Shown in pieces: positions 1 through 64,000 of a DNA stretch of 64,000 bases. The stretch is from Bacteroidia bacterium (GTDB lineage: Bacteria; Bacteroidota; Bacteroidia; B-17B0; Aurantibacillaceae). A program made the position numbers and the translations under genes. The notes below the pieces were generated by a model. The model saw nothing but the letters and a program-made list of their open reading frames with translations, was not told where the DNA came from and made no database searches. Within the stretch, counting starts at the first letter, position 1, and the number at the start of each line of letters is the position of its first letter. The DNA is taken from the NCBI GenBank assembly GCA_016787445.1, contig JAEUTQ010000066.1:1-64000 (forward strand), read 5' to 3'.

Positions 1-79
1 GTGTATACCAAGGAAATTGTTGTGCATTAGCGGCAAGCGCTGAAATCAATAGAGCGAATATGAAGATTGATTTTCTCAA
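1..79 (-). CDS. Exported protein, N-terminal fragment (cut by window edge)
   Basis: A reading frame opens with TTG at 79 and runs off the left edge. Its first 26 residues form a clear signal peptide: a basic start (RKS), a hydrophobic core (IFIFALLISALAA) and an N-A-Q cleavage site followed by QFPWYT. An in-frame TAG lies a few codons upstream, and there is no ATG or GTG, so TTG is the best start. It lies 35 bp downstream of the PrsW-like gene on the same strand and may be co-transcribed. The mature protein is outside the window and its function is unknown. Confidence 0.55.
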   Translation of the reverse strand, partial: MRKSIFIFALLISALAANAQQFPWYT

Positions 80-114
80 AATGTTGCAGTACTAATTTAC
101 GTAAAAAACAGCGA

Positions 115-1452
115 TTATTTTACATAAATCCATTCTATAAAATTAAGGTCCTTATAACTGAGAACAGCCTCATTTTCCTGATTATAAACCACTTTTAAAG
201 TAAATAAACCCGCAATAGGATGTTCTTGTTCGGTTTCTGTATCGCCGTTGGTTTTTGGCTTAATGTAATAGGTTTGATTTTGATGTTGTGCTTTATAAAC
301 TATCACATCATCATTCAAGAGTATTTTGTCGCAGAGATTAACAGTTAAAGGTTCTTTTATTTGCGTTTCATTTTCCGACAAAGGAAAGAGTTGAACCGTC
401 TTGTTTAAATAGGTGGTGAGTTTGTATTCGTAAGCGCTTTCTCCTCTTATTTTAATCGGAAATAAATATAAGAGCTTAAAATCTTCATCACCATTTTTTG
501 TGAAATAGAAAGGTAATTCAATATTAACGTTAAAATATTTACGGTAGAATATTTTAAATCGACTGGCGCGCAGAATAACGATGACTAATAATAATCCGTC
601 GGAGCTTAAACTGTTAAAGAAATAACTCAGCGCACGTTTCGGATCAAATACAATCATGTTATAAACAATTGTAAAAATGAGAGTAGCTAAATACCAAAAT
701 AAGAGGCGGTAAAAAATATTACTCGAGAAATGAATCTTTTCGTAGCTGAAGTTTTGCGAATAATTATTGGCGTTGTTTAGCATCTGCACCCAAAAATTAA
801 TACCAATTAAGTAAACAATTGTTGCAAAGAATGGTGTTACCGGTCCGAGAAAATTATTAATGAGAAAAAAATCAAACAATCCATGTGAAGAAGCAGAGGC
901 AATGAAAGCAAGAATGGTGTTGGTGTATTGATTGCCTTTATTAAAAAGTTTCAGCCGGAAAAATCCGTAAACAATAATTGTTGTATTGATGATGTGAACG
1001 AGGGCAGAGTAGAAGGCGCGTGTTGAAATAATTTGAATTCCGTAATTATTGAAGTATTTAAAGTTTTCTACAATTGAAAATCCAAGCGCGGTTACGCCCG
1101 CATAAACCAAGTAATCGATAGGTTCATTTATTTTGTTCCTGAAAACACGGAATACAATCAGAACACCAACAATTTTTGAAAGTTCTTCATTGGCGCCAAT
1201 AGCAAATATGGTATAGAGTAAATCATTATAAAATTCACCGTTCAAATCGTAGCCGGCCATATGAATGAGTCGGTATAGATATAAACTCAGAAAAGGAGTA
1301 ATACATCCAATGAGCATGGCGAGTACAAGGTTCCTTATTTTTTCAGGTTCAAATACATCAATCTTTCTGAAATAATCAATCCACATGCTAATGCTTATGA
1401 TGGCGGCTACTCCCGAAAATGACAGATATAGATAGAAAAACAAGTTGTACAT
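115..1452 (-). CDS. PrsW-type intramembrane metalloprotease
   Basis: Polytopic membrane protein of 445 residues. The N-terminal half (about residues 1-230) has several hydrophobic segments and carries the PrsW-family motifs: EExxK at E89-E90-K93, FxxxEN at F125-E129-N130, H153 in a later helix, and HxxxD at H190-D194. In Bacillus subtilis PrsW cleaves the anti-sigma factor RsiW, but the substrate here is unknown. Two further hydrophobic stretches at about 250-295 are followed by a soluble C-terminal region of about 130 residues that I do not recognise. It starts just past the terminator of the rplI operon, so it probably has its own promoter. The family call is solid; the biological role is not. 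Confidence 0.8.
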   Translation of the reverse strand: MYNLFFYLYLSFSGVAAIISISMWIDYFRKIDVFEPEKIRNLVLAMLIGCITPFLSLYLYRLIHMAGYDLNGEFYNDLLYTIFAIGANEELSKIVGVLIVFRVFRNKINEPIDYLVYAGVTALGFSIVENFKYFNNYGIQIISTRAFYSALVHIINTTIIVYGFFRLKLFNKGNQYTNTILAFIASASSHGLFDFFLINNFLGPVTPFFATIVYLIGINFWVQMLNNANNYSQNFSYEKIHFSSNIFYRLLFWYLATLIFTIVYNMIVFDPKRALSYFFNSLSSDGLLLVIVILRASRFKIFYRKYFNVNIELPFYFTKNGDEDFKLLYLFPIKIRGESAYEYKLTTYLNKTVQLFPLSENETQIKEPLTVNLCDKILLNDDVIVYKAQHQNQTYYIKPKTNGDTETEQEHPIAGLFTLKVVYNQENEAVLSYKDLNFIEWIYVK

Positions 1453-1472
1453 GTTTGATAAAGATAAAATAA

Positions 1473-1503
1473 AAAACCCCGTACTGAAAGAGTACGGGGT
1501 TTT
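1473..1503 (-). terminator. Rho-independent terminator of the rplI operon
   Basis: A perfect 13-bp stem (AAAACCCCGTACT with AGTACGGGGTTTT) surrounds a five-base loop. Read on the minus strand it lies 18 bp after the rplI stop and ends in a T-run. The stem is nearly symmetric, so it could also work on the plus strand. Confidence 0.85.
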
Positions 1504-1521
1504 TAAATAAAGTGATTAAAA

Positions 1522-1968
1522 TTATTCAGCTACAACTTCAAAACTTACAGTTGCAGATACTTCTTTGAATAAACGCACTTTTGCGTTATAAGTACCTAAA
1601 GCTTTAATTGAATCTTCGCTGATTTCAATGTTTTTACGTTCTACAGGGTAACCTGCTTTGTTTAAAGCTTCGGCCACCTGGATAGTAGTAACTGATCCGA
1701 AAATCTTACCATTTTCACCGGCTTTAGCGCCAATTTTAATAGTAACACCTGCTAATTTCTCAGCATTTGCCTGAGCTTCTTTACGTAATTTCTCTTCTTT
1801 AAATGCACGTTGCTTTAATACTTCAGCATGCATTTTACGAGCACCTTCAGTAGCTAATACTGCCATGCCGCGTGGGATTAAAAAGTTACGACCGTAACCC
1901 GGACGCACCTTTACAAGTTCGTCAGCGAACCCTAATCCTTTGATATCTTGTTTTAAAATAACTTCCAT
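1522..1968 (-). CDS. rplI: 50S ribosomal protein L9
   Basis: 148 residues, the normal L9 length. The N-terminal domain has the typical opening MEVILKQDIKGLG and the segment VRPGYGRNFLIPRGMA that binds 23S rRNA. A long charged helix (about residues 50-75) and a C-terminal domain beginning near KIGAKAGENGKIFGSV follow. It is the last gene of rpsF-rpsR-rplI, 19 bp after rpsR, and is followed by a strong terminator. Confidence 0.97.
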   Translation of the reverse strand: MEVILKQDIKGLGFADELVKVRPGYGRNFLIPRGMAVLATEGARKMHAEVLKQRAFKEEKLRKEAQANAEKLAGVTIKIGAKAGENGKIFGSVTTIQVAEALNKAGYPVERKNIEISEDSIKALGTYNAKVRLFKEVSATVSFEVVAE

Positions 1969-1987
1969 TGTAATAATTATTTAAATT

Positions 1988-2254
1988 TTATTTTAATAAA
2001 TCGGCCACATAAGGCATTAACGCTAAGTGACGGGCACGTTTTACGGCTTGAGCCACTTTACGCTGGTATTTTAATGAAGTACCGGTTAAACGGCGTGGTA
2101 ACAATTTACCTTGCTCATTCACGAACTTTAATAAAAAATCAGGGTCTTTGTAATCGATGTATTTAATACCACTTTTCTTAAAACGGCAGTATTTTTTCTT
2201 TTTTACCTCCGCAGTTGGAGGGTTTAAAAAACGTATTTCATTATTATTTGCCAT
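1988..2254 (-). CDS. rpsR: 30S ribosomal protein S18
   Basis: 88 residues. It contains the S18 core: a basic, aromatic-rich N-terminal half ([21 protein letters not shown]) and the C-terminal stretch [20 protein letters not shown] that packs on S6 and 16S rRNA in the small-subunit platform. It lies between rpsF and rplI, the usual order in Bacteroidota, with short gaps (25 and 19 bp) that suggest one transcript. Confidence 0.97.
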
Positions 2255-2279
2255 ACAAAATTTCTTTAAAGGTTAATAA

Positions 2280-2651
2280 TTAAGCGTTAGCTGATTCTTT
2301 CTTTTTAGTCTTACCTTCAGCCACTTTACCTTTACGTTTTTCGCTGTAAGCAATAGCGTGTTTATCTAAAGCAACGGTTAAGAAACGTAACACTCTTTCA
2401 TCACGTTTGTAAGTAGTTTCAAGAGTAGAGATTAAGTTCTCTGCATCTCCTGAAAACTCGATAAGGTGATAAAAACCTGTTGTTTTCTTCTGAATTGGGT
2501 AAGCTAACTTACGTAAGCCCCAGTGTTCTTCGTTCACTACCTTCGCTCCCAAATCGGTGAGTGCTTTTTTAAATTTTTTTGCGGCCTCCTTTGCCTGTTC
2601 ATCAGACAAAACGGGAGTTAAAATGAAGACCGTCTCATAACGTTTTTCCAT
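2280..2651 (-). CDS. rpsF: 30S ribosomal protein S6
   Basis: 123 residues. It opens with the S6 pattern [17 protein letters not shown] and has the central motif [22 protein letters not shown], typical of the ferredoxin-like S6 fold that pairs with S18. The tail from about residue 105 is rich in Lys and Glu, as in many S6 proteins. It is the first gene of the S6-S18-L9 operon, which also carries S18 and L9 downstream. Confidence 0.97.
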
Positions 2652-2672
2652 AATTGTTTTTTAATAGGGGTG

Positions 2673-2680
2673 CGAAGTTA
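2673..2680 (-). promoter_or_regulatory. Possible -7 element for rpsF operon
   Basis: On the minus strand TAACTTCG differs from the Bacteroidota -7 consensus TAnnTTTG at one base and lies 21 bp upstream of the rpsF ATG. I see no good -33 TTG at the usual spacing, so this is tentative. The rest of the 221-bp divergent gap (2652-2872) shows nothing else I can name. Confidence 0.35.
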
Positions 2681-2872
2681 ATGAATTTACTTGGTTGTAA
2701 GAAGAAATACCTAAGAATTAATTTCAACACTAAATCGGTTTAACGTATGTTTTATTTATATTACTGAAAATCAATTGTTTAAATTAGTTATAAACTCATA
2801 AGTTTTTGCTAAAAAACTGGACATTGACTGTGCAATGGTTTAATTTTATTAGATATCCCTAATCATCTAACC

Positions 2873-5596
2873 ATGAAGTATCTATACCCGATTTTCTTTA
2901 CGCTTTTCTGTACCTCAATTTTTGCCACTCAAAACTTTTCTATTGGTGAAAATTTAGCGTTTGTTCCAAACCGCGGACAAATTGTAAATGATGCAGGAGC
3001 TCCGGCAACAACGGTACATTATCGTGCCAGTATTCCGGGAATTGAGTTTTATATTACGGATAATGGCATTTCCTACGTTTTTTTAAAACACCATCGCGAT
3101 GAGTATGATCCGGCTTTAGGTGGAAGTCCTAACCCCAATTTCAATCCCACTACCGATTTTGCACGTACGGATATGATTCTCAAAAACGCGATTATTAATC
3201 GTAGTAATGTGATTGAAGAATTTGAAACAGCATCAGGTTGGAATTATTATTATGCGCATTGTGCCGACGGAATTACGAATTTAAAAGGATATCACAAATT
3301 AACATATCGTAATGTTTACCCCAATATTGATTGGGTTATTTACAGTGATAATTCCGGAAAATTAAAATATGAGTTTGTTGTAAAACCCGGAGGTAATCCC
3401 GCGGATATAAAGATGGAATACAAATGGGCAAAAGTAAAAATAGAACCTACAGCAATTACTCTTACCAATCCAATGGGTGAGATTAAAGAACAAAATTTGT
3501 ATGCCTATGTGAAGGAAACTAACACGCAAGTTCCTGCTAATTTTATTGAAATAGCTGAAAATACAGTGGCATTTAACGTGGCTACTCCAACCGGAGGAAA
3601 AACCCTGGTCATTGATCCACCTTTATACTGGTCAACTTATTGGGGAAGTGCAGGCGGTGAACAAACCATGGCTCTAATTTGCTCGGGTACCGGCGAATAT
3701 GTTTATATCGCAGGTTATACCAATAGTACGAGTTACCCTACAACTAATCCGGGAGCCGGTGTTTATTATCAAGGAACTTTAGCAGGAGGAACAGATGCTT
3801 TTGTTGCGAAGTTCGATACTCTGGGTGTTCATTTTTGGTCAACCTATTATGGAGGTTCTCTAAATGAGGGTGCAACAAGTTATACGGGAATTTCGATTGC
3901 GGTTGGACAAGGAAACACGCTATGGATGGTTGGTACAACTAACTCTACTAATTTGCCTTTACAAAATGGAGGTGGAGGGGCTTATTACCAAGCAGCATTA
4001 GCGGGAGGGTATGATATTTTCGTTGCAAAGTTTGATTTGGCCGGTGTTCGTCAGCATGCAACTTACATTGGCGGTACACTTGATGATGGTGGTTTGTCGC
4101 ATGGTAACGGTGCAGATTGCGATGCTTCCGGAAATTTATTCATTGCATCGCGTATGTTGTCTACTAATTTTCCATTGGTAAATCCGGGCGGAACTTCATA
4201 TTTTGATAATACACAAAACGGCAGTGATGATATCGTGTTGATTAAATTGAGTCCTGCCGGTGCTATGTTGTGGTCTACTATTTACGGTGGTACAGGCGAT
4301 GATATTAACTACTCTATGGATTTACATGTCGATAGAATAAACAATAAAGTTTATTTGGGAACATGTTCTGCTTCAACAAACATTCCAACACTTAATCCGG
4401 GTGGCTCTTTTTATTTTGATAACACGCAAAACGGAGCTACTGATATGTATTTGGCGCGATTCTCATTGACAGGTACTTTAGAGTGGGGTACATTTATTGG
4501 CGGAAGTGGTGATGAGTGGCTCGCTATGTCGGTTTCAACGGCACCCGACGGAGATGTAGCCATGATTAATTTAACCGGTTCTACAAATATGCCTTTGGTA
4601 AATCCCGGCGGTACTGCATTTTTTGATAATACGCACAATGGTGGAAGTTGGGATATTTATGTTTGTCGTTTCGAAAGTACGGGTCAAATGAGTTGGAGTA
4701 CATATTATGGCACGGCTAATAATGAACATTGTCAGCATAATTTAACGTTCGATGGCAATGGAAACATTATTATTTGTGGAGTGTCAGACGGAACAGCTTC
4801 CCCACCAACGTTTAATCCGGGTGGTGCACATTTTTACGATGGTACAAAAGATGCTCAAGGTACTTACTGTTTAGTTCAATTTGACCCTACAGGTACAATG
4901 CTTTGGGGAACTTATTGGGGAGGTTCCGGTCACGACCACATTTTAGGCGCAGTAGGAGCATGTATTGGTGTAAGTGCTCACAGTGATATATTTTTAACAG
5001 GTGAAACAAACTCAACCGATTTGCCAATGCTTAACCCAGGTTTAGGCGCATTTTATAAGCCTACTAATAGTGGTGGACAAGAAGGTTTTGTGGCAAAATT
5101 TGAAAATGACATTCTGGCTCCATTGCCTGTAGAGTTAAAATCTTTCAGTTGTGAGCCGGCCATAAATGGAATTAATGTGTTTTGGTCGACTGCCATGGAA
5201 ATTAATAACGATTATTTTCTCTTAGAGAAAACATATGATGGGAATAATTTCACAACACTCACAAGCGTAAAAGGCGCCGGTAATTCCGCATCTTCAAAAA
5301 ATTATTATTATCTGGATGAGAATCCTTCACGCGGCGCAAATTATTATCGCTTATCTCAATACGATAAAAATGGTGGCGTTAAATTCTTTAAGCTCATCAG
5401 TTGCGAACAAAGCGCTTCAATGAATGATGAGGTTACTATTCATGTTTACTCGGTGAGCGGACAATTCATGTTTTCTCAAAAAACAAGTAATTACCGCGAA
5501 TTGTTGGATAAGTCAGATATCGCTCGCGGAATTTATTTGGTGGAGATTATCGGCAGCAACGAATCTCGCAGTGTTAAGTATGTGAAAACAAATTAG
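2873..5596 (+). CDS. Secreted SBBP-repeat beta-propeller protein with degenerate T9SS tail
   Basis: 907 residues with a signal peptide (MKYLYPIFFTLFCTSIFA). Residues 25-250 resemble the domain that precedes SBBP repeats in Bacteroidota proteins (NLAFVPNRGQI near the start). From about 252 to 740 there are seven repeats of about 70 residues, each with a W/F-[SG]-T-[YF]-x-G-G core and an AFVAKFD-like strand, consistent with a seven-bladed propeller. A fibronectin-like module (LPVELKSF...NDYFLLEKT) and a C-terminal sorting region (YSVSGQF...GIYLVEI) follow. The usual YPNP start of a type A sorting domain is missing. It is probably secreted by T9SS; ligand or enzymatic role unknown. Its stop overlaps the convergent 5593 gene by 4 bp. 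Confidence 0.82.
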   Translation: MKYLYPIFFTLFCTSIFATQNFSIGENLAFVPNRGQIVNDAGAPATTVHYRASIPGIEFYITDNGISYVFLKHHRDEYDPALGGSPNPNFNPTTDFARTDMILKNAIINRSNVIEEFETASGWNYYYAHCADGITNLKGYHKLTYRNVYPNIDWVIYSDNSGKLKYEFVVKPGGNPADIKMEYKWAKVKIEPTAITLTNPMGEIKEQNLYAYVKETNTQVPANFIEIAENTVAFNVATPTGGKTLVIDPPLYWSTYWGSAGGEQTMALICSGTGEYVYIAGYTNSTSYPTTNPGAGVYYQGTLAGGTDAFVAKFDTLGVHFWSTYYGGSLNEGATSYTGISIAVGQGNTLWMVGTTNSTNLPLQNGGGGAYYQAALAGGYDIFVAKFDLAGVRQHATYIGGTLDDGGLSHGNGADCDASGNLFIASRMLSTNFPLVNPGGTSYFDNTQNGSDDIVLIKLSPAGAMLWSTIYGGTGDDINYSMDLHVDRINNKVYLGTCSASTNIPTLNPGGSFYFDNTQNGATDMYLARFSLTGTLEWGTFIGGSGDEWLAMSVSTAPDGDVAMINLTGSTNMPLVNPGGTAFFDNTHNGGSWDIYVCRFESTGQMSWSTYYGTANNEHCQHNLTFDGNGNIIICGVSDGTASPPTFNPGGAHFYDGTKDAQGTYCLVQFDPTGTMLWGTYWGGSGHDHILGAVGACIGVSAHSDIFLTGETNSTDLPMLNPGLGAFYKPTNSGGQEGFVAKFENDILAPLPVELKSFSCEPAINGINVFWSTAMEINNDYFLLEKTYDGNNFTTLTSVKGAGNSASSKNYYYLDENPSRGANYYRLSQYDKNGGVKFFKLISCEQSASMNDEVTIHVYSVSGQFMFSQKTSNYRELLDKSDIARGIYLVEIIGSNESRSVKYVKTN

Positions 5597-5832
5597 GTGT
5601 TGTAAGTTTCTTCGTATTCTTCTTTGGTAATTTCTAAAGCTAAATCTTTATTATAAACCAAGTCAAACACATGGTTCATTTCAGGAAGCTGAATAGCTTT
5701 GATGAGATTTTTTATTTTTTTACTTCCGATTAACTGAATTTCTTCGAATTCATTTCGTGATATAATTTTAAAATAACTTTTACCATTCTTATACTTACGG
5801 TAAACAGGAAAATTTATATCTTCAAAGGCCAT
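5593..5832 (-). CDS. Small conserved-looking protein of unknown function
   Basis: 79 residues, acidic and lysine-rich, with no signal peptide or membrane segment (starts MAFEDINFPVYRKYKNGKSYFKI). I do not recognise the family. The gene is supported by context: it fills the space exactly between two good genes, ends 4 bp inside the stop of the convergent propeller gene and starts one base from the ATG of the divergent nuclease gene. The sequence looks protein-like (alternating polar and hydrophobic residues) rather than a shadow. Confidence 0.65.
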   Translation of the reverse strand: MAFEDINFPVYRKYKNGKSYFKIISRNEFEEIQLIGSKKIKNLIKAIQLPEMNHVFDLVYNKDLALEITKEEYEETYNT

Positions 5833-5833
5833 T

Positions 5834-8677
5834 ATGCTCGCTTTTTTAAATCAGGTTGCTCAGTATATCCATCAAAATTACGATAAAAAAATCGATCAGC
5901 TTTGTATTGTCCTACCCAATAAGCGTGGCGCTCTCTTCTTAAAAAATTATCTGGCTAAAACATACAACCAAACTATCTGGCTACCCTCCATCATTTCAGC
6001 CGAAGATTTGATACGTGAACTTTCCGGTTTGCAAAATTTGGAGGAGGTAGAACTCATTTGCAGTTTGTATGAAACGTATATTGAAGTATACAACGAAAAT
6101 CCCGAAAGTTTCGAATCGTTTGCCAAATGGGGAAATTTAATTTTGCAGGATTTTAATGAAATTGACCGCTATCTGGCAGATGGTGTTTCCCTCTATAGTA
6201 ATCTGCGCGACATTAAGGAAATTGAAAATTGGAGTTTATCACAAGAGGAATTGACCGATTTTCAGAAAAATTACATCAAATTCATGGGTAAACTCGGCAG
6301 TATCTATTCACAGTTTACTTCCAAATTACTTGAGCAGGGTAAAGCTTATCAGGGTTTAGCTTACAGACAGGCTGCAAAAAATCTCGAGAAAACTGATTTC
6401 ACCAATCGTTATCATAAATTTATTTTCTGTGGTTTTAACGCTTTAAATAGTGCTGAAACTTTTATTTTTTCCAAACTATGTGAAGCCGGGAAAGCAGAAA
6501 TGTTATGGGATGCTGATACATATTATTTAGAGAGTACGGTGCAGGAGGCGGGATTGTTCCTTCGCCGTAATCAGAAAGTTTTTGGCGAAAAGAATTTCAA
6601 TTTCATTCACAGTTATTTTAAAGAAGAAAAACAAATCGATATCATCGCTGTTCCTAAACAAATTGGACAGGCGCAAACCGTTAGTAAAGTCATCGATGAT
6701 CTTATTAAGCAAGGTGAGAGCCCGGATACAATTGCGGTAGTTTTGGCTAACGAAAAAATGTTATGGCCGGTTCTGAAATTATTACCGAATAGTATTGAGC
6801 ATGTCAACATTACCATGGAGTATCCGGTAAAATACACGTCTCCATTCAGTTTTATTGATAATTTACTCAAGTTGCAAGTCGCTTTTGAGAATCAAAACAG
6901 AAGTAATCCGACAATTTATTACAAGGATTTTTTAAGTCTGCTGCGCCATAACTTTTTTGCTGAGCTTTCCCTTATTAAGTCTTTGAAAAACACCAATGAA
7001 ATTATACATCGAATTTTAGATAAAAATTACGCTTTTATTTCGGATAAACTTTTGAAAGAATTGTTTGCAGAGGATTATAACAGTATAAAACTTTTATTTA
7101 CTCCCTGGAAAAGCGCGAAGGAAGCTGCTCATATCATAAGTAATTTATTGTCGGAGGTCAAAGCACATTATTTAAATTCTGAGATTAATTCATATAAAAG
7201 TTTAGAATTGGAATACCTTGAGGTATTAATTCGAAATTTTAATCGTGTCAATGACTTCATCAACAAGTATTCTTACTTTGATTCTTTAAAATCGTTTCGG
7301 ATTCTATTCAGTCAAATCGTTGGCACTTCATCCGCCGCGTTTTTGGGAGAGCCATTAAAAGGACTACAAATTATGGGTGTTCTGGAAACACGAACACTCG
7401 ATTTTAAAAACGTGATTTTTGTATCGGTGAATGAAGGTGTGTTGCCTTCCGGAAAATCCATCAATTCATTTATCCCGAACGATCTGAAAAGATATTTTAA
7501 CCTTCCGTTATATGGCGATAAAGATGCCATCTATGCTTATCACTTTTACCGCTTGTTGCAAAGAGCCGAGAAATGTTTCATCACCTACGATACCGAAACA
7601 GATACATTTGGTAAAGGCGAAAAAAGCCGATTTGTAAGTCAGCTGCAGTTCGAATTAAATAATTACAATCCTGCCATTAAGATTAATGAGTATGTGGCAC
7701 AAAGTAATTTAGATTTTAATAAGGAAGAATATCAAGTTCGCATCCCAAAAAATACAGCGGCATTAGACAGAATTTTAAATAAGGCTCTTAATAATGAGGA
7801 ATACAAAGGTTTATCACCTTCTTCATTGATAACTTATAAAGATTGCGCACTTAAATTTTATTTCCGTTATGGTGTAGGATTGGTGGAACCGGTGGAGTTG
7901 GAAGAGTCGGCAGAAGCGAACACATTCGGTTCAATATTACATGAAGCCCTTGAGAAATTATACACGCCATATATCAATAATAAAATAACCACATCACTCA
8001 TTAAGTCACTTAAACCCGGCGTATCCGGAGCGGTTGAATCAGCTTTCTTAAATTATTTTTCGGAATCGGAAGCGTTTATGGGCAAAAATCTTCTGCAACA
8101 AAATGTGTTAAAGGTGTATGTAGAGAAATTGCTGGATTTTGACATCGATCAAATCAATAATTCCGAAACAGATTCTTTTACCATTTTGGCTCTTGAAAAG
8201 GAAATGGAAGCGCATGTTAAAATAGTCGTGAACGGAAAAGAAACGAATGCTTTTATTAAAGGGAAAGCCGACCGTATCGATGATTTTGAAGGTAATTTTA
8301 GAATCATTGATTATAAAAGTTCGGTTAAAGAAGGTGATAAATTTGAGTTTGTTGATTGCGCCACACTTTTTTCCAATAAAAAGTTTGATAAGATGCTTCA
8401 ATTATTTATTTACACCTGGATGACCTGGAAAAATAATTTGTCTGCACCCGAATCAATCCGTCCTTGTTTAATACCTTTTAAAGTATTCGAAAAGGAACCG
8501 CGTTACATTACTTTTAAAAAGCAACCTTTAGTGTTTACGAGCGAACTTTTAAATGATTTTGAAAATCATTTAAGTGATTATATACAAGGTATACTAACTG
8601 AAGGTGGCGAATTTGTCGCGACGGATGATGAAGATATCTGCGAGTATTGCGCCTATCGTTCCATCTGCAATCGCTAA
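5834..8677 (+). CDS. AddB/RecB-like PD-(D/E)XK nuclease
   Basis: 947 residues. The N-terminal region (CIVLPNKRGALFLKNYL) matches the Bacteroidota AddB-like helicase-fold relatives, where the Walker A is replaced by LPNKR, so it should not hydrolyse ATP there. The C-terminal nuclease begins near residue 665 and has GSILHEALE (H703), the catalytic DYK core (D826, K828) and the four cysteines of an AddB-type iron-sulfur cluster: C671 before the nuclease motifs and C936-x2-C939-x5-C945 at the very end. Such proteins work with an AddA/UvrD-like helicase in end resection of double-strand breaks. No helicase partner is adjacent. Confidence 0.85.
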   Translation: MLAFLNQVAQYIHQNYDKKIDQLCIVLPNKRGALFLKNYLAKTYNQTIWLPSIISAEDLIRELSGLQNLEEVELICSLYETYIEVYNENPESFESFAKWGNLILQDFNEIDRYLADGVSLYSNLRDIKEIENWSLSQEELTDFQKNYIKFMGKLGSIYSQFTSKLLEQGKAYQGLAYRQAAKNLEKTDFTNRYHKFIFCGFNALNSAETFIFSKLCEAGKAEMLWDADTYYLESTVQEAGLFLRRNQKVFGEKNFNFIHSYFKEEKQIDIIAVPKQIGQAQTVSKVIDDLIKQGESPDTIAVVLANEKMLWPVLKLLPNSIEHVNITMEYPVKYTSPFSFIDNLLKLQVAFENQNRSNPTIYYKDFLSLLRHNFFAELSLIKSLKNTNEIIHRILDKNYAFISDKLLKELFAEDYNSIKLLFTPWKSAKEAAHIISNLLSEVKAHYLNSEINSYKSLELEYLEVLIRNFNRVNDFINKYSYFDSLKSFRILFSQIVGTSSAAFLGEPLKGLQIMGVLETRTLDFKNVIFVSVNEGVLPSGKSINSFIPNDLKRYFNLPLYGDKDAIYAYHFYRLLQRAEKCFITYDTETDTFGKGEKSRFVSQLQFELNNYNPAIKINEYVAQSNLDFNKEEYQVRIPKNTAALDRILNKALNNEEYKGLSPSSLITYKDCALKFYFRYGVGLVEPVELEESAEANTFGSILHEALEKLYTPYINNKITTSLIKSLKPGVSGAVESAFLNYFSESEAFMGKNLLQQNVLKVYVEKLLDFDIDQINNSETDSFTILALEKEMEAHVKIVVNGKETNAFIKGKADRIDDFEGNFRIIDYKSSVKEGDKFEFVDCATLFSNKKFDKMLQLFIYTWMTWKNNLSAPESIRPCLIPFKVFEKEPRYITFKKQPLVFTSELLNDFENHLSDYIQGILTEGGEFVATDDEDICEYCAYRSICNR

Positions 8678-8678
8678 T

Positions 8679-9572
8679 TTAGGAGGCAATCACCTTTTTG
8701 TTAACGCGTCCTTTTAACCAGGCGTTAAAGAATATGGCGAGTAAAATAATTATCACACCAATATAAAAGGTAATTGATAATTGTTTGTTTTCCTGATAAA
8801 TGAAAATAGCTAATATAATTCCGTAAACGGTTTCGAGATTTACAGTTAATGTAATGGTATAAGGACTCAAATGCTTCATCAGATTCACGCTGGCAATAAA
8901 AGGGAAGGCTGTGCAAATTCCGGCTAATAAAAGCAAACCAATAACGGATTGTGAGTCCAGTTGAAAAAACGAAGCATCAAAACTTCCGGTGAATGCTAAA
9001 TAAATACTCAAACCAATTAATCCAAACCATAATTCCACATACGATATCATGGTTGAACTCACATCCTTAATCATAATGGCATTAAATACGGAAAATATTG
9101 ACGACGTTAATGCGGCCAATACACCTAAGATAATTCCTTGCCAATATAAATTCTCCACCGAAAATATCATAAGAATAGCACCAATGATAATAAGTCCGAT
9201 TAATAATTCATACCAAATGATTTTACGTTTTAAAATCAAAGGTTCTGTTAAGGCAGTGAAGAGCGTTCCTGTTGAAAAAGCGGCCATTGTTACCGAAACA
9301 TTGGAAACCTTGATAGCTCCGTAAAAGCAAAGCCAATGTATGGCTATGATAATTCCGATTAATCCGAGTTTGATTAAGTTCATCGGACTCACCCGAATGT
9401 TTTGTTTACTAACGATAATATAACCGGTAATTAAAACAAGGGTAATTAATATTCTAAACCATACTAATTGCATGGTGGAGCAAGTTATAAAGCGACCAAG
9501 GATTGGCGAGAACCCCCAAATAAACACAATGAAGTGTAACAGCAAATGATGTTTATTTATACCTTTAAACAT
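8679..9572 (-). CDS. EamA/DMT-family transporter
   Basis: 297 residues with about ten hydrophobic helices in two EamA repeats, the drug/metabolite transporter pattern. Helix 1 has FIVFIWGFSPILGRF and the second half begins near GIILGVLAALTSSIFSVFNA. A frame 20 codons longer exists (to 9632), but it would overlap the divergent cysteine desulfurase. The ATG at 9572 gives a normal transporter N-terminus (MFKGINKHHLLLHF) and leaves a 26-bp divergent gap. Substrate unknown; exporters of amino acids or metabolites are common in the family. Confidence 0.85.
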   Translation of the reverse strand: MFKGINKHHLLLHFIVFIWGFSPILGRFITCSTMQLVWFRILITLVLITGYIIVSKQNIRVSPMNLIKLGLIGIIIAIHWLCFYGAIKVSNVSVTMAAFSTGTLFTALTEPLILKRKIIWYELLIGLIIIGAILMIFSVENLYWQGIILGVLAALTSSIFSVFNAIMIKDVSSTMISYVELWFGLIGLSIYLAFTGSFDASFFQLDSQSVIGLLLLAGICTAFPFIASVNLMKHLSPYTITLTVNLETVYGIILAIFIYQENKQLSITFYIGVIIILLAIFFNAWLKGRVNKKVIAS

Positions 9573-9598
9573 TGAAACGGCAAATGTACTAATTAGGC

Positions 9599-10738
9599 AT
9601 GAGTGATTTAATTTATTTCGATAATAACGCAACTACAAAAGTAGATGATAAGGTAGTAGAAGCCATTTTGCCTTTTTTTTCGCAGAAATATGGGAATGCT
9701 TCCAGTAAATTACATGCTTACGGTTGGGAAGCAGAGGCAGCAGTTGATAAAGCCCGCGAGCAAGTGGCAGACCTAATCGGCGCGGAACCCAATGAAATTG
9801 TATTTACGAGCGGAGCTACTGAAGCCATTAATATGGCCTTATGTGGCATTTACAGAACCTATAAATCAAAAGGTAAACATATCATTACTGTTAAGTCTGA
9901 ACACAAAGCAGTTTTAGATACTTGTCGGTTTTTAGAGGAGTATGAAGGCGCTGAGATAACTTATTTGAATGTAGATAAGGAAGGTTTGGTTTCGCCGGAA
10001 GAATTACGGAGGAGCATTCGTAAGGATACCATACTTATTTGTATTATGGCCGCCAATAATGAAACAGGAGTTATTCAGCCTATAGAAGAAATTGGTCAGT
10101 TGGCACGTGAACATAAAATTTTGTTTTTCAGCGATACCACTCAATACGCAGGAAAAATGATGCTGGATGTGAACGAAACACCCATAGATATTTTGTGTGT
10201 GAGTGCGCATAAAATGCACGGACCAAAAGGAGTTGGGGCAATTTACTTAAAACGAAAAAATCCTCGGGTGAATTGCTTGCCTTTCATGTACGGTGGCGGA
10301 CAAGAATCGGGGAGAAGAGCGGGTACATTAAATGTTCCGGGAATAGTAGGCTTGGGCTTGTGTTCGCAAATGGCAAAGAGTGAGATTTGGGAAACAAACA
10401 CACATGTTTCCAAGTTAAGAGCTTATCTCGAACATCAACTTCTTGAAATCCCGGGATTGAGAATAAACGGAAGTACACGTACCCGTTTATATAATACCAG
10501 TAATATTACTTTTCCGGAAAGTGTTAATATAAAAGAGCTTTTAAAGAGTTATGCTTTTTCAAGTGGTTCGGCTTGTACTTCAGGATCGGGCGAGCTATCA
10601 CATGTATTAAAAGCGATGGGATTAAATGATGAAGAAATTAAAAATTCCTATCGTTTTAGTTTCAGTAAATACAACACCATTGATGAGGTTAAAAAAGTTA
10701 TAAATAATTTGTTTACAATTAATAAATTTTTATTTTAG
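9599..10738 (+). CDS. Cysteine desulfurase (IscS/NifS family)
   Basis: 379 residues. PLP-dependent enzyme that moves sulfur from cysteine to iron-sulfur assembly and thio-cofactor pathways. Visible hallmarks are DNNATT near the start, H102 (SEHKAV), the PLP lysine K205 in SAHKMHGPKG, the GGGQESGRRAGT segment and the catalytic cysteine C326 in SGSACTSGSG. The loop around C326 is of the class I (IscS/NifS) type rather than SufS. No iscU or regulator gene is adjacent, so it could serve FeS assembly or tRNA thiolation. It is divergent from the EamA gene. Confidence 0.92.
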   Translation: MSDLIYFDNNATTKVDDKVVEAILPFFSQKYGNASSKLHAYGWEAEAAVDKAREQVADLIGAEPNEIVFTSGATEAINMALCGIYRTYKSKGKHIITVKSEHKAVLDTCRFLEEYEGAEITYLNVDKEGLVSPEELRRSIRKDTILICIMAANNETGVIQPIEEIGQLAREHKILFFSDTTQYAGKMMLDVNETPIDILCVSAHKMHGPKGVGAIYLKRKNPRVNCLPFMYGGGQESGRRAGTLNVPGIVGLGLCSQMAKSEIWETNTHVSKLRAYLEHQLLEIPGLRINGSTRTRLYNTSNITFPESVNIKELLKSYAFSSGSACTSGSGELSHVLKAMGLNDEEIKNSYRFSFSKYNTIDEVKKVINNLFTINKFLF

Positions 10739-10751
10739 TTAAAAAAATATT

Positions 10752-12503
10752 ATGAAAAAAATCTTAATTATAGCATTATTGCTTTGTGGGGCTTACACTA
10801 AAGCTCAAACTTATGGACAAGCTGTATTTGGACATACAGGATATAAATCATGTACGGGAAGCAGAACTAGCATCTTTACGAGTGGTTTTTTACGTGGAGG
10901 TTATAAGTCACCTGTTACAATTGGAACAGATAACTTCTATATAGACAAAGCTAGTGCAAATGGAGCGCTTGGTGGTACTGGAGTTTTTCGAGGTGGTTAT
11001 CAAATACAAACAAGTAATTCATCTTGTTCAGGAGCAACTTCACAAAATATTAATTGTGGAGGAATATCTGTTATTGAGGCAAATATTTCAGGTACTGAAT
11101 GGTATGCAGTAGCTGGATCTCATGATAACGGTGTTTTTTATTCAACGCTTAATTCAACAGGAATGCCGGTTGTATCAGTCGAATACCGTTTTCCGAGTCC
11201 AAATACTAATACCCCAAGTAAACCTCTAATTGCAAGATTAAGTAATGGGGATTTTATTATTACAGGACAGGGTTATAGCGATAATATGTTTGCTCTTCGT
11301 ATTAATCCTAATGGCAATCTTGTATGGTCTAGTTTTTATAGTATAAATACAACTTCTCCACCTTTTACTCCTAAAGAATTAATAATAAGCCCATATAATG
11401 GTAATCCTATAATTGTAGGTGATTGTCTTCTTCCCAATTCTTATTCAAGGAGTAATGATGGTTTTTTTATGGAGCTTGATGTTAATAATGGTAACGTTAA
11501 CATATTTAAAACCTATGGTAATGTTTTAAATGGATGTCAGTATTTTGCTAGTATATGTATTGCTAATTCAAATTATGGAGGTACAAATGGGTTTATTGTT
11601 GCAGGACAAAGTGACCCGATTTTAGGTTCAGGATATAAATGGTTTTTAAAACTAGATCCAAGCGGTAATGTTGTTTGGAATTATTTATATCAACCTACAA
11701 CGCCCGCAAACGCACAGCCTGTTGTTGGCGTCATTGAGCGTTTAAATACTTCGTCAAACTACGAAATATATGGTGTTGCTGGTGCAGCTTTAGGTTCAGT
11801 GGTTTTGAAACTAAATGATAATGGCCTTCCCTTTTCATCCGGTAATAATGAATTTTTATACAATCCAAGTTCTACAAAGCTTTCTGATCCTTGTGCTATT
11901 ACCTACATTAATTCTGGTCCTTCTAGTGTTGGATTACACATATACGGAACCGAGGATCAAGTACTAGGTAATAATTATTTTGTTAAAGCATATTTTAATG
12001 GTCAATCAGGGTGTAATCAAACCTTACAAACAATTAGCGCATATGAGTCAGGGCCAAATTCTGTAATCTCACCTGTAATTACTAAAGCGGGCTCACTTGT
12101 TCAATGTAATACATTTAGTTTGAGATTTTTCTCACGAACTGTTTCCAGTAGTTGGCTATGTAATGCCTCATCGATTCCTGCCGGAAGTAATGCTAGATTT
12201 GGTAATGACGAAGAAAGTGTTCAGTTAAGTCCAATTGATTCTGAGGTTAGTTTATACCCAAACCCAACCTCTAATACCACTAAACTAAAGTTTTTCTCGG
12301 AAATAATTTCACCAATAGAGATTGACATATACGATTATACTGGAAAGCATATAAAAACAGTAGACCGATTTAATGGAAATCAATCTATTCAATATGAAGT
12401 TGATATCGATTTTAAAGAGTTAGGAGTAGTTTCTGGTGTTTATTTTATAAAAGTTAATAATTATGAGGATATTAAGACATTAAAAGTTATATACAATAAA
12501 TAA
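10752..12503 (+). CDS. Secreted T9SS cargo protein, unknown function
   Basis: 583 residues with a clear signal peptide (MKKILIIALLLCGAYTKAQ). The body is rich in Gly, Ser, Asn and aromatic residues with loose repeats of about 60-70 residues (GDFIITGQGYS, GNPIIVGDC, NGFIVAGQSDP, YEIYGVAGAAL), suggesting a beta-propeller. The last 80 residues are a type A T9SS sorting domain: SLYPNPTSN, a middle strand IDIYDYTGKHIKT and the closing GVYFIKVNN...LKVIYNK. It is followed by a terminator. No catalytic motif seen. Confidence 0.8.
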   Translation: MKKILIIALLLCGAYTKAQTYGQAVFGHTGYKSCTGSRTSIFTSGFLRGGYKSPVTIGTDNFYIDKASANGALGGTGVFRGGYQIQTSNSSCSGATSQNINCGGISVIEANISGTEWYAVAGSHDNGVFYSTLNSTGMPVVSVEYRFPSPNTNTPSKPLIARLSNGDFIITGQGYSDNMFALRINPNGNLVWSSFYSINTTSPPFTPKELIISPYNGNPIIVGDCLLPNSYSRSNDGFFMELDVNNGNVNIFKTYGNVLNGCQYFASICIANSNYGGTNGFIVAGQSDPILGSGYKWFLKLDPSGNVVWNYLYQPTTPANAQPVVGVIERLNTSSNYEIYGVAGAALGSVVLKLNDNGLPFSSGNNEFLYNPSSTKLSDPCAITYINSGPSSVGLHIYGTEDQVLGNNYFVKAYFNGQSGCNQTLQTISAYESGPNSVISPVITKAGSLVQCNTFSLRFFSRTVSSSWLCNASSIPAGSNARFGNDEESVQLSPIDSEVSLYPNPTSNTTKLKFFSEIISPIEIDIYDYTGKHIKTVDRFNGNQSIQYEVDIDFKELGVVSGVYFIKVNNYEDIKTLKVIYNK

Positions 12504-12533
12504 TAAGTTTTCTCAAAGTTTAAAATTATTCAT

Positions 12534-12570
12534 AAATCTCCGTCTCATAAAGGCGGAGATTTTTTATTTT
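12534..12570 (+). terminator. Rho-independent terminator
   Basis: Stem AAATCTCCG / CGGAGATTT (9 bp, loop of 11) followed by TTTTATTTT. It closes the T9SS cargo gene ending at 12503 and lies just before thyA. Confidence 0.8.
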
Positions 12571-12584
12571 CACCCAGTATTACT

Positions 12585-13379
12585 ATGAAACAATTTCACG
12601 ATTTAATGCGCCATGTTTTAGAGCATGGAGTAAAAAAAGAAGACAGAACAGGTACCGGTACAATTAGCGTATTCGGTTATCAGATGCGATTTAATTTGGA
12701 GGAAGGCTTTCCATTGTTAACCACAAAAAAACTTCATACTAAATCTATCATTCATGAGTTATTATGGTTCCTTCAAGGGGATACCAATATCAAATACCTT
12801 AAAGATAATGGTGTAAGTATCTGGGACGAATGGGCGGATGCCAATGGGAATTTGGGACCGGTTTATGGACATCAATGGCGAAGTTGGCCAACTAAGGATG
12901 GGAAAACCATTGACCAGATTACGAAAGTAGTGGAGATGATTAAAAAAACGCCGGATTCTCGCCGCTTAATTGTGAGTGCCTGGAATGTGGCAGATATTGA
13001 TAACATGAAATTACCGCCATGTCACGCTTTTTTTCAGTTTTATGTTGCTAACGGAAAATTATCTTGTCAGCTTTATCAACGCAGCGCCGATATATTTTTA
13101 GGCGTGCCATTCAACATTGCATCGTATGCCTTATTAACCATGATGATGGCTCAGGTTTGCGGATTGAAAGCCGGAGAGTTTGTGCATACGTTTGGCGACG
13201 CGCATCTCTATTCGAATCATATAGAACAAGCTAAATTGCAGCTAAGCCGCGATTGCCGTCCGCTGCCAACCATGAAAATTAATCCGAATGTAAAATCAAT
13301 TTTCGATTTTAAATTTGAAGACTTTACTTTAGAAAACTACGACCCGCATCCGCATATTAAAGCGGCCGTAGCCGTGTAA
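12585..13379 (+). CDS. thyA: Thymidylate synthase
   Basis: 264 residues, the same length as Escherichia coli ThyA. It converts dUMP and methylene-tetrahydrofolate to dTMP and dihydrofolate. Visible motifs are RTGTGT near residue 21, [13 protein letters not shown], the catalytic cysteine C146 in [28 protein letters not shown] for dUMP binding and the C-terminal AVAV end. No folA lies next to it in this window. The ATG is 15 bp after the preceding terminator. Confidence 0.98.
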
Positions 13380-13393
13380 TTGAGAAATAAATA

Positions 13394-13401
13394 TAATTTT
13401 G
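13394..13401 (+). promoter_or_regulatory. -7 promoter element for frr
   Basis: TAATTTTG matches TAnnTTTG exactly, 16 bp before the frr ATG. No TTG at 18-19 bp upstream is evident, so only the -7 half is supported. Confidence 0.5.
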
Positions 13402-13417
13402 TAGCAAATTAGAAACT

Positions 13418-13978
13418 ATGAACGACGTAAAATCAGTAATGGACCATGCAAGTGCAGCTATGGATAAAGCCATTAACCATTTGGAAGTGCAATTAACTAA
13501 AATCCGTGCAGGGAAAGCTAATCCTGCAATTTTTGAAAGTGTAATGGTAGATTATTACGGAAGTATGGTTCCCATTCCTCAAACCGCTAACGTAAATACT
13601 CAGGATGCTCGTACCATTGTCATTCAACCTTGGGAGAAAAGCTTATTAACTCCAATTGAAAAAGCGATTCAAATGGCGAACCTGGGTTTAAATCCGCAAA
13701 ACGATGGTGTAATCATTCGTATCACCATTCCGCCATTAACAGAAGAACGCCGTAAAGAATTGGTAAAAACAGCTAAGGCAGAAGGTGAAGAAGCGAAAGT
13801 GGGTATTCGTAACGCGCGTAAAGAAGCCATGGAAAATGTAAAGAAACTACAGAAGAATGGTTTAGCCGAAGACGAGGCGAAAGATGCAGAAACAAAAATC
13901 CAGCAATTAACAGATCAATATGTGCAAAAAGCGGATAAGCATTTTGAACAGAAAGAAAAAGAAATTTTAACCGTATAA
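13418..13978 (+). CDS. frr: Ribosome recycling factor
   Basis: 186 residues, the usual RRF length. It frees ribosomes from mRNA after termination together with EF-G. Motifs: the N-terminal helix with HLEVQLTKIRAGKANPAIFESVMVDYYG, the hinge region PIPQTANVNTQDARTIVIQPW and the C-terminal helices with PPLTEERRKELVK and VGIRNARKEA. In many bacteria frr follows pyrH; here it stands alone after thyA with its own apparent promoter and terminator. Confidence 0.98.
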   Translation: MNDVKSVMDHASAAMDKAINHLEVQLTKIRAGKANPAIFESVMVDYYGSMVPIPQTANVNTQDARTIVIQPWEKSLLTPIEKAIQMANLGLNPQNDGVIIRITIPPLTEERRKELVKTAKAEGEEAKVGIRNARKEAMENVKKLQKNGLAEDEAKDAETKIQQLTDQYVQKADKHFEQKEKEILTV

Positions 13979-13980
13979 TA

Positions 13981-14003
13981 AAAGCCCCGAAAGGGGCTTT
14001 TTA
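13981..14003. terminator. Bidirectional terminator between frr and a convergent gene
   Basis: Perfect 8-bp stem AAAGCCCC / GGGGCTTT with a GAAA tetraloop, then T-rich sequence. It overlaps the stop codon of the convergent gene at 14001, so both transcripts can end here. Confidence 0.85.
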
Positions 14004-15059
14004 ATTCACAATCATTTTGTAAGTCTTAACATCATCTTTGCCATAATATAATCGCAAGATGTAAGTGGCTTTAGCCAGGTTTCTGATATCAATATTAAAT
14101 CCTCTTAAATTCTCAATTGCATTCAAGCCTTTAATTTCTTGTCCGAGTACATCAAATAATTTAATATCGGTTAACTCCGTTTTACGCTCGGTTTCAATGT
14201 AAATGAGATGACTGGATGGGTTAGGGAAGACCAGTGTTTCAGTAGCCTTCACACTATCCGCAATAAATACATCTTGTTCTGTTTCCCATTCATTACAAAA
14301 AACTTCAACATGTAAGTGAACTGTATAAGTAGTGTCTTTTTTAATGGATGGATATTTATGTCTTACTTTTTGTCCCGGAAAGCTGAAAATTTCTTCTTCA
14401 GTTCCATCACCAAAATCCCAATGATAAGTTACATTCCCTCCCAACGTGGTATCGTGCGCCATAAAGAATACGGAGTCCTTTTCGTGACGATATGTAAAAG
14501 CACCGGTTACTGAGTTTGTATAAGAAAAAATGGATTTGGTAATCGAATCTTTATCAGTGCCATTACTAACTACAAGCTTTACATTATAATTGCCTGTATT
14601 CGCATAATAATGAGTTGGGTTTTTTAAGGTGGAAGTATTGCCATCGCCAAAATCCCATTTCTGACTGGTGGCACAGGGACTAAACGAACTGAATTTACTG
14701 TCGCAATCGATGTATTGGAAATCGGCATGTATCAAAGAATCCATAATGATTTGTTGAGCCATGCAATCCTGATGTCCGCCTCCGTTATCAGCGCATAGTA
14801 ATATGGTATAAGTATCTTTCGCAGGAAACTGGTAGGTCATATTAACAGTTGCAACAGTGTAAACCGGTTGCGCAAACCCTTGTCTTAATACCGACCAGGT
14901 ATAAGTAGCAGGAGCATTAGATACTGTAGTGTTGGTAAAGAAGGTTATCCCTCCATAACACAGATTATTATAGTCGAAATTTACGGCCGGATGAAGATGT
15001 TGCGAATAGGTAATGAATGGTGCTATGAAAATTAGAAATGTGAGTATTTTCTTTTTCAT
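14001..15059 (-). CDS. Secreted PKD-domain protein with T9SS sorting domain
   Basis: 352 residues with a signal peptide (MKKKILTFLIFIAPFITYSQ). After an Ig-like segment there are two PKD-type domains with the WDFGDG signature (near residues 130 and 215). The C-terminus is a type A sorting domain (LVFPNPSSH, KLFDVLGQEIKG, ATYILRLYYG). PKD domains are adhesive or spacing modules in surface proteins; no enzymatic domain is present, so a surface or adhesion role is an inference. Convergent with frr. Confidence 0.85.
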   Translation of the reverse strand: MKKKILTFLIFIAPFITYSQHLHPAVNFDYNNLCYGGITFFTNTTVSNAPATYTWSVLRQGFAQPVYTVATVNMTYQFPAKDTYTILLCADNGGGHQDCMAQQIIMDSLIHADFQYIDCDSKFSSFSPCATSQKWDFGDGNTSTLKNPTHYYANTGNYNVKLVVSNGTDKDSITKSIFSYTNSVTGAFTYRHEKDSVFFMAHDTTLGGNVTYHWDFGDGTEEEIFSFPGQKVRHKYPSIKKDTTYTVHLHVEVFCNEWETEQDVFIADSVKATETLVFPNPSSHLIYIETERKTELTDIKLFDVLGQEIKGLNAIENLRGFNIDIRNLAKATYILRLYYGKDDVKTYKMIVN

Positions 15060-15149
15060 CTTTCAGTTTTCGATTTAATCAAAGATAATTAACAAATCAA
15101 GTAATAGCAATTAATGTACCAAAACTTGTTAATAAGGGGTGTCAATAAA

Positions 15150-15178
15150 AACGGACCAGCATTTAATGCTGGTCCGTT
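15150..15178 (-). terminator. Terminator of the putative metal-uptake operon
   Basis: A perfect 14-bp inverted repeat, AACGGACCAGCATT and its complement around one central base. On the minus strand it is followed by a T-rich run. It lies 21 bp after the stop of the lipoprotein gene. Confidence 0.85.
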
Positions 15179-15199
15179 AAACTAAACGAGACTAAAGGA

Positions 15200-15853
15200 T
15201 TACTGGACGGTTACTTTAAAATTAACATCAACATCAGTATCGCCGGGAGTGATGGTTCCGTTTTTGGTTCCCGGTTGGTGTTTTAATACAATGTTTAAAG
15301 GATGTTTTGTTGTACCGGTAGCAGCGTAAGTTCTCCATCTTGTTTTAAGTCCGATACCTCTTTGCGGTAATCCTCCATCAAGATCGGTATATGTAAGGTG
15401 AATGCCCGATCCGCTTAATGTTAAACTATAAGGTGAACCAGTTGGATTGGTAGAATTAAAGAAAAACATATGGTCTTGTCCTTCTTCTTCAACTTCACCT
15501 GATATGGTATCAACCGGACTTTTTGTTTCGTCTAATAAAATGATTTCTGTAAAATAAGTTGTATTCGGACTCAAATTAAAAACCGAATCGCTTTGGGTAG
15601 AAAGACTGGTTGTACCAGGACCATAAAACCCTGCTTGTCCACCATCCCCATCCGGGTCTTTATACATAAATGTATAAACAGAACTTGTGGCCGAATCTGT
15701 CATTGATAATTTAAAAGTGGTTATCACTTCTGAAGTATTGTCGGGAGGAAGCGGATTGCTAGGTGCCGGTTCGTTTTTCTTTTTCTTACAAGATAAGCTT
15801 AACAAAAGTGAAGCAGTGATTAGTAGACTTGATAATTTAAATAGTGTTTTCAT
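15200..15853 (-). CDS. Lipoprotein linked to a TonB-dependent receptor
   Basis: 217 residues. The signal sequence ends in a lipobox (LLSLSC) followed by a run of lysines. The mature part contains ITTFKLSMTD, YKDPDGDGG, TTYFTEIILLDE and SGEVEEEGQDHMFFF. This pattern recalls Bacteroidota lipoproteins often labelled type 1 periplasmic-binding-fold proteins that travel with TonB receptors. It sits 4 bp after the receptor, so it is very likely co-translated and may be its surface or periplasmic partner. The ligand is unknown; the operon context suggests a metal. Confidence 0.7.
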   Translation of the reverse strand: MKTLFKLSSLLITASLLLSLSCKKKKNEPAPSNPLPPDNTSEVITTFKLSMTDSATSSVYTFMYKDPDGDGGQAGFYGPGTTSLSTQSDSVFNLSPNTTYFTEIILLDETKSPVDTISGEVEEEGQDHMFFFNSTNPTGSPYSLTLSGSGIHLTYTDLDGGLPQRGIGLKTRWRTYAATGTTKHPLNIVLKHQPGTKNGTITPGDTDVDVNFKVTVQ

Positions 15854-15857
15854 GATT

Positions 15858-18182
15858 TTATTTTTTGTCGTAAATAGTTAATGGAATTTTTAATCTAATG
15901 GTGAAATTTCTTCCCATAGCGTCTGTATAATAGCGGAAGCGATCGAGATAATCGCGGTAAATAACGTCAAGTAAATTATTCCCTGCAATGCTGAGGTTAA
16001 TGGTTTGCTTTCCGAATTTTAAATCGCTTCCAATTTCAAATCCAAGGAGTCTGTAGCCTTCAGGTGGCGCAGCGAAATCGGTGTTTTGAGGAACGCGCCA
16101 TTGTTTGGTAACATAAGTGTAATTCATCTGTATGAAATTATTACTAAAATGTTTTCCGGCGTTGAAATAATAATTTAACTCTCCGGTATAACGGTCGGAA
16201 GGCATGTATACTAAATAATCGTTGAGGTCTTCATTCCACGCTCTGAGTAACATGGCTTTTGCCGTCACTTTTAAATGATTGAATATATCTGTAGTTACTT
16301 TTACATCCGCTCCGCTGATTCTGGCATTTGCTTGTTGATAATTAAATACCGGATACGCGCCTTTTATGGTAAGTTCAGGTTTGGTAGATGGATTTAAATA
16401 AATGAAATTGGTAAACTGATTATGATACAAGGTTGCCTCTGTAAAAACATGGTTTAATTTAAGCAAAGCCGTGAATGTAGCATTGTAAACTTGTTCAGGT
16501 AATAAGTTTTTATTTCCTCTTTCAATTGCCCCAACACTTTGATGAATGCCATTACTGTAAAGTTCATTTGGAGCCGGACTACGCCATGCGGAGCCAATAT
16601 TAAAAAATAGATTTAAATATTTACCCTGCTTATAAATGGCACCGATATTCCAACTCACATTGTTAAACTTTAATGATGGTGTTACAAGATTCTTATTCTC
16701 GTAGAAATAAGACTGCAACTGTTTTTCATCATATCTAAGGCCGGCTTCAAGTTCCCAATGTTCAGTAACAAATCGTTCGGTAGCAAAAGCTCCCCAGGTA
16801 TTGTTTATGAAATTGGGAATAAAGAAACGCCCTAAATAAACATTTTGTTGGTTCATATAACTGCCTCCGAATTGCCCTCTGAATCGTTTGATATTATCGT
16901 GTTCCAAAACAAGTTCTCCTGTTTGTGAGGTAATACTGTAATCCAACTCAGGTAAGTTTAAAGCGGCGAGTGAATCATTCAAAGGTTTGTCTTTATCAAA
17001 TTCCTGACGCGAATTATATTGATAAGCGTATTGAGCCATCAATCTCCACTTTGGTGCAAAATGATAGTGCAGTTTTCCTTTCGCTAATTCATGACCAATT
17101 TGCTGATAGGGTCTTCCGATATCATAAGAGAAACCTGCTAAACTATCCTGAGGTTTATTGGCATTAAACGCATTTTGTAAATCAGTTAAATTACCAATGT
17201 GCGCTCCGGGGAAGATGCCTACTTTAGTATTGAATTGAGAGTAATAAACTTCGGCACCTAATTTTTTTCGGTGATAACCCAAAGCATAGGAGAAGTTGTA
17301 TTCTTCAACACCGGTATTCTTTAAATAGTATTCCGGGGTTTTAACATTACCACTTTTCTTATAGGTTCCTTGTACTCTCCAATTGAATCCTTTTAACTTA
17401 TCGAAGTAACCTTGTAAAATGGCCGAGCCGGTTCCTGATTGACCATTGCTGGCTCCAATCATGTTTACTTCACCGGTTACACTGGCTGTATCGGGTAAAT
17501 CGGCCGGCTCAACTAAGATTACGCCGCCTAAAGCATCACTTCCATAGCGAACAGAATTGGCGCCTTTTACAACCGATAATTTTTGCGCAACGAACGGATC
17601 AATTTCCGGAGCGTGTTCATTGCCCCATTGTTGTCCTTCATGTCGGATTCCATTATTCAAAATGAGGATTCTATATCCTTGCAATCCATGAATCATCGGT
17701 TTACTGATCGTGCCTCCTGTATTTAATGTGGTAACTCCTGTTACTGTTTTAAGCGCATCTCCTAATGTTTGTCCGCGTGTTTTATCTAACTCTTTACCGC
17801 TAATTTCATCTGTTGTTTGTGTTTTCACCATCTCCAGACGCTTATCCATGATGTCAATTTCACTTAACTCAATCTCGCTGTGTGGTAATTTTACCGATAA
17901 GAATGAGTTTTGTTTCACCATGGTTTTAATAATAGTGTCCTTACATCCTAAATGCTGAATTAATAAAGAGTAATTGCCTTCGCATAAACCGCTTATCGAA
18001 AAACGGCCATGATCGTTGGTTACATAATTGCTATTCTTCTCCAATAGGGTAATAACAGTCCCGTCCAGTTCTTTACCGTCATGCAAATCGATAATTTTAC
18101 CCGATAAGGTAAATTTACATTCTTGCGCATGCAGGTAAAAAAACGGGAATAAGAAGAGAATATGTAAAATGATTCGCTTAAT
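15858..18182 (-). CDS. TonB-dependent outer-membrane receptor (apparent ATT start)
   Basis: About 774 residues. It has a carboxypeptidase-regulatory-like domain (LSGKIIDLHDGKELDG to GRFSISGL), a plug domain (GQTLGDALKTVTGV, PMIHGLQGYRILILNNG, VVKGANSVRYGSDALGGVI) and a 22-strand-type barrel ending in an aromatic-rich strand. The first TTG in frame (18086) would remove the signal peptide. The signal peptide KRIILHILFLFPFFYLHA-QE is encoded upstream, but the frame has no ATG, GTG or TTG there; ATT at 18182 is the best initiator, after an in-frame TAA 15 bp upstream. The ligand is inferred to be a metal or metal chelate from the His/Cys-rich neighbours. Confidence 0.85.
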   Translation of the reverse strand: MKRIILHILFLFPFFYLHAQECKFTLSGKIIDLHDGKELDGTVITLLEKNSNYVTNDHGRFSISGLCEGNYSLLIQHLGCKDTIIKTMVKQNSFLSVKLPHSEIELSEIDIMDKRLEMVKTQTTDEISGKELDKTRGQTLGDALKTVTGVTTLNTGGTISKPMIHGLQGYRILILNNGIRHEGQQWGNEHAPEIDPFVAQKLSVVKGANSVRYGSDALGGVILVEPADLPDTASVTGEVNMIGASNGQSGTGSAILQGYFDKLKGFNWRVQGTYKKSGNVKTPEYYLKNTGVEEYNFSYALGYHRKKLGAEVYYSQFNTKVGIFPGAHIGNLTDLQNAFNANKPQDSLAGFSYDIGRPYQQIGHELAKGKLHYHFAPKWRLMAQYAYQYNSRQEFDKDKPLNDSLAALNLPELDYSITSQTGELVLEHDNIKRFRGQFGGSYMNQQNVYLGRFFIPNFINNTWGAFATERFVTEHWELEAGLRYDEKQLQSYFYENKNLVTPSLKFNNVSWNIGAIYKQGKYLNLFFNIGSAWRSPAPNELYSNGIHQSVGAIERGNKNLLPEQVYNATFTALLKLNHVFTEATLYHNQFTNFIYLNPSTKPELTIKGAYPVFNYQQANARISGADVKVTTDIFNHLKVTAKAMLLRAWNEDLNDYLVYMPSDRYTGELNYYFNAGKHFSNNFIQMNYTYVTKQWRVPQNTDFAAPPEGYRLLGFEIGSDLKFGKQTINLSIAGNNLLDVIYRDYLDRFRYYTDAMGRNFTIRLKIPLTIYDKK

Positions 18183-18221
18183 TATTCGTTGTTTTTATTT
18201 AATCCGTATTTAGAATTCAGG

Positions 18222-18635
18222 TTAAATAAAAGAAGGTGGTCCACGCAGATAATTCGTGAAAGAATAATTAAAATAAACACAATCGTTTAATGTTTGATAA
18301 GACTCTTCCTTGTCTTGAATGGTAATTTTTGTGTCAGAGTTGTTTTGGATAAAATCCAATGATCGGTAACTAAAATATTTACAGGCAAAGCAATCCTCGT
18401 TTTTCGGTTTAATATGATCGTGACTTCCATCACAGTTTTCACTTTTTATATTGTGTACTTCAAATAAGTGGCATGCGTCATTATCTAACTCTACACTACA
18501 AACCGTTTCAGCTTCATGATGATGATGCAGTTGGGCATGAAAGGCAGTAGAAGTGATATTAAAAACAATACCAAGGCAAAGCAAATTTGCCATTAGAATA
18601 CGTGTAAATACAGATATGTTCTTGAAATATCTCAA
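18222..18635 (-). CDS. Small exported His/Cys-rich protein, putative metal binding
   Basis: 137 residues. An N-terminal hydrophobic segment (ILMANLLCLGIVFNI) is followed by HAQLHHHHEAE, a CHLFEVH segment, CDGSHDHIK and CFACKYF. The clusters of His and Cys suggest metal coordination in the periplasm. It ends in RGPPSF, a tail echoed by the next upstream gene (RAPPRA). It lies 39 bp before the TonB receptor start and 42 bp after the 18678 gene, so it belongs to the same operon. No enzyme motif; the exact metal cannot be told. Confidence 0.7.
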   Translation of the reverse strand: MRYFKNISVFTRILMANLLCLGIVFNITSTAFHAQLHHHHEAETVCSVELDNDACHLFEVHNIKSENCDGSHDHIKPKNEDCFACKYFSYRSLDFIQNNSDTKITIQDKEESYQTLNDCVYFNYSFTNYLRGPPSFI

Positions 18636-18677
18636 ATAAGATTAAATAATGAATGAAATAAAATGATACGCGGATTA

Positions 18678-19007
18678 TTAAGCTCTTGGAGGAGCGCGCG
18701 AAGTATCAGATTCTTTTACAAATGATTTGTAAAAAGTAGACTGGTAATTTAATACAGCTTCGTGTTTAGGTTTTAAAGGAACGAAGTTGTTGATGAATTT
18801 GAAAATGGTGAAATAGATAGGAGCATCATACTTGTCAAAATCGCAATCAGGGTTTGCATCTGTTTGCACGGAGGTTTCTCCGTTGGTATGAATAAGCTCA
18901 TGATTATGGTTTAACAACTTGTGTACATACACTTTTGGAGTTGCAATCCATAAAACCGTTAAAAACAAAACAGCTAGGGCACTGATTTTTGCTATTTTCG
19001 ATTTCAT
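18678..19007 (-). CDS. Small exported His-containing protein, first gene of metal operon
   Basis: 109 residues from the ATG at 19007 (MKSKIAKISALAVLFLTVLW). A longer frame reaches 19055, but a promoter -7 element (19018-19025) lies inside it, so 19007 (or 19013) is the start. After the membrane segment there is HKLLNHNHELIH, a possible metal site, then DANPDCDFDKYD. The C-terminus RAPPRA resembles that of the next gene, suggesting related proteins. Function unknown. Confidence 0.65.
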   Translation of the reverse strand: MKSKIAKISALAVLFLTVLWIATPKVYVHKLLNHNHELIHTNGETSVQTDANPDCDFDKYDAPIYFTIFKFINNFVPLKPKHEAVLNYQSTFYKSFVKESDTSRAPPRA

Positions 19008-19017
19008 AATCATATAA

Positions 19018-19068
19018 CAAATATAGCTAACAATTTTTATAAAACAATTTCCCAAAATGGGGGAATTG
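19018..19068 (-). promoter_or_regulatory. Promoter with overlapping dyad (putative metal-repressor site)
   Basis: On the minus strand TTG (19047-19045), a 19-bp spacer and TATATTTG (19025-19018) match the Bacteroidota promoter exactly. A dyad, CAATTTCCC (19045-19053) and GGGGAATTG (19060-19068), one mismatch in nine pairs, covers the -33 element. It is placed where a repressor would block transcription of the operon 18678 to 15200. A Fur/Zur-type regulator is an inference. Confidence 0.7.
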
Positions 19069-19083
19069 CGTTAAAATTTGCGG

Positions 19084-19091
19084 TATTTTTG
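19084..19091 (+). promoter_or_regulatory. -7 element abutting the YvlD-like gene
   Basis: TATTTTTG matches TAnnTTTG exactly and ends 4 bp before the GTG start at 19096. If used, the mRNA would be leaderless. A TTG at 19066-19068 gives a short 15-bp spacer. Confidence 0.45.
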
Positions 19092-19095
19092 ACCT

Positions 19096-19464
19096 GTGAA
19101 ATTTCTGGCAAACATATTAATATCGGCAGTAGCCGTGGTTATTACAGCCAAGCTGCTTCCGGGAATAGAAATAAATGGTTTTCTATCGGCTATTTTGGTG
19201 GCTGTTGTTTTAGCGTTTTTAAATGCTGTTGTAAAGCCTATTTTAACAATTTTAACAATCCCGATTACCTTCTTCACGATGGGATTATTTTTGTTAGCGA
19301 TTAATGCCTTTATCATTATTATTGCTGATAAGTTGATAGATGAGTTTTATGTTCGCAGTTTTTGGTGGGCTTTATTATTCAGCTTTATATTATCTATTAC
19401 TACGGGTTTATTAAATGCGGTTTTTGGAAATCAAGACCCAAATAATAAAGATCAAAACCCATAA
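19096..19464 (+). CDS. YvlD-like (phage holin 4_2 family) membrane protein
   Basis: 122 residues beginning with GTG. Four hydrophobic segments; motifs LLPGIEINGFLSAILVAVV, FLNAVVKPIL and IPITFFTMGLFLLAINAF are characteristic of the YvlD/DUF360 group, which databases name phage holin family although the genes are chromosomal. The role is unknown, with links to envelope stress in Firmicutes. It abuts the convergent msrB gene with no spacing. Confidence 0.85.
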   Translation: MKFLANILISAVAVVITAKLLPGIEINGFLSAILVAVVLAFLNAVVKPILTILTIPITFFTMGLFLLAINAFIIIIADKLIDEFYVRSFWWALLFSFILSITTGLLNAVFGNQDPNNKDQNP

Positions 19465-19983
19465 TTACTTTTTCTTTTCCGGTTCAAAATCTATACTTAC
19501 CGAATTGATGCAATAACGGTTGCCTGTTTTAGTCGGACCATCATCAAACAAATGACCTAAATGTCCATTGCAACGGGCGCAAACAACTTCGGTTCTAATC
19601 ATGCCGTGTGAAAAGTCCTTGATTTTTTTTACTCTGTCACCGTTTCCGATTTCATTATCAAAGCTTGGCCATCCGCAATGCGATTCAAATTTTTGATCGC
19701 TCGTAAATAATTCATAACCGCAACCGGCACATTTATAGGTTCCTTTTTCAAAATGTAAATTGTATTTACCGGTAAAAGGACGTTCCGTACCTTTTTCACG
19801 CAAAACATAGAATTGTTCTTCACTCAATGTTTTTTTCCACTCTTCTTCTGATTTATTAAAATTACTATCCATTGGATTACTATTTTTTTGTGTTGACGAA
19901 ATTATGGCAGATGGTTCCTGCTTTGTTTGGCACGAAGCATTCATCAAAAGCATGGATGCCAATAAAATTAAAACAGCCTTCAT
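19465..19983 (-). CDS. msrB: Peptide-methionine (R)-S-oxide reductase, lipoprotein form
   Basis: 172 residues. The N-terminus is a lipoprotein signal (LLASMLLMNASC), so this MsrB acts outside the cytoplasm. The MsrB domain spans about 47-168: EEWKKTLSEEQFYVLREKGTE, two zinc CxxC motifs (CAGC and CARC), HCGWPSF, and the catalytic cysteine C158 in RYCINS. It reduces R-methionine sulfoxide in proteins, protecting envelope proteins from oxidation. The electron donor is not encoded nearby. Confidence 0.94.
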   Translation of the reverse strand: MKAVLILLASMLLMNASCQTKQEPSAIISSTQKNSNPMDSNFNKSEEEWKKTLSEEQFYVLREKGTERPFTGKYNLHFEKGTYKCAGCGYELFTSDQKFESHCGWPSFDNEIGNGDRVKKIKDFSHGMIRTEVVCARCNGHLGHLFDDGPTKTGNRYCINSVSIDFEPEKKK

Positions 19984-20093
19984 GTTATGTTTATTTTAAA
20001 ATTTAAAAGAGGCTAAACAAATTTAATAAGCATTTAACAATCCGGTTGGTCATTTGTTCGGAATTAAGTTAATTAATACTAAAACTATTATTC

Positions 20094-20101
20094 TAAATTT
20101 G
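20094..20101 (+). promoter_or_regulatory. -7 promoter element
   Basis: TAAATTTG matches TAnnTTTG exactly, ending 9 bp before the ATG at 20111. It lies inside a longer frame starting at 20054 and so supports the later start. Confidence 0.5.
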
Positions 20102-20110
20102 CCCCGTAAA

Positions 20111-20833
20111 ATGAAATTGAGATTTGTGGCGATAATTATCAGTGCTTTGTTCTTGGGAGCTTGTGTCTCAAAGAAAAAGTACAAACAAATGAGTGAGTTG
20201 GCGCAAAGTAAATCTTCCGAGAAAGACGCTTTAGAAGAGGTACTTAATCGTTTGGCCGTTGAAAACGACAGTTTAAATAAGTGGTTAGTTGAATTAGATA
20301 GTTTGTATAGAACAGAAAAGGCACGCAATGAGGCTTTGGCCAATGCCGGAAAGCGGGAGGGTAGAGGTTATGTAGGTAAATTGAAGCCAAAGCTTATTTC
20401 CGCTAAGGAAGAATATGAAAAGAAGGCGCTTTTTGTGTATAGTTTTATTCAGTACATAGTGTGGCCGGTCACCAATTCTGAAAGTTTTAATATTGGTATT
20501 GTTGGCGATTCACCCATTAAAAATTCATTATCCAATTATGTGGCAGAAAAGAGGGCAGGGAAACTACCCATCAAAGTAGAAACCTATCAGCCGGATAAAG
20601 TTTACCACATTCTATTCTTTAGTGAAGGCGGTTTATCTTCATTCAATAAAGTCAAAAACAAGGTCATAACAATGCCGGTTTTGTTGATTACTGAGAACGC
20701 CTTATTGGAAAAGATCGGAAGCCATGTCAGTTTATACGTGGATGGCGCAAAAGTTAAGTTTTCTGCAAACAAAAATGCCCTCAATAAGAGTAAGTTAAAG
20801 GTGAGTAACTCTTTTTACAGTTTGGCCGATTAA
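20111..20833 (+). CDS. Lipoprotein with coiled coil and YfiR-like domain
   Basis: 240 residues from the ATG at 20111, which gives a good lipoprotein signal (MKLRFVAIIISALFLGAC). Residues about 25-80 form a charged heptad-like coiled coil (SEKDALEEVLNRLAVEN). The C-terminal 160 residues resemble the YfiR/DUF4154 domain: KKALFVYSFIQYIVWP, FNIGIVGDSP, then VYHILFFSE and VLLITENA. YfiR is a periplasmic repressor of a diguanylate cyclase in Pseudomonas. Bacteroidota homologues have no assigned function, and no cyclase gene is adjacent. Confidence 0.72.
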   Translation: MKLRFVAIIISALFLGACVSKKKYKQMSELAQSKSSEKDALEEVLNRLAVENDSLNKWLVELDSLYRTEKARNEALANAGKREGRGYVGKLKPKLISAKEEYEKKALFVYSFIQYIVWPVTNSESFNIGIVGDSPIKNSLSNYVAEKRAGKLPIKVETYQPDKVYHILFFSEGGLSSFNKVKNKVITMPVLLITENALLEKIGSHVSLYVDGAKVKFSANKNALNKSKLKVSNSFYSLAD

Positions 20834-20882
20834 GGCTGTGAACAAATTCTCATTTTTTTATTCAAATTTCTTACAAAGCCGC

Positions 20883-20911
20883 TTGCGGTTTGCATAAAAA
20901 GCCTATTTTTG
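20883..20911 (+). promoter_or_regulatory. Promoter of sucC
   Basis: TTG (20883-20885), an 18-bp spacer and TATTTTTG (20904-20911) fit the Bacteroidota promoter exactly. The -7 element ends 20 bp before the sucC ATG. Confidence 0.7.
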
Positions 20912-20931
20912 GGAGCTATAATACACAACGT

Positions 20932-22128
20932 ATGAACATTCACGAGTACCAAGGTAAAAGCATCCTTAAAAGCTTTGGCGTAGCAATTCAAGAGGGAATT
21001 GTTGCCGACACACCTGAGCAAGCCGTTGCTGCTGCAAAGGAATTAAAAACAAAATATAACAGCGACTGGGTGGTAATAAAAGCCCAAATACATGCCGGTG
21101 GGCGTGGTAAAGGCGGTGGAGTTAAATTAGCTAAAAACCTTGATGAGGTGAAAGAAAAAGCTACTGCTATCATTGGAATGCAATTAATTACACCTCAAAC
21201 AAAAGCTGAGGGTAAAAAAGTAAATAAAGTTTTAGTGGCTCAGGATGTTTATTACCCGGGCGCATCTCCAACCAAGGAATTTTACATGAGTGTATTATTA
21301 GACCGCGCCAAAGGTCGTAATACCATTGTGTATAGTACCGAAGGTGGTATGGATATTGAGCACGTTGCTGAAACAACTCCGGATAAAATCTGGAAAGAGG
21401 AAATCGATCCTCGTATCGGTTTACAAGCATTTCAGGCACGTAAAATTGCTTTTAACTTAGGTTTAAGCGGAAATGCGTTAAAGGAAATGGTGAAGTTCGT
21501 AACAGCTCTTTATAAAGCTTATGAAAGCATCGATGCTTCATTATTTGAAATCAATCCGGTTTTAAAAACTTCAGATGATAAGATTATTGCGGTTGACTCT
21601 AAAGTAACGTTTGATGGTAACGGTTTGTTCCGTCATCCGGATTACGAAGCCATGCGTGATGTTACAGAAGAAGATCCAATTGAAGTAGAAGCTAAAAACG
21701 CAGAATTAAACTATGTAAAACTTGACGGTAACGTGGGTTGTATGGTAAATGGCGCAGGTTTGGCAATGGCTACCATGGATATCATTAAATTATCAGGCGG
21801 TGAGCCAGCTAACTTCTTAGATGTAGGTGGAACTGCAAATGCAGAGCGCGTGGAGAAAGCCTTCCGTATCATTTTACGTGACCCGAATGTAAAAGCCATT
21901 TTAGTTAACATTTTTGGTGGAATTGTACGTTGTGACCGTGTTGCTCAAGGTATCGTTGACGCCTATAAGAATATGGGAAGCATTAATGTGCCAATTATTG
22001 TTCGTTTACAAGGTACTAATGCCGAAGAAGCTAAGAAAATCATTGATCAATCAGGCTTAAAAGTATACTCTGCAATTCAATTGTACGAGGCGGCTGATTT
22101 AGTGAATAAATTATTAAAAGGTAATTAA
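20932..22128 (+). CDS. sucC: Succinate-CoA ligase, ADP-forming, beta subunit
   Basis: 398 residues from the ATG at 20932 ([17 protein letters not shown]), the canonical SucC opening; the frame extends to a TTG at 20890, which lies in the promoter. The ATP-grasp fold is seen in [21 protein letters not shown], and the C-terminal ligase domain has [10 protein letters not shown] and [12 protein letters not shown]. It forms succinate and ATP from succinyl-CoA in the TCA cycle with SucD. sucD is not adjacent; a lipoprotein gene follows after 17 bp. Confidence 0.96.
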
Positions 22129-22135
22129 TTTTTAG

Positions 22136-22143
22136 TAAATTTG
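22136..22143 (+). promoter_or_regulatory. -7 element directly before a lipoprotein gene
   Basis: TAAATTTG matches TAnnTTTG exactly and ends 2 bp before the first ATG (22146) and 5 bp before the second (22149). It may give the lipoprotein gene its own, nearly leaderless transcript apart from sucC read-through. Confidence 0.45.
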
Positions 22144-22145
22144 AA

Positions 22146-23048
22146 ATGATGAAAAAATTCAGATATTACGTTTTACCGCTTGTAACAGGCGTAGTTTTAT
22201 CATCTTGCGGAGGCAGTGATAATAACGATGAAAATGTTGAACACGGAGTTGATTCAACTAAAACCGAGAATGTAGAAGCCAATACTCCGGTTTCAGAAAC
22301 ATTCTTTCAAGTACCTTCACCGGGTGAAATGCTAACCTTCATTAAAATGGTTGGCGGGAAAAACAATAAAAACACTTCATTCCTTAATTCAGTTGATAAT
22401 ACAAAGAACTACACTGATAATAAGTTGAAAGCTTTAAACTTCGGTATCTACAGTTGCGATTTAAGCTATTGCAGTATTTTTGAAATCGGTGCTGATGCAT
22501 TGAAGTATTTCAAAACTGTAAAGCAAATGGGCGACCAAATCGGAGTTTCTTCAGCAATTAAACCTGAAATTATGAAGCGTTTGGAATCAAACGTGGGTAA
22601 TTCAGATTCATTGGCGGTAATTACGGATGATGTTTATTTTTCGTCTTTCGAAACTTTAGATAACAGCGGACAAGGAACTACTTTGGCAATGGTGGTTGCC
22701 GGTGGTTGGATTGAAAGTTTATTTATCTGTACAAACTTAGCGAAATATGAAGCTAACAGTCCGGTTATTGAGCGTTTAGCAGATCAAAAATACACTTTAG
22801 AGAACTTGGTTGAGTTTTTAAAGAAACACGAAGCAGATCCTAATGTGGCTTCAGTTAAAGCCGATTTCGAAGGTTTATTAGCAGAGTTTAATAAAATCGA
22901 ACAACAAGATATCAAAGCCGAAGCAAAAGAGGAGAAAGGTAAAAAAATGTTAGGAGGCGGACAGCAACTTGTAATGAACGAAGCACAATATAAAACTATC
23001 GTTGAAAAAATTAAAACCATCCGTAACTCTTATACCTTAACAAAATAA
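22146..23048 (+). CDS. Conserved-type lipoprotein of unknown function
   Basis: 300 residues. Signal with lipobox VLSSC (C21), then an acidic linker. The core starts ETFFQVPSPGEMLTFIKMVGG and continues LNFGIYSCDLSYCSIFE, with helical stretches to the end and a Lys/Glu-rich segment near 255-270. I recall similar Bacteroidota lipoproteins with the FxVPSPxEM opening but no function. Two adjacent ATGs (22146 and 22149) are possible starts. The next gene begins 12 bp later, so the two are probably an operon. Confidence 0.7.
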   Translation: MMKKFRYYVLPLVTGVVLSSCGGSDNNDENVEHGVDSTKTENVEANTPVSETFFQVPSPGEMLTFIKMVGGKNNKNTSFLNSVDNTKNYTDNKLKALNFGIYSCDLSYCSIFEIGADALKYFKTVKQMGDQIGVSSAIKPEIMKRLESNVGNSDSLAVITDDVYFSSFETLDNSGQGTTLAMVVAGGWIESLFICTNLAKYEANSPVIERLADQKYTLENLVEFLKKHEADPNVASVKADFEGLLAEFNKIEQQDIKAEAKEEKGKKMLGGGQQLVMNEAQYKTIVEKIKTIRNSYTLTK

Positions 23049-23060
23049 TTAGTGAGTCAC

Positions 23061-23546
23061 ATGAAAAATATTTTAGCATTAATCTTAGTAACGTTTTTAA
23101 GCACTTCAGCATTTTCTCAAGCAGGTGTTTGCGGACAGTTCCATAAAAAATGGTGCGTAATGCCGGCGCTTAAGGGCGAAAAATGGATTTACAACGCACA
23201 AAGTAAAAGCGGTTTATTCAGTCAGGGTATGTCGCATAAATTACGTTGTGTAATTTATAAGGGTATGGATTACCGTATCTCTGTTTGTTGTGAAACAGTT
23301 TTAGGAGATAAAGTAAACTACAAAATTTTTGACGCTCGTACCATGGAGTTATTATTCGATAATTCATCTGCAGAAGATGCGCAATTATTCGAATTCCAGA
23401 GTATTTCTACGCGTCAGTTAATTATTGAAGTAACCGTTCCAACCGGAGCTACTGAACAAGATAAACATAAAGCGCAAGATGCTGCATGTGTTGGTTTATT
23501 AATCGAACACAAAGTAACCGATCGTCAAGGTTTCTCTCAGTATTAA
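23061..23546 (+). CDS. Small exported protein, unknown function
   Basis: 161 residues from the ATG at 23061 (a GTG three codons earlier is possible). Signal peptide MKNILALILVTFLSTSAFSQ. The mature part has a conserved-looking AGVCGQFHKKWCVMPALKGEKW and RISVCCETVLGDKVNYKIFD, with several cysteines that could form disulfides. It is followed by a terminator. It is paired with the preceding lipoprotein gene; both products are exported. Confidence 0.7.
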   Translation: MKNILALILVTFLSTSAFSQAGVCGQFHKKWCVMPALKGEKWIYNAQSKSGLFSQGMSHKLRCVIYKGMDYRISVCCETVLGDKVNYKIFDARTMELLFDNSSAEDAQLFEFQSISTRQLIIEVTVPTGATEQDKHKAQDAACVGLLIEHKVTDRQGFSQY

Positions 23547-23566
23547 ACTTCGTTAAAAATCATTTA

Positions 23567-23603
23567 AAGCCCCTTCTCATATCATAGAAGGGGCTTTGTT
23601 TTT
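23567..23603 (+). terminator. Rho-independent terminator
   Basis: Twelve-bp stem AAAGCCCCTTCT / AGAAGGGGCTTT with an 8-base loop, then GTTTTT. It closes the two-gene exported-protein operon before panB. Confidence 0.85.
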
Positions 23604-23627
23604 ACATACAGCCTGAAAATAATTAAT

Positions 23628-23635
23628 AGCTTTGT
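23628..23635 (+). promoter_or_regulatory. -7 promoter element for panB
   Basis: TAGCTTTG matches TAnnTTTG exactly, ending 16 bp before the panB ATG. No TTG at the usual -33 distance is seen. Confidence 0.5.
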
Positions 23636-23651
23636 AAAATAAATTTCAATA

Positions 23652-24467
23652 ATGTCTGTACACAAAGAAGTCAAAAAAGTAACCACCCATGTGTTGCAAG
23701 AAATGAAACGCAAAGGTGAAAAAATTGCCATGTTAACGGCCTATGATTATACCATGGCTAAAATTATTGATCACTCGGGTATCGACGTTATTTTAGTTGG
23801 TGATAGTGCGAGTAATGTAATGGCGGGACATGAAACAACTTTGCCAATTACACTGGATCAGATGATTTATCACGCCAGCTCGGTTATCCGTGCTATCGAT
23901 AGAGCTCTAGTAGTGGTGGATTTACCGTTTGGTTCTTATCAGGGAAATTCGAAAGAAGCATTGAATACCGCTATTAAAATTATGAAGGAAAGTGGGGCTC
24001 ACGCAGTGAAACTAGAGGGCGGTAGAGAAATTAAAGATTCTATCGAGAGAATTTTAACAGCAGGCATTCCTGTAATGGGACATTTAGGATTGACACCTCA
24101 AAGTATTTATAAATTCGGCACCTATACTGTACGTGCTAAAGAAGAAGAAGAAGCTCAGCGTTTAATTGAAGATGCAAAATTGTTGCAGGATTACGGTTGC
24201 TTCGCAATCGTATTGGAAAAAATTCCTGCGGCTTTAGCTGAAAAGGTTTCCAAAGAATTAAGCATTCCTGTGATTGGAATAGGAGCGGGTGGAGGTTGCG
24301 ACGGACAAGTATTAGTAACGCACGATATGTTAGGTATGACCAAAGAATTTAGTCCGCGTTTTTTACGTCGTTACCTAAATCTTTATGATAGTATGACCAA
24401 TGCGTTCACGCAATACATCAAAGATGTGAAGAGTAGAGATTTTCCGAATAAGGAAGAACAATATTAA
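23652..24467 (+). CDS. panB: 3-methyl-2-oxobutanoate hydroxymethyltransferase
   Basis: 271 residues. First step of pantothenate and coenzyme A synthesis: it adds a hydroxymethyl group from methylene-tetrahydrofolate to ketoisovalerate. Motifs: [54 protein letters not shown] and the [18 protein letters not shown] segment. No panC or panD in this window. It has its own -7 element and terminator, so it is probably monocistronic. Confidence 0.96.
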
Positions 24468-24501
24468 ATCAGTTTAGGATTAAAAATCCAAGTTACTCAT
24501 T

Positions 24502-24532
24502 AAAAAAAGCCAATGTAAATTGGCTTTTTTTT
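24502..24532 (+). terminator. Rho-independent terminator after panB
   Basis: Stem AAAAAAGCCAAT / ATTGGCTTTTTT with a GTAA loop and a long T-run. Confidence 0.88.
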
Positions 24533-24556
24533 ATAATTTCGTTTTCCGTTTTGGAA

Positions 24557-27500
24557 ATGATATTACATGTAAAGAAATATTTTATTTTCTGTGCTTTAAT
24601 TCTTGTTTCTTCTTTAGGATTATCGCAAACAACTACATTCACAGCTTATGGCGCACCTCATTGGTTTGGTACAACTAATGCTTTCGCTGAAGATACTCTC
24701 AATAGTATTTTGCATTTTCAATATTCTTGCAATTGTGGTGTTGGTCCGGGGAATCAATGGAGCACATTTAACCAACGAAATGTAATTACCAATGCAACTA
24801 TTTCACCGGTGTATTATGGACCTTACGGAACTCGTTATATTAGTAAAGATTTATTGGTGCACAATAATCGTGTTTATGTCAACGACCGCGATTTCTTAAC
24901 CGCTCGGACAGCCCCTAGTTACACACCTCAAAATTGGGTTCATAATACTACTTTTCCCGAAAAAATAATGGCCTACACGCAAAGAAATGATACTTTGTTT
25001 GTAATTAAGGATGATGGTTCTAATTGCAATTCACTTGTGTTAATCAATGCAAATACTGGAGCGATAATACCATATACGACCGTTGAATGCATAACAAGCA
25101 ATCAAGGAACTTTATTCGGAGAAGTTTTAAAATTGAAAGCATCTGGTAGTAAATTATATGTGGTGGGAACTTTTACATATTATAACTCATCGCCCGCTTT
25201 ATGTGATACAAACTCATTAACGATAGATATACCTACAGGTACAGTTACTCCTTTACATTTAGGTGTGAATGACACCATTCACGATATTGAAATTTACAAT
25301 AACAAAATTCACGTGGCCGGAAGTTTTACTCAGGCACGCGGACAAATCCGAAATCGTTACGCCGCCTATAATACAAGTTTAAATTTATTATCAGGCACCC
25401 CATCCTTTAACGCCAGAGTAAAGGATATTGAAGTTCACGATCATTATTTGTTTGCAAATGGGGATTTTAATGTAATAAACGGAAACAGCATTGGTCCGGC
25501 CGGCGTTCCATATGTAAAATCAGTGAATCTAAACACCAACTCCATAATGAATTGGTCATTTTCGTATAGCGGAATTTTATCCACGTACGATACCATCATC
25601 ATGAAGAAGTTCAGGAACCGTATTTATTTAGTCAATAAAAATCAATCAGGAGCTGGTATAGAAATGTTTTGTTTACCGCCAATTAAATCTACAACGGTCA
25701 TCAGCACTGCTACAACAACGATTTGTGAAAATTCAGTTATCACATTCAGCGTTCCGGCATTTAAATACGCTTCTTCCTACAACTGGTGGTATACCGGTAC
25801 AGGCGCAACCGGCGGAGGTACAGGAAATGCTGTGTCGTTTAATTTCGGGTTTGGCTCTACCAGCGGGAAACTTAAAATGGTGTCTTTGTCGGCTTGCGGA
25901 GGAGTGAGTGATACTTTATCTGTTAATATTACTATTCTGCCTCGTCCGAGCGCGATTGCCTCGTTGGTAGATGATACCTTAAATTGTTTTAAACCCAAAG
26001 TGCCTTTGTTAGGAAATTCTTTTTCGCCCAATGTAGGGTATACATGGAACGGACCATCCGGATATTTCAGCAATCAGCAAAATGATTCAACAGGTTTATA
26101 TTTACCCGGAAATTATACGGTAACAGTGACTTCATTTACTTCCGGTTGTTCACGAACCGCAACGGTAAATGTGAAATTAGATACTATTAAGCCAAATGTA
26201 ACTTTACCGGCCGGGCCGTATATCATTCCTTGTAATCCGGCTTCTTTACTTTTAAACGGAACCAGTACAACTACGCCAACATCATTGCAATGGTATAATC
26301 AAGCGGCTGCATCAACTTTATATACAAATCCGCATACCGTAACGGCACCCGGTAATTATGTTTTATTGGTACAAAATTTATACAATGGTTGTAAAAACAG
26401 AGACACATTAACAGCCATTCTGAACAATGCAGTGCCGAGCGTTACTGTCACTTCGTATCCTAGTTATACAAACATTGCTGTTCCGGCTGATACACTCACT
26501 TGTTTTCAACCAACACTGAGTATTAATGCTGTGTTTAGTCCAACGAATTGTACTATACAATGGAAAGAAGTTGCCACCAATAGTCTTTTTCCGAATCCTA
26601 TTACTGTAAGTACTCAAGGGTACTACATTCCTGTTGTGACGCGTTTAGATAATAATTGTACGGATGCTTCCAAAATAATTTTTATCACCCAAGATAAATT
26701 ACCTCCTAATTTATCTCTCAGTTCAGCTTCGTCTAACATTAATTGCAGTTATGCTACGGCAACATTGAGTGCGGTTTCTTCAACATCTAATACAACATTA
26801 CAATGGACAGGTCCTTCCAGTTTTAATGCACCAAATCCTGCGGTCACTTCAGTGCAAGGATGGTATTATGTAACTGCTACAAACTCTTTAACGGGTTGCG
26901 TTAGAAAAGACTCGGTTATTGTGGGTTATAGTAATACACTTGTCGTTAATGCAGGTAATGATATTTTGTCTTGTAAAAATTCACCGGCGACTTTAAGTGC
27001 CGTAGTGGCAGGAACCGTTAGTCCGATTACCTATGCCTGGAGCAATGGAGGAAATACACAAACCATTTCTGTCACAACCAATACTACCACCAATTATATA
27101 GTGAATGTTAGTGGTGGAGGTTGCAGCGGTACGGATACTGTAAAAGTGATAATACCTTCCGATATACAGGACTCAGTGGTTACTTCTAAGGGCTGTACCG
27201 GTAACAGTGGTAGCTTGGTGATTTATGCTTGGGGTGGCATTGCTCCATATGTATATTCGGTAAACGGCGGTCCGTTTGTAAGCACGAATACGTTTACAAA
27301 TCTTGCATTTGGATCGCATTCCATTGTTATCAAAGATTCTTTAGGTTGTATACGAAATACTTCTGCAAGCATTAATCAAAACAGTAATTCGGTTTCTCCG
27401 GTGTTTATTGTAAGTACTCAGAATTTTAAAGGTGATACAGTTGTGTTTGTAGACATCACAGTGCCGAAAGCAGATTCTGTAAGTTGGATATTGCCATCCA

Positions 27501-27925
27501 TTGCTTCAATAATCGGAGGCGATATGTTTAGTCCGGTTGTTGTGTTTGGTGATACCGGAACATTTGCTGTGACCTTACAGGCGTATTATGGAACCTGTAT
27601 GATTAGTGCAACAAAAAATATCCGAATCCTTCCTTACGACACAGCCTACGCAAACTTCACCAATGCCAATGGTATTAAATCCATAAGTGTAAATCCAAAT
27701 CCAAACAACGGACAATTTACTGCGCAGGTTGAATTTTATAAAAAGCAAAATGCGAGTATTCAGGTTTGGGATGCCACCGCTCAAAAACATTTTCAACAAA
27801 ACTTTTATGAGGTGAGTATAATTTCCTTGCCGGTGAATCTCTCCAATTTACAAAATGGAACCTATATTTTAAAGGTTATTGGGGAGTACAATGCAGGGCA
27901 TTTCAACTTTATCATCAGCAAATAA
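24557..27925 (+). CDS. Large secreted multi-Ig-domain T9SS protein
   Basis: 1122 residues from the ATG at 24557 (a TTG two codons upstream is possible). Signal peptide ILHVKKYFIFCALILVSSLGLSQ. Residues about 25-375 look like a beta-propeller (repeats such as KLYVVGTFTYY, KIHVAGSFTQA, YLFANGDFNVI). Residues 380-1030 hold several Ig/PKD-like domains of 80-90 residues with regular cysteines and Thr/Ser-rich strands. The end is a type A sorting domain (SVNPNPNNGQF, SIQVWDATAQ, GTYILKVIGEY). No enzyme domain; probably an adhesin or matrix protein on the cell surface. Confidence 0.83.
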   Translation: MILHVKKYFIFCALILVSSLGLSQTTTFTAYGAPHWFGTTNAFAEDTLNSILHFQYSCNCGVGPGNQWSTFNQRNVITNATISPVYYGPYGTRYISKDLLVHNNRVYVNDRDFLTARTAPSYTPQNWVHNTTFPEKIMAYTQRNDTLFVIKDDGSNCNSLVLINANTGAIIPYTTVECITSNQGTLFGEVLKLKASGSKLYVVGTFTYYNSSPALCDTNSLTIDIPTGTVTPLHLGVNDTIHDIEIYNNKIHVAGSFTQARGQIRNRYAAYNTSLNLLSGTPSFNARVKDIEVHDHYLFANGDFNVINGNSIGPAGVPYVKSVNLNTNSIMNWSFSYSGILSTYDTIIMKKFRNRIYLVNKNQSGAGIEMFCLPPIKSTTVISTATTTICENSVITFSVPAFKYASSYNWWYTGTGATGGGTGNAVSFNFGFGSTSGKLKMVSLSACGGVSDTLSVNITILPRPSAIASLVDDTLNCFKPKVPLLGNSFSPNVGYTWNGPSGYFSNQQNDSTGLYLPGNYTVTVTSFTSGCSRTATVNVKLDTIKPNVTLPAGPYIIPCNPASLLLNGTSTTTPTSLQWYNQAAASTLYTNPHTVTAPGNYVLLVQNLYNGCKNRDTLTAILNNAVPSVTVTSYPSYTNIAVPADTLTCFQPTLSINAVFSPTNCTIQWKEVATNSLFPNPITVSTQGYYIPVVTRLDNNCTDASKIIFITQDKLPPNLSLSSASSNINCSYATATLSAVSSTSNTTLQWTGPSSFNAPNPAVTSVQGWYYVTATNSLTGCVRKDSVIVGYSNTLVVNAGNDILSCKNSPATLSAVVAGTVSPITYAWSNGGNTQTISVTTNTTTNYIVNVSGGGCSGTDTVKVIIPSDIQDSVVTSKGCTGNSGSLVIYAWGGIAPYVYSVNGGPFVSTNTFTNLAFGSHSIVIKDSLGCIRNTSASINQNSNSVSPVFIVSTQNFKGDTVVFVDITVPKADSVSWILPSIASIIGGDMFSPVVVFGDTGTFAVTLQAYYGTCMISATKNIRILPYDTAYANFTNANGIKSISVNPNPNNGQFTAQVEFYKKQNASIQVWDATAQKHFQQNFYEVSIISLPVNLSNLQNGTYILKVIGEYNAGHFNFIISK

Positions 27926-28045
27926 AATCAAATCCTCATTTTAAACCCATGTTTTAAAACGATTCAGGTACTGAAACGGCTATAAATACTGCCTATTAAT
28001 TGACATTGGCGCTTTTATAGTGTATTTTTATTTGTCGGAATAAAA

Positions 28046-29131
28046 ATGAAAAAACGTTTACTCTCTGTTATTGCATTTTCTTTAATGGCTTTTTCACTAA
28101 AGTCACAATGCACTATTGCTAATTATATGTCGGCTTACCGGATTCCGGTGGCAGCTTATCCTTATTTTAGCGCGAGTTCAGCGGTTACAGTTTCTGCAAC
28201 CACAACCGGTGGAGTTACCACATTAACCGACTTCGTTTATTCTTGTGGTGGTAATAGTTATTCGGGCGCATCACCTACCTGGTGGTTAAACGCTGCTACT
28301 CAATCCATCATTCTTAATTTTTCGGCAGCCGTAACACGTTTTACAGTTTTAGTAAACGGTACAAATGATACTGAAAGATTTTATTACGCTGCTAATACCG
28401 GCGCGATTACGCTCAGCGATTATTGTGCAACCGGTTTTGTTCCTGCAGGCGCCAATATTTCTTATACGAGCACCACAACCGGTGGAGGTATTATTTCAAT
28501 TAATAATCCGACCGGAGCCACTTCTTATACGATGACACATAACGGTCTTGGTGCAGGTTCGCGTGTTACAGTTTTGGACTGCTTTGTGCGACTCGCTCCT
28601 TTACCAATCGAATTAAGTTCATTTAAAGGGCAGTGCCGTTCTAATGATGTTATAGAATTAAACTGGACTACAGCTTCTGAAATAGGAAATGATTATTTTA
28701 CATTGGAGAAAAGTGCAGATGCAGTTAATTGGACTGCTATTGCAATGATAGACGGGTCCGGAAATTCAAATCAAACAAAAGAATATTCTTACCGCGATAA
28801 AAGCACAAATGAATTATCCTATTATCGTTTAAAGCAAACAGATTTTAATAAGAACTTCGAATATTCTGAAATAATATCGGTTGGCGATTGTAAGACTAAG
28901 AGTCAAGGATACTTAAAAGTTTACCCAATACCTGCAAGTAATGAACTTGTAATTAGTACTGACGCCGACGGTTCACATTTAGAATTAAAAAATATTTTTG
29001 GAGAAAAAATTATGGAGTTGAAAATTGAACGTGGCGAAAGCAAAATTGATGTTTCTTCACTTCCTGCCGGAACATTTTATTTATATAATTCGGCAGATTC
29101 AAAAGTTCAAAAGATTATTATTACAAAATAA
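28046..29131 (+). CDS. Secreted T9SS protein with fibronectin-like module
   Basis: 361 residues with a signal peptide (MKKRLLSVIAFSLMAFSLKSQ). Residues 25-185 form a Thr/Gly-rich beta domain I do not recognise. At about 188-285 lies the module PLPIELSSFKG...NDYFTLEKSADAVNWT...YYRLKQTD, almost the same type as in the 2873 protein. The end is a type A sorting domain (KVYPIPASNEL, LELKNIFGEKI, GTFYLYNSADS). A 120-bp gap before it shows no feature I can name. A terminator follows. Confidence 0.8.
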   Translation: MKKRLLSVIAFSLMAFSLKSQCTIANYMSAYRIPVAAYPYFSASSAVTVSATTTGGVTTLTDFVYSCGGNSYSGASPTWWLNAATQSIILNFSAAVTRFTVLVNGTNDTERFYYAANTGAITLSDYCATGFVPAGANISYTSTTTGGGIISINNPTGATSYTMTHNGLGAGSRVTVLDCFVRLAPLPIELSSFKGQCRSNDVIELNWTTASEIGNDYFTLEKSADAVNWTAIAMIDGSGNSNQTKEYSYRDKSTNELSYYRLKQTDFNKNFEYSEIISVGDCKTKSQGYLKVYPIPASNELVISTDADGSHLELKNIFGEKIMELKIERGESKIDVSSLPAGTFYLYNSADSKVQKIIITK

Positions 29132-29143
29132 TCTAGTCGCAAT

Positions 29144-29178
29144 AAAAAAAGCCGATGCATTAATCATCGGCTTTTTTA
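29144..29178. terminator. Terminator between convergent T9SS genes
   Basis: Stem AAAAAAAGCCGATG / CATCGGCTTTTTT with a 7-base loop. T-runs on both strands let it serve both the plus gene ending at 29131 and the minus gene ending at 29196. Confidence 0.85.
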
Positions 29179-29195
29179 TTATAAATACTAATCAA

Positions 29196-32100
29196 TTAGT
29201 TCTTAATCAATTTTAGATAACCTGTTTCTTCTCCACGTTTAATTTGTAAAAAGTACATACCTGATGCTGCTTCCTTCAAATCAATCACTGTATTAAAGCT
29301 GCCGGTTTTTAATCCTGCATTGTTTTCTAAAATCACTTTACCGCTAATGTCAGTTACCACATAACTTAATTCAGTATTGTTTAATCCATATACGTTTAAG
29401 TTGAAATCACCACTTCCCGGATTCGGATAGACCATAATACCATCCAAACTAGTTAACTTATCAATATTGGTGGAGCTTTGAATGTTGATCGCATCTATAG
29501 CCATATCTGATAAGAAATTGGCGCCTGTAATACCTCTCCAGCGTACATTAATTTTTTGAGAAGCCCACGCACTTAAATTGATATTGGCAATTAACCAGCT
29601 GTTTCCTTTATTGCCTGTCATCGACCACACATTATTTGTCCATGCACCGTTGGCTAAAATATCTACGTATAATGTTCCCATGTCGGTACCATACATATGG
29701 TAAGCAAAGCTTAACATAGGATTGGTAATGGTAGATAAATCAACACACGGACTAAGCATGTTAGCAGTTAAATTTACGCAAGGCGTAGAAGCTTCTAAAT
29801 AAGCATAGTTTCCGGTAGCAGTTCCGGGATTGTAATCGAAGTCTGGTCCGGTATTCGCTGATGGAGTAGAACCCTCAAATACTCTCCAGTCATGTTGATC
29901 GGTTGTATTACTTTCATTAATAAATCCGTTTCCTAATCCGCAAACAGTTGAACAAACATTCGCGCTGCTGCATAAACCAAATGATTCAAAGTTTTCAGTC
30001 AATGGTAATGTGGCAGTTGTTCCTGTTATCACCGAAACGTTAGCAAAAGCAGAGTCATTGGTAACATTCATGTCTGTTACGTATTTCGCCCATGCTTTAA
30101 TGTTATAACTTCCAACTGTACTAATGTTGGCAGGTGCACTGAATGTATAAGCAACAGTTCCTGAAGGAGCAATCGTTCCTGTATAAGTTTCGCTTACGAT
30201 TGGTCCGCCATTTACTCTGTAATAAACAGGAATGGTTGTGATGGCATTAATGCCTGCATTAAATAAATTAATAGTAACAGGAGTTGAAGTTAAATTCTGA
30301 CAATTTGGAATAGTTCCTGAAGGGCTTACTAAGTTATTACAAGCCGCATCGTTAGTCATAGGGCAGCTGAATGTTCCCGGCGTTTTTTGAATGGCAATCA
30401 TTCTTCTACCTACAGCTCCTAACGGTCCGCGTGCACGTACACTAAACCAATAGGTTTGAGTGCTGAATGCATTCGGAACTACAAATGAAGTTGTCGATGA
30501 AGTTCCGATTGAATCCATATACATAGTGCCTAATTTGAAAATATCATAAGAAGTAGCACCTGACGCTGCGTTCCATGTTAATCTTACTGAATCCGGACAA
30601 GCCCAGGATACTTGTAAATTAGTTGGTAACGGAATGATTGAAAAATTCGCATCACTTGCATCATTGTATGTACCACGGCTGATTCTCACTTGACATTGTC
30701 CGGATAAAGCCGCCGGTACAGTCCAGTTAAAATAACGCTGGTTTCCTGCAATGGTGTTGCTTATAGTTGTCCATGTAGAGCCACCGTTAGTTGAATATTC
30801 TAAAGTTTGATTACCTGTTGTTTCAAAAGCATCCCAACGAATCGTTTCTGTTTCTCCCGGTACAAATCCTTCGCCACCCATTGGATATGTTAATGTGTAA
30901 CCATCCATGTAAAAAATCCATGTTACATAATAAGCTTGCGGACCCATTGGTACTGCAGCGCCGGTTACATTTAAAGCGTAGTTTCCTGCAGTAGGATTGC
31001 TAATTACTACTTGTTCGTGATTATTACGGATATCTACACCTTGAGTAGCCGGTAAATTTAAAGTAGTTGCATTTGGCGTGTAATTTAACACCAAAGGATT
31101 AACGGTTGTAGCACTCGGTGTTGAAATAAATGTATTTAAGTTATTTACCAAAGCAACGGATGCACTTACCGCGGCTTGATAATCGTGCCAATAGGTTAGT
31201 ACTTTCATCTGACGCACACCTGCAGGAACAGTAATGTTATGTACGTTAGTAGCGCCGGCACTTACAGTTCCGCTTGTATAAGCAACTGTTTCGATCGCTT
31301 TCACTGCGTTTAATGCATTTACGCGTCCGTAACCATGACTGAAATCCGGTCCCGGATTACCTATATCATCCGCCGTATTCATAACAATAGCTTTAATTAA
31401 AGCACTTGGCGGTGTATTATTACTGTTTAATGCTTTATAAGCTTGATACAATTGAGCGAAAACACCTGCCACACCCGGACAAGACATGGAGGTTCCTGTT
31501 TTAAATACATAATTATTTGGATCGCTTGTTGAATACACATTCGTTCCAACAGCGCTTACTTCAGGTTTTAAACGGCCATCGTGTGCAGGACCGCGACTTG
31601 AAGAGGTGTTACGTACGTCCAGATAATCAAGATTAGCAACGGCAATTGAGTTTTTAGAATGCTTATGTCCACCTGTAACATTACCCCAACCGGCACCTGC
31701 ACCGTAATTGCAATTTGATGCACCACTATTACCGGCAGAAAAAACGTGAATGAGTTGTGGCATATTCATGTTTTGAATATCTAATTGTTGTGCGCGTGTT
31801 GTATAACCTGCATTACAACCATCAGAGTAGGAAGTTGAAATAATACGAATACCGTATACCCCATAGTGCGAATTTATACTGTCAAAACCTTGGTAGGATG
31901 GAGATGCTTCGTAAACATAAATATCCGAGCCCCATGCCATACCTCTTGTTAACGGATCTTTATTACCCGCTCCCATAATTGTACCGGCACAATGGTCGCC
32001 GTGATCACCGCTATTGGTTGATAAAAATTGCATTGGTAAACGCCCTTGATAATCGATGTGCGGCCCAATAATTCCATCATCTTGTAACATGACTTTTACA

Positions 32101-32813
32101 CCGGAACCATTGTATTTTCTTCCACCCGAAAAAGAAGTAGAGATAGAATTACTGCGGTGAGAAGTACGGCCAACATTATTATCCGGTTGAGGAGTATCGT
32201 CAACTAATTCGGCCGAACAAATAAATGGTTGATTGATGAAATTCAATAAATCATTCTTGTTAACCCAGGTTACAACCCAGTTCGTAAGTTTATCTTCGTA
32301 AGTAATTTCGTAGCCTTTACTTTGTAATTGTTGTTTAAAAGCTTCAAAAGAAATATTTTGGTAAGAAGTAATACCAATTCCGATTTTATTTCCCTTTACA
32401 GCATAACCCGGAAAATTATTTTCCTTAATGGCCTCACTTAATTCTTTCAATAATTTATATTCGGCTTTAATAGAATAAATACCACGGATATTATAGCCGG
32501 AAAGTGTTTGTAAAGACGTATTTTCTTTAATGGCTGCCATGAACGTATTCGTTGGCAGATAAAGCATCAGTTTTACACCTTTACTTTCCAGTTCTGATTT
32601 TTGTTGTTCAGTTGGTAAACTATTGAATTGTATATAACGAAAATAGTTTCCGTTAAAAAGTTCACTCTTGTTAGGAACAGAAGATTTCACTTGTTCGAAA
32701 TTGGCTGTAGGTTCAACAAGCCCCGATGATAGCATTAATTGATAACGCCCGTCCTGCGCGTTGCAGAATAATTGAGCGGCTAATGCAGCCACAAGAAGTG
32801 TAATTTTTTTCAT
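29196..32813 (-). CDS. Secreted subtilisin-family (S8) serine protease with T9SS sorting domain
   Basis: 1205 residues. Signal peptide (MKKITLLVAALAAQLFCNAQ), an N-terminal prodomain-like region to about 215, then an S8 catalytic domain: Asp in MLQDDG (D245/D246), His in HGDHCAGT (H271), Asn in SAGNSG (N362) and Ser in GTSMSCPG (S442). All triad positions are intact. Further on are a beta-sandwich, a fibronectin-type segment near 735-810, a CARDB-like domain and a MAM-like domain (about 930-1110). It ends in a type A sorting domain (MVYPNPGSGDF...GMYFLQIKR). Probably a surface or released protease. Confidence 0.9.
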   Translation of the reverse strand: MKKITLLVAALAAQLFCNAQDGRYQLMLSSGLVEPTANFEQVKSSVPNKSELFNGNYFRYIQFNSLPTEQQKSELESKGVKLMLYLPTNTFMAAIKENTSLQTLSGYNIRGIYSIKAEYKLLKELSEAIKENNFPGYAVKGNKIGIGITSYQNISFEAFKQQLQSKGYEITYEDKLTNWVVTWVNKNDLLNFINQPFICSAELVDDTPQPDNNVGRTSHRSNSISTSFSGGRKYNGSGVKVMLQDDGIIGPHIDYQGRLPMQFLSTNSGDHGDHCAGTIMGAGNKDPLTRGMAWGSDIYVYEASPSYQGFDSINSHYGVYGIRIISTSYSDGCNAGYTTRAQQLDIQNMNMPQLIHVFSAGNSGASNCNYGAGAGWGNVTGGHKHSKNSIAVANLDYLDVRNTSSSRGPAHDGRLKPEVSAVGTNVYSTSDPNNYVFKTGTSMSCPGVAGVFAQLYQAYKALNSNNTPPSALIKAIVMNTADDIGNPGPDFSHGYGRVNALNAVKAIETVAYTSGTVSAGATNVHNITVPAGVRQMKVLTYWHDYQAAVSASVALVNNLNTFISTPSATTVNPLVLNYTPNATTLNLPATQGVDIRNNHEQVVISNPTAGNYALNVTGAAVPMGPQAYYVTWIFYMDGYTLTYPMGGEGFVPGETETIRWDAFETTGNQTLEYSTNGGSTWTTISNTIAGNQRYFNWTVPAALSGQCQVRISRGTYNDASDANFSIIPLPTNLQVSWACPDSVRLTWNAASGATSYDIFKLGTMYMDSIGTSSTTSFVVPNAFSTQTYWFSVRARGPLGAVGRRMIAIQKTPGTFSCPMTNDAACNNLVSPSGTIPNCQNLTSTPVTINLFNAGINAITTIPVYYRVNGGPIVSETYTGTIAPSGTVAYTFSAPANISTVGSYNIKAWAKYVTDMNVTNDSAFANVSVITGTTATLPLTENFESFGLCSSANVCSTVCGLGNGFINESNTTDQHDWRVFEGSTPSANTGPDFDYNPGTATGNYAYLEASTPCVNLTANMLSPCVDLSTITNPMLSFAYHMYGTDMGTLYVDILANGAWTNNVWSMTGNKGNSWLIANINLSAWASQKINVRWRGITGANFLSDMAIDAINIQSSTNIDKLTSLDGIMVYPNPGSGDFNLNVYGLNNTELSYVVTDISGKVILENNAGLKTGSFNTVIDLKEAASGMYFLQIKRGEETGYLKLIKN

Positions 32814-32918
32814 GTGTGTGTGTTTATTTATTTAAGTATACAAGGTAGAGAAGGAGGATGTTAATTACAAATAAAGTTTTAGCAAGTATTGAGAGCTTAC
32901 TAAAAATTTAGATTTGCA

Positions 32919-33494
32919 TTAAGTGTTCTTTCTATTGCTCTTACAATAGGATGCAGATTGATTAACAGGATATTTTTTATCTAAATCCACATCGTTAAAA
33001 GTTCCCTTTTTTCCCCATGAAAATAATTTTTCGAAAAAGGGGAGAAGCTTGTTGTTTTTAATTTGGTTGAGAAAGTAAACTTCATGTTCTTTTTCCTTGA
33101 TGCCCATTTCATAAAGAATTTCATCGTGTTCGTGAATATGAAGCGAATGGAAAAATTGCATCATTCTGAAATATTCGCACACATTGCCGCTTTCAAGTCG
33201 GCCTGCAAAATAAAAAGGCATGAACCACCCGATGACAAAGCAACTCCCGGAAATAATTTTACCAATGATGTGAAATTTTACCTCGTAGTATTTAGAAATT
33301 GGGATGTTGTATTGTTGCATTATTTTCAAAACTTCGGCACGGTGATTCCATTCATCGATTTCAATTTGGCGGATTGCTTTTTTTTCCTCCTGATTTTTAA
33401 CGGAAGCGGCATGTCCGATGTATGCAAAGGCCGCGGCTTTTTCGGCGGAGTAGGCGCGTTTTAAGAGGTCAACCAATTCGGGATGGGCAAGCAT
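32919..33494 (-). CDS. Ferritin-like di-iron protein (COQ7-like)
   Basis: 191 residues. Helical protein with a YSAEKAAAFAYIGHA helix, an ExxH in EWNH, an E in ESGNVCEYFRMM, and a second ExxH in EKEH: the ligand set of a four-helix di-iron protein, similar to COQ7/demethoxyubiquinone hydroxylase relatives. A hydrophobic stretch (IISGSCFVIGWFMPFYFAG) suggests membrane contact. Whether it hydroxylates a quinone is unproven; these organisms normally use menaquinone. It is monocistronic, upstream of and divergent from the tRNA gene. Confidence 0.65.
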   Translation of the reverse strand: MLAHPELVDLLKRAYSAEKAAAFAYIGHAASVKNQEEKKAIRQIEIDEWNHRAEVLKIMQQYNIPISKYYEVKFHIIGKIISGSCFVIGWFMPFYFAGRLESGNVCEYFRMMQFFHSLHIHEHDEILYEMGIKEKEHEVYFLNQIKNNKLLPFFEKLFSWGKKGTFNDVDLDKKYPVNQSASYCKSNRKNT

Positions 33495-33573
33495 GGAATA
33501 AAGGTAGAAGATAATTTTACAGAGTATTTGCGCTTTGGAGCCCTAAAAAAGCTAAAATTGCTTGAAAATATTT

Positions 33574-33602
33574 TTGCAGAATTCAATTAATTACTACATT
33601 TG
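33574..33602 (+). promoter_or_regulatory. Promoter of tRNA-Asp
   Basis: TTG (33574-33576) in a TTTTTG, an 18-bp spacer and TACATTTG (33595-33602) match the Bacteroidota promoter exactly. The mature tRNA starts 29 bp later. Confidence 0.75.
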
Positions 33603-33631
33603 CAGTCCCAAAATTAACCTTTTGGGTTGTT

Positions 33632-33705
33632 GGACCGGTAGTTCAGCTGGTTAGAATGCCGCCCTGTCACGGCGGAGGTCGCGGGTTCGAGTCCCGTCCG
33701 GTCCG
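33632..33705 (+). tRNA. tRNA-Asp (anticodon GTC)
   Basis: 74-nt cloverleaf. Acceptor stem GGACCGG (33632-33638) pairs with CCGGTCC (33698-33704), with G as discriminator. The anticodon arm CCGCC-CTGTCAC-GGCGG presents GTC. The T arm is CGGG-TTCGAGT-CCCG. The 3' CCA is not encoded. A promoter precedes it and a terminator follows; it stands alone, not in a cluster. Confidence 0.97.
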
Positions 33706-33706
33706 C

Positions 33707-33736
33707 AAAAAGCCTCAGATTTTCTGGGGCTTTTTT
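33707..33736 (+). terminator. Terminator of tRNA-Asp
   Basis: Stem AAAAGCCTCAG paired with CTGGGGCTTTT (one G-T pair) followed by TTTTTTG, starting right after the tRNA 3' end. Confidence 0.8.
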
Positions 33737-33792
33737 GTTTGCGTTTACTTATTCATTTACAGGCTATTAAAATATTCTAAGTTTCAAACTAA

Positions 33793-33831
33793 AAAGCCTC
33801 GTCATTCTTTTTTTTCGAACAACGAGGCTTT
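33793..33831 (-). terminator. Terminator of the BNR-repeat gene
   Basis: Stem AAAGCCTCGT / ACGAGGCTTT with a 19-base loop; on the minus strand it is followed by a T-run. It lies 18 bp after the stop at 33849. Confidence 0.7.
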
Positions 33832-33848
33832 ATTTTCCTAAAAATTGA

Positions 33849-35102
33849 TTATTCCTTAACGAATTTTCTATAACCGAAAGAGCCTGATTCTGTTTCAGTC
33901 TTTACAATATAGACACCTGCATTTAAAAAGCTTATGTTTATTTTCTCTGTATTAAGGTCGGCTTCTTTAACTAATTTTCCGTCAGTTGAATAAATCTTTA
34001 CTTTACCACTTTCTTTGGTGTTATGTTCAATCATTAAGAAATCCTGAGCGGGATTCGGATAGATCGAGAAAATCAACTCCTTCGCCACTTCATTTATTCC
34101 TACTCCGCTTATTGTTTTTTTGAATACTTTGCTTGTTGTGCCTCCACTGCTGTGCGAAGCAAACAAAACACCACCCGCGTATTTTAACTTGCTAAATGGA
34201 CAAGAAGTGCAGCTTGTGTGCGTAAAGTCGGTTGTAAAAGTTGCACCTCCATCCGTCGATACCATTATTTTACCACCATCTACACCAACATAAATAGTAT
34301 TAGCATCAATTGCATAAACGGCTCCAAACGTTGAAGTGGTATTAGAACCTGCGGCCACCAATGCCGGTGTTAAATTGCTCCAGGTACTTCCGCCATCAGT
34401 AGTTTTTAATAATCGGGCAGCATTGGGTGAACCCGAATAAATAGTAACAAATCCGGTATTAGCGTCAATGAAATTTAATCCGGTGTAATTGCCGGTATAA
34501 CCTGTAATAACCGGACTCCAATTCACACAACCATTGGTAGTTTTAAAGAAATTGGTATTGTTTCCGCAAATGTAAGTGGTGTTAGCGTCTACCACATTTA
34601 CATGTTTCATGGCTGATAAATTACCACATAATACAGTATTACTAATCACTGTCCAGTTTTCACCGCCATCACTTGAATAAGATGCTTTGCAATAATTGTC
34701 TACCAGCACACCAAAATTTCCTTTAAAATCTAAGGCCATAACATCACTCACAGGAACCGCTTTTTGTGTAAAGGTATTTCCATTGTCAGTACTTTTATAA
34801 ATTCTTCCATTGCCGGTACCGGTTACAATATCTGTAGCGTTTAAATAAAACACAGCCTTATTTTGCGGATACGGCGAAAAGTCTTTCCAGTGACTCCAAG
34901 TAGCGCCTCCGTCGGTTGTGAGATGATATACATAACCCAATGAAACAATACCAAGATTGTTATTGTAGAACGAAAAATCGTTTAATGAGGTTTGTGAAAT
35001 TGTAGTGGTTCCGGTTGGTGTTCCGGGTGTGAAAATTGGTGCCCAGGTTTGCCCTTTCATAAAGCTGCCTGCAAGTAAGATGGGGAGTAAAAATTTTTTC
35101 AT
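33849..35102 (-). CDS. Secreted BNR/YCF48-like repeat protein with T9SS sorting domain
   Basis: 417 residues with a signal peptide (MKKFLLPILLAGSFMKG). The body has repeated T-[TS]-D-G-G-x-T-W/F motifs (LTTDGGATW, KSTDNGNTF, YSSDGGENW, KTTDGGSTW, VSTDGGATF), the BNR/Asp-box signature of sialidase-like or YCF48-like beta-propellers. The end is a type A sorting domain (SIYPNPAQDFL, VKIYSTDGKLV, GVYIVKTETE). No catalytic residues can be inferred. It is divergent from the two-component system, with a dyad between them. Confidence 0.85.
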   Translation of the reverse strand: MKKFLLPILLAGSFMKGQTWAPIFTPGTPTGTTTISQTSLNDFSFYNNNLGIVSLGYVYHLTTDGGATWSHWKDFSPYPQNKAVFYLNATDIVTGTGNGRIYKSTDNGNTFTQKAVPVSDVMALDFKGNFGVLVDNYCKASYSSDGGENWTVISNTVLCGNLSAMKHVNVVDANTTYICGNNTNFFKTTNGCVNWSPVITGYTGNYTGLNFIDANTGFVTIYSGSPNAARLLKTTDGGSTWSNLTPALVAAGSNTTSTFGAVYAIDANTIYVGVDGGKIMVSTDGGATFTTDFTHTSCTSCPFSKLKYAGGVLFASHSSGGTTSKVFKKTISGVGINEVAKELIFSIYPNPAQDFLMIEHNTKESGKVKIYSTDGKLVKEADLNTEKINISFLNAGVYIVKTETESGSFGYRKFVKE

Positions 35103-35153
35103 GTTTTTTAATTTAGGTTTGTCAAATTTGAAACTTTATCACAGATTTTAAAA

Positions 35154-35169
35154 TAGTACGTATGTACTA
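35154..35169. promoter_or_regulatory. Dyad in front of the histidine kinase gene
   Basis: TAGTAC (35154-35159) and GTACTA (35164-35169) form a perfect 6-bp inverted repeat with a 4-base centre, 49 bp upstream of the kinase ATG and 52 bp from the divergent gene. The TAC...GTA form resembles sites of NarL/FixJ-type regulators such as the one encoded at 37185. Tentative. Confidence 0.35.
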
Positions 35170-35217
35170 GGAGGATAACAGGCTTTTTTGAAAATTTAGA
35201 ATTATATTTATTGCATT

Positions 35218-37164
35218 ATGAGGTGTTTACTTTTAATCTTCTTAATTGTTTTTAATATCGGCTTATATTCCCAAACCGAACCCAAATCATTTCTTGAAAA
35301 GTACCATCAAACGAAAGCAAAGGTGATTATAGACTCAGCTGTGGTAGATACTTTTTTTAAATTGATTTATACCCTTCAGTTCGATCATGAAAAACTGGCC
35401 GATTCATTGGCAACTGATTTAGTTACTTATGCGAATACAAAAGATAATAATTACTTAAAAGCAAAATCTTTTCTCGTTAAAGCGATGATTGATGATTATC
35501 AGAATGAATATTTACCCGCCATTCAAAATATCAAACAAGCCATCAGTTATTTAGAAAAAGGTAAGCCCGGTGGAAATTTATGTTATGCGTATCAATTACT
35601 GGCAACGCTTTACAATCGTACCGGTAATATCAGCTTGGCGCAGCAGGCAGGAATGCAAGGATTAAAAATGGCACTTCAATTAAAAAATAATGTATTAATC
35701 TCCAATGCGTACAATTTTTTGGGAGTAGGTTTTAATAAGGATAAGAAGTATCAAAAAGCCATTGGAATCTTTTATAAATTGATTCAGTTATCCCTGCAAA
35801 ATAACGATTCTAATATGCTTTCAAGAGCTTATACAAATATTAGTATCTCCTATCGGAATTTAAAGTCTACCGACAGCGCATTAATATATGCCAAAAAATC
35901 ACTTGTTGTTGCAGCCAACAGAAATCAAATTTATGATATTGCTTATGCTTATAATGATATTGGTGTTGCTTATTTGGAAAGTAATCATCTTGACAGCGCA
36001 CTGTCCTACTTTCTTAAATCTATTAAAATCAGAGAAGAAATCAGCGACAACTGGGAGTTGGGCTATACTTATACCTACGCGTCGATAGTTTACGAAAAAC
36101 TGAAAGAACCCGCTATGAGTTTGCACTATGCGCATAAAGCCTTATCTATTACAAGTAAGAATAATAATGTGAAACAAAGATTTATGGTTTTTGAGCACTT
36201 ATCAAATTTTTACAAGCAACAAAGAAAGTTCGATTCAGCTCATTTTTATCTCGAAAAATATGCTTTTTTAAAGGATTCGTTTAACACAGCGAGCTTTCAA
36301 CTTAATACTGATGCGCTTATTGCTTCTTATCAGTTTACTGAAAAGCAAAAGGCAATTGAGTTATTAAATCAGGTTAATCAGAATCAAACTTCTAAAATTA
36401 AAAATCAACAATTGTTTATTTGGATGTCGGTACTAAGTTCATTTTTACTTGTCGTTATTGCTGTTTTGATGATTAGATCACGTAAAGAAAAAGCTAATCA
36501 GGCCATACTGCAAGCTAAGTTCGAAGAGGAATCACTTAGACGTTTAGAAGCGGAAAAATATCAAAAGGAGAAGGAGAGGATCTCACGCGATTTACATGAC
36601 AATGTTGGCGGACAGTTATCCTACATATTGTATTCTATTGATGGATTAAACAATGAAAATGCTGATAAACGTGAGACGACTGTTAAGAATATTAATCAAG
36701 TTGCAAAAAGTGTCATAGATAATTTGAGAGATACCATTTGGGCAATTAATGACGGAAATATTTCATTGTATGATTTCTGCGATAAGCTAAAAGTACACGC
36801 GCGTACCATGTTTAAAAGCAGCGATACTGAAGTTGTTTTTAAAGAGTCTTTAGAGATAGCTCCGGATTTAAATCTAACCCTAGGGCTAAATTTATATCGT
36901 ATATGCCAGGAAATTTTGAATAACGCGTTTAAATATTCTAAAGCTTCTAGCGTCCAAATTACTGTTAGTTCAAATGAGAGAATTGAAATTGTTATAGAAG
37001 ATAATGGAGTGGGGTTTAATCTTACAGATGATAAAAAAGACAGTTATGGTTTAAAAAATATTAGGAACAGGGCAGAAGAATCTAACGTAATAATGGAATT
37101 TTATTCCGAAACAGGTAAAGGCACTAAGTATAAATTAGTAGTAGATTCGTACTATTTGAATTAA
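35218..37164 (+). CDS. TPR-containing sensor histidine kinase (HisKA_3, NarX/LiaS type)
   Basis: 648 residues. Signal peptide (MRCLLLIFLIVFNIGLYSQ), a periplasmic region to about 395 with several TPR repeats (LISNAYNFLGVGF, SRAYTNISISYRN, DIAYAYNDIGVAYLES), one membrane helix at about 400-420, then a coiled linker. The kinase core has the phospho-acceptor H460 in RDLHDNVGGQLSYIL and an ATPase domain with ICQEILNNAFKYSKA and EDNGVGF. It transfers phosphate to the regulator encoded 20 bp downstream. The TPR domain probably senses a periplasmic protein or peptide. Confidence 0.92.
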   Translation: MRCLLLIFLIVFNIGLYSQTEPKSFLEKYHQTKAKVIIDSAVVDTFFKLIYTLQFDHEKLADSLATDLVTYANTKDNNYLKAKSFLVKAMIDDYQNEYLPAIQNIKQAISYLEKGKPGGNLCYAYQLLATLYNRTGNISLAQQAGMQGLKMALQLKNNVLISNAYNFLGVGFNKDKKYQKAIGIFYKLIQLSLQNNDSNMLSRAYTNISISYRNLKSTDSALIYAKKSLVVAANRNQIYDIAYAYNDIGVAYLESNHLDSALSYFLKSIKIREEISDNWELGYTYTYASIVYEKLKEPAMSLHYAHKALSITSKNNNVKQRFMVFEHLSNFYKQQRKFDSAHFYLEKYAFLKDSFNTASFQLNTDALIASYQFTEKQKAIELLNQVNQNQTSKIKNQQLFIWMSVLSSFLLVVIAVLMIRSRKEKANQAILQAKFEEESLRRLEAEKYQKEKERISRDLHDNVGGQLSYILYSIDGLNNENADKRETTVKNINQVAKSVIDNLRDTIWAINDGNISLYDFCDKLKVHARTMFKSSDTEVVFKESLEIAPDLNLTLGLNLYRICQEILNNAFKYSKASSVQITVSSNERIEIVIEDNGVGFNLTDDKKDSYGLKNIRNRAEESNVIMEFYSETGKGTKYKLVVDSYYLN

Positions 37165-37184
37165 GCATTAAGTCATCCAACTTT

Positions 37185-37859
37185 ATGGTTAAAAAAATGA
37201 CATATATCGCGATAGTGGACGACAAACGAGTTTTACGGACTGCGCTTGAGGAAAAACTCAATAGTTTTGATAACTACTCAGTGTTATTTACAGCCGAAAA
37301 CGGAAGGGATTTTTTGGAAAAAATGGTGGAGGCTAGAAAATCACGAGAACCGGATGTGGTACTAATGGATATTGATATGCCTATTATGAATGGCGTAGAA
37401 GCTGTTGAAGAGGGGAAAATAAGATTTCCCGAATTGAAATATTTAATGCTTACCATTTTTGATGAAAATGATAAAATATTCAGTGCCATTAAAGCCGGAG
37501 CTGATGGATATCTTTTAAAAGACGAATCCATTGAAAAAATTAAAGAAGCCATCAATAATGTCTTAAACGAGGAAGGTGCTCCTATGAGTCCGAGTATAGC
37601 ACGGAGAGCCCTTAATTTATTAATGAGTGCAAACATTGAGTCGCTTAATAAATCAGAGGTAAAATTGGATTATCACCTTACAGATAAAGAAAAGAGCATA
37701 TTAATGTACCTTATTGACGGTTTGGAATACAAAGAAATTGCATCCCATCTCGATTTAAGTCCGAACACTGTTCGCAATCATGTAGCCTCAATTTACAAAA
37801 AGCTACACGTTACGTCGAGAGCGCAGGCTATTAAACTGTACAATAGGAATAAACTATAG
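37185..37859 (+). CDS. NarL/LuxR-family response regulator
   Basis: 224 residues (a second ATG at 37197 is an alternative start). The receiver domain has DD at 12-13, the phospho-acceptor D62 in LMDIDMPIMNG and K110 in YLLKDES. The C-terminal LuxR-type helix-turn-helix spans about 155-215: LTDKEKSILMYLIDGLEYKEIA and LSPNTVRNHVASIYKKL. Partner of the preceding histidine kinase. Targets unknown; the adjacent dyad at 35154 and the T9SS gene beyond it are candidates. Confidence 0.94.
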   Translation: MVKKMTYIAIVDDKRVLRTALEEKLNSFDNYSVLFTAENGRDFLEKMVEARKSREPDVVLMDIDMPIMNGVEAVEEGKIRFPELKYLMLTIFDENDKIFSAIKAGADGYLLKDESIEKIKEAINNVLNEEGAPMSPSIARRALNLLMSANIESLNKSEVKLDYHLTDKEKSILMYLIDGLEYKEIASHLDLSPNTVRNHVASIYKKLHVTSRAQAIKLYNRNKL

Positions 37860-37879
37860 TTCTTAAATTTCTTAAAATA

Positions 37880-37926
37880 AAAACCCTCTTGGTCACTGAG
37901 CTTGTCGAAGTGCAAGAGGGTTTTTT
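37880..37926 (+). terminator. Terminator with a REP-like repeat in its loop
   Basis: Outer stem AAAACCCTCTTG (37880-37891) and CAAGAGGGTTTT (37913-37924) plus T-run ends the two-component operon. The loop carries GTCACTGAGCTTGTCGAAGT, which can form an inner CACT/AGTG hairpin and resembles dispersed Bacteroidota repeats, related in type to those at 48.4-49.0 kb. Confidence 0.75.
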
Positions 37927-37943
37927 ATTTCGAAAGGAAGTTT

Positions 37944-38816
37944 TTACTGCATTTCCATGACCTGTTTGGCATGGTTGGCCGTATCTACTTTTGTAATGAC
38001 ATTCTTGATTATTCCGTCGCCATCAATAATAAAGGTGGTACGCACAATGCCATCATAAATATTTCCGGCCAGCATTTTTTGTCCCCAAACATCATAAGCT
38101 TTAATAATGTTATGGTCAACATCCGCTAACAATGGAAAAGGTAAATTGTATTTATCGGCAAAACGCTGATGTGATTCAACATCATCCGCGCTTACCCCAA
38201 CTACCGCATAGTTATTATTGCTCATGTATTGGTATTCATCACGCAAGCTGCACGATTCCGCTGTACATCCCGGTGTATCATCCTTAGGATAGAAATACAA
38301 TACGATGGTTTTACCCATTAAATCACTGCTTCTTACCGAGTTTCCATGCTGGTCTTTTCCTTCAAAATAAGGAGCCTGCATGCCTTCACGTAAGGAAGTA
38401 GCGTGCGCTACAAAAGGCGCTTTTTCTTTAACCTCCGGTGTGTGATTAGTGGATGCATGCTGAACAGGAACATTAACTTTTGCAGCTTTCACTTCTTTAA
38501 CCGAAGCAGGTTTGTTTACTTTAGCAACTTTCTTTTTCGCTACAGGTTTTGCAGCCTTTTTCACTGCTTTCTTCGCTACTTTTTTTACTACTTTCTTAGC
38601 CGTTTTTTTCGCAGCTTTTTTCGCCGATTTTTTTGCCGGTTTTGATTTTTTGCTTTTCGCTTTGACAACTTTTTTGGCTTTCGGTTTTAATTTCGCCTTT
38701 ACCTTTTTCGCTTTTTTCGCTTTTTTGGCAGGCTTTGCTTTTTTGGCCTTTGCTTTTTTAGCTTTTGCTTTTACAGCGGGCTTTTTACTTTTTGCTTTTA
38801 CTTTTTTCTTTGCCAT
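37944..38816 (-). CDS. BCP-type peroxiredoxin with histone H1-like Lys/Ala-rich tail
   Basis: 290 residues in two parts. Residues 1-110 are almost only Lys, Ala, Val and Pro in KKAKKA/KKVAKK repeats, like histone H1 C-terminal tails and bacterial AlgP/Hc1-type proteins that bind DNA. Residues about 135-290 are a complete BCP/PrxQ peroxiredoxin with the peroxidatic C184 and resolving C189 in TPGCTAESC, and VVGVSADDVESHQRF. Ordinary BCP proteins are about 150 residues, so the tail is an addition of about 130. It overlaps the upstream nth gene by 32 bp. A DNA-localised peroxide scavenger is inferred. Confidence 0.88.
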   Translation of the reverse strand: MAKKKVKAKSKKPAVKAKAKKAKAKKAKPAKKAKKAKKVKAKLKPKAKKVVKAKSKKSKPAKKSAKKAAKKTAKKVVKKVAKKAVKKAAKPVAKKKVAKVNKPASVKEVKAAKVNVPVQHASTNHTPEVKEKAPFVAHATSLREGMQAPYFEGKDQHGNSVRSSDLMGKTIVLYFYPKDDTPGCTAESCSLRDEYQYMSNNNYAVVGVSADDVESHQRFADKYNLPFPLLADVDHNIIKAYDVWGQKMLAGNIYDGIVRTTFIIDGDGIIKNVITKVDTANHAKQVMEMQ

Positions 38817-39465
38817 AATGTTTAATTTTTACGTTTTGTGAATAATATTTACACCATTCTTTCAATTGGCAATCAGAACATTTGGGCGACCTTGCCAAGC
38901 AGGTATAACGCCCATGTAAAATAAGCCAGTGATGGGCTCTGGGAACCAGATCTTCTGGGATAAATTTAATAAGTTGCTTCTCACTTTGCAAGGGATTTTT
39001 TGCATTGGTGGTTAATCCCAAGCGATTCGACACCCTGAAAACATGCGTATCCACCGCCATGGCCGGCTTATCATATATAACCGAAGCTATAACATTGGCG
39101 GTTTTTCGGCCTACACCGGGTAGTTTTACCAATTCCTCCACCTCAGAAGGTATCACCCCCTTAAAATCTTCAATCAGCATCTTAGCCATGTTTACCAGAT
39201 GTTTGGCCTTGTTATTCGGGTAAGAAATGCTCTTTATATAGGTAAAAATGGTATCCGAATTGGAGGCAGCCATCGCTTCTGCCGTTGGAAAATGTTCAAA
39301 TAATGTTGGCGTAATCATATTCACACGCTTATCTGTACACTGTGCCGAAAGTATCACTGCTACCAGTAACTCAAAGGGATTATTATAATGCAATTCGGTT
39401 TCCGCAACCGGCACATGGGTTTTAAAGTAATTTAAGATTTTGTCGAAACGTTCTTGCTTAGTCAT
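38785..39465 (-). CDS. nth: Endonuclease III (DNA glycosylase/AP lyase)
   Basis: 226 residues. It removes oxidised pyrimidines and cuts at AP sites in base excision repair. Seen: helix-hairpin-helix LVKLPGVGRKTANV with catalytic K121, D139 in AVDTHVFRVSNRLG, and a [4Fe-4S] motif C-x6-C-x2-C-x5-C (CLARSPKCSDCQLKEWC). The tail after the cluster is Lys/Ser-rich (HYGKEKSKSKK), in the part that overlaps the start of the peroxiredoxin gene by 32 bp. Confidence 0.95.
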   Translation of the reverse strand: MTKQERFDKILNYFKTHVPVAETELHYNNPFELLVAVILSAQCTDKRVNMITPTLFEHFPTAEAMAASNSDTIFTYIKSISYPNNKAKHLVNMAKMLIEDFKGVIPSEVEELVKLPGVGRKTANVIASVIYDKPAMAVDTHVFRVSNRLGLTTNAKNPLQSEKQLIKFIPEDLVPRAHHWLILHGRYTCLARSPKCSDCQLKEWCKYYSQNVKIKHYGKEKSKSKK

Positions 39466-39527
39466 GCAAAAAATAGTGTTAACTTAAGGCCTGTATTTTG
39501 GCATTAAATTAAGCTATTTTGAGAACT

Positions 39528-40064
39528 ATGTTTCCATTTAAGTACATTATTTTTTGGTTAAGCTTGTCGGGGCTTTTCTTCGGGTGTAATCCCAATAAAG
39601 AGGAGAAACCTAAACATCATGGGATAACTAAAAAAGCCTTGCAAGACCAATTTGTAAAGGCTAACCAACAAGTGGTGCAAAAGGAAAATGATGAAATGGA
39701 TTATTATGCTAAATCGCACCAAATGAATTTTATAAATACTGATTTTGGTCTGCGTTATTACGTTTATGAAGCCTCCGCAAAGGGAGATTCGATTCGTGAT
39801 GGCGATGAAATCACTATGGAGTATACGGTTTCTTTATTGGATGGAACAGAATGTTATTCTTCAGCATCTGAGGGACCGAAAACATTTAAAGTTGGGCACG
39901 AAAATCTCGAAAGCGGTATTCATAAAGGCGTACAATTTCTTAAAAAAGGCGATAAAGCCCTTATCCTAATACCGTCTCATTTAGCGCATGGTTTATTGGG
40001 AGACATGAATAAAATCCCGCCACAACGCGCCATAGTGTACGATGTAAAAATCTTAAATAAGTAG
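39528..40064 (+). CDS. GldI-like FKBP-type peptidyl-prolyl isomerase lipoprotein
   Basis: 178 residues from the ATG at 39528 (a TTG at 39519 is possible). Lipoprotein signal ending GLFFGC. A single FKBP domain at about 70-178 with GDEITMEYTVSLLDGTECY, GVQFLKKGDKALILIPSHLAHG and IVYDVKILNK. Length and layout match GldI, the FKBP lipoprotein needed for gliding motility in Flavobacterium. Some FKBP active-site residues differ, so activity is uncertain. First gene of a seven-gene operon with three more isomerases. Confidence 0.78.
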   Translation: MFPFKYIIFWLSLSGLFFGCNPNKEEKPKHHGITKKALQDQFVKANQQVVQKENDEMDYYAKSHQMNFINTDFGLRYYVYEASAKGDSIRDGDEITMEYTVSLLDGTECYSSASEGPKTFKVGHENLESGIHKGVQFLKKGDKALILIPSHLAHGLLGDMNKIPPQRAIVYDVKILNK

Positions 40065-40067
40065 TTT

Positions 40068-40913
40068 GTGAAGTACAAAGTATCCTACATTCTTGTTTTT
40101 GTTTCTTTACTGATAATGTATTCGTCGTGTAAGCGAAAACACCAACTTTATTTTGATGATTATTCTCGTAACGAGGCCGGTTTGTATTATAAAATGCTAA
40201 AAATCGGTGATGGTGATTATAAAGTGGGACCTTGGGATGATGTTACTTTTGCCTGTAGTTTTAAAAAATTAAACGATTCGGTTTTCTTCTCTTCTTCCCG
40301 CGAGAAAATTTATTTTAATCCGGAAGATTCACTGCAAAAAACCTTATTTGTAAGTCATTTTTTGGGTTTGGTGGAGGGAGACAGTATTTCATATTATGTA
40401 AAAACACAAAATTTGTTTACCGATTATTTTCAGGTACCGGTGCCTGATTATTGCAAAAATGATTCGTTGATCAGAGTGGATGTTCGCATTTCCCACCTCG
40501 AAAAAGAAGTGAAAATTTCGGAAACAGAATTAAAAACCATCAAAGATTACATAACTCAAAAGGATTTAGATGAGGTGGTGGAATTGCCTAATAAGATTTT
40601 CATACTCGAGAGAAAAACATCGGAAAGTGCGGATAAAGTAACAAAAGGCAGAACAGTAGTTTTAAGTTATAAAGGACGTTTTTTAAATGATAGTTTGTTC
40701 GATGCGCCATTCTATCCTTTACAGTTTGTATATGGCACTCCCGACCAGGTTTTAAAAGGCATAAATTTTGTTATAAAGGGCATGGGTAAAGGCGAATATG
40801 CCAAAATAATCTTACCTTCGTACCTCGCATATGGCGAACGCGGAAACAGCAATGCAACAGTACCTCCGTTTACACCTTTGCTTTACGAAATAACAATAAC
40901 AGATATAAAATAA
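40068..40913 (+). CDS. Two-domain FKBP-type isomerase lipoprotein
   Basis: 281 residues, GTG start, 3 bp after the previous gene. Lipobox near YSSC. The N-terminal half (about 40-150) is a degenerate FKBP-like domain (DDVTFACSFKKLNDS, FLGLVEGDSISYYV) lacking typical active-site residues. The C-terminal half (about 185-281) is a better FKBP domain (GRTVVLSYKGRFLNDSLFD, VLKGINFVIKGMGKGEYAKIILPSYLAYGERG). Periplasmic or outer-membrane chaperone is the likely role. Confidence 0.78.
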   Translation: MKYKVSYILVFVSLLIMYSSCKRKHQLYFDDYSRNEAGLYYKMLKIGDGDYKVGPWDDVTFACSFKKLNDSVFFSSSREKIYFNPEDSLQKTLFVSHFLGLVEGDSISYYVKTQNLFTDYFQVPVPDYCKNDSLIRVDVRISHLEKEVKISETELKTIKDYITQKDLDEVVELPNKIFILERKTSESADKVTKGRTVVLSYKGRFLNDSLFDAPFYPLQFVYGTPDQVLKGINFVIKGMGKGEYAKIILPSYLAYGERGNSNATVPPFTPLLYEITITDIK

Positions 40914-40922
40914 ACAAACAAA

Positions 40923-41870
40923 ATGAACAAACTTCCCTTAATTGGTGCCGCATCAGCCGTTTTAGCTTTTACAGCCTGTAATAATTCAGAATTTGAAGGT
41001 TTTACGAAAGCCGAGAATGGCATGCACTACAAGTTTTATAACAAATCAGAAAACCCTATTACACCAAAAGAAGGTGATGGCGTTGGATTTACGTTTACTA
41101 TTAAGAAATTCACAAATGATTCTATCATTGTAGATTCTAAAAGTGTAAGCCGTGATGGTAGCGGAATTTTCCGTTATATTTTACCAAAATCTTCATTCGT
41201 AGGAAGTATTGAAGATGCTTTGCAAATGATGGGGCAGGGTGATAGCGCGTCGTTTATCATTAAAGCTGATTCTTTCTATTTAAAAACACAACGTTTCAAC
41301 GAATTACCTCCATTCATTAAACCGGGTGAGAATTTAGTGGTAACAATGAAAGTATTGGAAGTTAAATCTCGTGCCGAGTTAGAGAAAAACCAAAAACAGC
41401 AACAGGCTGAAATGGAAAAAATGATGGCTGAACGCCAGGCAGCAGAAAAACCGGAATTAGATAAATATTTAGCGGATAATAAAATTACAACGAAGCCTAC
41501 GGCTTCAGGATTAATTTTTATTGATGTGAAAAAAGGCTCAGGTCCAAAACCAAAAGCAACAGATAATGTAGTTGTGCATTATACCGGAACTTTATTGGAT
41601 GGCACTAAATTTGATAGTTCATTGGATAGAGGAGAACCTGCAACCTTCCCGTTAAATCAAGTGATTCCGGGTTGGACAGAAGGTATTCAATTAATGAGCA
41701 AAGGCGGAAAGGCTAAATTAATTATCCCAAGTAATTTAGGTTACGGTCCACAAGGTACCGGTCCGATTCCTCCATTCGCTTCATTAGTATTTGAAGTAGA
41801 ATTGTTAGATATCATCGACGCAAAAGATATTCCTACTGCTCCTGTACAGGAAATCAGTGCGGGACAATAA
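40923..41870 (+). CDS. Two-domain FKBP-type isomerase lipoprotein
   Basis: 315 residues with a short lipoprotein signal (LAFTAC). Residues about 30-150 are a degenerate FKBP domain (DGVGFTFTIKKFTNDSI, ALQMMGQGDSASFIIKADS), then a charged helical linker (KNQKQQQAEMEKMMAERQ), then a canonical FKBP domain at about 190-300 ([45 protein letters not shown]). The layout recalls Mip/FkpA dimers, where a helix joins a partner region to the catalytic domain. Confidence 0.86.
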   Translation: MNKLPLIGAASAVLAFTACNNSEFEGFTKAENGMHYKFYNKSENPITPKEGDGVGFTFTIKKFTNDSIIVDSKSVSRDGSGIFRYILPKSSFVGSIEDALQMMGQGDSASFIIKADSFYLKTQRFNELPPFIKPGENLVVTMKVLEVKSRAELEKNQKQQQAEMEKMMAERQAAEKPELDKYLADNKITTKPTASGLIFIDVKKGSGPKPKATDNVVVHYTGTLLDGTKFDSSLDRGEPATFPLNQVIPGWTEGIQLMSKGGKAKLIIPSNLGYGPQGTGPIPPFASLVFEVELLDIIDAKDIPTAPVQEISAGQ

Positions 41871-41906
41871 ACAGAGAACAAGAAATAAATTCATAAAACA
41901 TACACT

Positions 41907-42968
41907 ATGAAAAAAAGTATCGCATTAATGGCAGGTTTGTTATTCGCAACCGGTGCCATGTTCTCACAAAAAACTCAAAAAGTAAAAATCAGTAAAATGG
42001 ACAAAGAATTTTTAGCAAAGCAAGCAGATGGCATTTACGCCAAATTTGAAACTAACAAGGGAGATATTTATTGTTTCCTTGAACATAAGAAAACTCCTAT
42101 GACTGTTGCCAATTTTGTTGGTTTAGCAGAAGGGAAAATTAAGAATGATAAAAAAGCAGAAGGAACACCGTACTACGATGGTAACAAATTTCACCGTGTA
42201 ATCCCAAGCTTCATGATTCAGGGTGGTTGTCCGATGGGAACAGGTATGGGTGATCCGGGTTATAAATTCCCTGATGAAATTGATACAACTTTAAAGCATA
42301 AAGGCCCTGGTATTTTATCAATGGCGAATGCAGGTCCAAATACAAATGGTAGTCAGTTTTTCATTACACACGTTCCAACTCCATGGTTAGACGGTAAACA
42401 TACCGTATTCGGACATGTAGTACAAGGACAAGATGTAGTGGATAAAATTGTAGGGAACGATACTATTAAGCATTTAGTGATTTTACGTAAAGGAAAAGAA
42501 GCTGAATCTTTTGATGCTGCAAAAACTTTTGAAACAACAAAAACAGATTTAGTAAAGAAGGCGGAAGAGAAAATCAAAGCTGAAACCTTAGCGATGGAAT
42601 CTATCTTAAAAGAAAAATTTGGAAGCGCACAAACGACTGGTTCAGGTTTAAAAATTATGATTGAAAAACCGGGTGACGGACCTTCTCCAAAAACAGGAGA
42701 TATGGTAAGTGTACACTATACCGGAACTTTATTAAACGGAACTAAATTTGACAGCTCAGTAGACCGTGGTCAGCCAATTTCATTACCAATCGGCGTAGGA
42801 CAGGTAATTAAAGGATGGGATGAAGGTATCATGATGTTGAAGCAAGGTGGAAAAGCTAAATTAATTATTCCTCCTCATTTAGGATACGGAAGTCAGGGTG
42901 CAGGTGGAGTTATTCCTCCAAACGCATGGTTAGTATTCGATGTTGAATTGATTAAAGTAGGAAACTAA
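41907..42968 (+). CDS. Fused cyclophilin-FKBP peptidyl-prolyl isomerase
   Basis: 353 residues with a signal peptide ([21 protein letters not shown]). Residues about 45-195 are a complete cyclophilin ([43 protein letters not shown]). A helical linker is followed by an FKBP domain at about 245-353 ([45 protein letters not shown]). Both catalytic cores look intact. Two unrelated isomerase folds in one exported protein suggests a broad-range periplasmic foldase. Confidence 0.93.
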
Positions 42969-42974
42969 TTTTTC

Positions 42975-43448
42975 ATGAATAACGAGGAAACAAAGGAAGC
43001 GGTAACGAAAATCCTTACAGATTACCTCGAGCAAAACGGACACCGTAAAACAGCGGAACGTTTTGCGATATTGAATGAAATATATTCTCATGAGGGACAC
43101 TTCGACATCGAAGGATTGTACCTCATGATGAAAAATAAAAAGTATAGGGTAAGTCGTGCTACTTTGTACAACAACATCGAGTTAATGTTGGATGCAGGGC
43201 TGGTAATTAAACATCAGTTCGGGAAAAATTTAGCACAATTTGAAAAAGCCTATAAGTATAAGCAACACGATCATTTAATTTGCAGCGATTGCGAAAAAGT
43301 GTTTGAGTTCTGCGATCCGCGAGTGATGCAGATACAAAAAATGACGGAGAATATTCTGAACTTTGATATTTTCCATCATTCCTTGAATTTTTTCGCAAAA
43401 TGCCGTAACTTGAAGGAAAAAGGAAAGTGCGAACATTATAAAAAATAA
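42975..43448 (+). CDS. Fur-family transcriptional regulator
   Basis: 157 residues. A winged-helix N-terminal domain ([42 protein letters not shown]) and a dimer/metal domain with [15 protein letters not shown]. The second cysteine pair is [10 protein letters not shown], spaced by eight rather than two residues, so the structural zinc site is atypical. It may respond to iron, zinc or peroxide; the residues do not settle which. It is 6 bp after the cyclophilin-FKBP gene and 3 bp before the STAS gene. Confidence 0.9.
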
Positions 43449-43451
43449 AAC

Positions 43452-43799
43452 ATGCTATTTGAATTTTCCATATCCGAAAAAAATAAATGTACTATAGTAT
43501 CCTTAACCGGAGAATTGATTGAAAAAAATCAGGCGGCTGATTTGATTAAGAAGGTGGAAGAATTAGTGGCTGCCGGCAATAATAAGATTGCGCTTAATCT
43601 GGAAGGGTTAAAATACATGAACAGCAGCGGATTGAATACCTTAATTCAGTTGCTCACTAAAACGCGTAACAGTGGCGGAGAAACGGTGATTTACAACATG
43701 AATAAAAAAATCAATGAATTGCTTTTAATCACCAAACTCAATACACTTTTTAAAATTGTTGATTCCGAAGATCAGGCATTGAAATTATTAAGCGTATAA
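43452..43799 (+). CDS. STAS-domain anti-sigma factor antagonist-like protein
   Basis: 115 residues, a single STAS domain. The key loop is KYMNSSGLNTLIQLL with S58 at the position phosphorylated in SpoIIAA-type proteins, though the preceding Asp is Asn here. Partner kinases (RsbW-type) are not encoded nearby. Roles can include partner switching or lipid transport (MlaB); the context with membrane and envelope genes makes either possible. Confidence 0.88.
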   Translation: MLFEFSISEKNKCTIVSLTGELIEKNQAADLIKKVEELVAAGNNKIALNLEGLKYMNSSGLNTLIQLLTKTRNSGGETVIYNMNKKINELLLITKLNTLFKIVDSEDQALKLLSV

Positions 43800-43800
43800 A

Positions 43801-44604
43801 ATGAATTTTTTTCAGGGATTCATAAAAGGGTTTTCCAACGCATTCAAATCATTTGATGTATTATTTAATAAGGGCCTTTGGCCCTTTTTGCTTTATCCCT
43901 TAGTCATTTGGGTATTAACCTGGCTATTGAGCTTAGCGGGAATAACAGTGCTTGCCGATTGGTTTGCTAACTGGACTGCAAAAGCATTGGAGTTTGATAA
44001 AATACCGGAAAGCGGACATTGGCTTTCATTTGCCAAACCATTTTTAACCGGGTACTTCAGTGTATTTGTGTTTTGGGTGGTGAAAATTTTGTTTTGGTTT
44101 ATCTCCGGAACATTTTCAAAGTACGTTTTATTGATTGTTCTTTCACCTTTGTTTGCGTTGTTATCGGAGATGGCGGATGAAAAACTCACCGGACAAAAAT
44201 TTCCATTTTCATTTCCTCAATTAATGAAAGACATTGTTCGCGGTACCATGATAAGCTTGCGTAACATGATGATTGAGTTTGGTATTATTATTGGCTGCTT
44301 TATTGTGACCTTATTTTTTCCGCCATTAGTGATTGCAACCACACCGTTTTTATTATTGGTGAGTTGGTATTTTACAGGCTTCTCCATGATGGATTACAAT
44401 ACCGAGCGTTACCGTTACAACGTGAGCGACAGTGTGCGCTTTATTCGCGCTAATAAGGGATTAGTAATAGGGATTGGTTGCGTTTATTGGTTGTTCATGA
44501 GTATACCAACATTTGCCGGAGATATCATTGGATTAATGTTTGGTCCGGCAATTGCTTCTTTAGGTGCGACAATAAGTTTTCTGGAACTCAAAAACAGTAA
44601 ATAA
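43801..44604 (+). CDS. EI24/CysZ-like membrane protein
   Basis: 267 residues with about six hydrophobic helices. It begins NFFQGFIKGFSNAFKSFDVLF and contains LLIVLSPLFALLSEMADEKLTGQKFPF and SFMMDYNTERYR-like FSMMDYNTERYRYNV, characteristic of the EI24-domain (DUF540/CysZ) family. CysZ is a sulfate channel in proteobacteria; substrates in Bacteroidota are unproven. Last gene of the operon; a cassette array on the other strand begins just after its stop. Confidence 0.83.
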   Translation: MNFFQGFIKGFSNAFKSFDVLFNKGLWPFLLYPLVIWVLTWLLSLAGITVLADWFANWTAKALEFDKIPESGHWLSFAKPFLTGYFSVFVFWVVKILFWFISGTFSKYVLLIVLSPLFALLSEMADEKLTGQKFPFSFPQLMKDIVRGTMISLRNMMIEFGIIIGCFIVTLFFPPLVIATTPFLLLVSWYFTGFSMMDYNTERYRYNVSDSVRFIRANKGLVIGIGCVYWLFMSIPTFAGDIIGLMFGPAIASLGATISFLELKNSK

Positions 44605-44651
44605 TTTTATTGAGTATTTATATCTGACGATTAGCCGGTGTTATGAGGCGT

Positions 44652-45221
44652 TTATTTTGGGACAGATCGTTTCGCCTTTGAGAAGTCAAAATGCCCATAA
44701 TTTTGTTTCATTTTTTTGTCCGCTTCATCCTTTTCGTCAATGAAAGAAATTGGCTCCTCTTTAAACTGCCAGGTACCAACGTAAATTAAGCTAGAAGGAG
44801 AAACGGAAAATCGAAACCATTGCGAAGAATTAGCTGTCGAGTCGGCAGATGTATTAGTCCGTGTTATAGTTTGAGTTTGAGTTGTTGCTATGAAACCATT
44901 TGTCGTAGTCCAGATATATTCTATTAGTTCGTAATTGCCTGGTCTAATGTAGAAACAGAAGTCGCCTCTTTTGGTAGTTTTCATCCGTTTAATCTCCATC
45001 GTAGAAACAGAATTCGATTCCAAATTACGAATTTTGACAAATTGAAGTTTTCCACCTGTCGAAAAGCCACCTCTGGGAATGAATGTGCCATAGATAACAG
45101 ACATGTATTCCGATATATTTTCGAAACCGTCATATGGTCGAAGGCTGCTAGAAAACTCATTTTGTCCGAGTGATACAAATGATAAAAAAATTAGGAACGT
45201 TATATACGTTGCTTTTGTCAT
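44652..45221 (-). CDS. Cassette gene 1: exported protein, unknown function
   Basis: 189 residues from the ATG at 45221. A longer frame reaches 45248, but its start lies outside the cassette boundary at 45240. Signal peptide MTKATYITFLIFLSFVSLGQ. The mature part contains SVIYGTFIPRGGFSTGGK, DFCFYIRPGNYELIEY and SSLIYVGTWQFKEEP, a pattern that looks like a small beta-rich surface protein; I do not recognise a family. Divergent in origin from its plus-strand neighbours judging by its position in the array. Confidence 0.65.
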   Translation of the reverse strand: MTKATYITFLIFLSFVSLGQNEFSSSLRPYDGFENISEYMSVIYGTFIPRGGFSTGGKLQFVKIRNLESNSVSTMEIKRMKTTKRGDFCFYIRPGNYELIEYIWTTTNGFIATTQTQTITRTNTSADSTANSSQWFRFSVSPSSLIYVGTWQFKEEPISFIDEKDEADKKMKQNYGHFDFSKAKRSVPK

Positions 45222-45234
45222 AGAATAAATGCCG

Positions 45235-45421
45235 GATAACGGTTTCACGGTTGGCGATCGGCGGGCTTTGAAACACTCAACCGTCTACACCCTAAAATGT
45301 TTATTTAAAGATACCAAACAAAATTAGCGGCCGCAAATAAAAAATTCCGCTTGCGGGCAACTAACTCTGCGCGCCGCGATGACCTTCAATCCGCCCGCTG
45401 GTCGCCACACCGTGTGTTAGC
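45235..45421 (-). repeat. attC-like long inverted repeat between cassettes 2 and 1
   Basis: Outer arms 45235-45266 and 45393-45421 are imperfectly complementary: GATAAC outer box, CACGGTT/CCGTG, GGCGATC/GTCGCC and GCGGGC/GCCCGC. About 126 bp lie between the arms, with smaller palindromes (GCGGCCGC at about 45328). The outermost boxes do not pair perfectly (GATAAC against GTTAGC), as expected after cassette shuffling. Confidence 0.6.
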
Positions 45422-45431
45422 AGTAGTTTTG

Positions 45432-45968
45432 TCAATTGGAGTCTTGAATTTCTAACTTAACAATGTCATTACCCGCAAGTATTCTTTTTTCATAATAGTT
45501 TTGGTAATACTTTATTCTAACGTGTAAATTAGGTCGAATTGCACCTCCGTGAGAAGCAGCATTGTGATAACCTTGAATAGTTAACGAATAATCAGAAAAT
45601 TCAAAATGCACCCCTCCGACATCAAAGGATTCCTGTTTGTGTCCTTCTTCAGGCATTGGAATATAATTTTCTACCGTTCCTTCTACAGTTTTGTAATTGC
45701 CATTTCGCATTGCGATGTGTAAATCAGAGTTAAGTATTATAGTCATTGAAATTATAATACTTAAAGAAATAGCAATAAAGAGTCCGCCGATAATTAATTT
45801 TCTTATTGCTTTTGTTTTACCAGAAAATATGTCTTTATACTGTTTGTCTTTTCGGAAAAATGTAGCAATAATGATTAATCCAACGAATAAGAAAGGTGTA
45901 GATATAAGCCTAACCGAGTCAAGATAGGAACTGCTTTCGGTTATGTCATATACAGTTTTGTACGTCAT
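45432..45968 (-). CDS. Cassette gene 2: two-helix membrane protein, unknown function
   Basis: 178 residues from the ATG at 45968 (MTYKTVYDITES), which lies 15 bp inside the cassette boundary; a frame eight codons longer crosses it. Two membrane helices (LISTPFLFVGLIIIATFF and LIIGGLFIAISLSIIISMTIIL) precede a soluble domain with YKTVEGTVENYIPMPEEGHKQESF, FSDYSLTIQGYHNAASHGG and LHVRIKYY. I recall similar short proteins scattered in unrelated bacteria, but no function. Confidence 0.65.
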   Translation of the reverse strand: MTYKTVYDITESSSYLDSVRLISTPFLFVGLIIIATFFRKDKQYKDIFSGKTKAIRKLIIGGLFIAISLSIIISMTIILNSDLHIAMRNGNYKTVEGTVENYIPMPEEGHKQESFDVGGVHFEFSDYSLTIQGYHNAASHGGAIRPNLHVRIKYYQNYYEKRILAGNDIVKLEIQDSN

Positions 45969-45977
45969 TAAATTACT

Positions 45978-46107
45978 GCTAACGTTTTGCAAGCAGACGT
46001 CCGGCGGGCATTACGGAGCCTCCTTTGTCTGTTTACCGAAACGGTAATTAAATATACAAATTTTATTTTACGCAATTCGGCCCGCTGGTCGTTTGCTTGC
46101 TGTTAGC
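45978..46107 (-). repeat. attC-like long inverted repeat between cassettes 3 and 2
   Basis: Arms 45978-46009 and 46080-46107 begin and end with GCTAAC and GTTAGC and pair through TTGCAAGCA/TGCTTGC and GCGGGC/GCCCGC. The right arm shares CCCGCTGGTCG with the other site. Total length 130 bp, within the attC size range. Confidence 0.62.
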
Positions 46108-46154
46108 TGTCTGCAAAGGCGCCCACAGTTTAAATATAGATTAGGTGTCCGCCG

Positions 46155-46658
46155 TTAATAATATGTAAAGCCTAAGTCTACGCAAAGTTTTGTAAGTCGT
46201 TTTCGTTTTGGCTCGGTAAATTCAAGGTGAGAATTTGGCCAATTATTTGGACTGCTTAAGACTCTGTAATAAATAAAAAAGTCAGTAGAGCCTTTTGCAA
46301 TGCTAAAATTTGCAACCATTTTGCCCTTGAAATAATAAACGACCCCAATGTATGGATACCAAGATTCTTTAGAAGGCTGTTTGTCTGATTTTGTAGTTTC
46401 CCATAAAAATGCATGCAATGTGTCGATTTGTGCTGGAGAAAGTTGTTTTTGTTTGTTTATTATTTTAGAATAAAGCTTGTCATTCAGGACGATTAGTCCC
46501 TGGATATTTTTTTTGCATTCATAAGCAATGATAGTGTCATATTTGAAGTCTTTGGATACAAAAGGAGGATTAATTTTTTTTGTCTGGCCATAAGTAGCAG
46601 AAGTCAGTCCGATATAGGTCAGAAGCTGTAGAATGATATTTATTTCTCGTTTCGTCAT
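46155..46658 (-). CDS. Cassette gene 3: exported protein, unknown function
   Basis: 167 residues. Signal peptide-like N-terminus (REINIILQLLTYIGLTSATYGQ). The mature domain has DTIIAYECKKNIQGLIVLND, a helix with KQLSPAQIDTLHAFLWET, and PYIGVVYYFKGKMVANFSIA. Family not recognised. The ATG is 33 bp after the GTT boundary at 46691, and the gene is followed by an attC-like repeat starting near 46122. Confidence 0.65.
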   Translation of the reverse strand: MTKREINIILQLLTYIGLTSATYGQTKKINPPFVSKDFKYDTIIAYECKKNIQGLIVLNDKLYSKIINKQKQLSPAQIDTLHAFLWETTKSDKQPSKESWYPYIGVVYYFKGKMVANFSIAKGSTDFFIYYRVLSSPNNWPNSHLEFTEPKRKRLTKLCVDLGFTYY

Positions 46659-46713
46659 TTCGGGGATCTGTCCGCCTTTGTTGCAGCTAACTACCCTATA
46701 GGAGCCATATTTT

Positions 46714-46748
46714 CACCCTAAGCTTGTAATTCTTGCAAGATTGGGGTG
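46714..46748. other. Hairpin at the right flank of the cassette array
   Basis: CACCCTAAGCTTG (46714-46726) and CAAGATTGGGGTG (46736-46748) can form a stem with two mismatches. No T-run follows on either strand, so it is not a typical terminator. Its role, perhaps a worn cassette site, is unclear. Confidence 0.35.
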
Positions 46749-46800
46749 ATTTTGTAATTCCTATCTGGTTAAGCTAATTTAATAAAATTTCTTACCAATA

Positions 46801-46835
46801 AAAAAGCCCCTTCAAACTAAGAGGCTTTTTGTCTA
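46801..46835 (-). terminator. Terminator of lpdA
   Basis: Stem AAAAAGCC / GGCTTTTT extended by CTT/AAG past a C-A mismatch. On the minus strand it ends in TTTTTTATT, 19 bp after the lpdA stop. Confidence 0.8.
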
Positions 46836-46848
46836 TTAAAAAGATGTT

Positions 46849-48237
46849 TTACAAATGTATCACTTCACCGTATGCTGCTGCAGCAGCTTCCATGATTGCT
46901 TCGCTCATGGTAGGGTGAGGGTGAACTGTTTTAATTAATTCGTGACCTGTTGTTTCTAATTTACGAACGGCTACACATTCTGCTACCATTTCAGTAACGT
47001 TAGCACCAATCATGTGCGCGCCTAATAACTCACCGTATTTAGCGTCAAAAATCAATTTGATAAATCCATCGGATGCGCCGGCAGCTTTTGCTTTACCGGA
47101 TGCAGAGAATGGAAACTTACCAACCTTCACTGTATAGCCTGCTTCTTTTGCTTTTTTCTCTGTAAATCCAACAGAGGCAATTTCCGGCTGGCAATACGTA
47201 CAACCCGGAATGTTATTGTAATCAATAGGCTCTACATGCATGCCCTTAATTTTCTCAACGCAAGTAATACCTTCTGCACTGGCAACGTGTGCTAATGCCT
47301 GACCAGGTACGCAGTCGCCAATGGCGTAGTACCCCGGTACGTTAGTCGCGTAAAATTTATCAACTAATATTTTTCCTTTATCCGTTTTAATTCCTGTTTC
47401 TTCTAAACCTAATCCTTCAATGTTAGCAGCAATACCAACCGCAGATAATACGATTTCAGCATCTAACGTAACATTACCGGTTTTGGTTTTTACGTTTACT
47501 TTGCAATCTGTTCCTTTCGTATCTACACTCTCAACAGAAGCTTCTGTCATGATTTCGATACCAACCTTCTTGAATGATTTCTCTAATTGCTTTGATACTT
47601 CTTCATCTTCAACCGGAACAATGTTCGGCATGAATTCAACGATGGTTACTTTAGTTCCCATAGTGGCATAGAAGTAAGCAAACTCAACACCAATAGCGCC
47701 TGATCCAACAACAACTAAACTCTTAGGCTGTTTTGGTAAGCTCATCGCTTCGCGGTAACCAATAATTTTCTTACCATCTTGTGGTAAATTAGGTAACTGA
47801 CGAGAGCGTGCTCCTGTTGCAATGATAATGTGTTTACCATCGTATACAGTTACTTTTCCATCGGCACCTTTAACTTCCACCTTTTTACCCGGCTTTACTT
47901 TAGCCGTGCCCATGATCACATCAATTTTATTTTTCTTCATCAAAAACTGAATGCCTTTACTCATACCGTCAGCCACATCGCGGCTACGTTTAATAACAGC
48001 ACCAAAATCAGCTTTGATATTATCAGCACTAATTCCGTAATCTTTTGCGTGATTTAAATATTCGAAAACTTGTGCACTTTTTAATAATGCTTTCGTTGGA
48101 ATACATCCCCAGTTTAAACAAATACCACCTAAATTTTCTTTTTCAATAATGGCGGTTTTAAAACCTAATTGTGAAGCGCGAATGGCAGTAACATATCCGC
48201 CCGGACCGCTTCCTATAACAATAATATCGTAGTTCAT
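46849..48237 (-). CDS. lpdA: Dihydrolipoyl dehydrogenase
   Basis: 462 residues. FAD enzyme that reoxidises dihydrolipoamide in the pyruvate and 2-oxoglutarate dehydrogenase complexes and the glycine cleavage system. Seen: FAD motif IGSGPGGYVTAIRASQLG, the redox disulfide C40/C45 in GGICLNWGCIPTKALL, NAD motif VVGSGAIGVEFAYFYATMG, GYYAIGDCVPGQALAHVA and the C-terminal HPHPTMSEA with catalytic His. The partner E1/E2 genes are not in the window. Confidence 0.96.
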   Translation of the reverse strand: MNYDIIVIGSGPGGYVTAIRASQLGFKTAIIEKENLGGICLNWGCIPTKALLKSAQVFEYLNHAKDYGISADNIKADFGAVIKRSRDVADGMSKGIQFLMKKNKIDVIMGTAKVKPGKKVEVKGADGKVTVYDGKHIIIATGARSRQLPNLPQDGKKIIGYREAMSLPKQPKSLVVVGSGAIGVEFAYFYATMGTKVTIVEFMPNIVPVEDEEVSKQLEKSFKKVGIEIMTEASVESVDTKGTDCKVNVKTKTGNVTLDAEIVLSAVGIAANIEGLGLEETGIKTDKGKILVDKFYATNVPGYYAIGDCVPGQALAHVASAEGITCVEKIKGMHVEPIDYNNIPGCTYCQPEIASVGFTEKKAKEAGYTVKVGKFPFSASGKAKAAGASDGFIKLIFDAKYGELLGAHMIGANVTEMVAECVAVRKLETTGHELIKTVHPHPTMSEAIMEAAAAAYGEVIHL

Positions 48238-48361
48238 AATTTGATTTTGTAAAGTGCTAATTTAAGATTTAAATTCTTGAAATGTTATAAATTCAGAAAT
48301 TAATTTGGTATTGCAATTTGTTTGAAATCAGAGGATTATTAGCAGAGAACCATCATGTCTT

Positions 48362-48446
48362 CGTCATTGCGAGGAGGGACGACGAAGCAATCCTTATTTG
48401 TAGAGATTGCTTCGGTCGAGGCGAAAAGCTCGACCTCGCAATGACG
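48362..48446. repeat. CGTCATTGCGAGG-type palindromic repeat
   Basis: CGTCATTGCGAGG (48362-48374) pairs with CCTCGCAATGACG (48434-48446), and inner GAAGCAATC (48384-48392) with GATTGCTTC (48405-48413). This repeat type is known as dispersed intergenic elements in many bacterial genomes. Confidence 0.8.
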
Positions 48447-48460
48447 GAAAAAGAAAAAAA

Positions 48461-48529
48461 GATTCCTCCCTACGGTCGGAATGACGAATGGATTTAAACT
48501 GTCATGTCGAGCGCAGTCGAGACATCTTT
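48461..48529. repeat. REP-like unit, copy 1
   Basis: Starts GATTCCTCCCTACGG and ends TGTCGAGCGCAGTCGAGA-CATCTTT. Two more copies lie at 48754-48822 and 48900-48965 with a few differences (C or T in the palindrome centre, variable GGATTTAAA or CACATCGAA in the middle). Confidence 0.8.
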
Positions 48530-48711
48530 ATTTCAACACAGAGATGCAGAGTCTGAGAGGCCAAGGATATTATTTATGGCCTACAAAACTTAAACATTTC
48601 TTATTATATGTTATGTGTTTAATGTTTAATGAAGAGGTAATGCTCTCCATCGCGAGCTGTGCCTCGCGACATATAACACGAAATAATAAATGAAAAAAGA
48701 GCCCCGAATTA

Positions 48712-48822
48712 TATTCCGCGAAAGTCTTCGCTATCCGCGGAAAAAGAAAAAAAGATTCCTCCCTACGGTCGGAATGACGAATCACATCGAATGTCATGTC
48801 GAGCGTAGTCGAGACATCTTTT
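48712..48822. repeat. Composite repeat: CCGCG unit plus REP-like unit, copy 2
   Basis: ATTCCGCGAAAGTCTTCGCT with a closing TATCCGCGG and an A/G-rich run (48712-48753) is followed by the GATTCCTCCCTACGG unit (48754-48822). The same order recurs at 48856-48965. Confidence 0.78.
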
Positions 48823-48855
48823 TAGCCACGAATTACACGAATAAACACGAATGAG

Positions 48856-48965
48856 ATTCCGCGAAAATCTGCGCTATCCGCGGGAAAAGAAAAAGAACAG
48901 ATTCCTCCCTACGGTCGGAATGACGAATGGATTTAAAGTGTCATGTCGAGCGTAGTCGAGACATT
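48856..48965. repeat. Composite repeat: CCGCG unit plus REP-like unit, copy 3
   Basis: Second occurrence of the CCGCG unit (48856-48899, with AATCTGCGCT instead of AGTCTTCGCT) and third of the GATTCCTCCCTACGG unit (48900-48965). It is preceded by CCACGAATTACACGAATAAA (48827-48846). Confidence 0.78.
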
Positions 48966-49030
48966 GTAATGATATTTATTTAGTTCTCGACTACGCTCGA
49001 ACTGACAGGAAACGCTCGAACTGACAGGAA
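48939..49030. repeat. Large hairpin and 19-bp tandem repeat after tsaD
   Basis: 48939-48961 and 48985-49007 are inverted copies of the GTCGAGCGTAGTCGAG palindrome, 21 of 23 bases complementary, 23 bases apart. A 19-bp unit beginning ACGCTCGAACTGACAGG is repeated exactly in tandem at 48993-49011 and 49012-49030. The tsaD stop is 1 bp further on, so the hairpin is at the 3' end of its mRNA and may end or protect it. Confidence 0.75.
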
Positions 49031-49031
49031 A

Positions 49032-50108
49032 TTATAACCCAAACCTTGCCTGCGGTACTTCATCTAATCCACAAAAATCTTGTTTCAAATATTTATAGTA
49101 AGCAGTAATTCCAATCATAGCGGCATTGTCGGTACAATACTCGAATGGTGGAATGAATACAGTCCACTTGTTTTTTTCTCCTAATGCCATTAATTGTTTT
49201 CTTAATTCGCTATTAGCAGAAACACCGCCTGAAATAGCAATGTCGTTTATATGATGACGTTTCGCCGCCATTTCAAGATTGTGTAAGAGAACTTTTATTA
49301 AGTGATTTTGATACGAGGCGCAAATGTCGTTGATGTTTTCCTTTATAAAATCAGGATTCGTTTTTACATTATTCTGAATAAAGTATAAAAACGAAGTTTT
49401 AATACCACTGAAACTGTAATTCAAATCATTCACATGTGGTGTAGAAAATGTGAATTTATTTGGATTTCCACTTTGAGCCAGCTTATCTACCATTGGTCCG
49501 CCGGGATATGGAAGTCCGATTATCTTTGCTGCTTTATCAAAAGCTTCGCCAACCGCATCATCAATGGTTTCGCCTAACAATTCAAAATCCAAATGCGAAT
49601 GAATTTTTACGATTTGTGTATGACCCCCGCTCACCGTTAGACATAGGAAGGGGAAGTTGGGAGTTCGTAATTCGTTGTTCGTAGTCTTGGTAACATTCAC
49701 TGAACTCCCAACTCCCAACTCCATACTGTTTTCTCTAATAAAATGCGCTAAAATATGCGCCTGCATGTGATTCACTTCAATCAGCGGAATTTGTAAAGCC
49801 ATTGCCATGGATTTGGCAAAGCTCGCCCCAACCAATAAACTGCCCATTAAACCGGGACCTTTCGTAAAGGCAATCGCAGATATTTGTGATATTTTAACAC
49901 CGGCTTTTTGAATGGCTGCATCCACCACGGGAACAATGTTTTTTTGATGGTCGCGGCTGGCTAATTCGGGAATTACACCGCCATATTGCTCATGAATTTT
50001 CTGATTGGCTGTAACATTTGCTAATACCGCATCGTTTTTTAAGACAGCGCACGAAGTATCATCGCAGCTCGATTCTATTGCTAATATGTATACTTCGTCA
50101 TTTTTCAT
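49032..50108 (-). CDS. tsaD: tRNA threonylcarbamoyladenosine transferase TsaD, with in-frame insert
   Basis: 358 residues, about 20-25 more than usual. It transfers the threonylcarbamoyl group to A37 of tRNAs reading ANN codons, with TsaB and TsaE. Seen: ILAIESSCDDTSCAVL, metal ligands H114 and H118 in NHMQAHILAH, VSGGHTQIV, YSFSGIKTS, SGGVSANSELR and CTDNAAMIG. Between HFIREN and FPFLCLTVSGG lies an unusual segment at about 128-151 (from MELGVGSS to TTNNELRTPN), encoded by a palindromic repeat. The frame stays open, so the enzyme is probably functional. Confidence 0.94.
   Translation of the reverse strand: MKNDEVYILAIESSCDDTSCAVLKNDAVLANVTANQKIHEQYGGVIPELASRDHQKNIVPVVDAAIQKAGVKISQISAIAFTKGPGLMGSLLVGASFAKSMAMALQIPLIEVNHMQAHILAHFIRENSMELGVGSSVNVTKTTNNELRTPNFPFLCLTVSGGHTQIVKIHSHLDFELLGETIDDAVGEAFDKAAKIIGLPYPGGPMVDKLAQSGNPNKFTFSTPHVNDLNYSFSGIKTSFLYFIQNNVKTNPDFIKENINDICASYQNHLIKVLLHNLEMAAKRHHINDIAISGGVSANSELRKQLMALGEKNKWTVFIPPFEYCTDNAAMIGITAYYKYLKQDFCGLDEVPQARFGL
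49655..49713. repeat. Palindromic repeat inserted in frame within tsaD
   Basis: AGTTGGGAGTTC (49655-49666) and GAACTCCCAACT (49702-49713) form a perfect 12-bp inverted repeat around 35 bases. The right side continues as tandem ACTCCCA units. It coincides with the extra protein segment of about 22-24 residues in TsaD. Confidence 0.75.
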
Positions 50109-50113
50109 CCTGC

Positions 50114-50123
50114 CAAATATTTG
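50114..50123. promoter_or_regulatory. Palindrome shared by divergent tsaD and tamB-like starts
   Basis: CAAATATTTG, a perfect 10-bp palindrome in the 29-bp gap. Read either way it gives AATATTTG, one base from TAnnTTTG, ending 5 bp before the tsaD ATG and 14 bp before the 50138 ATG. It may be a -7 element for both. Confidence 0.3.
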
Positions 50124-50137
50124 TAACTTTATAGCTT

Positions 50138-53100
50138 ATGGCCGTAGTGGGCAAAATTACAAGAATATTACTGAAAACACTCAAATATCTGTTTGTTCTG
50201 GTTATTCTTTTGCTCGTATTTCTGATTATTGCGGTGAATACAGATAGCGTTCAAACCTGGCTCGGACAAAGAGCCACTGCATATTTGTCTTCTGAATTAG
50301 GTACACGTGTTGAAGTAGGAGCGGTTCATCTTCATTTTATTAAAACGGCGGAATTAAAGGATGTATTTGTTGAAGATAACAATCACGATACCTTGGTATA
50401 TGCTTCTACTTTAAAAGTTGATTTAAGTAATTTCGATTATGAAAAGAAAACTTTAAATATTGATCGTGTTCTAGTTAAGAACACAACGGTAAAGATTGTC
50501 CGTTACAAATTAACCGACAAATTTAATTTCGAGCATTTAGCCGATTATTTTGCTTCGTCGGATACTACAACTTCCGGTCCTTCGCCTTGGAAAATTAAAT
50601 ATGGCACACTAATCGTAGATAATGTGGATTTCACCTATCGTAACGAACGTCATAATACAGAGGTGAAAGACTATATGAATTACAACAATATTCATGTCAA
50701 ACATGTGTCGGGCGAATTCAGTGAAGTGAAAATTATCGATGAAACATTTTTCGCAAGCATTAAAGGATTGTACGCCGAAGAACATTCCGGTGTTGTGTTG
50801 AAGAATCTGACAACTCAGGCTAAAGTTGGTCCGCAAAGTTTAATTTGTAAGGCCCTTACCCTCGAAACGCCGAATAGTAAAGTGCAAGGAAGTTTAGCTT
50901 TTCAATATAAAAACTGGAGAGCTTATCAAGAGTTTATTGATAGTGTAAAGATTAGCGGAATGTTGGTAGATGGAACATTGGTTCATTTTAATGATATCGC
51001 ATTTTTTGCAAAGGAATTGAAAGGCTTAAACAAATCATTGAAAGTAAACGGAAAGTTTGAGGGCTATGTGAAGGATTTTAAAACGCAAAGTTTGTATCTG
51101 GCTTTTGGAGATCATACCGTTTTCGCCGGCGATTTAGCCATAAAGGGATTACCGGATATACATAATACTCACTTTGATTTTAAGGCACAACATCTTTCTA
51201 CATCCAAAAGTGATCTTGAAAAAATTCCATTATTCCCATTTACGAAAGGAGAAAATCTAAGTTTGCCATCTGAGGTTGCCAGACTAGGAACGGTGGATTA
51301 CAGCGGAGAGTTAAAAGGCTATTATTATGACTTTATTTCCAAAGGAACCTTTCGAACAGCACTTGGTAAAGCATACACCGACTTAGCTTTGCAAATTGAT
51401 ACCGCCAAGCAAAAAGTAAAATATCAAGGCTTATTGGTTTCTGAGAGTTTTCATTTGGGAAAATTATTAAATATTCCTAATCTGGGCGCCTTAACGGTAA
51501 ATTCAAAAATTAAAGGTTCCGGAATAACTTTAAAGGATTTGAATGCTGAATTAAATGGAAAGATTGCTGCTTTCAGTTATAACAATTACGTTTATCAAAA
51601 CATAAACATCGACGGTACTATTCAAAAGAGAATATTTAAAGGGAATTTAATTAGTAAGGATGCTAATGCTGATTTTGATTTTAATGGTAGCGTAGATTTT
51701 ACAGGCAAAGTTCCCGACATCGATTTTATCTCAACAATTAATAAATTAAATCTTAAGCGCCTTGGTTTTATTAATGCGAAAGAGGATGGATATATATCAT
51801 CACAAATCATTATTGATTTACAAGGCGACAACATTGATAATCTCTCCGGATTAATCAATTTTGATAACACGATATATAAAACAGAGGAAAAGGAACACAA
51901 AGTAAGCACCTTCGATTTACATCTGGAGCAGCAAGCCGTTGAGAAAAATATTCGTCTGAATTCAAATATTTTTAATTTTAGTGTTAACGGGCCTTTTAAA
52001 CTGTCAAACCTGGAGGGGGCATTCCACACTCTTCTCTATTCGTATTATCCTGCCTTTGTGAGTAAACCAAAGGGTAAAAACGTATACACGGATTATTTTA
52101 AATATAAAATTACCGTTAAAAAATTTAATACCATTCGCGATTTATTCATAAATGATTTATCGGTGAGTCCTAATTCTGTTTTTGATGGTGATTTCGATGC
52201 TTCAAAAAATATATTTAACCTTAATATGAAATCGGATTCTATCAGATTTAAAGGAGTTCGTTTTTCCAATAATCGAATAGAGTCTTATTCAAAAAATAAT
52301 AAAGTCAATCTGGTATTAAAATCGGATAAAATAAATTTAACGGATAGTATTTCCATTAATAATTACTTTATGTATTTAGTGTCGAACGATAAAAACACAA
52401 AGTACAATCTCGAATGGAATAATAAAACAGTTCCCAATAATGCAGGTAAGCTTTTTGGTCGTATGATATTTGAAAACAACACTGCTAATATCAGCTACGA
52501 ACAATTTTTCTTAACCGTAAGAGACAGTACCTGGAACATGATTACCAGTGGTAACACGGTTGTTGATTCATCCGGAGCTCTTACGATTAATCCTCTGATT
52601 TTTGCGAATGGCATTCAGAAGTTAAGTATCAATGGTACTTTATCGAATGCTCCTAAGGACAAATTACTTTTTCAACTGGCTAATTTCGATTTAACTCAGT
52701 TAAGTCCGTTTATTGGCGACGCCTTAAAAGTAAAAGGTATTGTGGATGGCGGTTTCGCCTTACAAAAGCACTCGGGTAATCTTGTATTCAGTAGTAAGCT
52801 TAATTTTAACAAACTCGATATTAATGATAATAATTTAGGGCAAGGAGAACTGAATGCAGAGTATTTCAATGCCGATAAGTACATTTATCTGGATGGTTTC
52901 ACAACTCTTGGTTTCACCAATTTTAATGGTGATGTTATCAAAAACATAAGCTTTAACGGTTACTATTATACCGATAGAAAAGAAGAAAGTTTGGATATCG
53001 GTTTTAACGCGAATCCTGCGAACCTAAAATTATTGAATCGTTACCTTGAAGGTATTTTATCTTTTAAACCTTGTTTAATCGCCGGAAGCGCGAAAATTAC

Positions 53101-54649
53101 GGGTACACCGGCTAAGCCTGCTATCAACGGAAATTTCAAAATCATTCTTTGCGAAATGAAAGTAGATTATCTGAATGTGACTTATAACGTTATCGGGAAT
53201 GTAGAGGTAATGCCGGATCAGATTCGCTTCGAAGATTTGAAAATTGGAGATGATCTTACCAAGAAAACCGTATTTAACGGAACCTTAAACGGAAACATTT
53301 TCCACGACAATTTTAAGAACATGCGAATCGACTACGATTTGAATTTTAAAAATATGTTGGTATTGAATAAACCGCGAAATGAAACGGAGCCGTTTTACGG
53401 TAAGGCTTACGCGAGTGGTAACGTTGGTATTTATGGTTTTATTAATAATGTAGAAATTCAAATCACGAATGCAAAAACCGAAAAAGGAACGATATTCACT
53501 ATTCCGCTTGATAATCCATCGGAAGTTTCAGAAACAGGATATATAAAATTTGTAAAAAAAGATACCATTAAAAAAGCGGATGTGTTGATGAAGTCCGGCT
53601 TTACTTTAGACATGCAATTAACGGCAACACCTGATGCGGAAGCACAAATTATTTTTGATGAGAAAAGCGGTGATATCATAAAGGCGAGAGGAAAAGGCGA
53701 CTTACGTTTAAAAATTAATAATCTTGGAAAGTTTGATATGTTTGGAGAATATGTCATTACTGCCGGAGATTACATGTTTACACTCGAGAATTTCATTACC
53801 AAGAAATTCGATATTCAAAAGGGAAGTACCATAAACTGGAGCGGTAGTCCGTACGACGCGGAAATTAATATCACCGCCAATTACAAACAAAGAGCATCTA
53901 TTGCACCTTTGTTCCCATACGACTCAACAGGTGTATACAAACGTCGTTATCCGGTTGATTGTAAATTGTACATGAAAGAAACGCTTCTTACACCAAATAT
54001 TTCTTTCGGCGTTGATTTGCCTACCATTGATGAAAATACATTATCGAAAGTCAAAAGCTTATTGATTGATGAACAAGAATTAAATCGTCAGGTGTTTTCT
54101 TTACTCTTATTAAAAAGTTTTGTTACACCGCTACAATACTCACAAGGTGGAGGTATTTCCGCGGGTTCTGCCATTGCAGCTAACGGAACGGAGATGTTGT
54201 CGAATCGTTTAAGTGGTTGGCTCAATAACTTAACTAAGGATGTGGATATTGGTGTAAATTACCGTCCGGGTAGTGAAACCAGCAGCGATGAATTAGATAT
54301 AGCTCTCTCCAAGCAGTTGTTAAATAATCGTTTGTCTGTTGATGGTAACTTGGGTTACAACAGTAACTCACAAACGTCTACTAACTCAACCGGATTAATC
54401 GGTGATGTGAATATAGAATACAAATTAACCGAAGACGGGCGTTATCGTGTGAAAGGCTTTAACCGAAGTAATGATAATACGCAAATTACAACTTCAGGTG
54501 GACCATTCACACAAGGAGTAGGTGCATTTTACAGAGAAGAGTTTGAATCGTTTGACGATTTATTTAAGCGTTATCTCAAGAAAATTAAATCGGTAGGAGG
54601 AAAATCAAAATCACAAACACCACCAGAAGAGTCAGCCTCCGGAGGTTGA
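50138..54649 (+). CDS. TamB-like translocation/assembly protein
   Basis: 1503 residues. One N-terminal membrane helix (YLFVLVILLLVFLIIAVNT) then a very long beta-rich periplasmic part, starting with an AsmA-like QTWLGQRATAYLSSELGTRVEVGAV and ending with a DUF490/TamB C-terminal domain (GGISAGSAIAANGTEML, VDIGVNYRPGSE, LSKQLLNNRLSVDGNLGYN). TamB and related proteins bridge the inner and outer membranes and are thought to carry phospholipids or help insert outer-membrane proteins. A TamA partner is not adjacent. Confidence 0.9.
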   Translation: MAVVGKITRILLKTLKYLFVLVILLLVFLIIAVNTDSVQTWLGQRATAYLSSELGTRVEVGAVHLHFIKTAELKDVFVEDNNHDTLVYASTLKVDLSNFDYEKKTLNIDRVLVKNTTVKIVRYKLTDKFNFEHLADYFASSDTTTSGPSPWKIKYGTLIVDNVDFTYRNERHNTEVKDYMNYNNIHVKHVSGEFSEVKIIDETFFASIKGLYAEEHSGVVLKNLTTQAKVGPQSLICKALTLETPNSKVQGSLAFQYKNWRAYQEFIDSVKISGMLVDGTLVHFNDIAFFAKELKGLNKSLKVNGKFEGYVKDFKTQSLYLAFGDHTVFAGDLAIKGLPDIHNTHFDFKAQHLSTSKSDLEKIPLFPFTKGENLSLPSEVARLGTVDYSGELKGYYYDFISKGTFRTALGKAYTDLALQIDTAKQKVKYQGLLVSESFHLGKLLNIPNLGALTVNSKIKGSGITLKDLNAELNGKIAAFSYNNYVYQNINIDGTIQKRIFKGNLISKDANADFDFNGSVDFTGKVPDIDFISTINKLNLKRLGFINAKEDGYISSQIIIDLQGDNIDNLSGLINFDNTIYKTEEKEHKVSTFDLHLEQQAVEKNIRLNSNIFNFSVNGPFKLSNLEGAFHTLLYSYYPAFVSKPKGKNVYTDYFKYKITVKKFNTIRDLFINDLSVSPNSVFDGDFDASKNIFNLNMKSDSIRFKGVRFSNNRIESYSKNNKVNLVLKSDKINLTDSISINNYFMYLVSNDKNTKYNLEWNNKTVPNNAGKLFGRMIFENNTANISYEQFFLTVRDSTWNMITSGNTVVDSSGALTINPLIFANGIQKLSINGTLSNAPKDKLLFQLANFDLTQLSPFIGDALKVKGIVDGGFALQKHSGNLVFSSKLNFNKLDINDNNLGQGELNAEYFNADKYIYLDGFTTLGFTNFNGDVIKNISFNGYYYTDRKEESLDIGFNANPANLKLLNRYLEGILSFKPCLIAGSAKITGTPAKPAINGNFKIILCEMKVDYLNVTYNVIGNVEVMPDQIRFEDLKIGDDLTKKTVFNGTLNGNIFHDNFKNMRIDYDLNFKNMLVLNKPRNETEPFYGKAYASGNVGIYGFINNVEIQITNAKTEKGTIFTIPLDNPSEVSETGYIKFVKKDTIKKADVLMKSGFTLDMQLTATPDAEAQIIFDEKSGDIIKARGKGDLRLKINNLGKFDMFGEYVITAGDYMFTLENFITKKFDIQKGSTINWSGSPYDAEINITANYKQRASIAPLFPYDSTGVYKRRYPVDCKLYMKETLLTPNISFGVDLPTIDENTLSKVKSLLIDEQELNRQVFSLLLLKSFVTPLQYSQGGGISAGSAIAANGTEMLSNRLSGWLNNLTKDVDIGVNYRPGSETSSDELDIALSKQLLNNRLSVDGNLGYNSNSQTSTNSTGLIGDVNIEYKLTEDGRYRVKGFNRSNDNTQITTSGGPFTQGVGAFYREEFESFDDLFKRYLKKIKSVGGKSKSQTPPEESASGG

Positions 54650-54650
54650 T

Positions 54651-55427
54651 TCACGATTTGTCTTGTAAAGTTCTAACAAATTTTCTTGCAATACTCCTTG
54701 GTGTAAAACGAATAGCACTAACCATTAGTGAATTCAAAAATCCATGTATGGCAACTACTTTTCCATCCATTAAAGCTTTATAACCATAAATGGCCACATC
54801 TTTGGATGTCGGTAATTTTCTTCCTTGAAGTATTTTACTCTCATTCATGGCGGCGGCGTTCTGGAATCCGGACTCAGTTGGGCCCGGACATAATGCTGTA
54901 ACAGTAACACCGCTTCCTTCCAGTTCGGTGGAAAGAGCTTCGCTGAAACTGAGAACGTATGCTTTTGTAGCATAATAAACACTCATTAATGGTCCGGGCA
55001 GAAATGAAGCAAGAGACGCCAGATTTAATATTCTTCCATATTTATTCTTCACCATATATGGAAGGAACAAATGTGTAAGGTGGGTTAACGTTTGAATGTT
55101 TAGCCTAATCATCTCCTCTTGTTTTTTCCAATCGCTGCTAATGAACATACCATAATCACCAAAACCGGCATTGTTAATCAAAATGTCCACTTTAAGATTT
55201 TCTTTAGCACAATAGTCGAATACCATTTGAGCTGCATCAGGTTTGGAAAGATCAAGTGCAAGGATACTTGTGCTAATTTTATATTGATCTAATTCTTTTT
55301 TTAATTCAATCAGCTTATTTTCACTTCTGGCAACCAAAATTAAATTGATTTTATCTGCAGCAAGAATCTTGGCCAATTCCATACCAATTCCACTCGATGC
55401 ACCGGTGATAATTGCAGTCTTTGTCAT
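54651..55427 (-). CDS. Short-chain dehydrogenase/reductase
   Basis: 258 residues. NAD(P)-binding TGASSGIG (G9-G15), NNAG at 85-88, S138, and the catalytic Y151-x3-K155 in YYATK. N35-type basic residues (ARSEN) after beta strand 2 favour NADP. Similar to YqjQ/DltE-type SDRs that act on unknown substrates. It ends 1 bp from the convergent tamB-like stop, and its start lies 61 bp after hutI, so the two may be co-transcribed. Confidence 0.9.
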   Translation of the reverse strand: MTKTAIITGASSGIGMELAKILAADKINLILVARSENKLIELKKELDQYKISTSILALDLSKPDAAQMVFDYCAKENLKVDILINNAGFGDYGMFISSDWKKQEEMIRLNIQTLTHLTHLFLPYMVKNKYGRILNLASLASFLPGPLMSVYYATKAYVLSFSEALSTELEGSGVTVTALCPGPTESGFQNAAAMNESKILQGRKLPTSKDVAIYGYKALMDGKVVAIHGFLNSLMVSAIRFTPRSIARKFVRTLQDKS

Positions 55428-55488
55428 AAGTTAAAGTCGTTTAATTACACTTCTGTTGTGTTTTTGTAAGTCTAACAATTGAAACAGA

Positions 55489-56739
55489 TTAATGTTTAAT
55501 CTTTTCTCCGTTAATCAAAACTGTTTCAATTAAGTTGCTTCCAAATGCATACGGAATGTAATTGTAAGAGCTGATTGGATGTGTAATAAAAATATTGGCA
55601 CGTTTTCCGGGCGTAATACTGCCAATTTCATGACTTAAACCCATCGCGTAAGCAGAGTTAATGGTACAGGCATTAATAACTTCCGCGGGATTTAATTTGT
55701 ATTGAATACAGCCGAGGCTCATCATGAAATTCATATTACCGCTTGGCGAACTTCCGGGATTATAATCACTCGCGAATGCGACAGCTAATCCTGCATCAAT
55801 CATTTTACGGGCCGGAGGTAAAGGTAATGAGAGAAAGAATGCAGCGCCGGGTAAAACAGTTGGCATGGTTTTACTGTTTTTTAAAACTTCTATGTCTTTA
55901 TCATTACAAAACTCCAAGTGATCAACACTAATAGCCTGACACGCTACTGCTGTTTGTATTCCGTTGCTGTGGCTCAATTGCTCGGCATGCACTTTTGGAA
56001 TAAGTCCGTGTTTTAATCCGGTCTCTAGAATTAGTTTTGTTTCTTCAGCACTGAAATATCCGTTTTCGCAAAATACATCAATATAATCTGCTAACTTTTC
56101 TTTAGCGATGGCCGGTAACATTTCATTAATTATTAATTGAATGTAGCCTTCTTTATTCCCTTTGTATTCGGCAGGAATGGCATGCGCGCCTAAAAACGTA
56201 GCTTTTACAGGAATGATATTTAAATCCTTCAGACGTTTAATAACCCGAAGCATTTTCAATTCTGCTTCTGTATTTAAACCATATCCGCTTTTAATTTCAA
56301 TGGCGCCGGTGCCTTGTTTTATGACTTCAAAAAAGCGAATCAAAGATTGTTCAAATAAATCATCTTCACTTACCTCACGTAATTTTTGCGCTGAATTTAA
56401 AATACCACCGCCACGTTTAGCAATTTCTTCATACGTTAAACCATTAATGCGATCAACAAATTCGCCTTCACGATTACCTGCATAAACAATGTGCGTATGG
56501 CTGTCGGCATAACACGGCATAACAATTTTGCCTGTTGCATCAATCACTTCCAAATCTTTCCAGTCGGTAATTCCCGGAAAATCTTCCATAGTGCCATAGT
56601 CTGCAATGAGTCCATTGTCGATAGCCAACCAAGCATCTTCGATACAAGGAAGGTCAGACATTGCTTTTCCGCTTACTTTTTCAATCACGTTATCTCTAAC
56701 CTGAACGAGTGTCTTAATGTTTTTGATAAGAAGTTTCAT
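55489..56739 (-). CDS. hutI: Imidazolonepropionase
   Basis: 416 residues. It opens imidazolone propionate to formiminoglutamate in histidine breakdown. Amidohydrolase fold with H81-x-H83 in DSHTHIVYAGNREGEF, the KRGGGI loop, AIEIKSGYGL, FLGAHAIP, KVHAEQLSH, SVDHLEF and FASDYNPGSSPS. hutH, hutU and hutG are not in this window, so the other steps must be elsewhere. Confidence 0.95.
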   Translation of the reverse strand: MKLLIKNIKTLVQVRDNVIEKVSGKAMSDLPCIEDAWLAIDNGLIADYGTMEDFPGITDWKDLEVIDATGKIVMPCYADSHTHIVYAGNREGEFVDRINGLTYEEIAKRGGGILNSAQKLREVSEDDLFEQSLIRFFEVIKQGTGAIEIKSGYGLNTEAELKMLRVIKRLKDLNIIPVKATFLGAHAIPAEYKGNKEGYIQLIINEMLPAIAKEKLADYIDVFCENGYFSAEETKLILETGLKHGLIPKVHAEQLSHSNGIQTAVACQAISVDHLEFCNDKDIEVLKNSKTMPTVLPGAAFFLSLPLPPARKMIDAGLAVAFASDYNPGSSPSGNMNFMMSLGCIQYKLNPAEVINACTINSAYAMGLSHEIGSITPGKRANIFITHPISSYNYIPYAFGSNLIETVLINGEKIKH

Positions 56740-56801
56740 GCTTGTGTAAAGTTAAATAAATACAGCATACAATAAAAACATTCTGCTTCCGTTATTAAAT
56801 C

Positions 56802-57560
56802 ATGAAACGAATTGGTTTAATTATTGTATTAGTTAGTCTAGGATTAGCTTTGCAAGCGCAAAACAAAGATTCCGTTAAATTTTATAGAAATGAAATTGGT
56901 GTTAATACATTACCTCTGGTAAATGTGTTAAGCGGCGCAACTCCTTTACAAAGTGCAAGGGTTTCTCTTAATTACAGAAGGTACTTAAGCGAGAAGAATG
57001 CCATTCGTGTGTCATTGGCTCTTTTCCCATATCAAAATAATTATGTTTACAATCGCAATGGCTACTTAAGTTTTCACAGCGTGGCTGATACAAATTTAAT
57101 TTACCAAAGTTCCAATTACAGGCAGACACCTAAAGCTCAAATTAATCTTGGTTATGAAAGAATTTTCGCCTCGCGTCGCTTAATTCAGTCAATAGGTGGC
57201 GATTTCTTTGTGAATTATCAGCATAAGCGCACTGAAGATAGATTTTATTGGACCGGTAAAAGTTCACCGCTTGAGACAAATCTGCCAATTTTTGATTTTA
57301 ATGCTAATAAATTAGATACGATGGGTAATGTAAGGGTTACAGATGGAATAGGTTTTGGTATTCAAGCTTTCTATAATGTACGTTTACCAATAAGCAAGCA
57401 TTGGCTTGTATCGGCCACTTTCGGGCCAAGCATGAGTGTTGCTTTTAACCGAGACCGAATTACAGAAAATAAGACGGGTAAGTTAAATGAATTTAGATAC
57501 ACTACCTTCGATTTTGACGGCACTTTATTCTCCGACCTTTCTATTAGTTATAGGTTTTAA
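56802..57560 (+). CDS. Putative outer-membrane beta-barrel protein
   Basis: 252 residues with a signal peptide (MKRIGLIIVLVSLGLALQAQ). Alternating-residue strands throughout (ARVSLNYRRYLSEKNAIRVSLALFP, AQINLGYERIFA, GFGIQAFYNVRLPI, WLVSATFGPSMSVAF) and a final SDLSISYRF, which ends in Phe like many barrels. Unrecognised family, function unknown. Confidence 0.7.
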   Translation: MKRIGLIIVLVSLGLALQAQNKDSVKFYRNEIGVNTLPLVNVLSGATPLQSARVSLNYRRYLSEKNAIRVSLALFPYQNNYVYNRNGYLSFHSVADTNLIYQSSNYRQTPKAQINLGYERIFASRRLIQSIGGDFFVNYQHKRTEDRFYWTGKSSPLETNLPIFDFNANKLDTMGNVRVTDGIGFGIQAFYNVRLPISKHWLVSATFGPSMSVAFNRDRITENKTGKLNEFRYTTFDFDGTLFSDLSISYRF

Positions 57561-57571
57561 CGCTTATTTAT

Positions 57572-57579
57572 TACCTTTG
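57572..57579 (+). promoter_or_regulatory. -7 element abutting aroC
   Basis: TACCTTTG matches TAnnTTTG exactly, ending 5 bp before the aroC ATG; the transcript would be leaderless or nearly so. Confidence 0.45.
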
Positions 57580-57584
57580 CTTAT

Positions 57585-58664
57585 ATGGCAGGTAATACTT
57601 TTGGCAAGCTTTTTACACTCACAACTTTTGGCGAAAGCCATGGTGAAGCAATTGGCGGAATTTTGGATGGTTGTCCACCTCAATTAACGCTCGATTTTGA
57701 GTTCATTCAAAACGAATTGGATCGCCGTAAACCCGGACAATCACACATTACAACTCAGCGTAAGGAAAGTGATACGGTAAAATTTCTATCGGGTGTGTTT
57801 GAAGGTAAAACTACCGGTACACCCATTGGTTTTATTATTGAAAACGAAAACCAAAAGAGTAAAGATTACGAACATCTGAAAGATAACTTTCGTCCCTCAC
57901 ACGCCGATTATACCTATGAAAAGAAGTATGGCATCCGTGACTACAGAGGAGGAGGAAGGTCGTCGGCACGCGAAACGGCTTGCCGTATTGTTGCCGGTGC
58001 CATTGCGAAATTGTTTTTACAACAGTTTGGTATAAGCATTCAGGCTTATGTAAGCACCGTACATTCCATTACACTCAACAAAAAACACTCAGAACTTGAT
58101 TTATCTAAAACTGAAGAAAATATTATCCGTTGTCCCGATGCCGATACAGCTGATAAAATGATTGCTTTGATTGAAAATGTGCGTAAAAAGGGAGATACTG
58201 TTGGCGGAATTATTTCATGCGTCATCAAAGGAACACCTGTCGGATTAGGAGAACCTGTGTTTGACAAATTGCATGCGGATATCGGTAAAGCGATGTTAAG
58301 CATAAATGCTGTTAAAGGCTTTGAGTTTGGCACGGGCTTTGATTCTGTTAACTACATGGGGTCACAATTAAACGATATTTTTTCCAATGAAAAAGGTGCT
58401 ATACACACTACAACAAATAACAGTGGTGGTGTGCAGGGTGGCATCAGCAATGGCGAAGATATTTACTTTAAAGTGGCTTTTAAACCGGTTGCAACCATTA
58501 TGCAAATGCAAAAAAGTGTTAATGTAAAAGGAGAAGAAGTAAATCTTGAAGCGAAAGGCCGTCATGATCCTTGTGTATTACCACGCGCCGTGCCAATTGT
58601 AGAAAGCATGGCCGCATTAGTGTTGGCCGATCATTTTTTACGTATGAATGCTTATAAAAAGTAA
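57585..58664 (+). CDS. aroC: Chorismate synthase
   Basis: 359 residues. Last step of the shikimate pathway, EPSP to chorismate, using reduced FMN. Motifs: [18 protein letters not shown] near the start, [37 protein letters not shown] and the C-terminal [21 protein letters not shown]. The signature serine/arginine block is intact. The next gene starts 1 bp after its stop. Confidence 0.97.
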
Positions 58665-58665
58665 C

Positions 58666-59652
58666 ATGAAAAAATCGAAGTATCTTATAGTCATTTTTGC
58701 AGCTCTTTTGCTCAGCAGTTGTAAAACAGTTGATTTACGATTTAAGTTATACAATCCACCATTGGTGCAATTACCGGAGCATGTTAAACAAATCGCTTTG
58801 GTAAATCGCACCATTATCGATAGTTCTAAAAAACAACAAAATATATTTGAGTCTGTGATTACAGGCGAATCGGTATTTGGTGATAAGGTTGGACCTGAAG
58901 ACGCGCTCTTCAGTTTTTCGCGTTATATTAATTCTTACGGTCCGGTTACTACCGTTATTCCTGAAAAACATCGATTAAGAGGGAATGTTGGTCCGTTTAA
59001 GAGCGACCCTTTAAAATGGGAAGTTGTAACAAAGGTGTGTCGCGAAAACAAATCCAATGCTTTAATGTCACTAGAGAAATTTGACACTAATTCGGATGCC
59101 GCGGTAAGCGCTATCAATACCGGCATGCAAGTATTAAACGGGAATGTGAATGGCGTAAAAGATATCCGCTATCATGTGATGTATGGTTGGATATTGTATG
59201 ATACCTTAACTAAACAGATAATTCATTATAGTGATGAAGTCGTGCATGAAATCGCAACGGGTGTTCCTATTTTATCACCTTTACCAACGCAGGCAGTAAA
59301 AAATACAGCTGCGGTTATTGGAGAACGCGAAGCTTCCAAGTTTTGCTCTTCTTTTTATTGGGTACACCGTGATTATTATAAAAAAGGAAAAAGCGCACAG
59401 TTTTCGGTTGGTGTAAGAAGAGCCTACGTGAACGATTGGGATGGAGCGATTGAAATATGGAAAGAAACTGCTAAATCGGATAATAGAAAAACCGCAGGCC
59501 GTTCGTGTTATAACATCGCTATTGCTTATGAGGTAAAGGGCGATTTAAACGAAGCATTAAAGTGGGCACGTAAATCGTATTCGGATTACGGAACTAAATT
59601 AGCGCATCAATACGTTTATACTTTAGAGCGCCGTCAGAACAACGGAAATTAA
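58666..59652 (+). CDS. Lipoprotein resembling DUF6340 family
   Basis: 328 residues from the ATG at 58666 (a frame six codons longer overlaps aroC). Lipobox LLLSSC. The start of the mature protein has PPLVQLPEHVKQIALVNRT, typical of a Bacteroidota lipoprotein group I associate with DUF6340, and the C-terminal 90 residues contain TPR-like helices (AGRSCYNIAIAYEVKGDLNEA). Function unknown. Confidence 0.65.
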   Translation: MKKSKYLIVIFAALLLSSCKTVDLRFKLYNPPLVQLPEHVKQIALVNRTIIDSSKKQQNIFESVITGESVFGDKVGPEDALFSFSRYINSYGPVTTVIPEKHRLRGNVGPFKSDPLKWEVVTKVCRENKSNALMSLEKFDTNSDAAVSAINTGMQVLNGNVNGVKDIRYHVMYGWILYDTLTKQIIHYSDEVVHEIATGVPILSPLPTQAVKNTAAVIGEREASKFCSSFYWVHRDYYKKGKSAQFSVGVRRAYVNDWDGAIEIWKETAKSDNRKTAGRSCYNIAIAYEVKGDLNEALKWARKSYSDYGTKLAHQYVYTLERRQNNGN

Positions 59653-59655
59653 TTC

Positions 59656-61101
59656 TTGCAGACTAAATCAAATAGAAGCATTTATATTGTCAGCTTTTTC
59701 GAAGGCGCAGCGGTGATGGCTACCGAATTGTGCGGTTCTAAATTAATTGCTCCTTATTTTGGCAGTAGCTTATATGTGTGGGCGGCAGTTATTGCGATTA
59801 CATTGGGAAGTTTAGCAGCCGGTTACTTTTACGGGGGAAAATTAAGTGAGAAAAATGATAGGGTAAAAAAACTATCATTGGTTTTACTCATTGCTGCTTT
59901 GTATATGGGAGCAATGCCTTTCATTGCCAATTTATTTGGTCCCATCGCGCTACGGTTTGGATTATTGTTTTCAGTTACTATTTCTGCACTTTTATTATTA
60001 AGTGTGCCAATGTTGTTAATGGGCGCAGCCTCTCCGCTTATTATTTCTATTCAAACACAAAATCCGAATGAATCGGGTAGGGTAAGCGGACTCGTATACT
60101 CCATTTCTACTTTGGGAGGGATAATTTCCACTTTCTTGTGTGGTTTTTTGTTTATTCCTTCATTTGGAATTAGCACCACTTTATTTGTATTTGCCTCCTT
60201 GCTGGCATTATCATTAATTCTTATTCATAAATCTAACGGTTTTAAAGCAGCGGTTTTATTGTTAATGTTTTTAGTGAGCGGATTTACTTCGAAAACTCCT
60301 CTTAAAAATTGTATTTACCAAAGTGATGGAATGCTGGGAAAAATAAACATCATAGATGATACAATTGAAAATTTGCTTGTAAGAAAATTGTTAGTGAACA
60401 ACACAGTTCAGTCGGAGATGAATATCCAAACCGGCAAATCTGTTTCTCAATACATAGCTTTACTGGATTCAAACCTGTCTTTAACGCAAAATAAAAAAGC
60501 TTTAGTCCTTGGTATGGGGGGCGGACTCACCTCCAATTTACTCGCTGAAAAGGGATATAAGGTAACAGGCGTTGAATTGGATGAAAGGATTGTTGAAGTG
60601 GCGAAAAATTATTTTCATCTCCATAAATCCACACTAGCTATTGCGGATGATGCACGTCGGTTTATGAATAATTGCAATGAGAAATATGATCTCGTTTTAA
60701 TAGATGTGTTTAAAGCCGAGGAGCAACCTGTACATGTTATTACCACGGAGAGTTTGAATCGGTTAAAACAGAACTTACAGGAAAACGCCAGCTTGATTAT
60801 TAACTGGCATGGTTATCTAAAAGGCGAGCGTGGCTTAGGAACTTCCATTTTATTGAACACCTTAAAAAGTGCAGGATTTAATTATAAAATGGTTGCGGCA
60901 TCCGATAAGGAAGACGAAAGAAATATTTTGATTTTTGCATCTTTAAAGTCGTCTGACGTTAAAAAATATGAAATTCAGGAAGTTTTAGAATCTTGTGATT
61001 TAATCAATACAGATGCTAAACCGTTGTTAGAGAAATACAACGCTCTTGCCAATCAAACCTGGCGTAAAAACTACATACTTTACTACTATTCAGCTAATTA
61101 A
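59656..61101 (+). CDS. Fused membrane/spermidine-synthase-like protein
   Basis: 481 residues, probable TTG start, 3 bp after the previous gene. The N-terminal half has about seven membrane helices (ELCGSKLIAPYFGSSLYVWAAV, TLGGIISTFLCGFLF), the C-terminal half a spermidine-synthase-like methyltransferase fold (ALVLGMGGGLTSNLLAEKG, VTGVELDERIVEVAKNYF, YDLVLIDVFKAEEQPVHV). Such fusions are widespread and rarely characterised; polyamine synthesis is not established. No polyamine genes nearby. Confidence 0.82.
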   Translation: MQTKSNRSIYIVSFFEGAAVMATELCGSKLIAPYFGSSLYVWAAVIAITLGSLAAGYFYGGKLSEKNDRVKKLSLVLLIAALYMGAMPFIANLFGPIALRFGLLFSVTISALLLLSVPMLLMGAASPLIISIQTQNPNESGRVSGLVYSISTLGGIISTFLCGFLFIPSFGISTTLFVFASLLALSLILIHKSNGFKAAVLLLMFLVSGFTSKTPLKNCIYQSDGMLGKINIIDDTIENLLVRKLLVNNTVQSEMNIQTGKSVSQYIALLDSNLSLTQNKKALVLGMGGGLTSNLLAEKGYKVTGVELDERIVEVAKNYFHLHKSTLAIADDARRFMNNCNEKYDLVLIDVFKAEEQPVHVITTESLNRLKQNLQENASLIINWHGYLKGERGLGTSILLNTLKSAGFNYKMVAASDKEDERNILIFASLKSSDVKKYEIQEVLESCDLINTDAKPLLEKYNALANQTWRKNYILYYYSAN

Positions 61102-61163
61102 AAATAGCTTTTTTGTTCGTATATTTATACTTTGAATTTTATAACGAACTCAGAGTATAATTT

Positions 61164-61769
61164 ATGGCACAGTTAATTATTTTTCGTCACGGACAAAGTG
61201 TTTGGAATTTAGAAAACAAATTTACCGGATGGGTAGATGTTGATTTAACGGAAAAAGGTATTCAGGAAGCAAAGAATGCGGGTTTAAAATTGAAAGGATA
61301 CAAATTTGATTATGCGTATTCATCGGCTTTGCAACGTGCGCAAAAAACGTTAAGTCTCGCTTTAGAAACAGCAGGGCATGCGCCAATAGCACCAACATAC
61401 GATGCGGCTTTAAATGAGCGAATGTATGGCGATTTACAAGGTTTAAATAAGGCTGATACAGCAGCGAAATACGGTGACGAACAAGTTAAGATTTGGCGTC
61501 GTAGTTTTGATATAGCGCCTCCTAACGGAGAAAGTTTAAAAGATACAGCCGCACGTGTTATTCCTTATTTCGAAAAGGAAATTGTTCCGAAGTTGAAAGC
61601 CGGAAAAAATGTAGTGATTGCCGCACACGGAAATAGTTTGCGCGCTTTGATTATGTATCTCGAGAAAATGACACCGGAGCAAATTTTACAATTCGAGATT
61701 GGAACGGCTGAGCCGCGTTTATATGAGTTGGATAACAATATGAATGTAACCACCGCTAAAAATTTATAA
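61164..61769 (+). CDS. gpmA: 2,3-bisphosphoglycerate-dependent phosphoglycerate mutase
   Basis: 201 residues. Interconverts 3- and 2-phosphoglycerate in glycolysis. The phosphohistidine motif FRHGQSVWNLENKFTGW (H9) with the following VDVDLTEKG, the LNERMYGDLQGLNK segment and AAHGNSLRALI are specific to dPGM. It is shorter than the usual 230-250 residues, mainly in the middle and at the C-terminus. First of three tightly packed genes (1-bp gap to the next). Confidence 0.93.
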   Translation: MAQLIIFRHGQSVWNLENKFTGWVDVDLTEKGIQEAKNAGLKLKGYKFDYAYSSALQRAQKTLSLALETAGHAPIAPTYDAALNERMYGDLQGLNKADTAAKYGDEQVKIWRRSFDIAPPNGESLKDTAARVIPYFEKEIVPKLKAGKNVVIAAHGNSLRALIMYLEKMTPEQILQFEIGTAEPRLYELDNNMNVTTAKNL

Positions 61770-61770
61770 T

Positions 61771-62235
61771 ATGTCGAACCATTTTATAAGTCCGGATAGT
61801 AAAGTCATTGCTGTTGATTTCGACGGTACGATTGTGGAGCATGCCTATCCCGGAATTGGTAAAGAAATGTTATTTGCTTTTGCAACGTTAAAAGCATTGC
61901 AGGCAAAGGGACATAAATTAATTTTATGGACCTATCGTCACGGTGATTTGTTGCAAGAGGCGGTTGAGTATTGTAAGAAAAATGGAGTTGAGTTTTATGC
62001 GGTGAATCGTAATTTTCCGGAGGAAGAAGTTTCGGAAAAGGTGGCGCGTAAATTAAACGCCGATATTTTTATTGACGATCGAAACATTGGTGGATTCAGA
62101 GGTTGGAGTGAAGTATGGCAAATGTTGCATCCTGATGGCGGTGATTTTTTTCACGTTGTAGTTAATCCGGATGCACATAACAATTATAAAAAAGAAGAGG
62201 TTTCATTTTTTAAAAGGTTCTTAGGAAGAAAATGA
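61771..62235 (+). CDS. Small HAD-family hydrolase (BT0820-like)
   Basis: 154 residues. HAD motif I is VIAVDFDGTIVEH (nucleophile D16, acid D18), motif II is LILWTYRHGDLL (T), and the last acidic site is ADIFIDDRNIGG. It lacks a cap domain, like the minimal phosphatase BT0820 of Bacteroides. Substrate unknown. It overlaps map by 4 bp, so translation is coupled. Confidence 0.88.
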   Translation: MSNHFISPDSKVIAVDFDGTIVEHAYPGIGKEMLFAFATLKALQAKGHKLILWTYRHGDLLQEAVEYCKKNGVEFYAVNRNFPEEEVSEKVARKLNADIFIDDRNIGGFRGWSEVWQMLHPDGGDFFHVVVNPDAHNNYKKEEVSFFKRFLGRK

Positions 62236-63017
62236 TTTATATAAAAACAAGAGAAGAGATTGAATTGATGCGCGAGTCAGCCTTAATGGTATCACGCACA
62301 TTAGGTTTGGTGGCACAACATATTAAGCCCGGAGTAGAGCCTATATTTTTAGATAAAATAGCTGAAGAATACATTCGCGATAACGGCGGCGTTCCTGCAT
62401 TTAAAGGTTACAGAGGAAACCCTCCATTTCCGGCTACTTTGTGTATTTCCATTAACGAGGCAGTGGTGCATGGCATTCCAACCAATAAACCATTAAAAGA
62501 CGGAGATATTGTATCGGTAGATTGTGGTGTGAAGAAAAACGGATTTTTCGGTGATCATGCTTACACATTTGGAGTTGGTGAAATCAAACCTGAGCACAGA
62601 AAGTTATTGGACGTTACTTTAGAAGCTTTATACAAGGGCATAGAGCAAACACGTGCCGGAAATCGTATTGGAGATATCAGTTACGCCATACAACACCATG
62701 CAGAGAGTCACGGTTACGGTGTAGTGCGTGAGTTAGTAGGACATGGATTAGGAAAGAGTTTGCACGAAGAGCCGGAAGTGCCAAATTATGGTAAGCGTGG
62801 TGACGGTCCGAAATTAAAAGACGGAATGGTGATTGCGATTGAGCCAATGATTAATTTGGGTAAGAAAAATATTACACAATTAAACGACGGCTGGACCATC
62901 ATAACGGCCGACGGGTTGCCGAGCGCACATTTTGAGCATGACGTTGCGATTATCGACGGTAAACCGGAGATTCTTTCTACGTTTGCTTATGTGGAGGAAG
63001 CTTTGGCCAAAAAATAA
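62232..63017 (+). CDS. map: Methionine aminopeptidase, type I
   Basis: 261 residues. Removes the initiator methionine from nascent proteins. The five metal ligands are in place: D97 (VSVDCG), D108 (GDHA), H171 (VGHGLG), E204 (IAIEPM) and E235 (FEHD), with H80 (VVHGIP) near the active site. No N-terminal SH3-like extension, so type Ia. Start ATG overlaps the stop region of the HAD gene (ATGA). Confidence 0.97.
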   Translation: MIYIKTREEIELMRESALMVSRTLGLVAQHIKPGVEPIFLDKIAEEYIRDNGGVPAFKGYRGNPPFPATLCISINEAVVHGIPTNKPLKDGDIVSVDCGVKKNGFFGDHAYTFGVGEIKPEHRKLLDVTLEALYKGIEQTRAGNRIGDISYAIQHHAESHGYGVVRELVGHGLGKSLHEEPEVPNYGKRGDGPKLKDGMVIAIEPMINLGKKNITQLNDGWTIITADGLPSAHFEHDVAIIDGKPEILSTFAYVEEALAKK

Positions 63018-63078
63018 ATCTTAAAATTTCAGCGCCATTATTTCGTTAAGAAACATATCACTGGCCGAACTAAGGCAA

Positions 63079-64000
63079 ATGGCGCAAGTGCGTAAACAAC
63101 GAAAATTATCTCGCTTTAATAAGATTGTTTTATGGCTTAATTACTTTGCAGTGCTTGCCCTGTTAACGGGGGCAATTGCAAAATACATTTCTCCTCAACT
63201 ATTTTGGTTAATTGCTTTTATGGGATTGGCTTATCCCTATGTAGTTATCATAAATATATTGTTTAGTATATTTTGGCTCATGCAATTTCGCCGCCTCGCT
63301 TTAATTTCTGCTTTTGGAATCTTGTGTACCTTTTTCACCTTTAATAAATATTTTCAAATTACAATTAATAATAAAGGATCTAACAGTGATATCAAAGTAA
63401 CCTCCTACAATAGTATGCTCTTCGATTTATACAATTGGAGTAAAAATAAAAAATCGCGACAGCATATTATTAATTCATTACAGGAAATTAATCCGGACAT
63501 TTTATGCTTACAAGAATTTTATAATTCCAGCAATGAAAACGGATTACATAATATTGATACCGTTGTCAATGCTCTAAACACCAAGTATCATCATGTTGAG
63601 TACACTTCAAAAGCCAACCGTGATAATCATTTTGGTTTAGCAACATTTTCAAAATATCCTATTATCAATAAGGGTGCAATTATTTTTAATACAAGGTCTA
63701 ATAACATTTGTATTTATAGTGATCTTTTAATTAATAAAGATACAGTACGTGTTTATAATATGCATTTACAATCGATCAGCTTTAGTAAAAAGGATTATAA
63801 ATTTATTGATGATGCTTTGGATTCTGATGATGCACAGGATGAATTGGAAAATTCAAAGAACATATTACGTCGTTTGAAACGTGCTTTTGTAAAACGTGCC
63901 GAGCAAGCGGAAAAGGTAGCATACAGCATTAAAAACTGTCCTTATAAAGTCATAGTTTGTGGAGACTTTAACGACACGCCTGCCTCTTATGCTTACAGAA
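63079..64000 (+). CDS. Endonuclease/exonuclease/phosphatase family membrane protein, partial
   Basis: At least 307 residues, cut by the right edge. Begins MAQVRKQRKLSRFNKIVLWL with three hydrophobic segments in the first 90 residues, then a domain with VTSYNSMLFDLYNW, INPDILCLQEFY and VYNMHLQSISF, and VIVCGDFNDTPASYAY at the end, which are EEP-fold motifs (N, E, H, DFND). Substrate unknown; related proteins are membrane-anchored phosphodiesterases. An in-frame TAA lies upstream, and this is the first ATG. Confidence 0.83.
   Translation, partial: MAQVRKQRKLSRFNKIVLWLNYFAVLALLTGAIAKYISPQLFWLIAFMGLAYPYVVIINILFSIFWLMQFRRLALISAFGILCTFFTFNKYFQITINNKGSNSDIKVTSYNSMLFDLYNWSKNKKSRQHIINSLQEINPDILCLQEFYNSSNENGLHNIDTVVNALNTKYHHVEYTSKANRDNHFGLATFSKYPIINKGAIIFNTRSNNICIYSDLLINKDTVRVYNMHLQSISFSKKDYKFIDDALDSDDAQDELENSKNILRRLKRAFVKRAEQAEKVAYSIKNCPYKVIVCGDFNDTPASYAYR

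Follow-up and report, generated by a model that had tools for sequence, protein, structure and literature searches.

A probable integron-type cassette array in a Bacteroidota genome, with attC-like sites linked to an Xer-like recombinase

Three cassettes between two core genes

The window, that is, the whole stretch of 64,000 nucleotides of Bacteroidota DNA that was analysed, contains an inserted segment (44587-46796) between two convergent core genes, an EI24-like gene (43801-44604) and lpdA (46849-48237). The minus strand from 46792 to about 44620 holds three single-gene cassettes, headed by an attI-like site and accompanied by two complete attC-like sites and a truncated one. The cassette genes are minus-strand open reading frames whose ATG codons lie 33, 15 and 19 bp past the GTTA boundaries at 46691, 45983 and 45240, in agreement with a preliminary description of three one-strand, single-gene cassettes with the ATG 15-33 bp from a GTT. 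Cassette 1 (45983-46690, minus strand, 708 bp) runs from G|TTA 46691 to G|TTA 45983, and its break at GTTA is consistent with the boundary profiles of related sites; its gene (46155-46658, minus) encodes a protein of 167 aa with a hydrophobic N-terminal stretch and without a known family. Cassette 2 (45240-45982, minus) extends from G|TTA 45983 to G|TTA 45240, and the product of its gene (45432-45968, minus), of about 178 aa, is by eye a membrane protein, also without a known family. The gene of cassette 3 (44652-45221, minus) encodes about 189 aa with a signal-peptide-like start and a weak, sub-cut-off Pfam match to a NOMO transthyretin-like family. No Pfam or NCBIfam family is matched above cut-off by any of the three proteins, which had indeed been described as being of unknown function.

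The inverted repeats that had been reported between the cassettes are complete in two cases and reduced to a left half in the third. Both complete repeats contain the box CCCGCTGGTCG and have TAAC and GTTA at opposite ends. Site B is of a short type (45974-46111, minus, 138 bp; TAAC 46105, GTTA 45983), while site A is of a long type (45231-45425, minus, 195 bp; TAAC 45419, GTTA 45240) and has the promoter-like sequence TATCTTTA inside it. The third site was recognized by eye from its left half (CTCATAACACCGGC..., 44620-44647, minus, TAAC at 44643); it is cut off beside the next chromosomal gene and its right half is missing. The exact box CCCGCTGGTCG occurs twice in the whole 3.77-Mb genome, where the wider site family has at least 22 members. 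An independent covariance model, R3, was trained on 16 sites, all of them from other genomes and hence outside the window, and it scores site A at 105.3 bits (E 1.3e-20) and site B at 86.5 bits (E 1.2e-16), E-values of this kind being rough. Over the 64 kb, its matches are sites A and B alone, with the next hit at E 1.3 and no hit at the truncated third site. Because a model free of window sequences finds just these two, chance is excluded as an explanation for them. In folding calculations, site B is more stable as bottom than as top strand (-30.2 versus -24.5 kcal/mol; z -5.8 and -3.4); site A, which is also part of alignment A1 (see below), was folded too. Searches against Rfam gave no match for the attC-like sites.

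At the head of the array, a site overlooked by the preliminary description resembles an attI that has no integrase gene (46688-46792, minus) and ends in TATAGGGTAGTTA. Its start matches 21 of 21 bp in BLASTN (E 5e-5) with positions 11251-11271 of L063. The matched stretch starts with the final stop-codon base of the recombinase that this genome encodes on another contig (C74). In addition, the attI core pattern TATANNNNAGTTAN6A has its single window match here (46681-46700, minus), with 0.23 matches expected. Ungapped comparison over 90 nt with other attI sites does not rise above shuffles, and the assignment is thus based on the stop-codon match, the core motif and the position at the array head, not on whole-length similarity. 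Since the 21-bp match and the TATAGGGTAGTTA end are found at the head of an array, the locus looks like an attI with its cassettes from which the integrase gene is missing, and such a gene probably once preceded this site.

Comparison with relatives from the genus indicates that the three genes are not fixed, as other DNA or almost nothing stands at this point in them. In G052, whose flanks are about 94% identical, homology ends at 44586 and restarts at 46797, with 8.6 kb of other genes in between. There are only about 265 bp at the insertion point in G055, and other genes in G053, G057 and G058. No attC-like sites were found at this point in the genus relatives (L172-L176, L184), so that among those compared the array lies at the lpdA/EI24 site in its own genome only. 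The junction is a variable spot in the genus (window 44587-46796, L172-L176), and in G052 it carries a partial duplicate of the lpdA 3′ end.

Properties of the attC-like sites and their cassettes

The stems of the sites show compensatory change. In the MAFFT alignment A1, 8 of 16 stem pairs have changed on both sides (score 0.449, versus 0.155 when shuffled). All 16 pairs covary in an alignment of 150 sites, which was fitted to the model, with 94% of cells paired and a score of 0.731 versus 0.190. The covariation signal is lost in slid controls. The ends of the sites are also well defined, with TAAC in 163 and GTTA in 156 of 170. Between similar sites, identity is high inside and falls to about 0.3 from TAAC outward and from four bases into GTTA; the exception is a nearly invariant A at +10 of GTTA, which is common to all three window cassettes. 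Compared with the RYYYAAC and GTTRRRY of classical cores, AAC and GTT are retained and RRRY is often lost (e.g., GTTAGCA, GTTATCC).

The strand opposite to the genes, or bottom strand, folds more stably in 135 of 160 sites (p 2e-19), and it is this folded strand that probably serves as recombination substrate. A promoter-like TAnnTTTR box is present on the cassette strand in 115 sites and on the opposite strand in 20, about 23 being expected; a promoter inside the sites may be active.

Consecutive site pairs delimit 122 cassettes with a median body of 847 bp. The largest open reading frame shares the strand of the site in 117 of them and lies on the opposite strand in 3. The 114 cassette proteins are diverse, most Pfam families being seen once. 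They include type IX secretion sorting domains (7) and acetyltransferases, together with a PemK toxin, a CAP12 TIR protein and some restriction-modification enzymes.

Distribution of the site family

In the order, a gapped 15-base pattern taken from the window matches at 19 places, spread over 10 of 87 genomes. In the alignment of these matches, TAAC, GACCAGCGGGC, CCCGCCG and GTTA are invariant. With the covariance model R1, sites were recovered in 81 of the 87 genomes, 22 of them in the window's own genome and some in long arrays. A broader model, R2, built on 150 sites, is positive for 132 of the 392 Bacteroidota genomes sampled and for 81 of 179 genera, at most six candidates being scored per genome; both R1 and R2 were trained on sites of this same family. 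R2 found no sites in 20 control genomes from other phyla, which were reached through named loci, and 2 to 12 sites each in six genomes from Bacteroidota, which include Algoriphagus ornithinivorans DSM 15282 and Flavobacterium aciduliphilum DSM 25663. The genomes are mostly drafts or metagenome-assembled, and contigs often break off at attC-like repeats.

The window array represents one copy of a large system of integron type, found widely across Bacteroidota. Integrons had been said to be seldom described in this lineage. This is right for the literature, where one complete integron has been reported in Bacteroidetes (PMC9024848), but the variant described here is common in the phylum.

The recombinase and its attI

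The preliminary description also found no visible integrase. This holds for the locus, but elsewhere the genome does have one. Contig C74 encodes an intact tyrosine recombinase of 377 residues (10118-11251, plus strand), with an attI and three sites behind it on its strand before the contig ends. Among curated families it fits NF040815 best (XerA-like; 224 bits, cut-off 220). Against TIGR02249, the integron integrase model, it scores 210 bits where the cut-off is 265, and model positions 178-240 are unmatched. Because this model responds to every Xer gene, only matches over the cut-off were counted as IntI. By this measure, the suggested search for IntI found none in the own genome, and one in the 87 genomes of the order. 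The latter (G043 contig C26; L029 1501-2508), with 443 bits to TIGR02249, was set aside as a possible contaminant, because its contig is short and the genome is 6% contaminated.

The additional domain of IntI is regarded as defining and as necessary for integron recombination (PMC9668308, PMC8138268). The corresponding segment has 99 or 100 residues in eight IntI proteins versus 57 in the C74 recombinase, and about 57 to 66 in most Xer-like proteins. The catalytic positions that are expected in such enzymes (R, K, H, R, H and Y) do not vary among 17 members of the recombinase family. An extra N-terminal domain of about 90 residues is present in many members of the family. In quick trees, IntI forms one group (support 100) and the family falls outside it, with other Bacteroidota recombinases; a single clade of IntI and the family is not rejected (p 0.37). 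The best fold matches of a recombinase model are VchIntIA (2a3v) and XerA, but they were left unused for family placement because the predicted C-terminus is poor.

Several lines of evidence link this enzyme to the sites. In the phylum sample, the recombinase profile matches 116 genomes, 76 of which also have sites (odds ratio 7.5, p 2e-17); in another 56 genomes with sites, no recombinase reaches the threshold. Within the order, where sites are close to a recombinase with the N-terminal domain, they lie 3′ of the gene and on the same strand, and no sites occur near the other Xer-like genes of the window's genome. Of the 31 nearest recombinase-site pairs within 20 kb, 22 have the site 3′ on the same strand and 7 are divergent. 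A divergent integrase and array is the usual arrangement of classical integrons. Where it was found here (G399, G282, G413, G105, G124, G455, G093), the recombinases are mostly of about 300 residues and lack the N-terminal domain. In some loci (L067, L077, L082, L191, L210), there is an extra gene, ORF6N-like in several, between recombinase and array, and in L079, L200 and L204 no site was recognized within several kb of the recombinase.

An attI core, TATANNNN[AC]GTTA, is present in 28 of 39 loci at a median of 98 bp after the recombinase stop codon, with 0.4 expected. In pairs of attI with similar upstream DNA, identity is at background right after GTTA; in G035, for instance, two attI agree at 95% of positions upstream and at 38% downstream. 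Many contigs break off no more than about 400 bp from the recombinase, and one (L213) ends exactly at the attI GTTA, which is expected if first cassettes vary in the population. A complete recombinase is also found on Chryseobacterium plasmids (L244 9007-17709, L245). As four attC-like sites lie downstream of it in L244, the system can be plasmid-borne.

Resistance-gene junctions on plasmids

The system shares cassettes with clinical plasmids, where truncated relatives of the recombinase precede resistance genes; all copies on the resistance plasmids examined are truncated. In Klebsiella plasmids of the IncC and IncU types (L246 4890-6763, L249, L250), such a relative is followed by an attI core and then by blaVEB, the cassette behind the core being blaVEB-3. 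The start of this cassette, GTTAGCGGTAATTT, is found behind this attI, behind attI1 and behind the attC of aadA1. Across these three unrelated upstream contexts, 60 of 60 bases are identical downstream and 11 to 20 of 60 upstream. The attC that blaVEB has in class 1 integrons is weakly recognized by R2 and R3 (28.2 and 21.5 bits), while in the Klebsiella plasmids with the recombinase the gene has lost its own attC. The 135-bp repeated elements that have been described around blaVEB (PMC3668210) are of a suggestive length.

Similarly, the "xerD" that stands before tet(X3) on Acinetobacter plasmids (L247 3929-6050, L248, L251, L252) is a truncated member of the family. It is followed by attI-like DNA and by tet(X3) as the first cassette, with the start GTTATGTGCCATTTTT. 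The attC after tet(X3) is incomplete, apparently consisting of the left half of such a site. In Empedobacter falsenii, GTTATGTGCCATTTTT begins behind different DNA (13 of 60 bases), while 59 of 60 bases agree past GTTA; tet(X) is followed there by an R2 site. The xerD-tet(X3) stretch is at least 99% identical in 49 records; it has been noted earlier in texts that offer no cassette-system explanation (PMC7758954, PMC7494873). The xerD-tet(X3)-res-ISCR2 unit (PMC7758954) thus shares with the Bacteroidota system a recombinase relative, an attI-like site and tet(X3) in first position, and differs in its truncated integrase, its incomplete attC and its carriage with ISCR2 or IS26. The blaVEB cassette is common to the Bacteroidota system and to class 1 integrons, although the latter are its usual home. 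Cassettes of tet(X) and blaVEB may have been transferred out of Bacteroidota.

Interpretation

The reading that best accounts for these observations, and which is very probably correct as far as sequences can tell, is that the window carries a short integron-type array that lacks its own integrase gene and consists of an attI, three cassettes and two complete attC-like sites, and that this array belongs to a Bacteroidota family that works with an Xer-like recombinase. The cassette and attC logic of the preliminary description is borne out by covarying, sharp-ended hairpins, single same-strand genes, an attI, and presence at this site in this genome only among the genus relatives compared. Its assignment to an integron-type (CALIN) array stands as regards the type, but the array may not be a classical CALIN, as the associated integrase lacks the domain defining IntI. 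By its sequences, the system appears to work like an integron, and it is not classical by the IntI criterion.

In this type of system, the enzyme would be an Xer-like tyrosine recombinase that lacks the IntI insert and in many cases has an additional domain at its N-terminus. It would join the folded bottom strand of an attC-like hairpin with the attI located about 98 bp behind its own gene. Exchange at G|TTA would then allow single-gene circles to be inserted and excised, and a cassette may be expressed from the promoter-like box within the attC-like site before it. Sequence support covers the sites, their covariation and strand bias, the cassette structure, the linkage to the recombinase, the attI, and the sharp GTTA junctions; this particular recombinase probably performs the cassette reaction. 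The wider proposal is of a phylum-wide Bacteroidota integron with its own Xer-type integrase, capture through single-stranded hairpins and promoters within the sites, which has fed tet(X) and blaVEB to the integrons and plasmids of pathogens. It goes further and is probable, with less assurance than the reading of the window itself.

There are other ways to read the array. It could be a fragment of a classical integron, a CALIN with ordinary attC that came from Proteobacteria and is served by an IntI elsewhere. The overall logic would be the same, and the models of Bacteroidota sites do recognize the class 1 blaVEB attC, if weakly (both scores above), so that cassettes pass between the two integron worlds. 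Nevertheless, this origin is very unlikely given that no IntI exceeds the cut-off in the window's genome and just one does so in the order, that the sites are linked to a different recombinase, and that R2 sites are absent from the non-Bacteroidota controls with IntI-type genes. Non-autonomous transposable elements or MITE-like repeats that are intergenic by chance would also yield many copies of imperfect inverted repeats of 130-200 bp with conserved ends. They would hardly alternate with single same-strand genes (117 to 3), keep a single orientation relative to one recombinase gene and undergo compensatory changes in their stems; moreover, the unit that moves is the gene between the repeats, as for tet(X) and blaVEB, with breaks at GTTA. 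Such an explanation is very improbable, and the same can be said of pdif-type modules, in which genes between 28-bp Xer sites are moved by the host XerC/XerD. The recombinase is Xer-like, and pdif modules on Acinetobacter plasmids are generally known to carry resistance genes, but the boundaries seen here are hairpins of about 100-200 bp with TAAC and GTTA ends instead of 11-6-11 sites, a dedicated recombinase lies beside the arrays, and the other Xer-like genes of the genome have no sites nearby.

The integron-type system of Bacteroidota resembles sedentary chromosomal and class 1 integrons in its single-gene cassettes, very diverse cassette genes and long arrays. With classical integrons it shares folded attC-like sites with a bottom-strand bias in folding stability, an attI beside the integrase, and junctions at G|TT. 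Unlike them, it has a promoter-like box in most sites and arrays placed for the most part on the 3′ side of the integrase, on its strand; its core also appears to differ, with GTTANNNNNNA in place of a strict GTTRRRY. Its integrase differs from IntI in lacking the additional domain (57 versus 99 residues) and in often having an extra N-terminal one. The integrase also resembles XerA/Xer (NF040815), which is the best curated family match and has a catalytic domain of equal size; in contrast to these proteins, the family is linked to cassette arrays and attI, and many members bear the N-terminal domain of about 90 residues.

Integrons have been reported as nearly absent from Bacteroidota and as dependent on an IntI with a special domain. 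If the present reading is true, cassettes can be captured without the additional domain of IntI, and a large pool of cassettes is added that current surveys seem to miss. It would also explain the puzzling "xerD" before tet(X3) and a possible source of the blaVEB cassette. A search of full-text literature, which covered few subscription papers, found no description of such a Bacteroidota system, so that priority is uncertain. Exact positions for experiments are provided by the attI, the G|TTA junctions and the catalytic tyrosine.

Elsewhere in the window (48445-48968), there are several intergenic copies of an interspersed repeat, CTCCCTACGGTCGGAATGACGAAT, with CGAGCGTAGTCGAGA palindromes.
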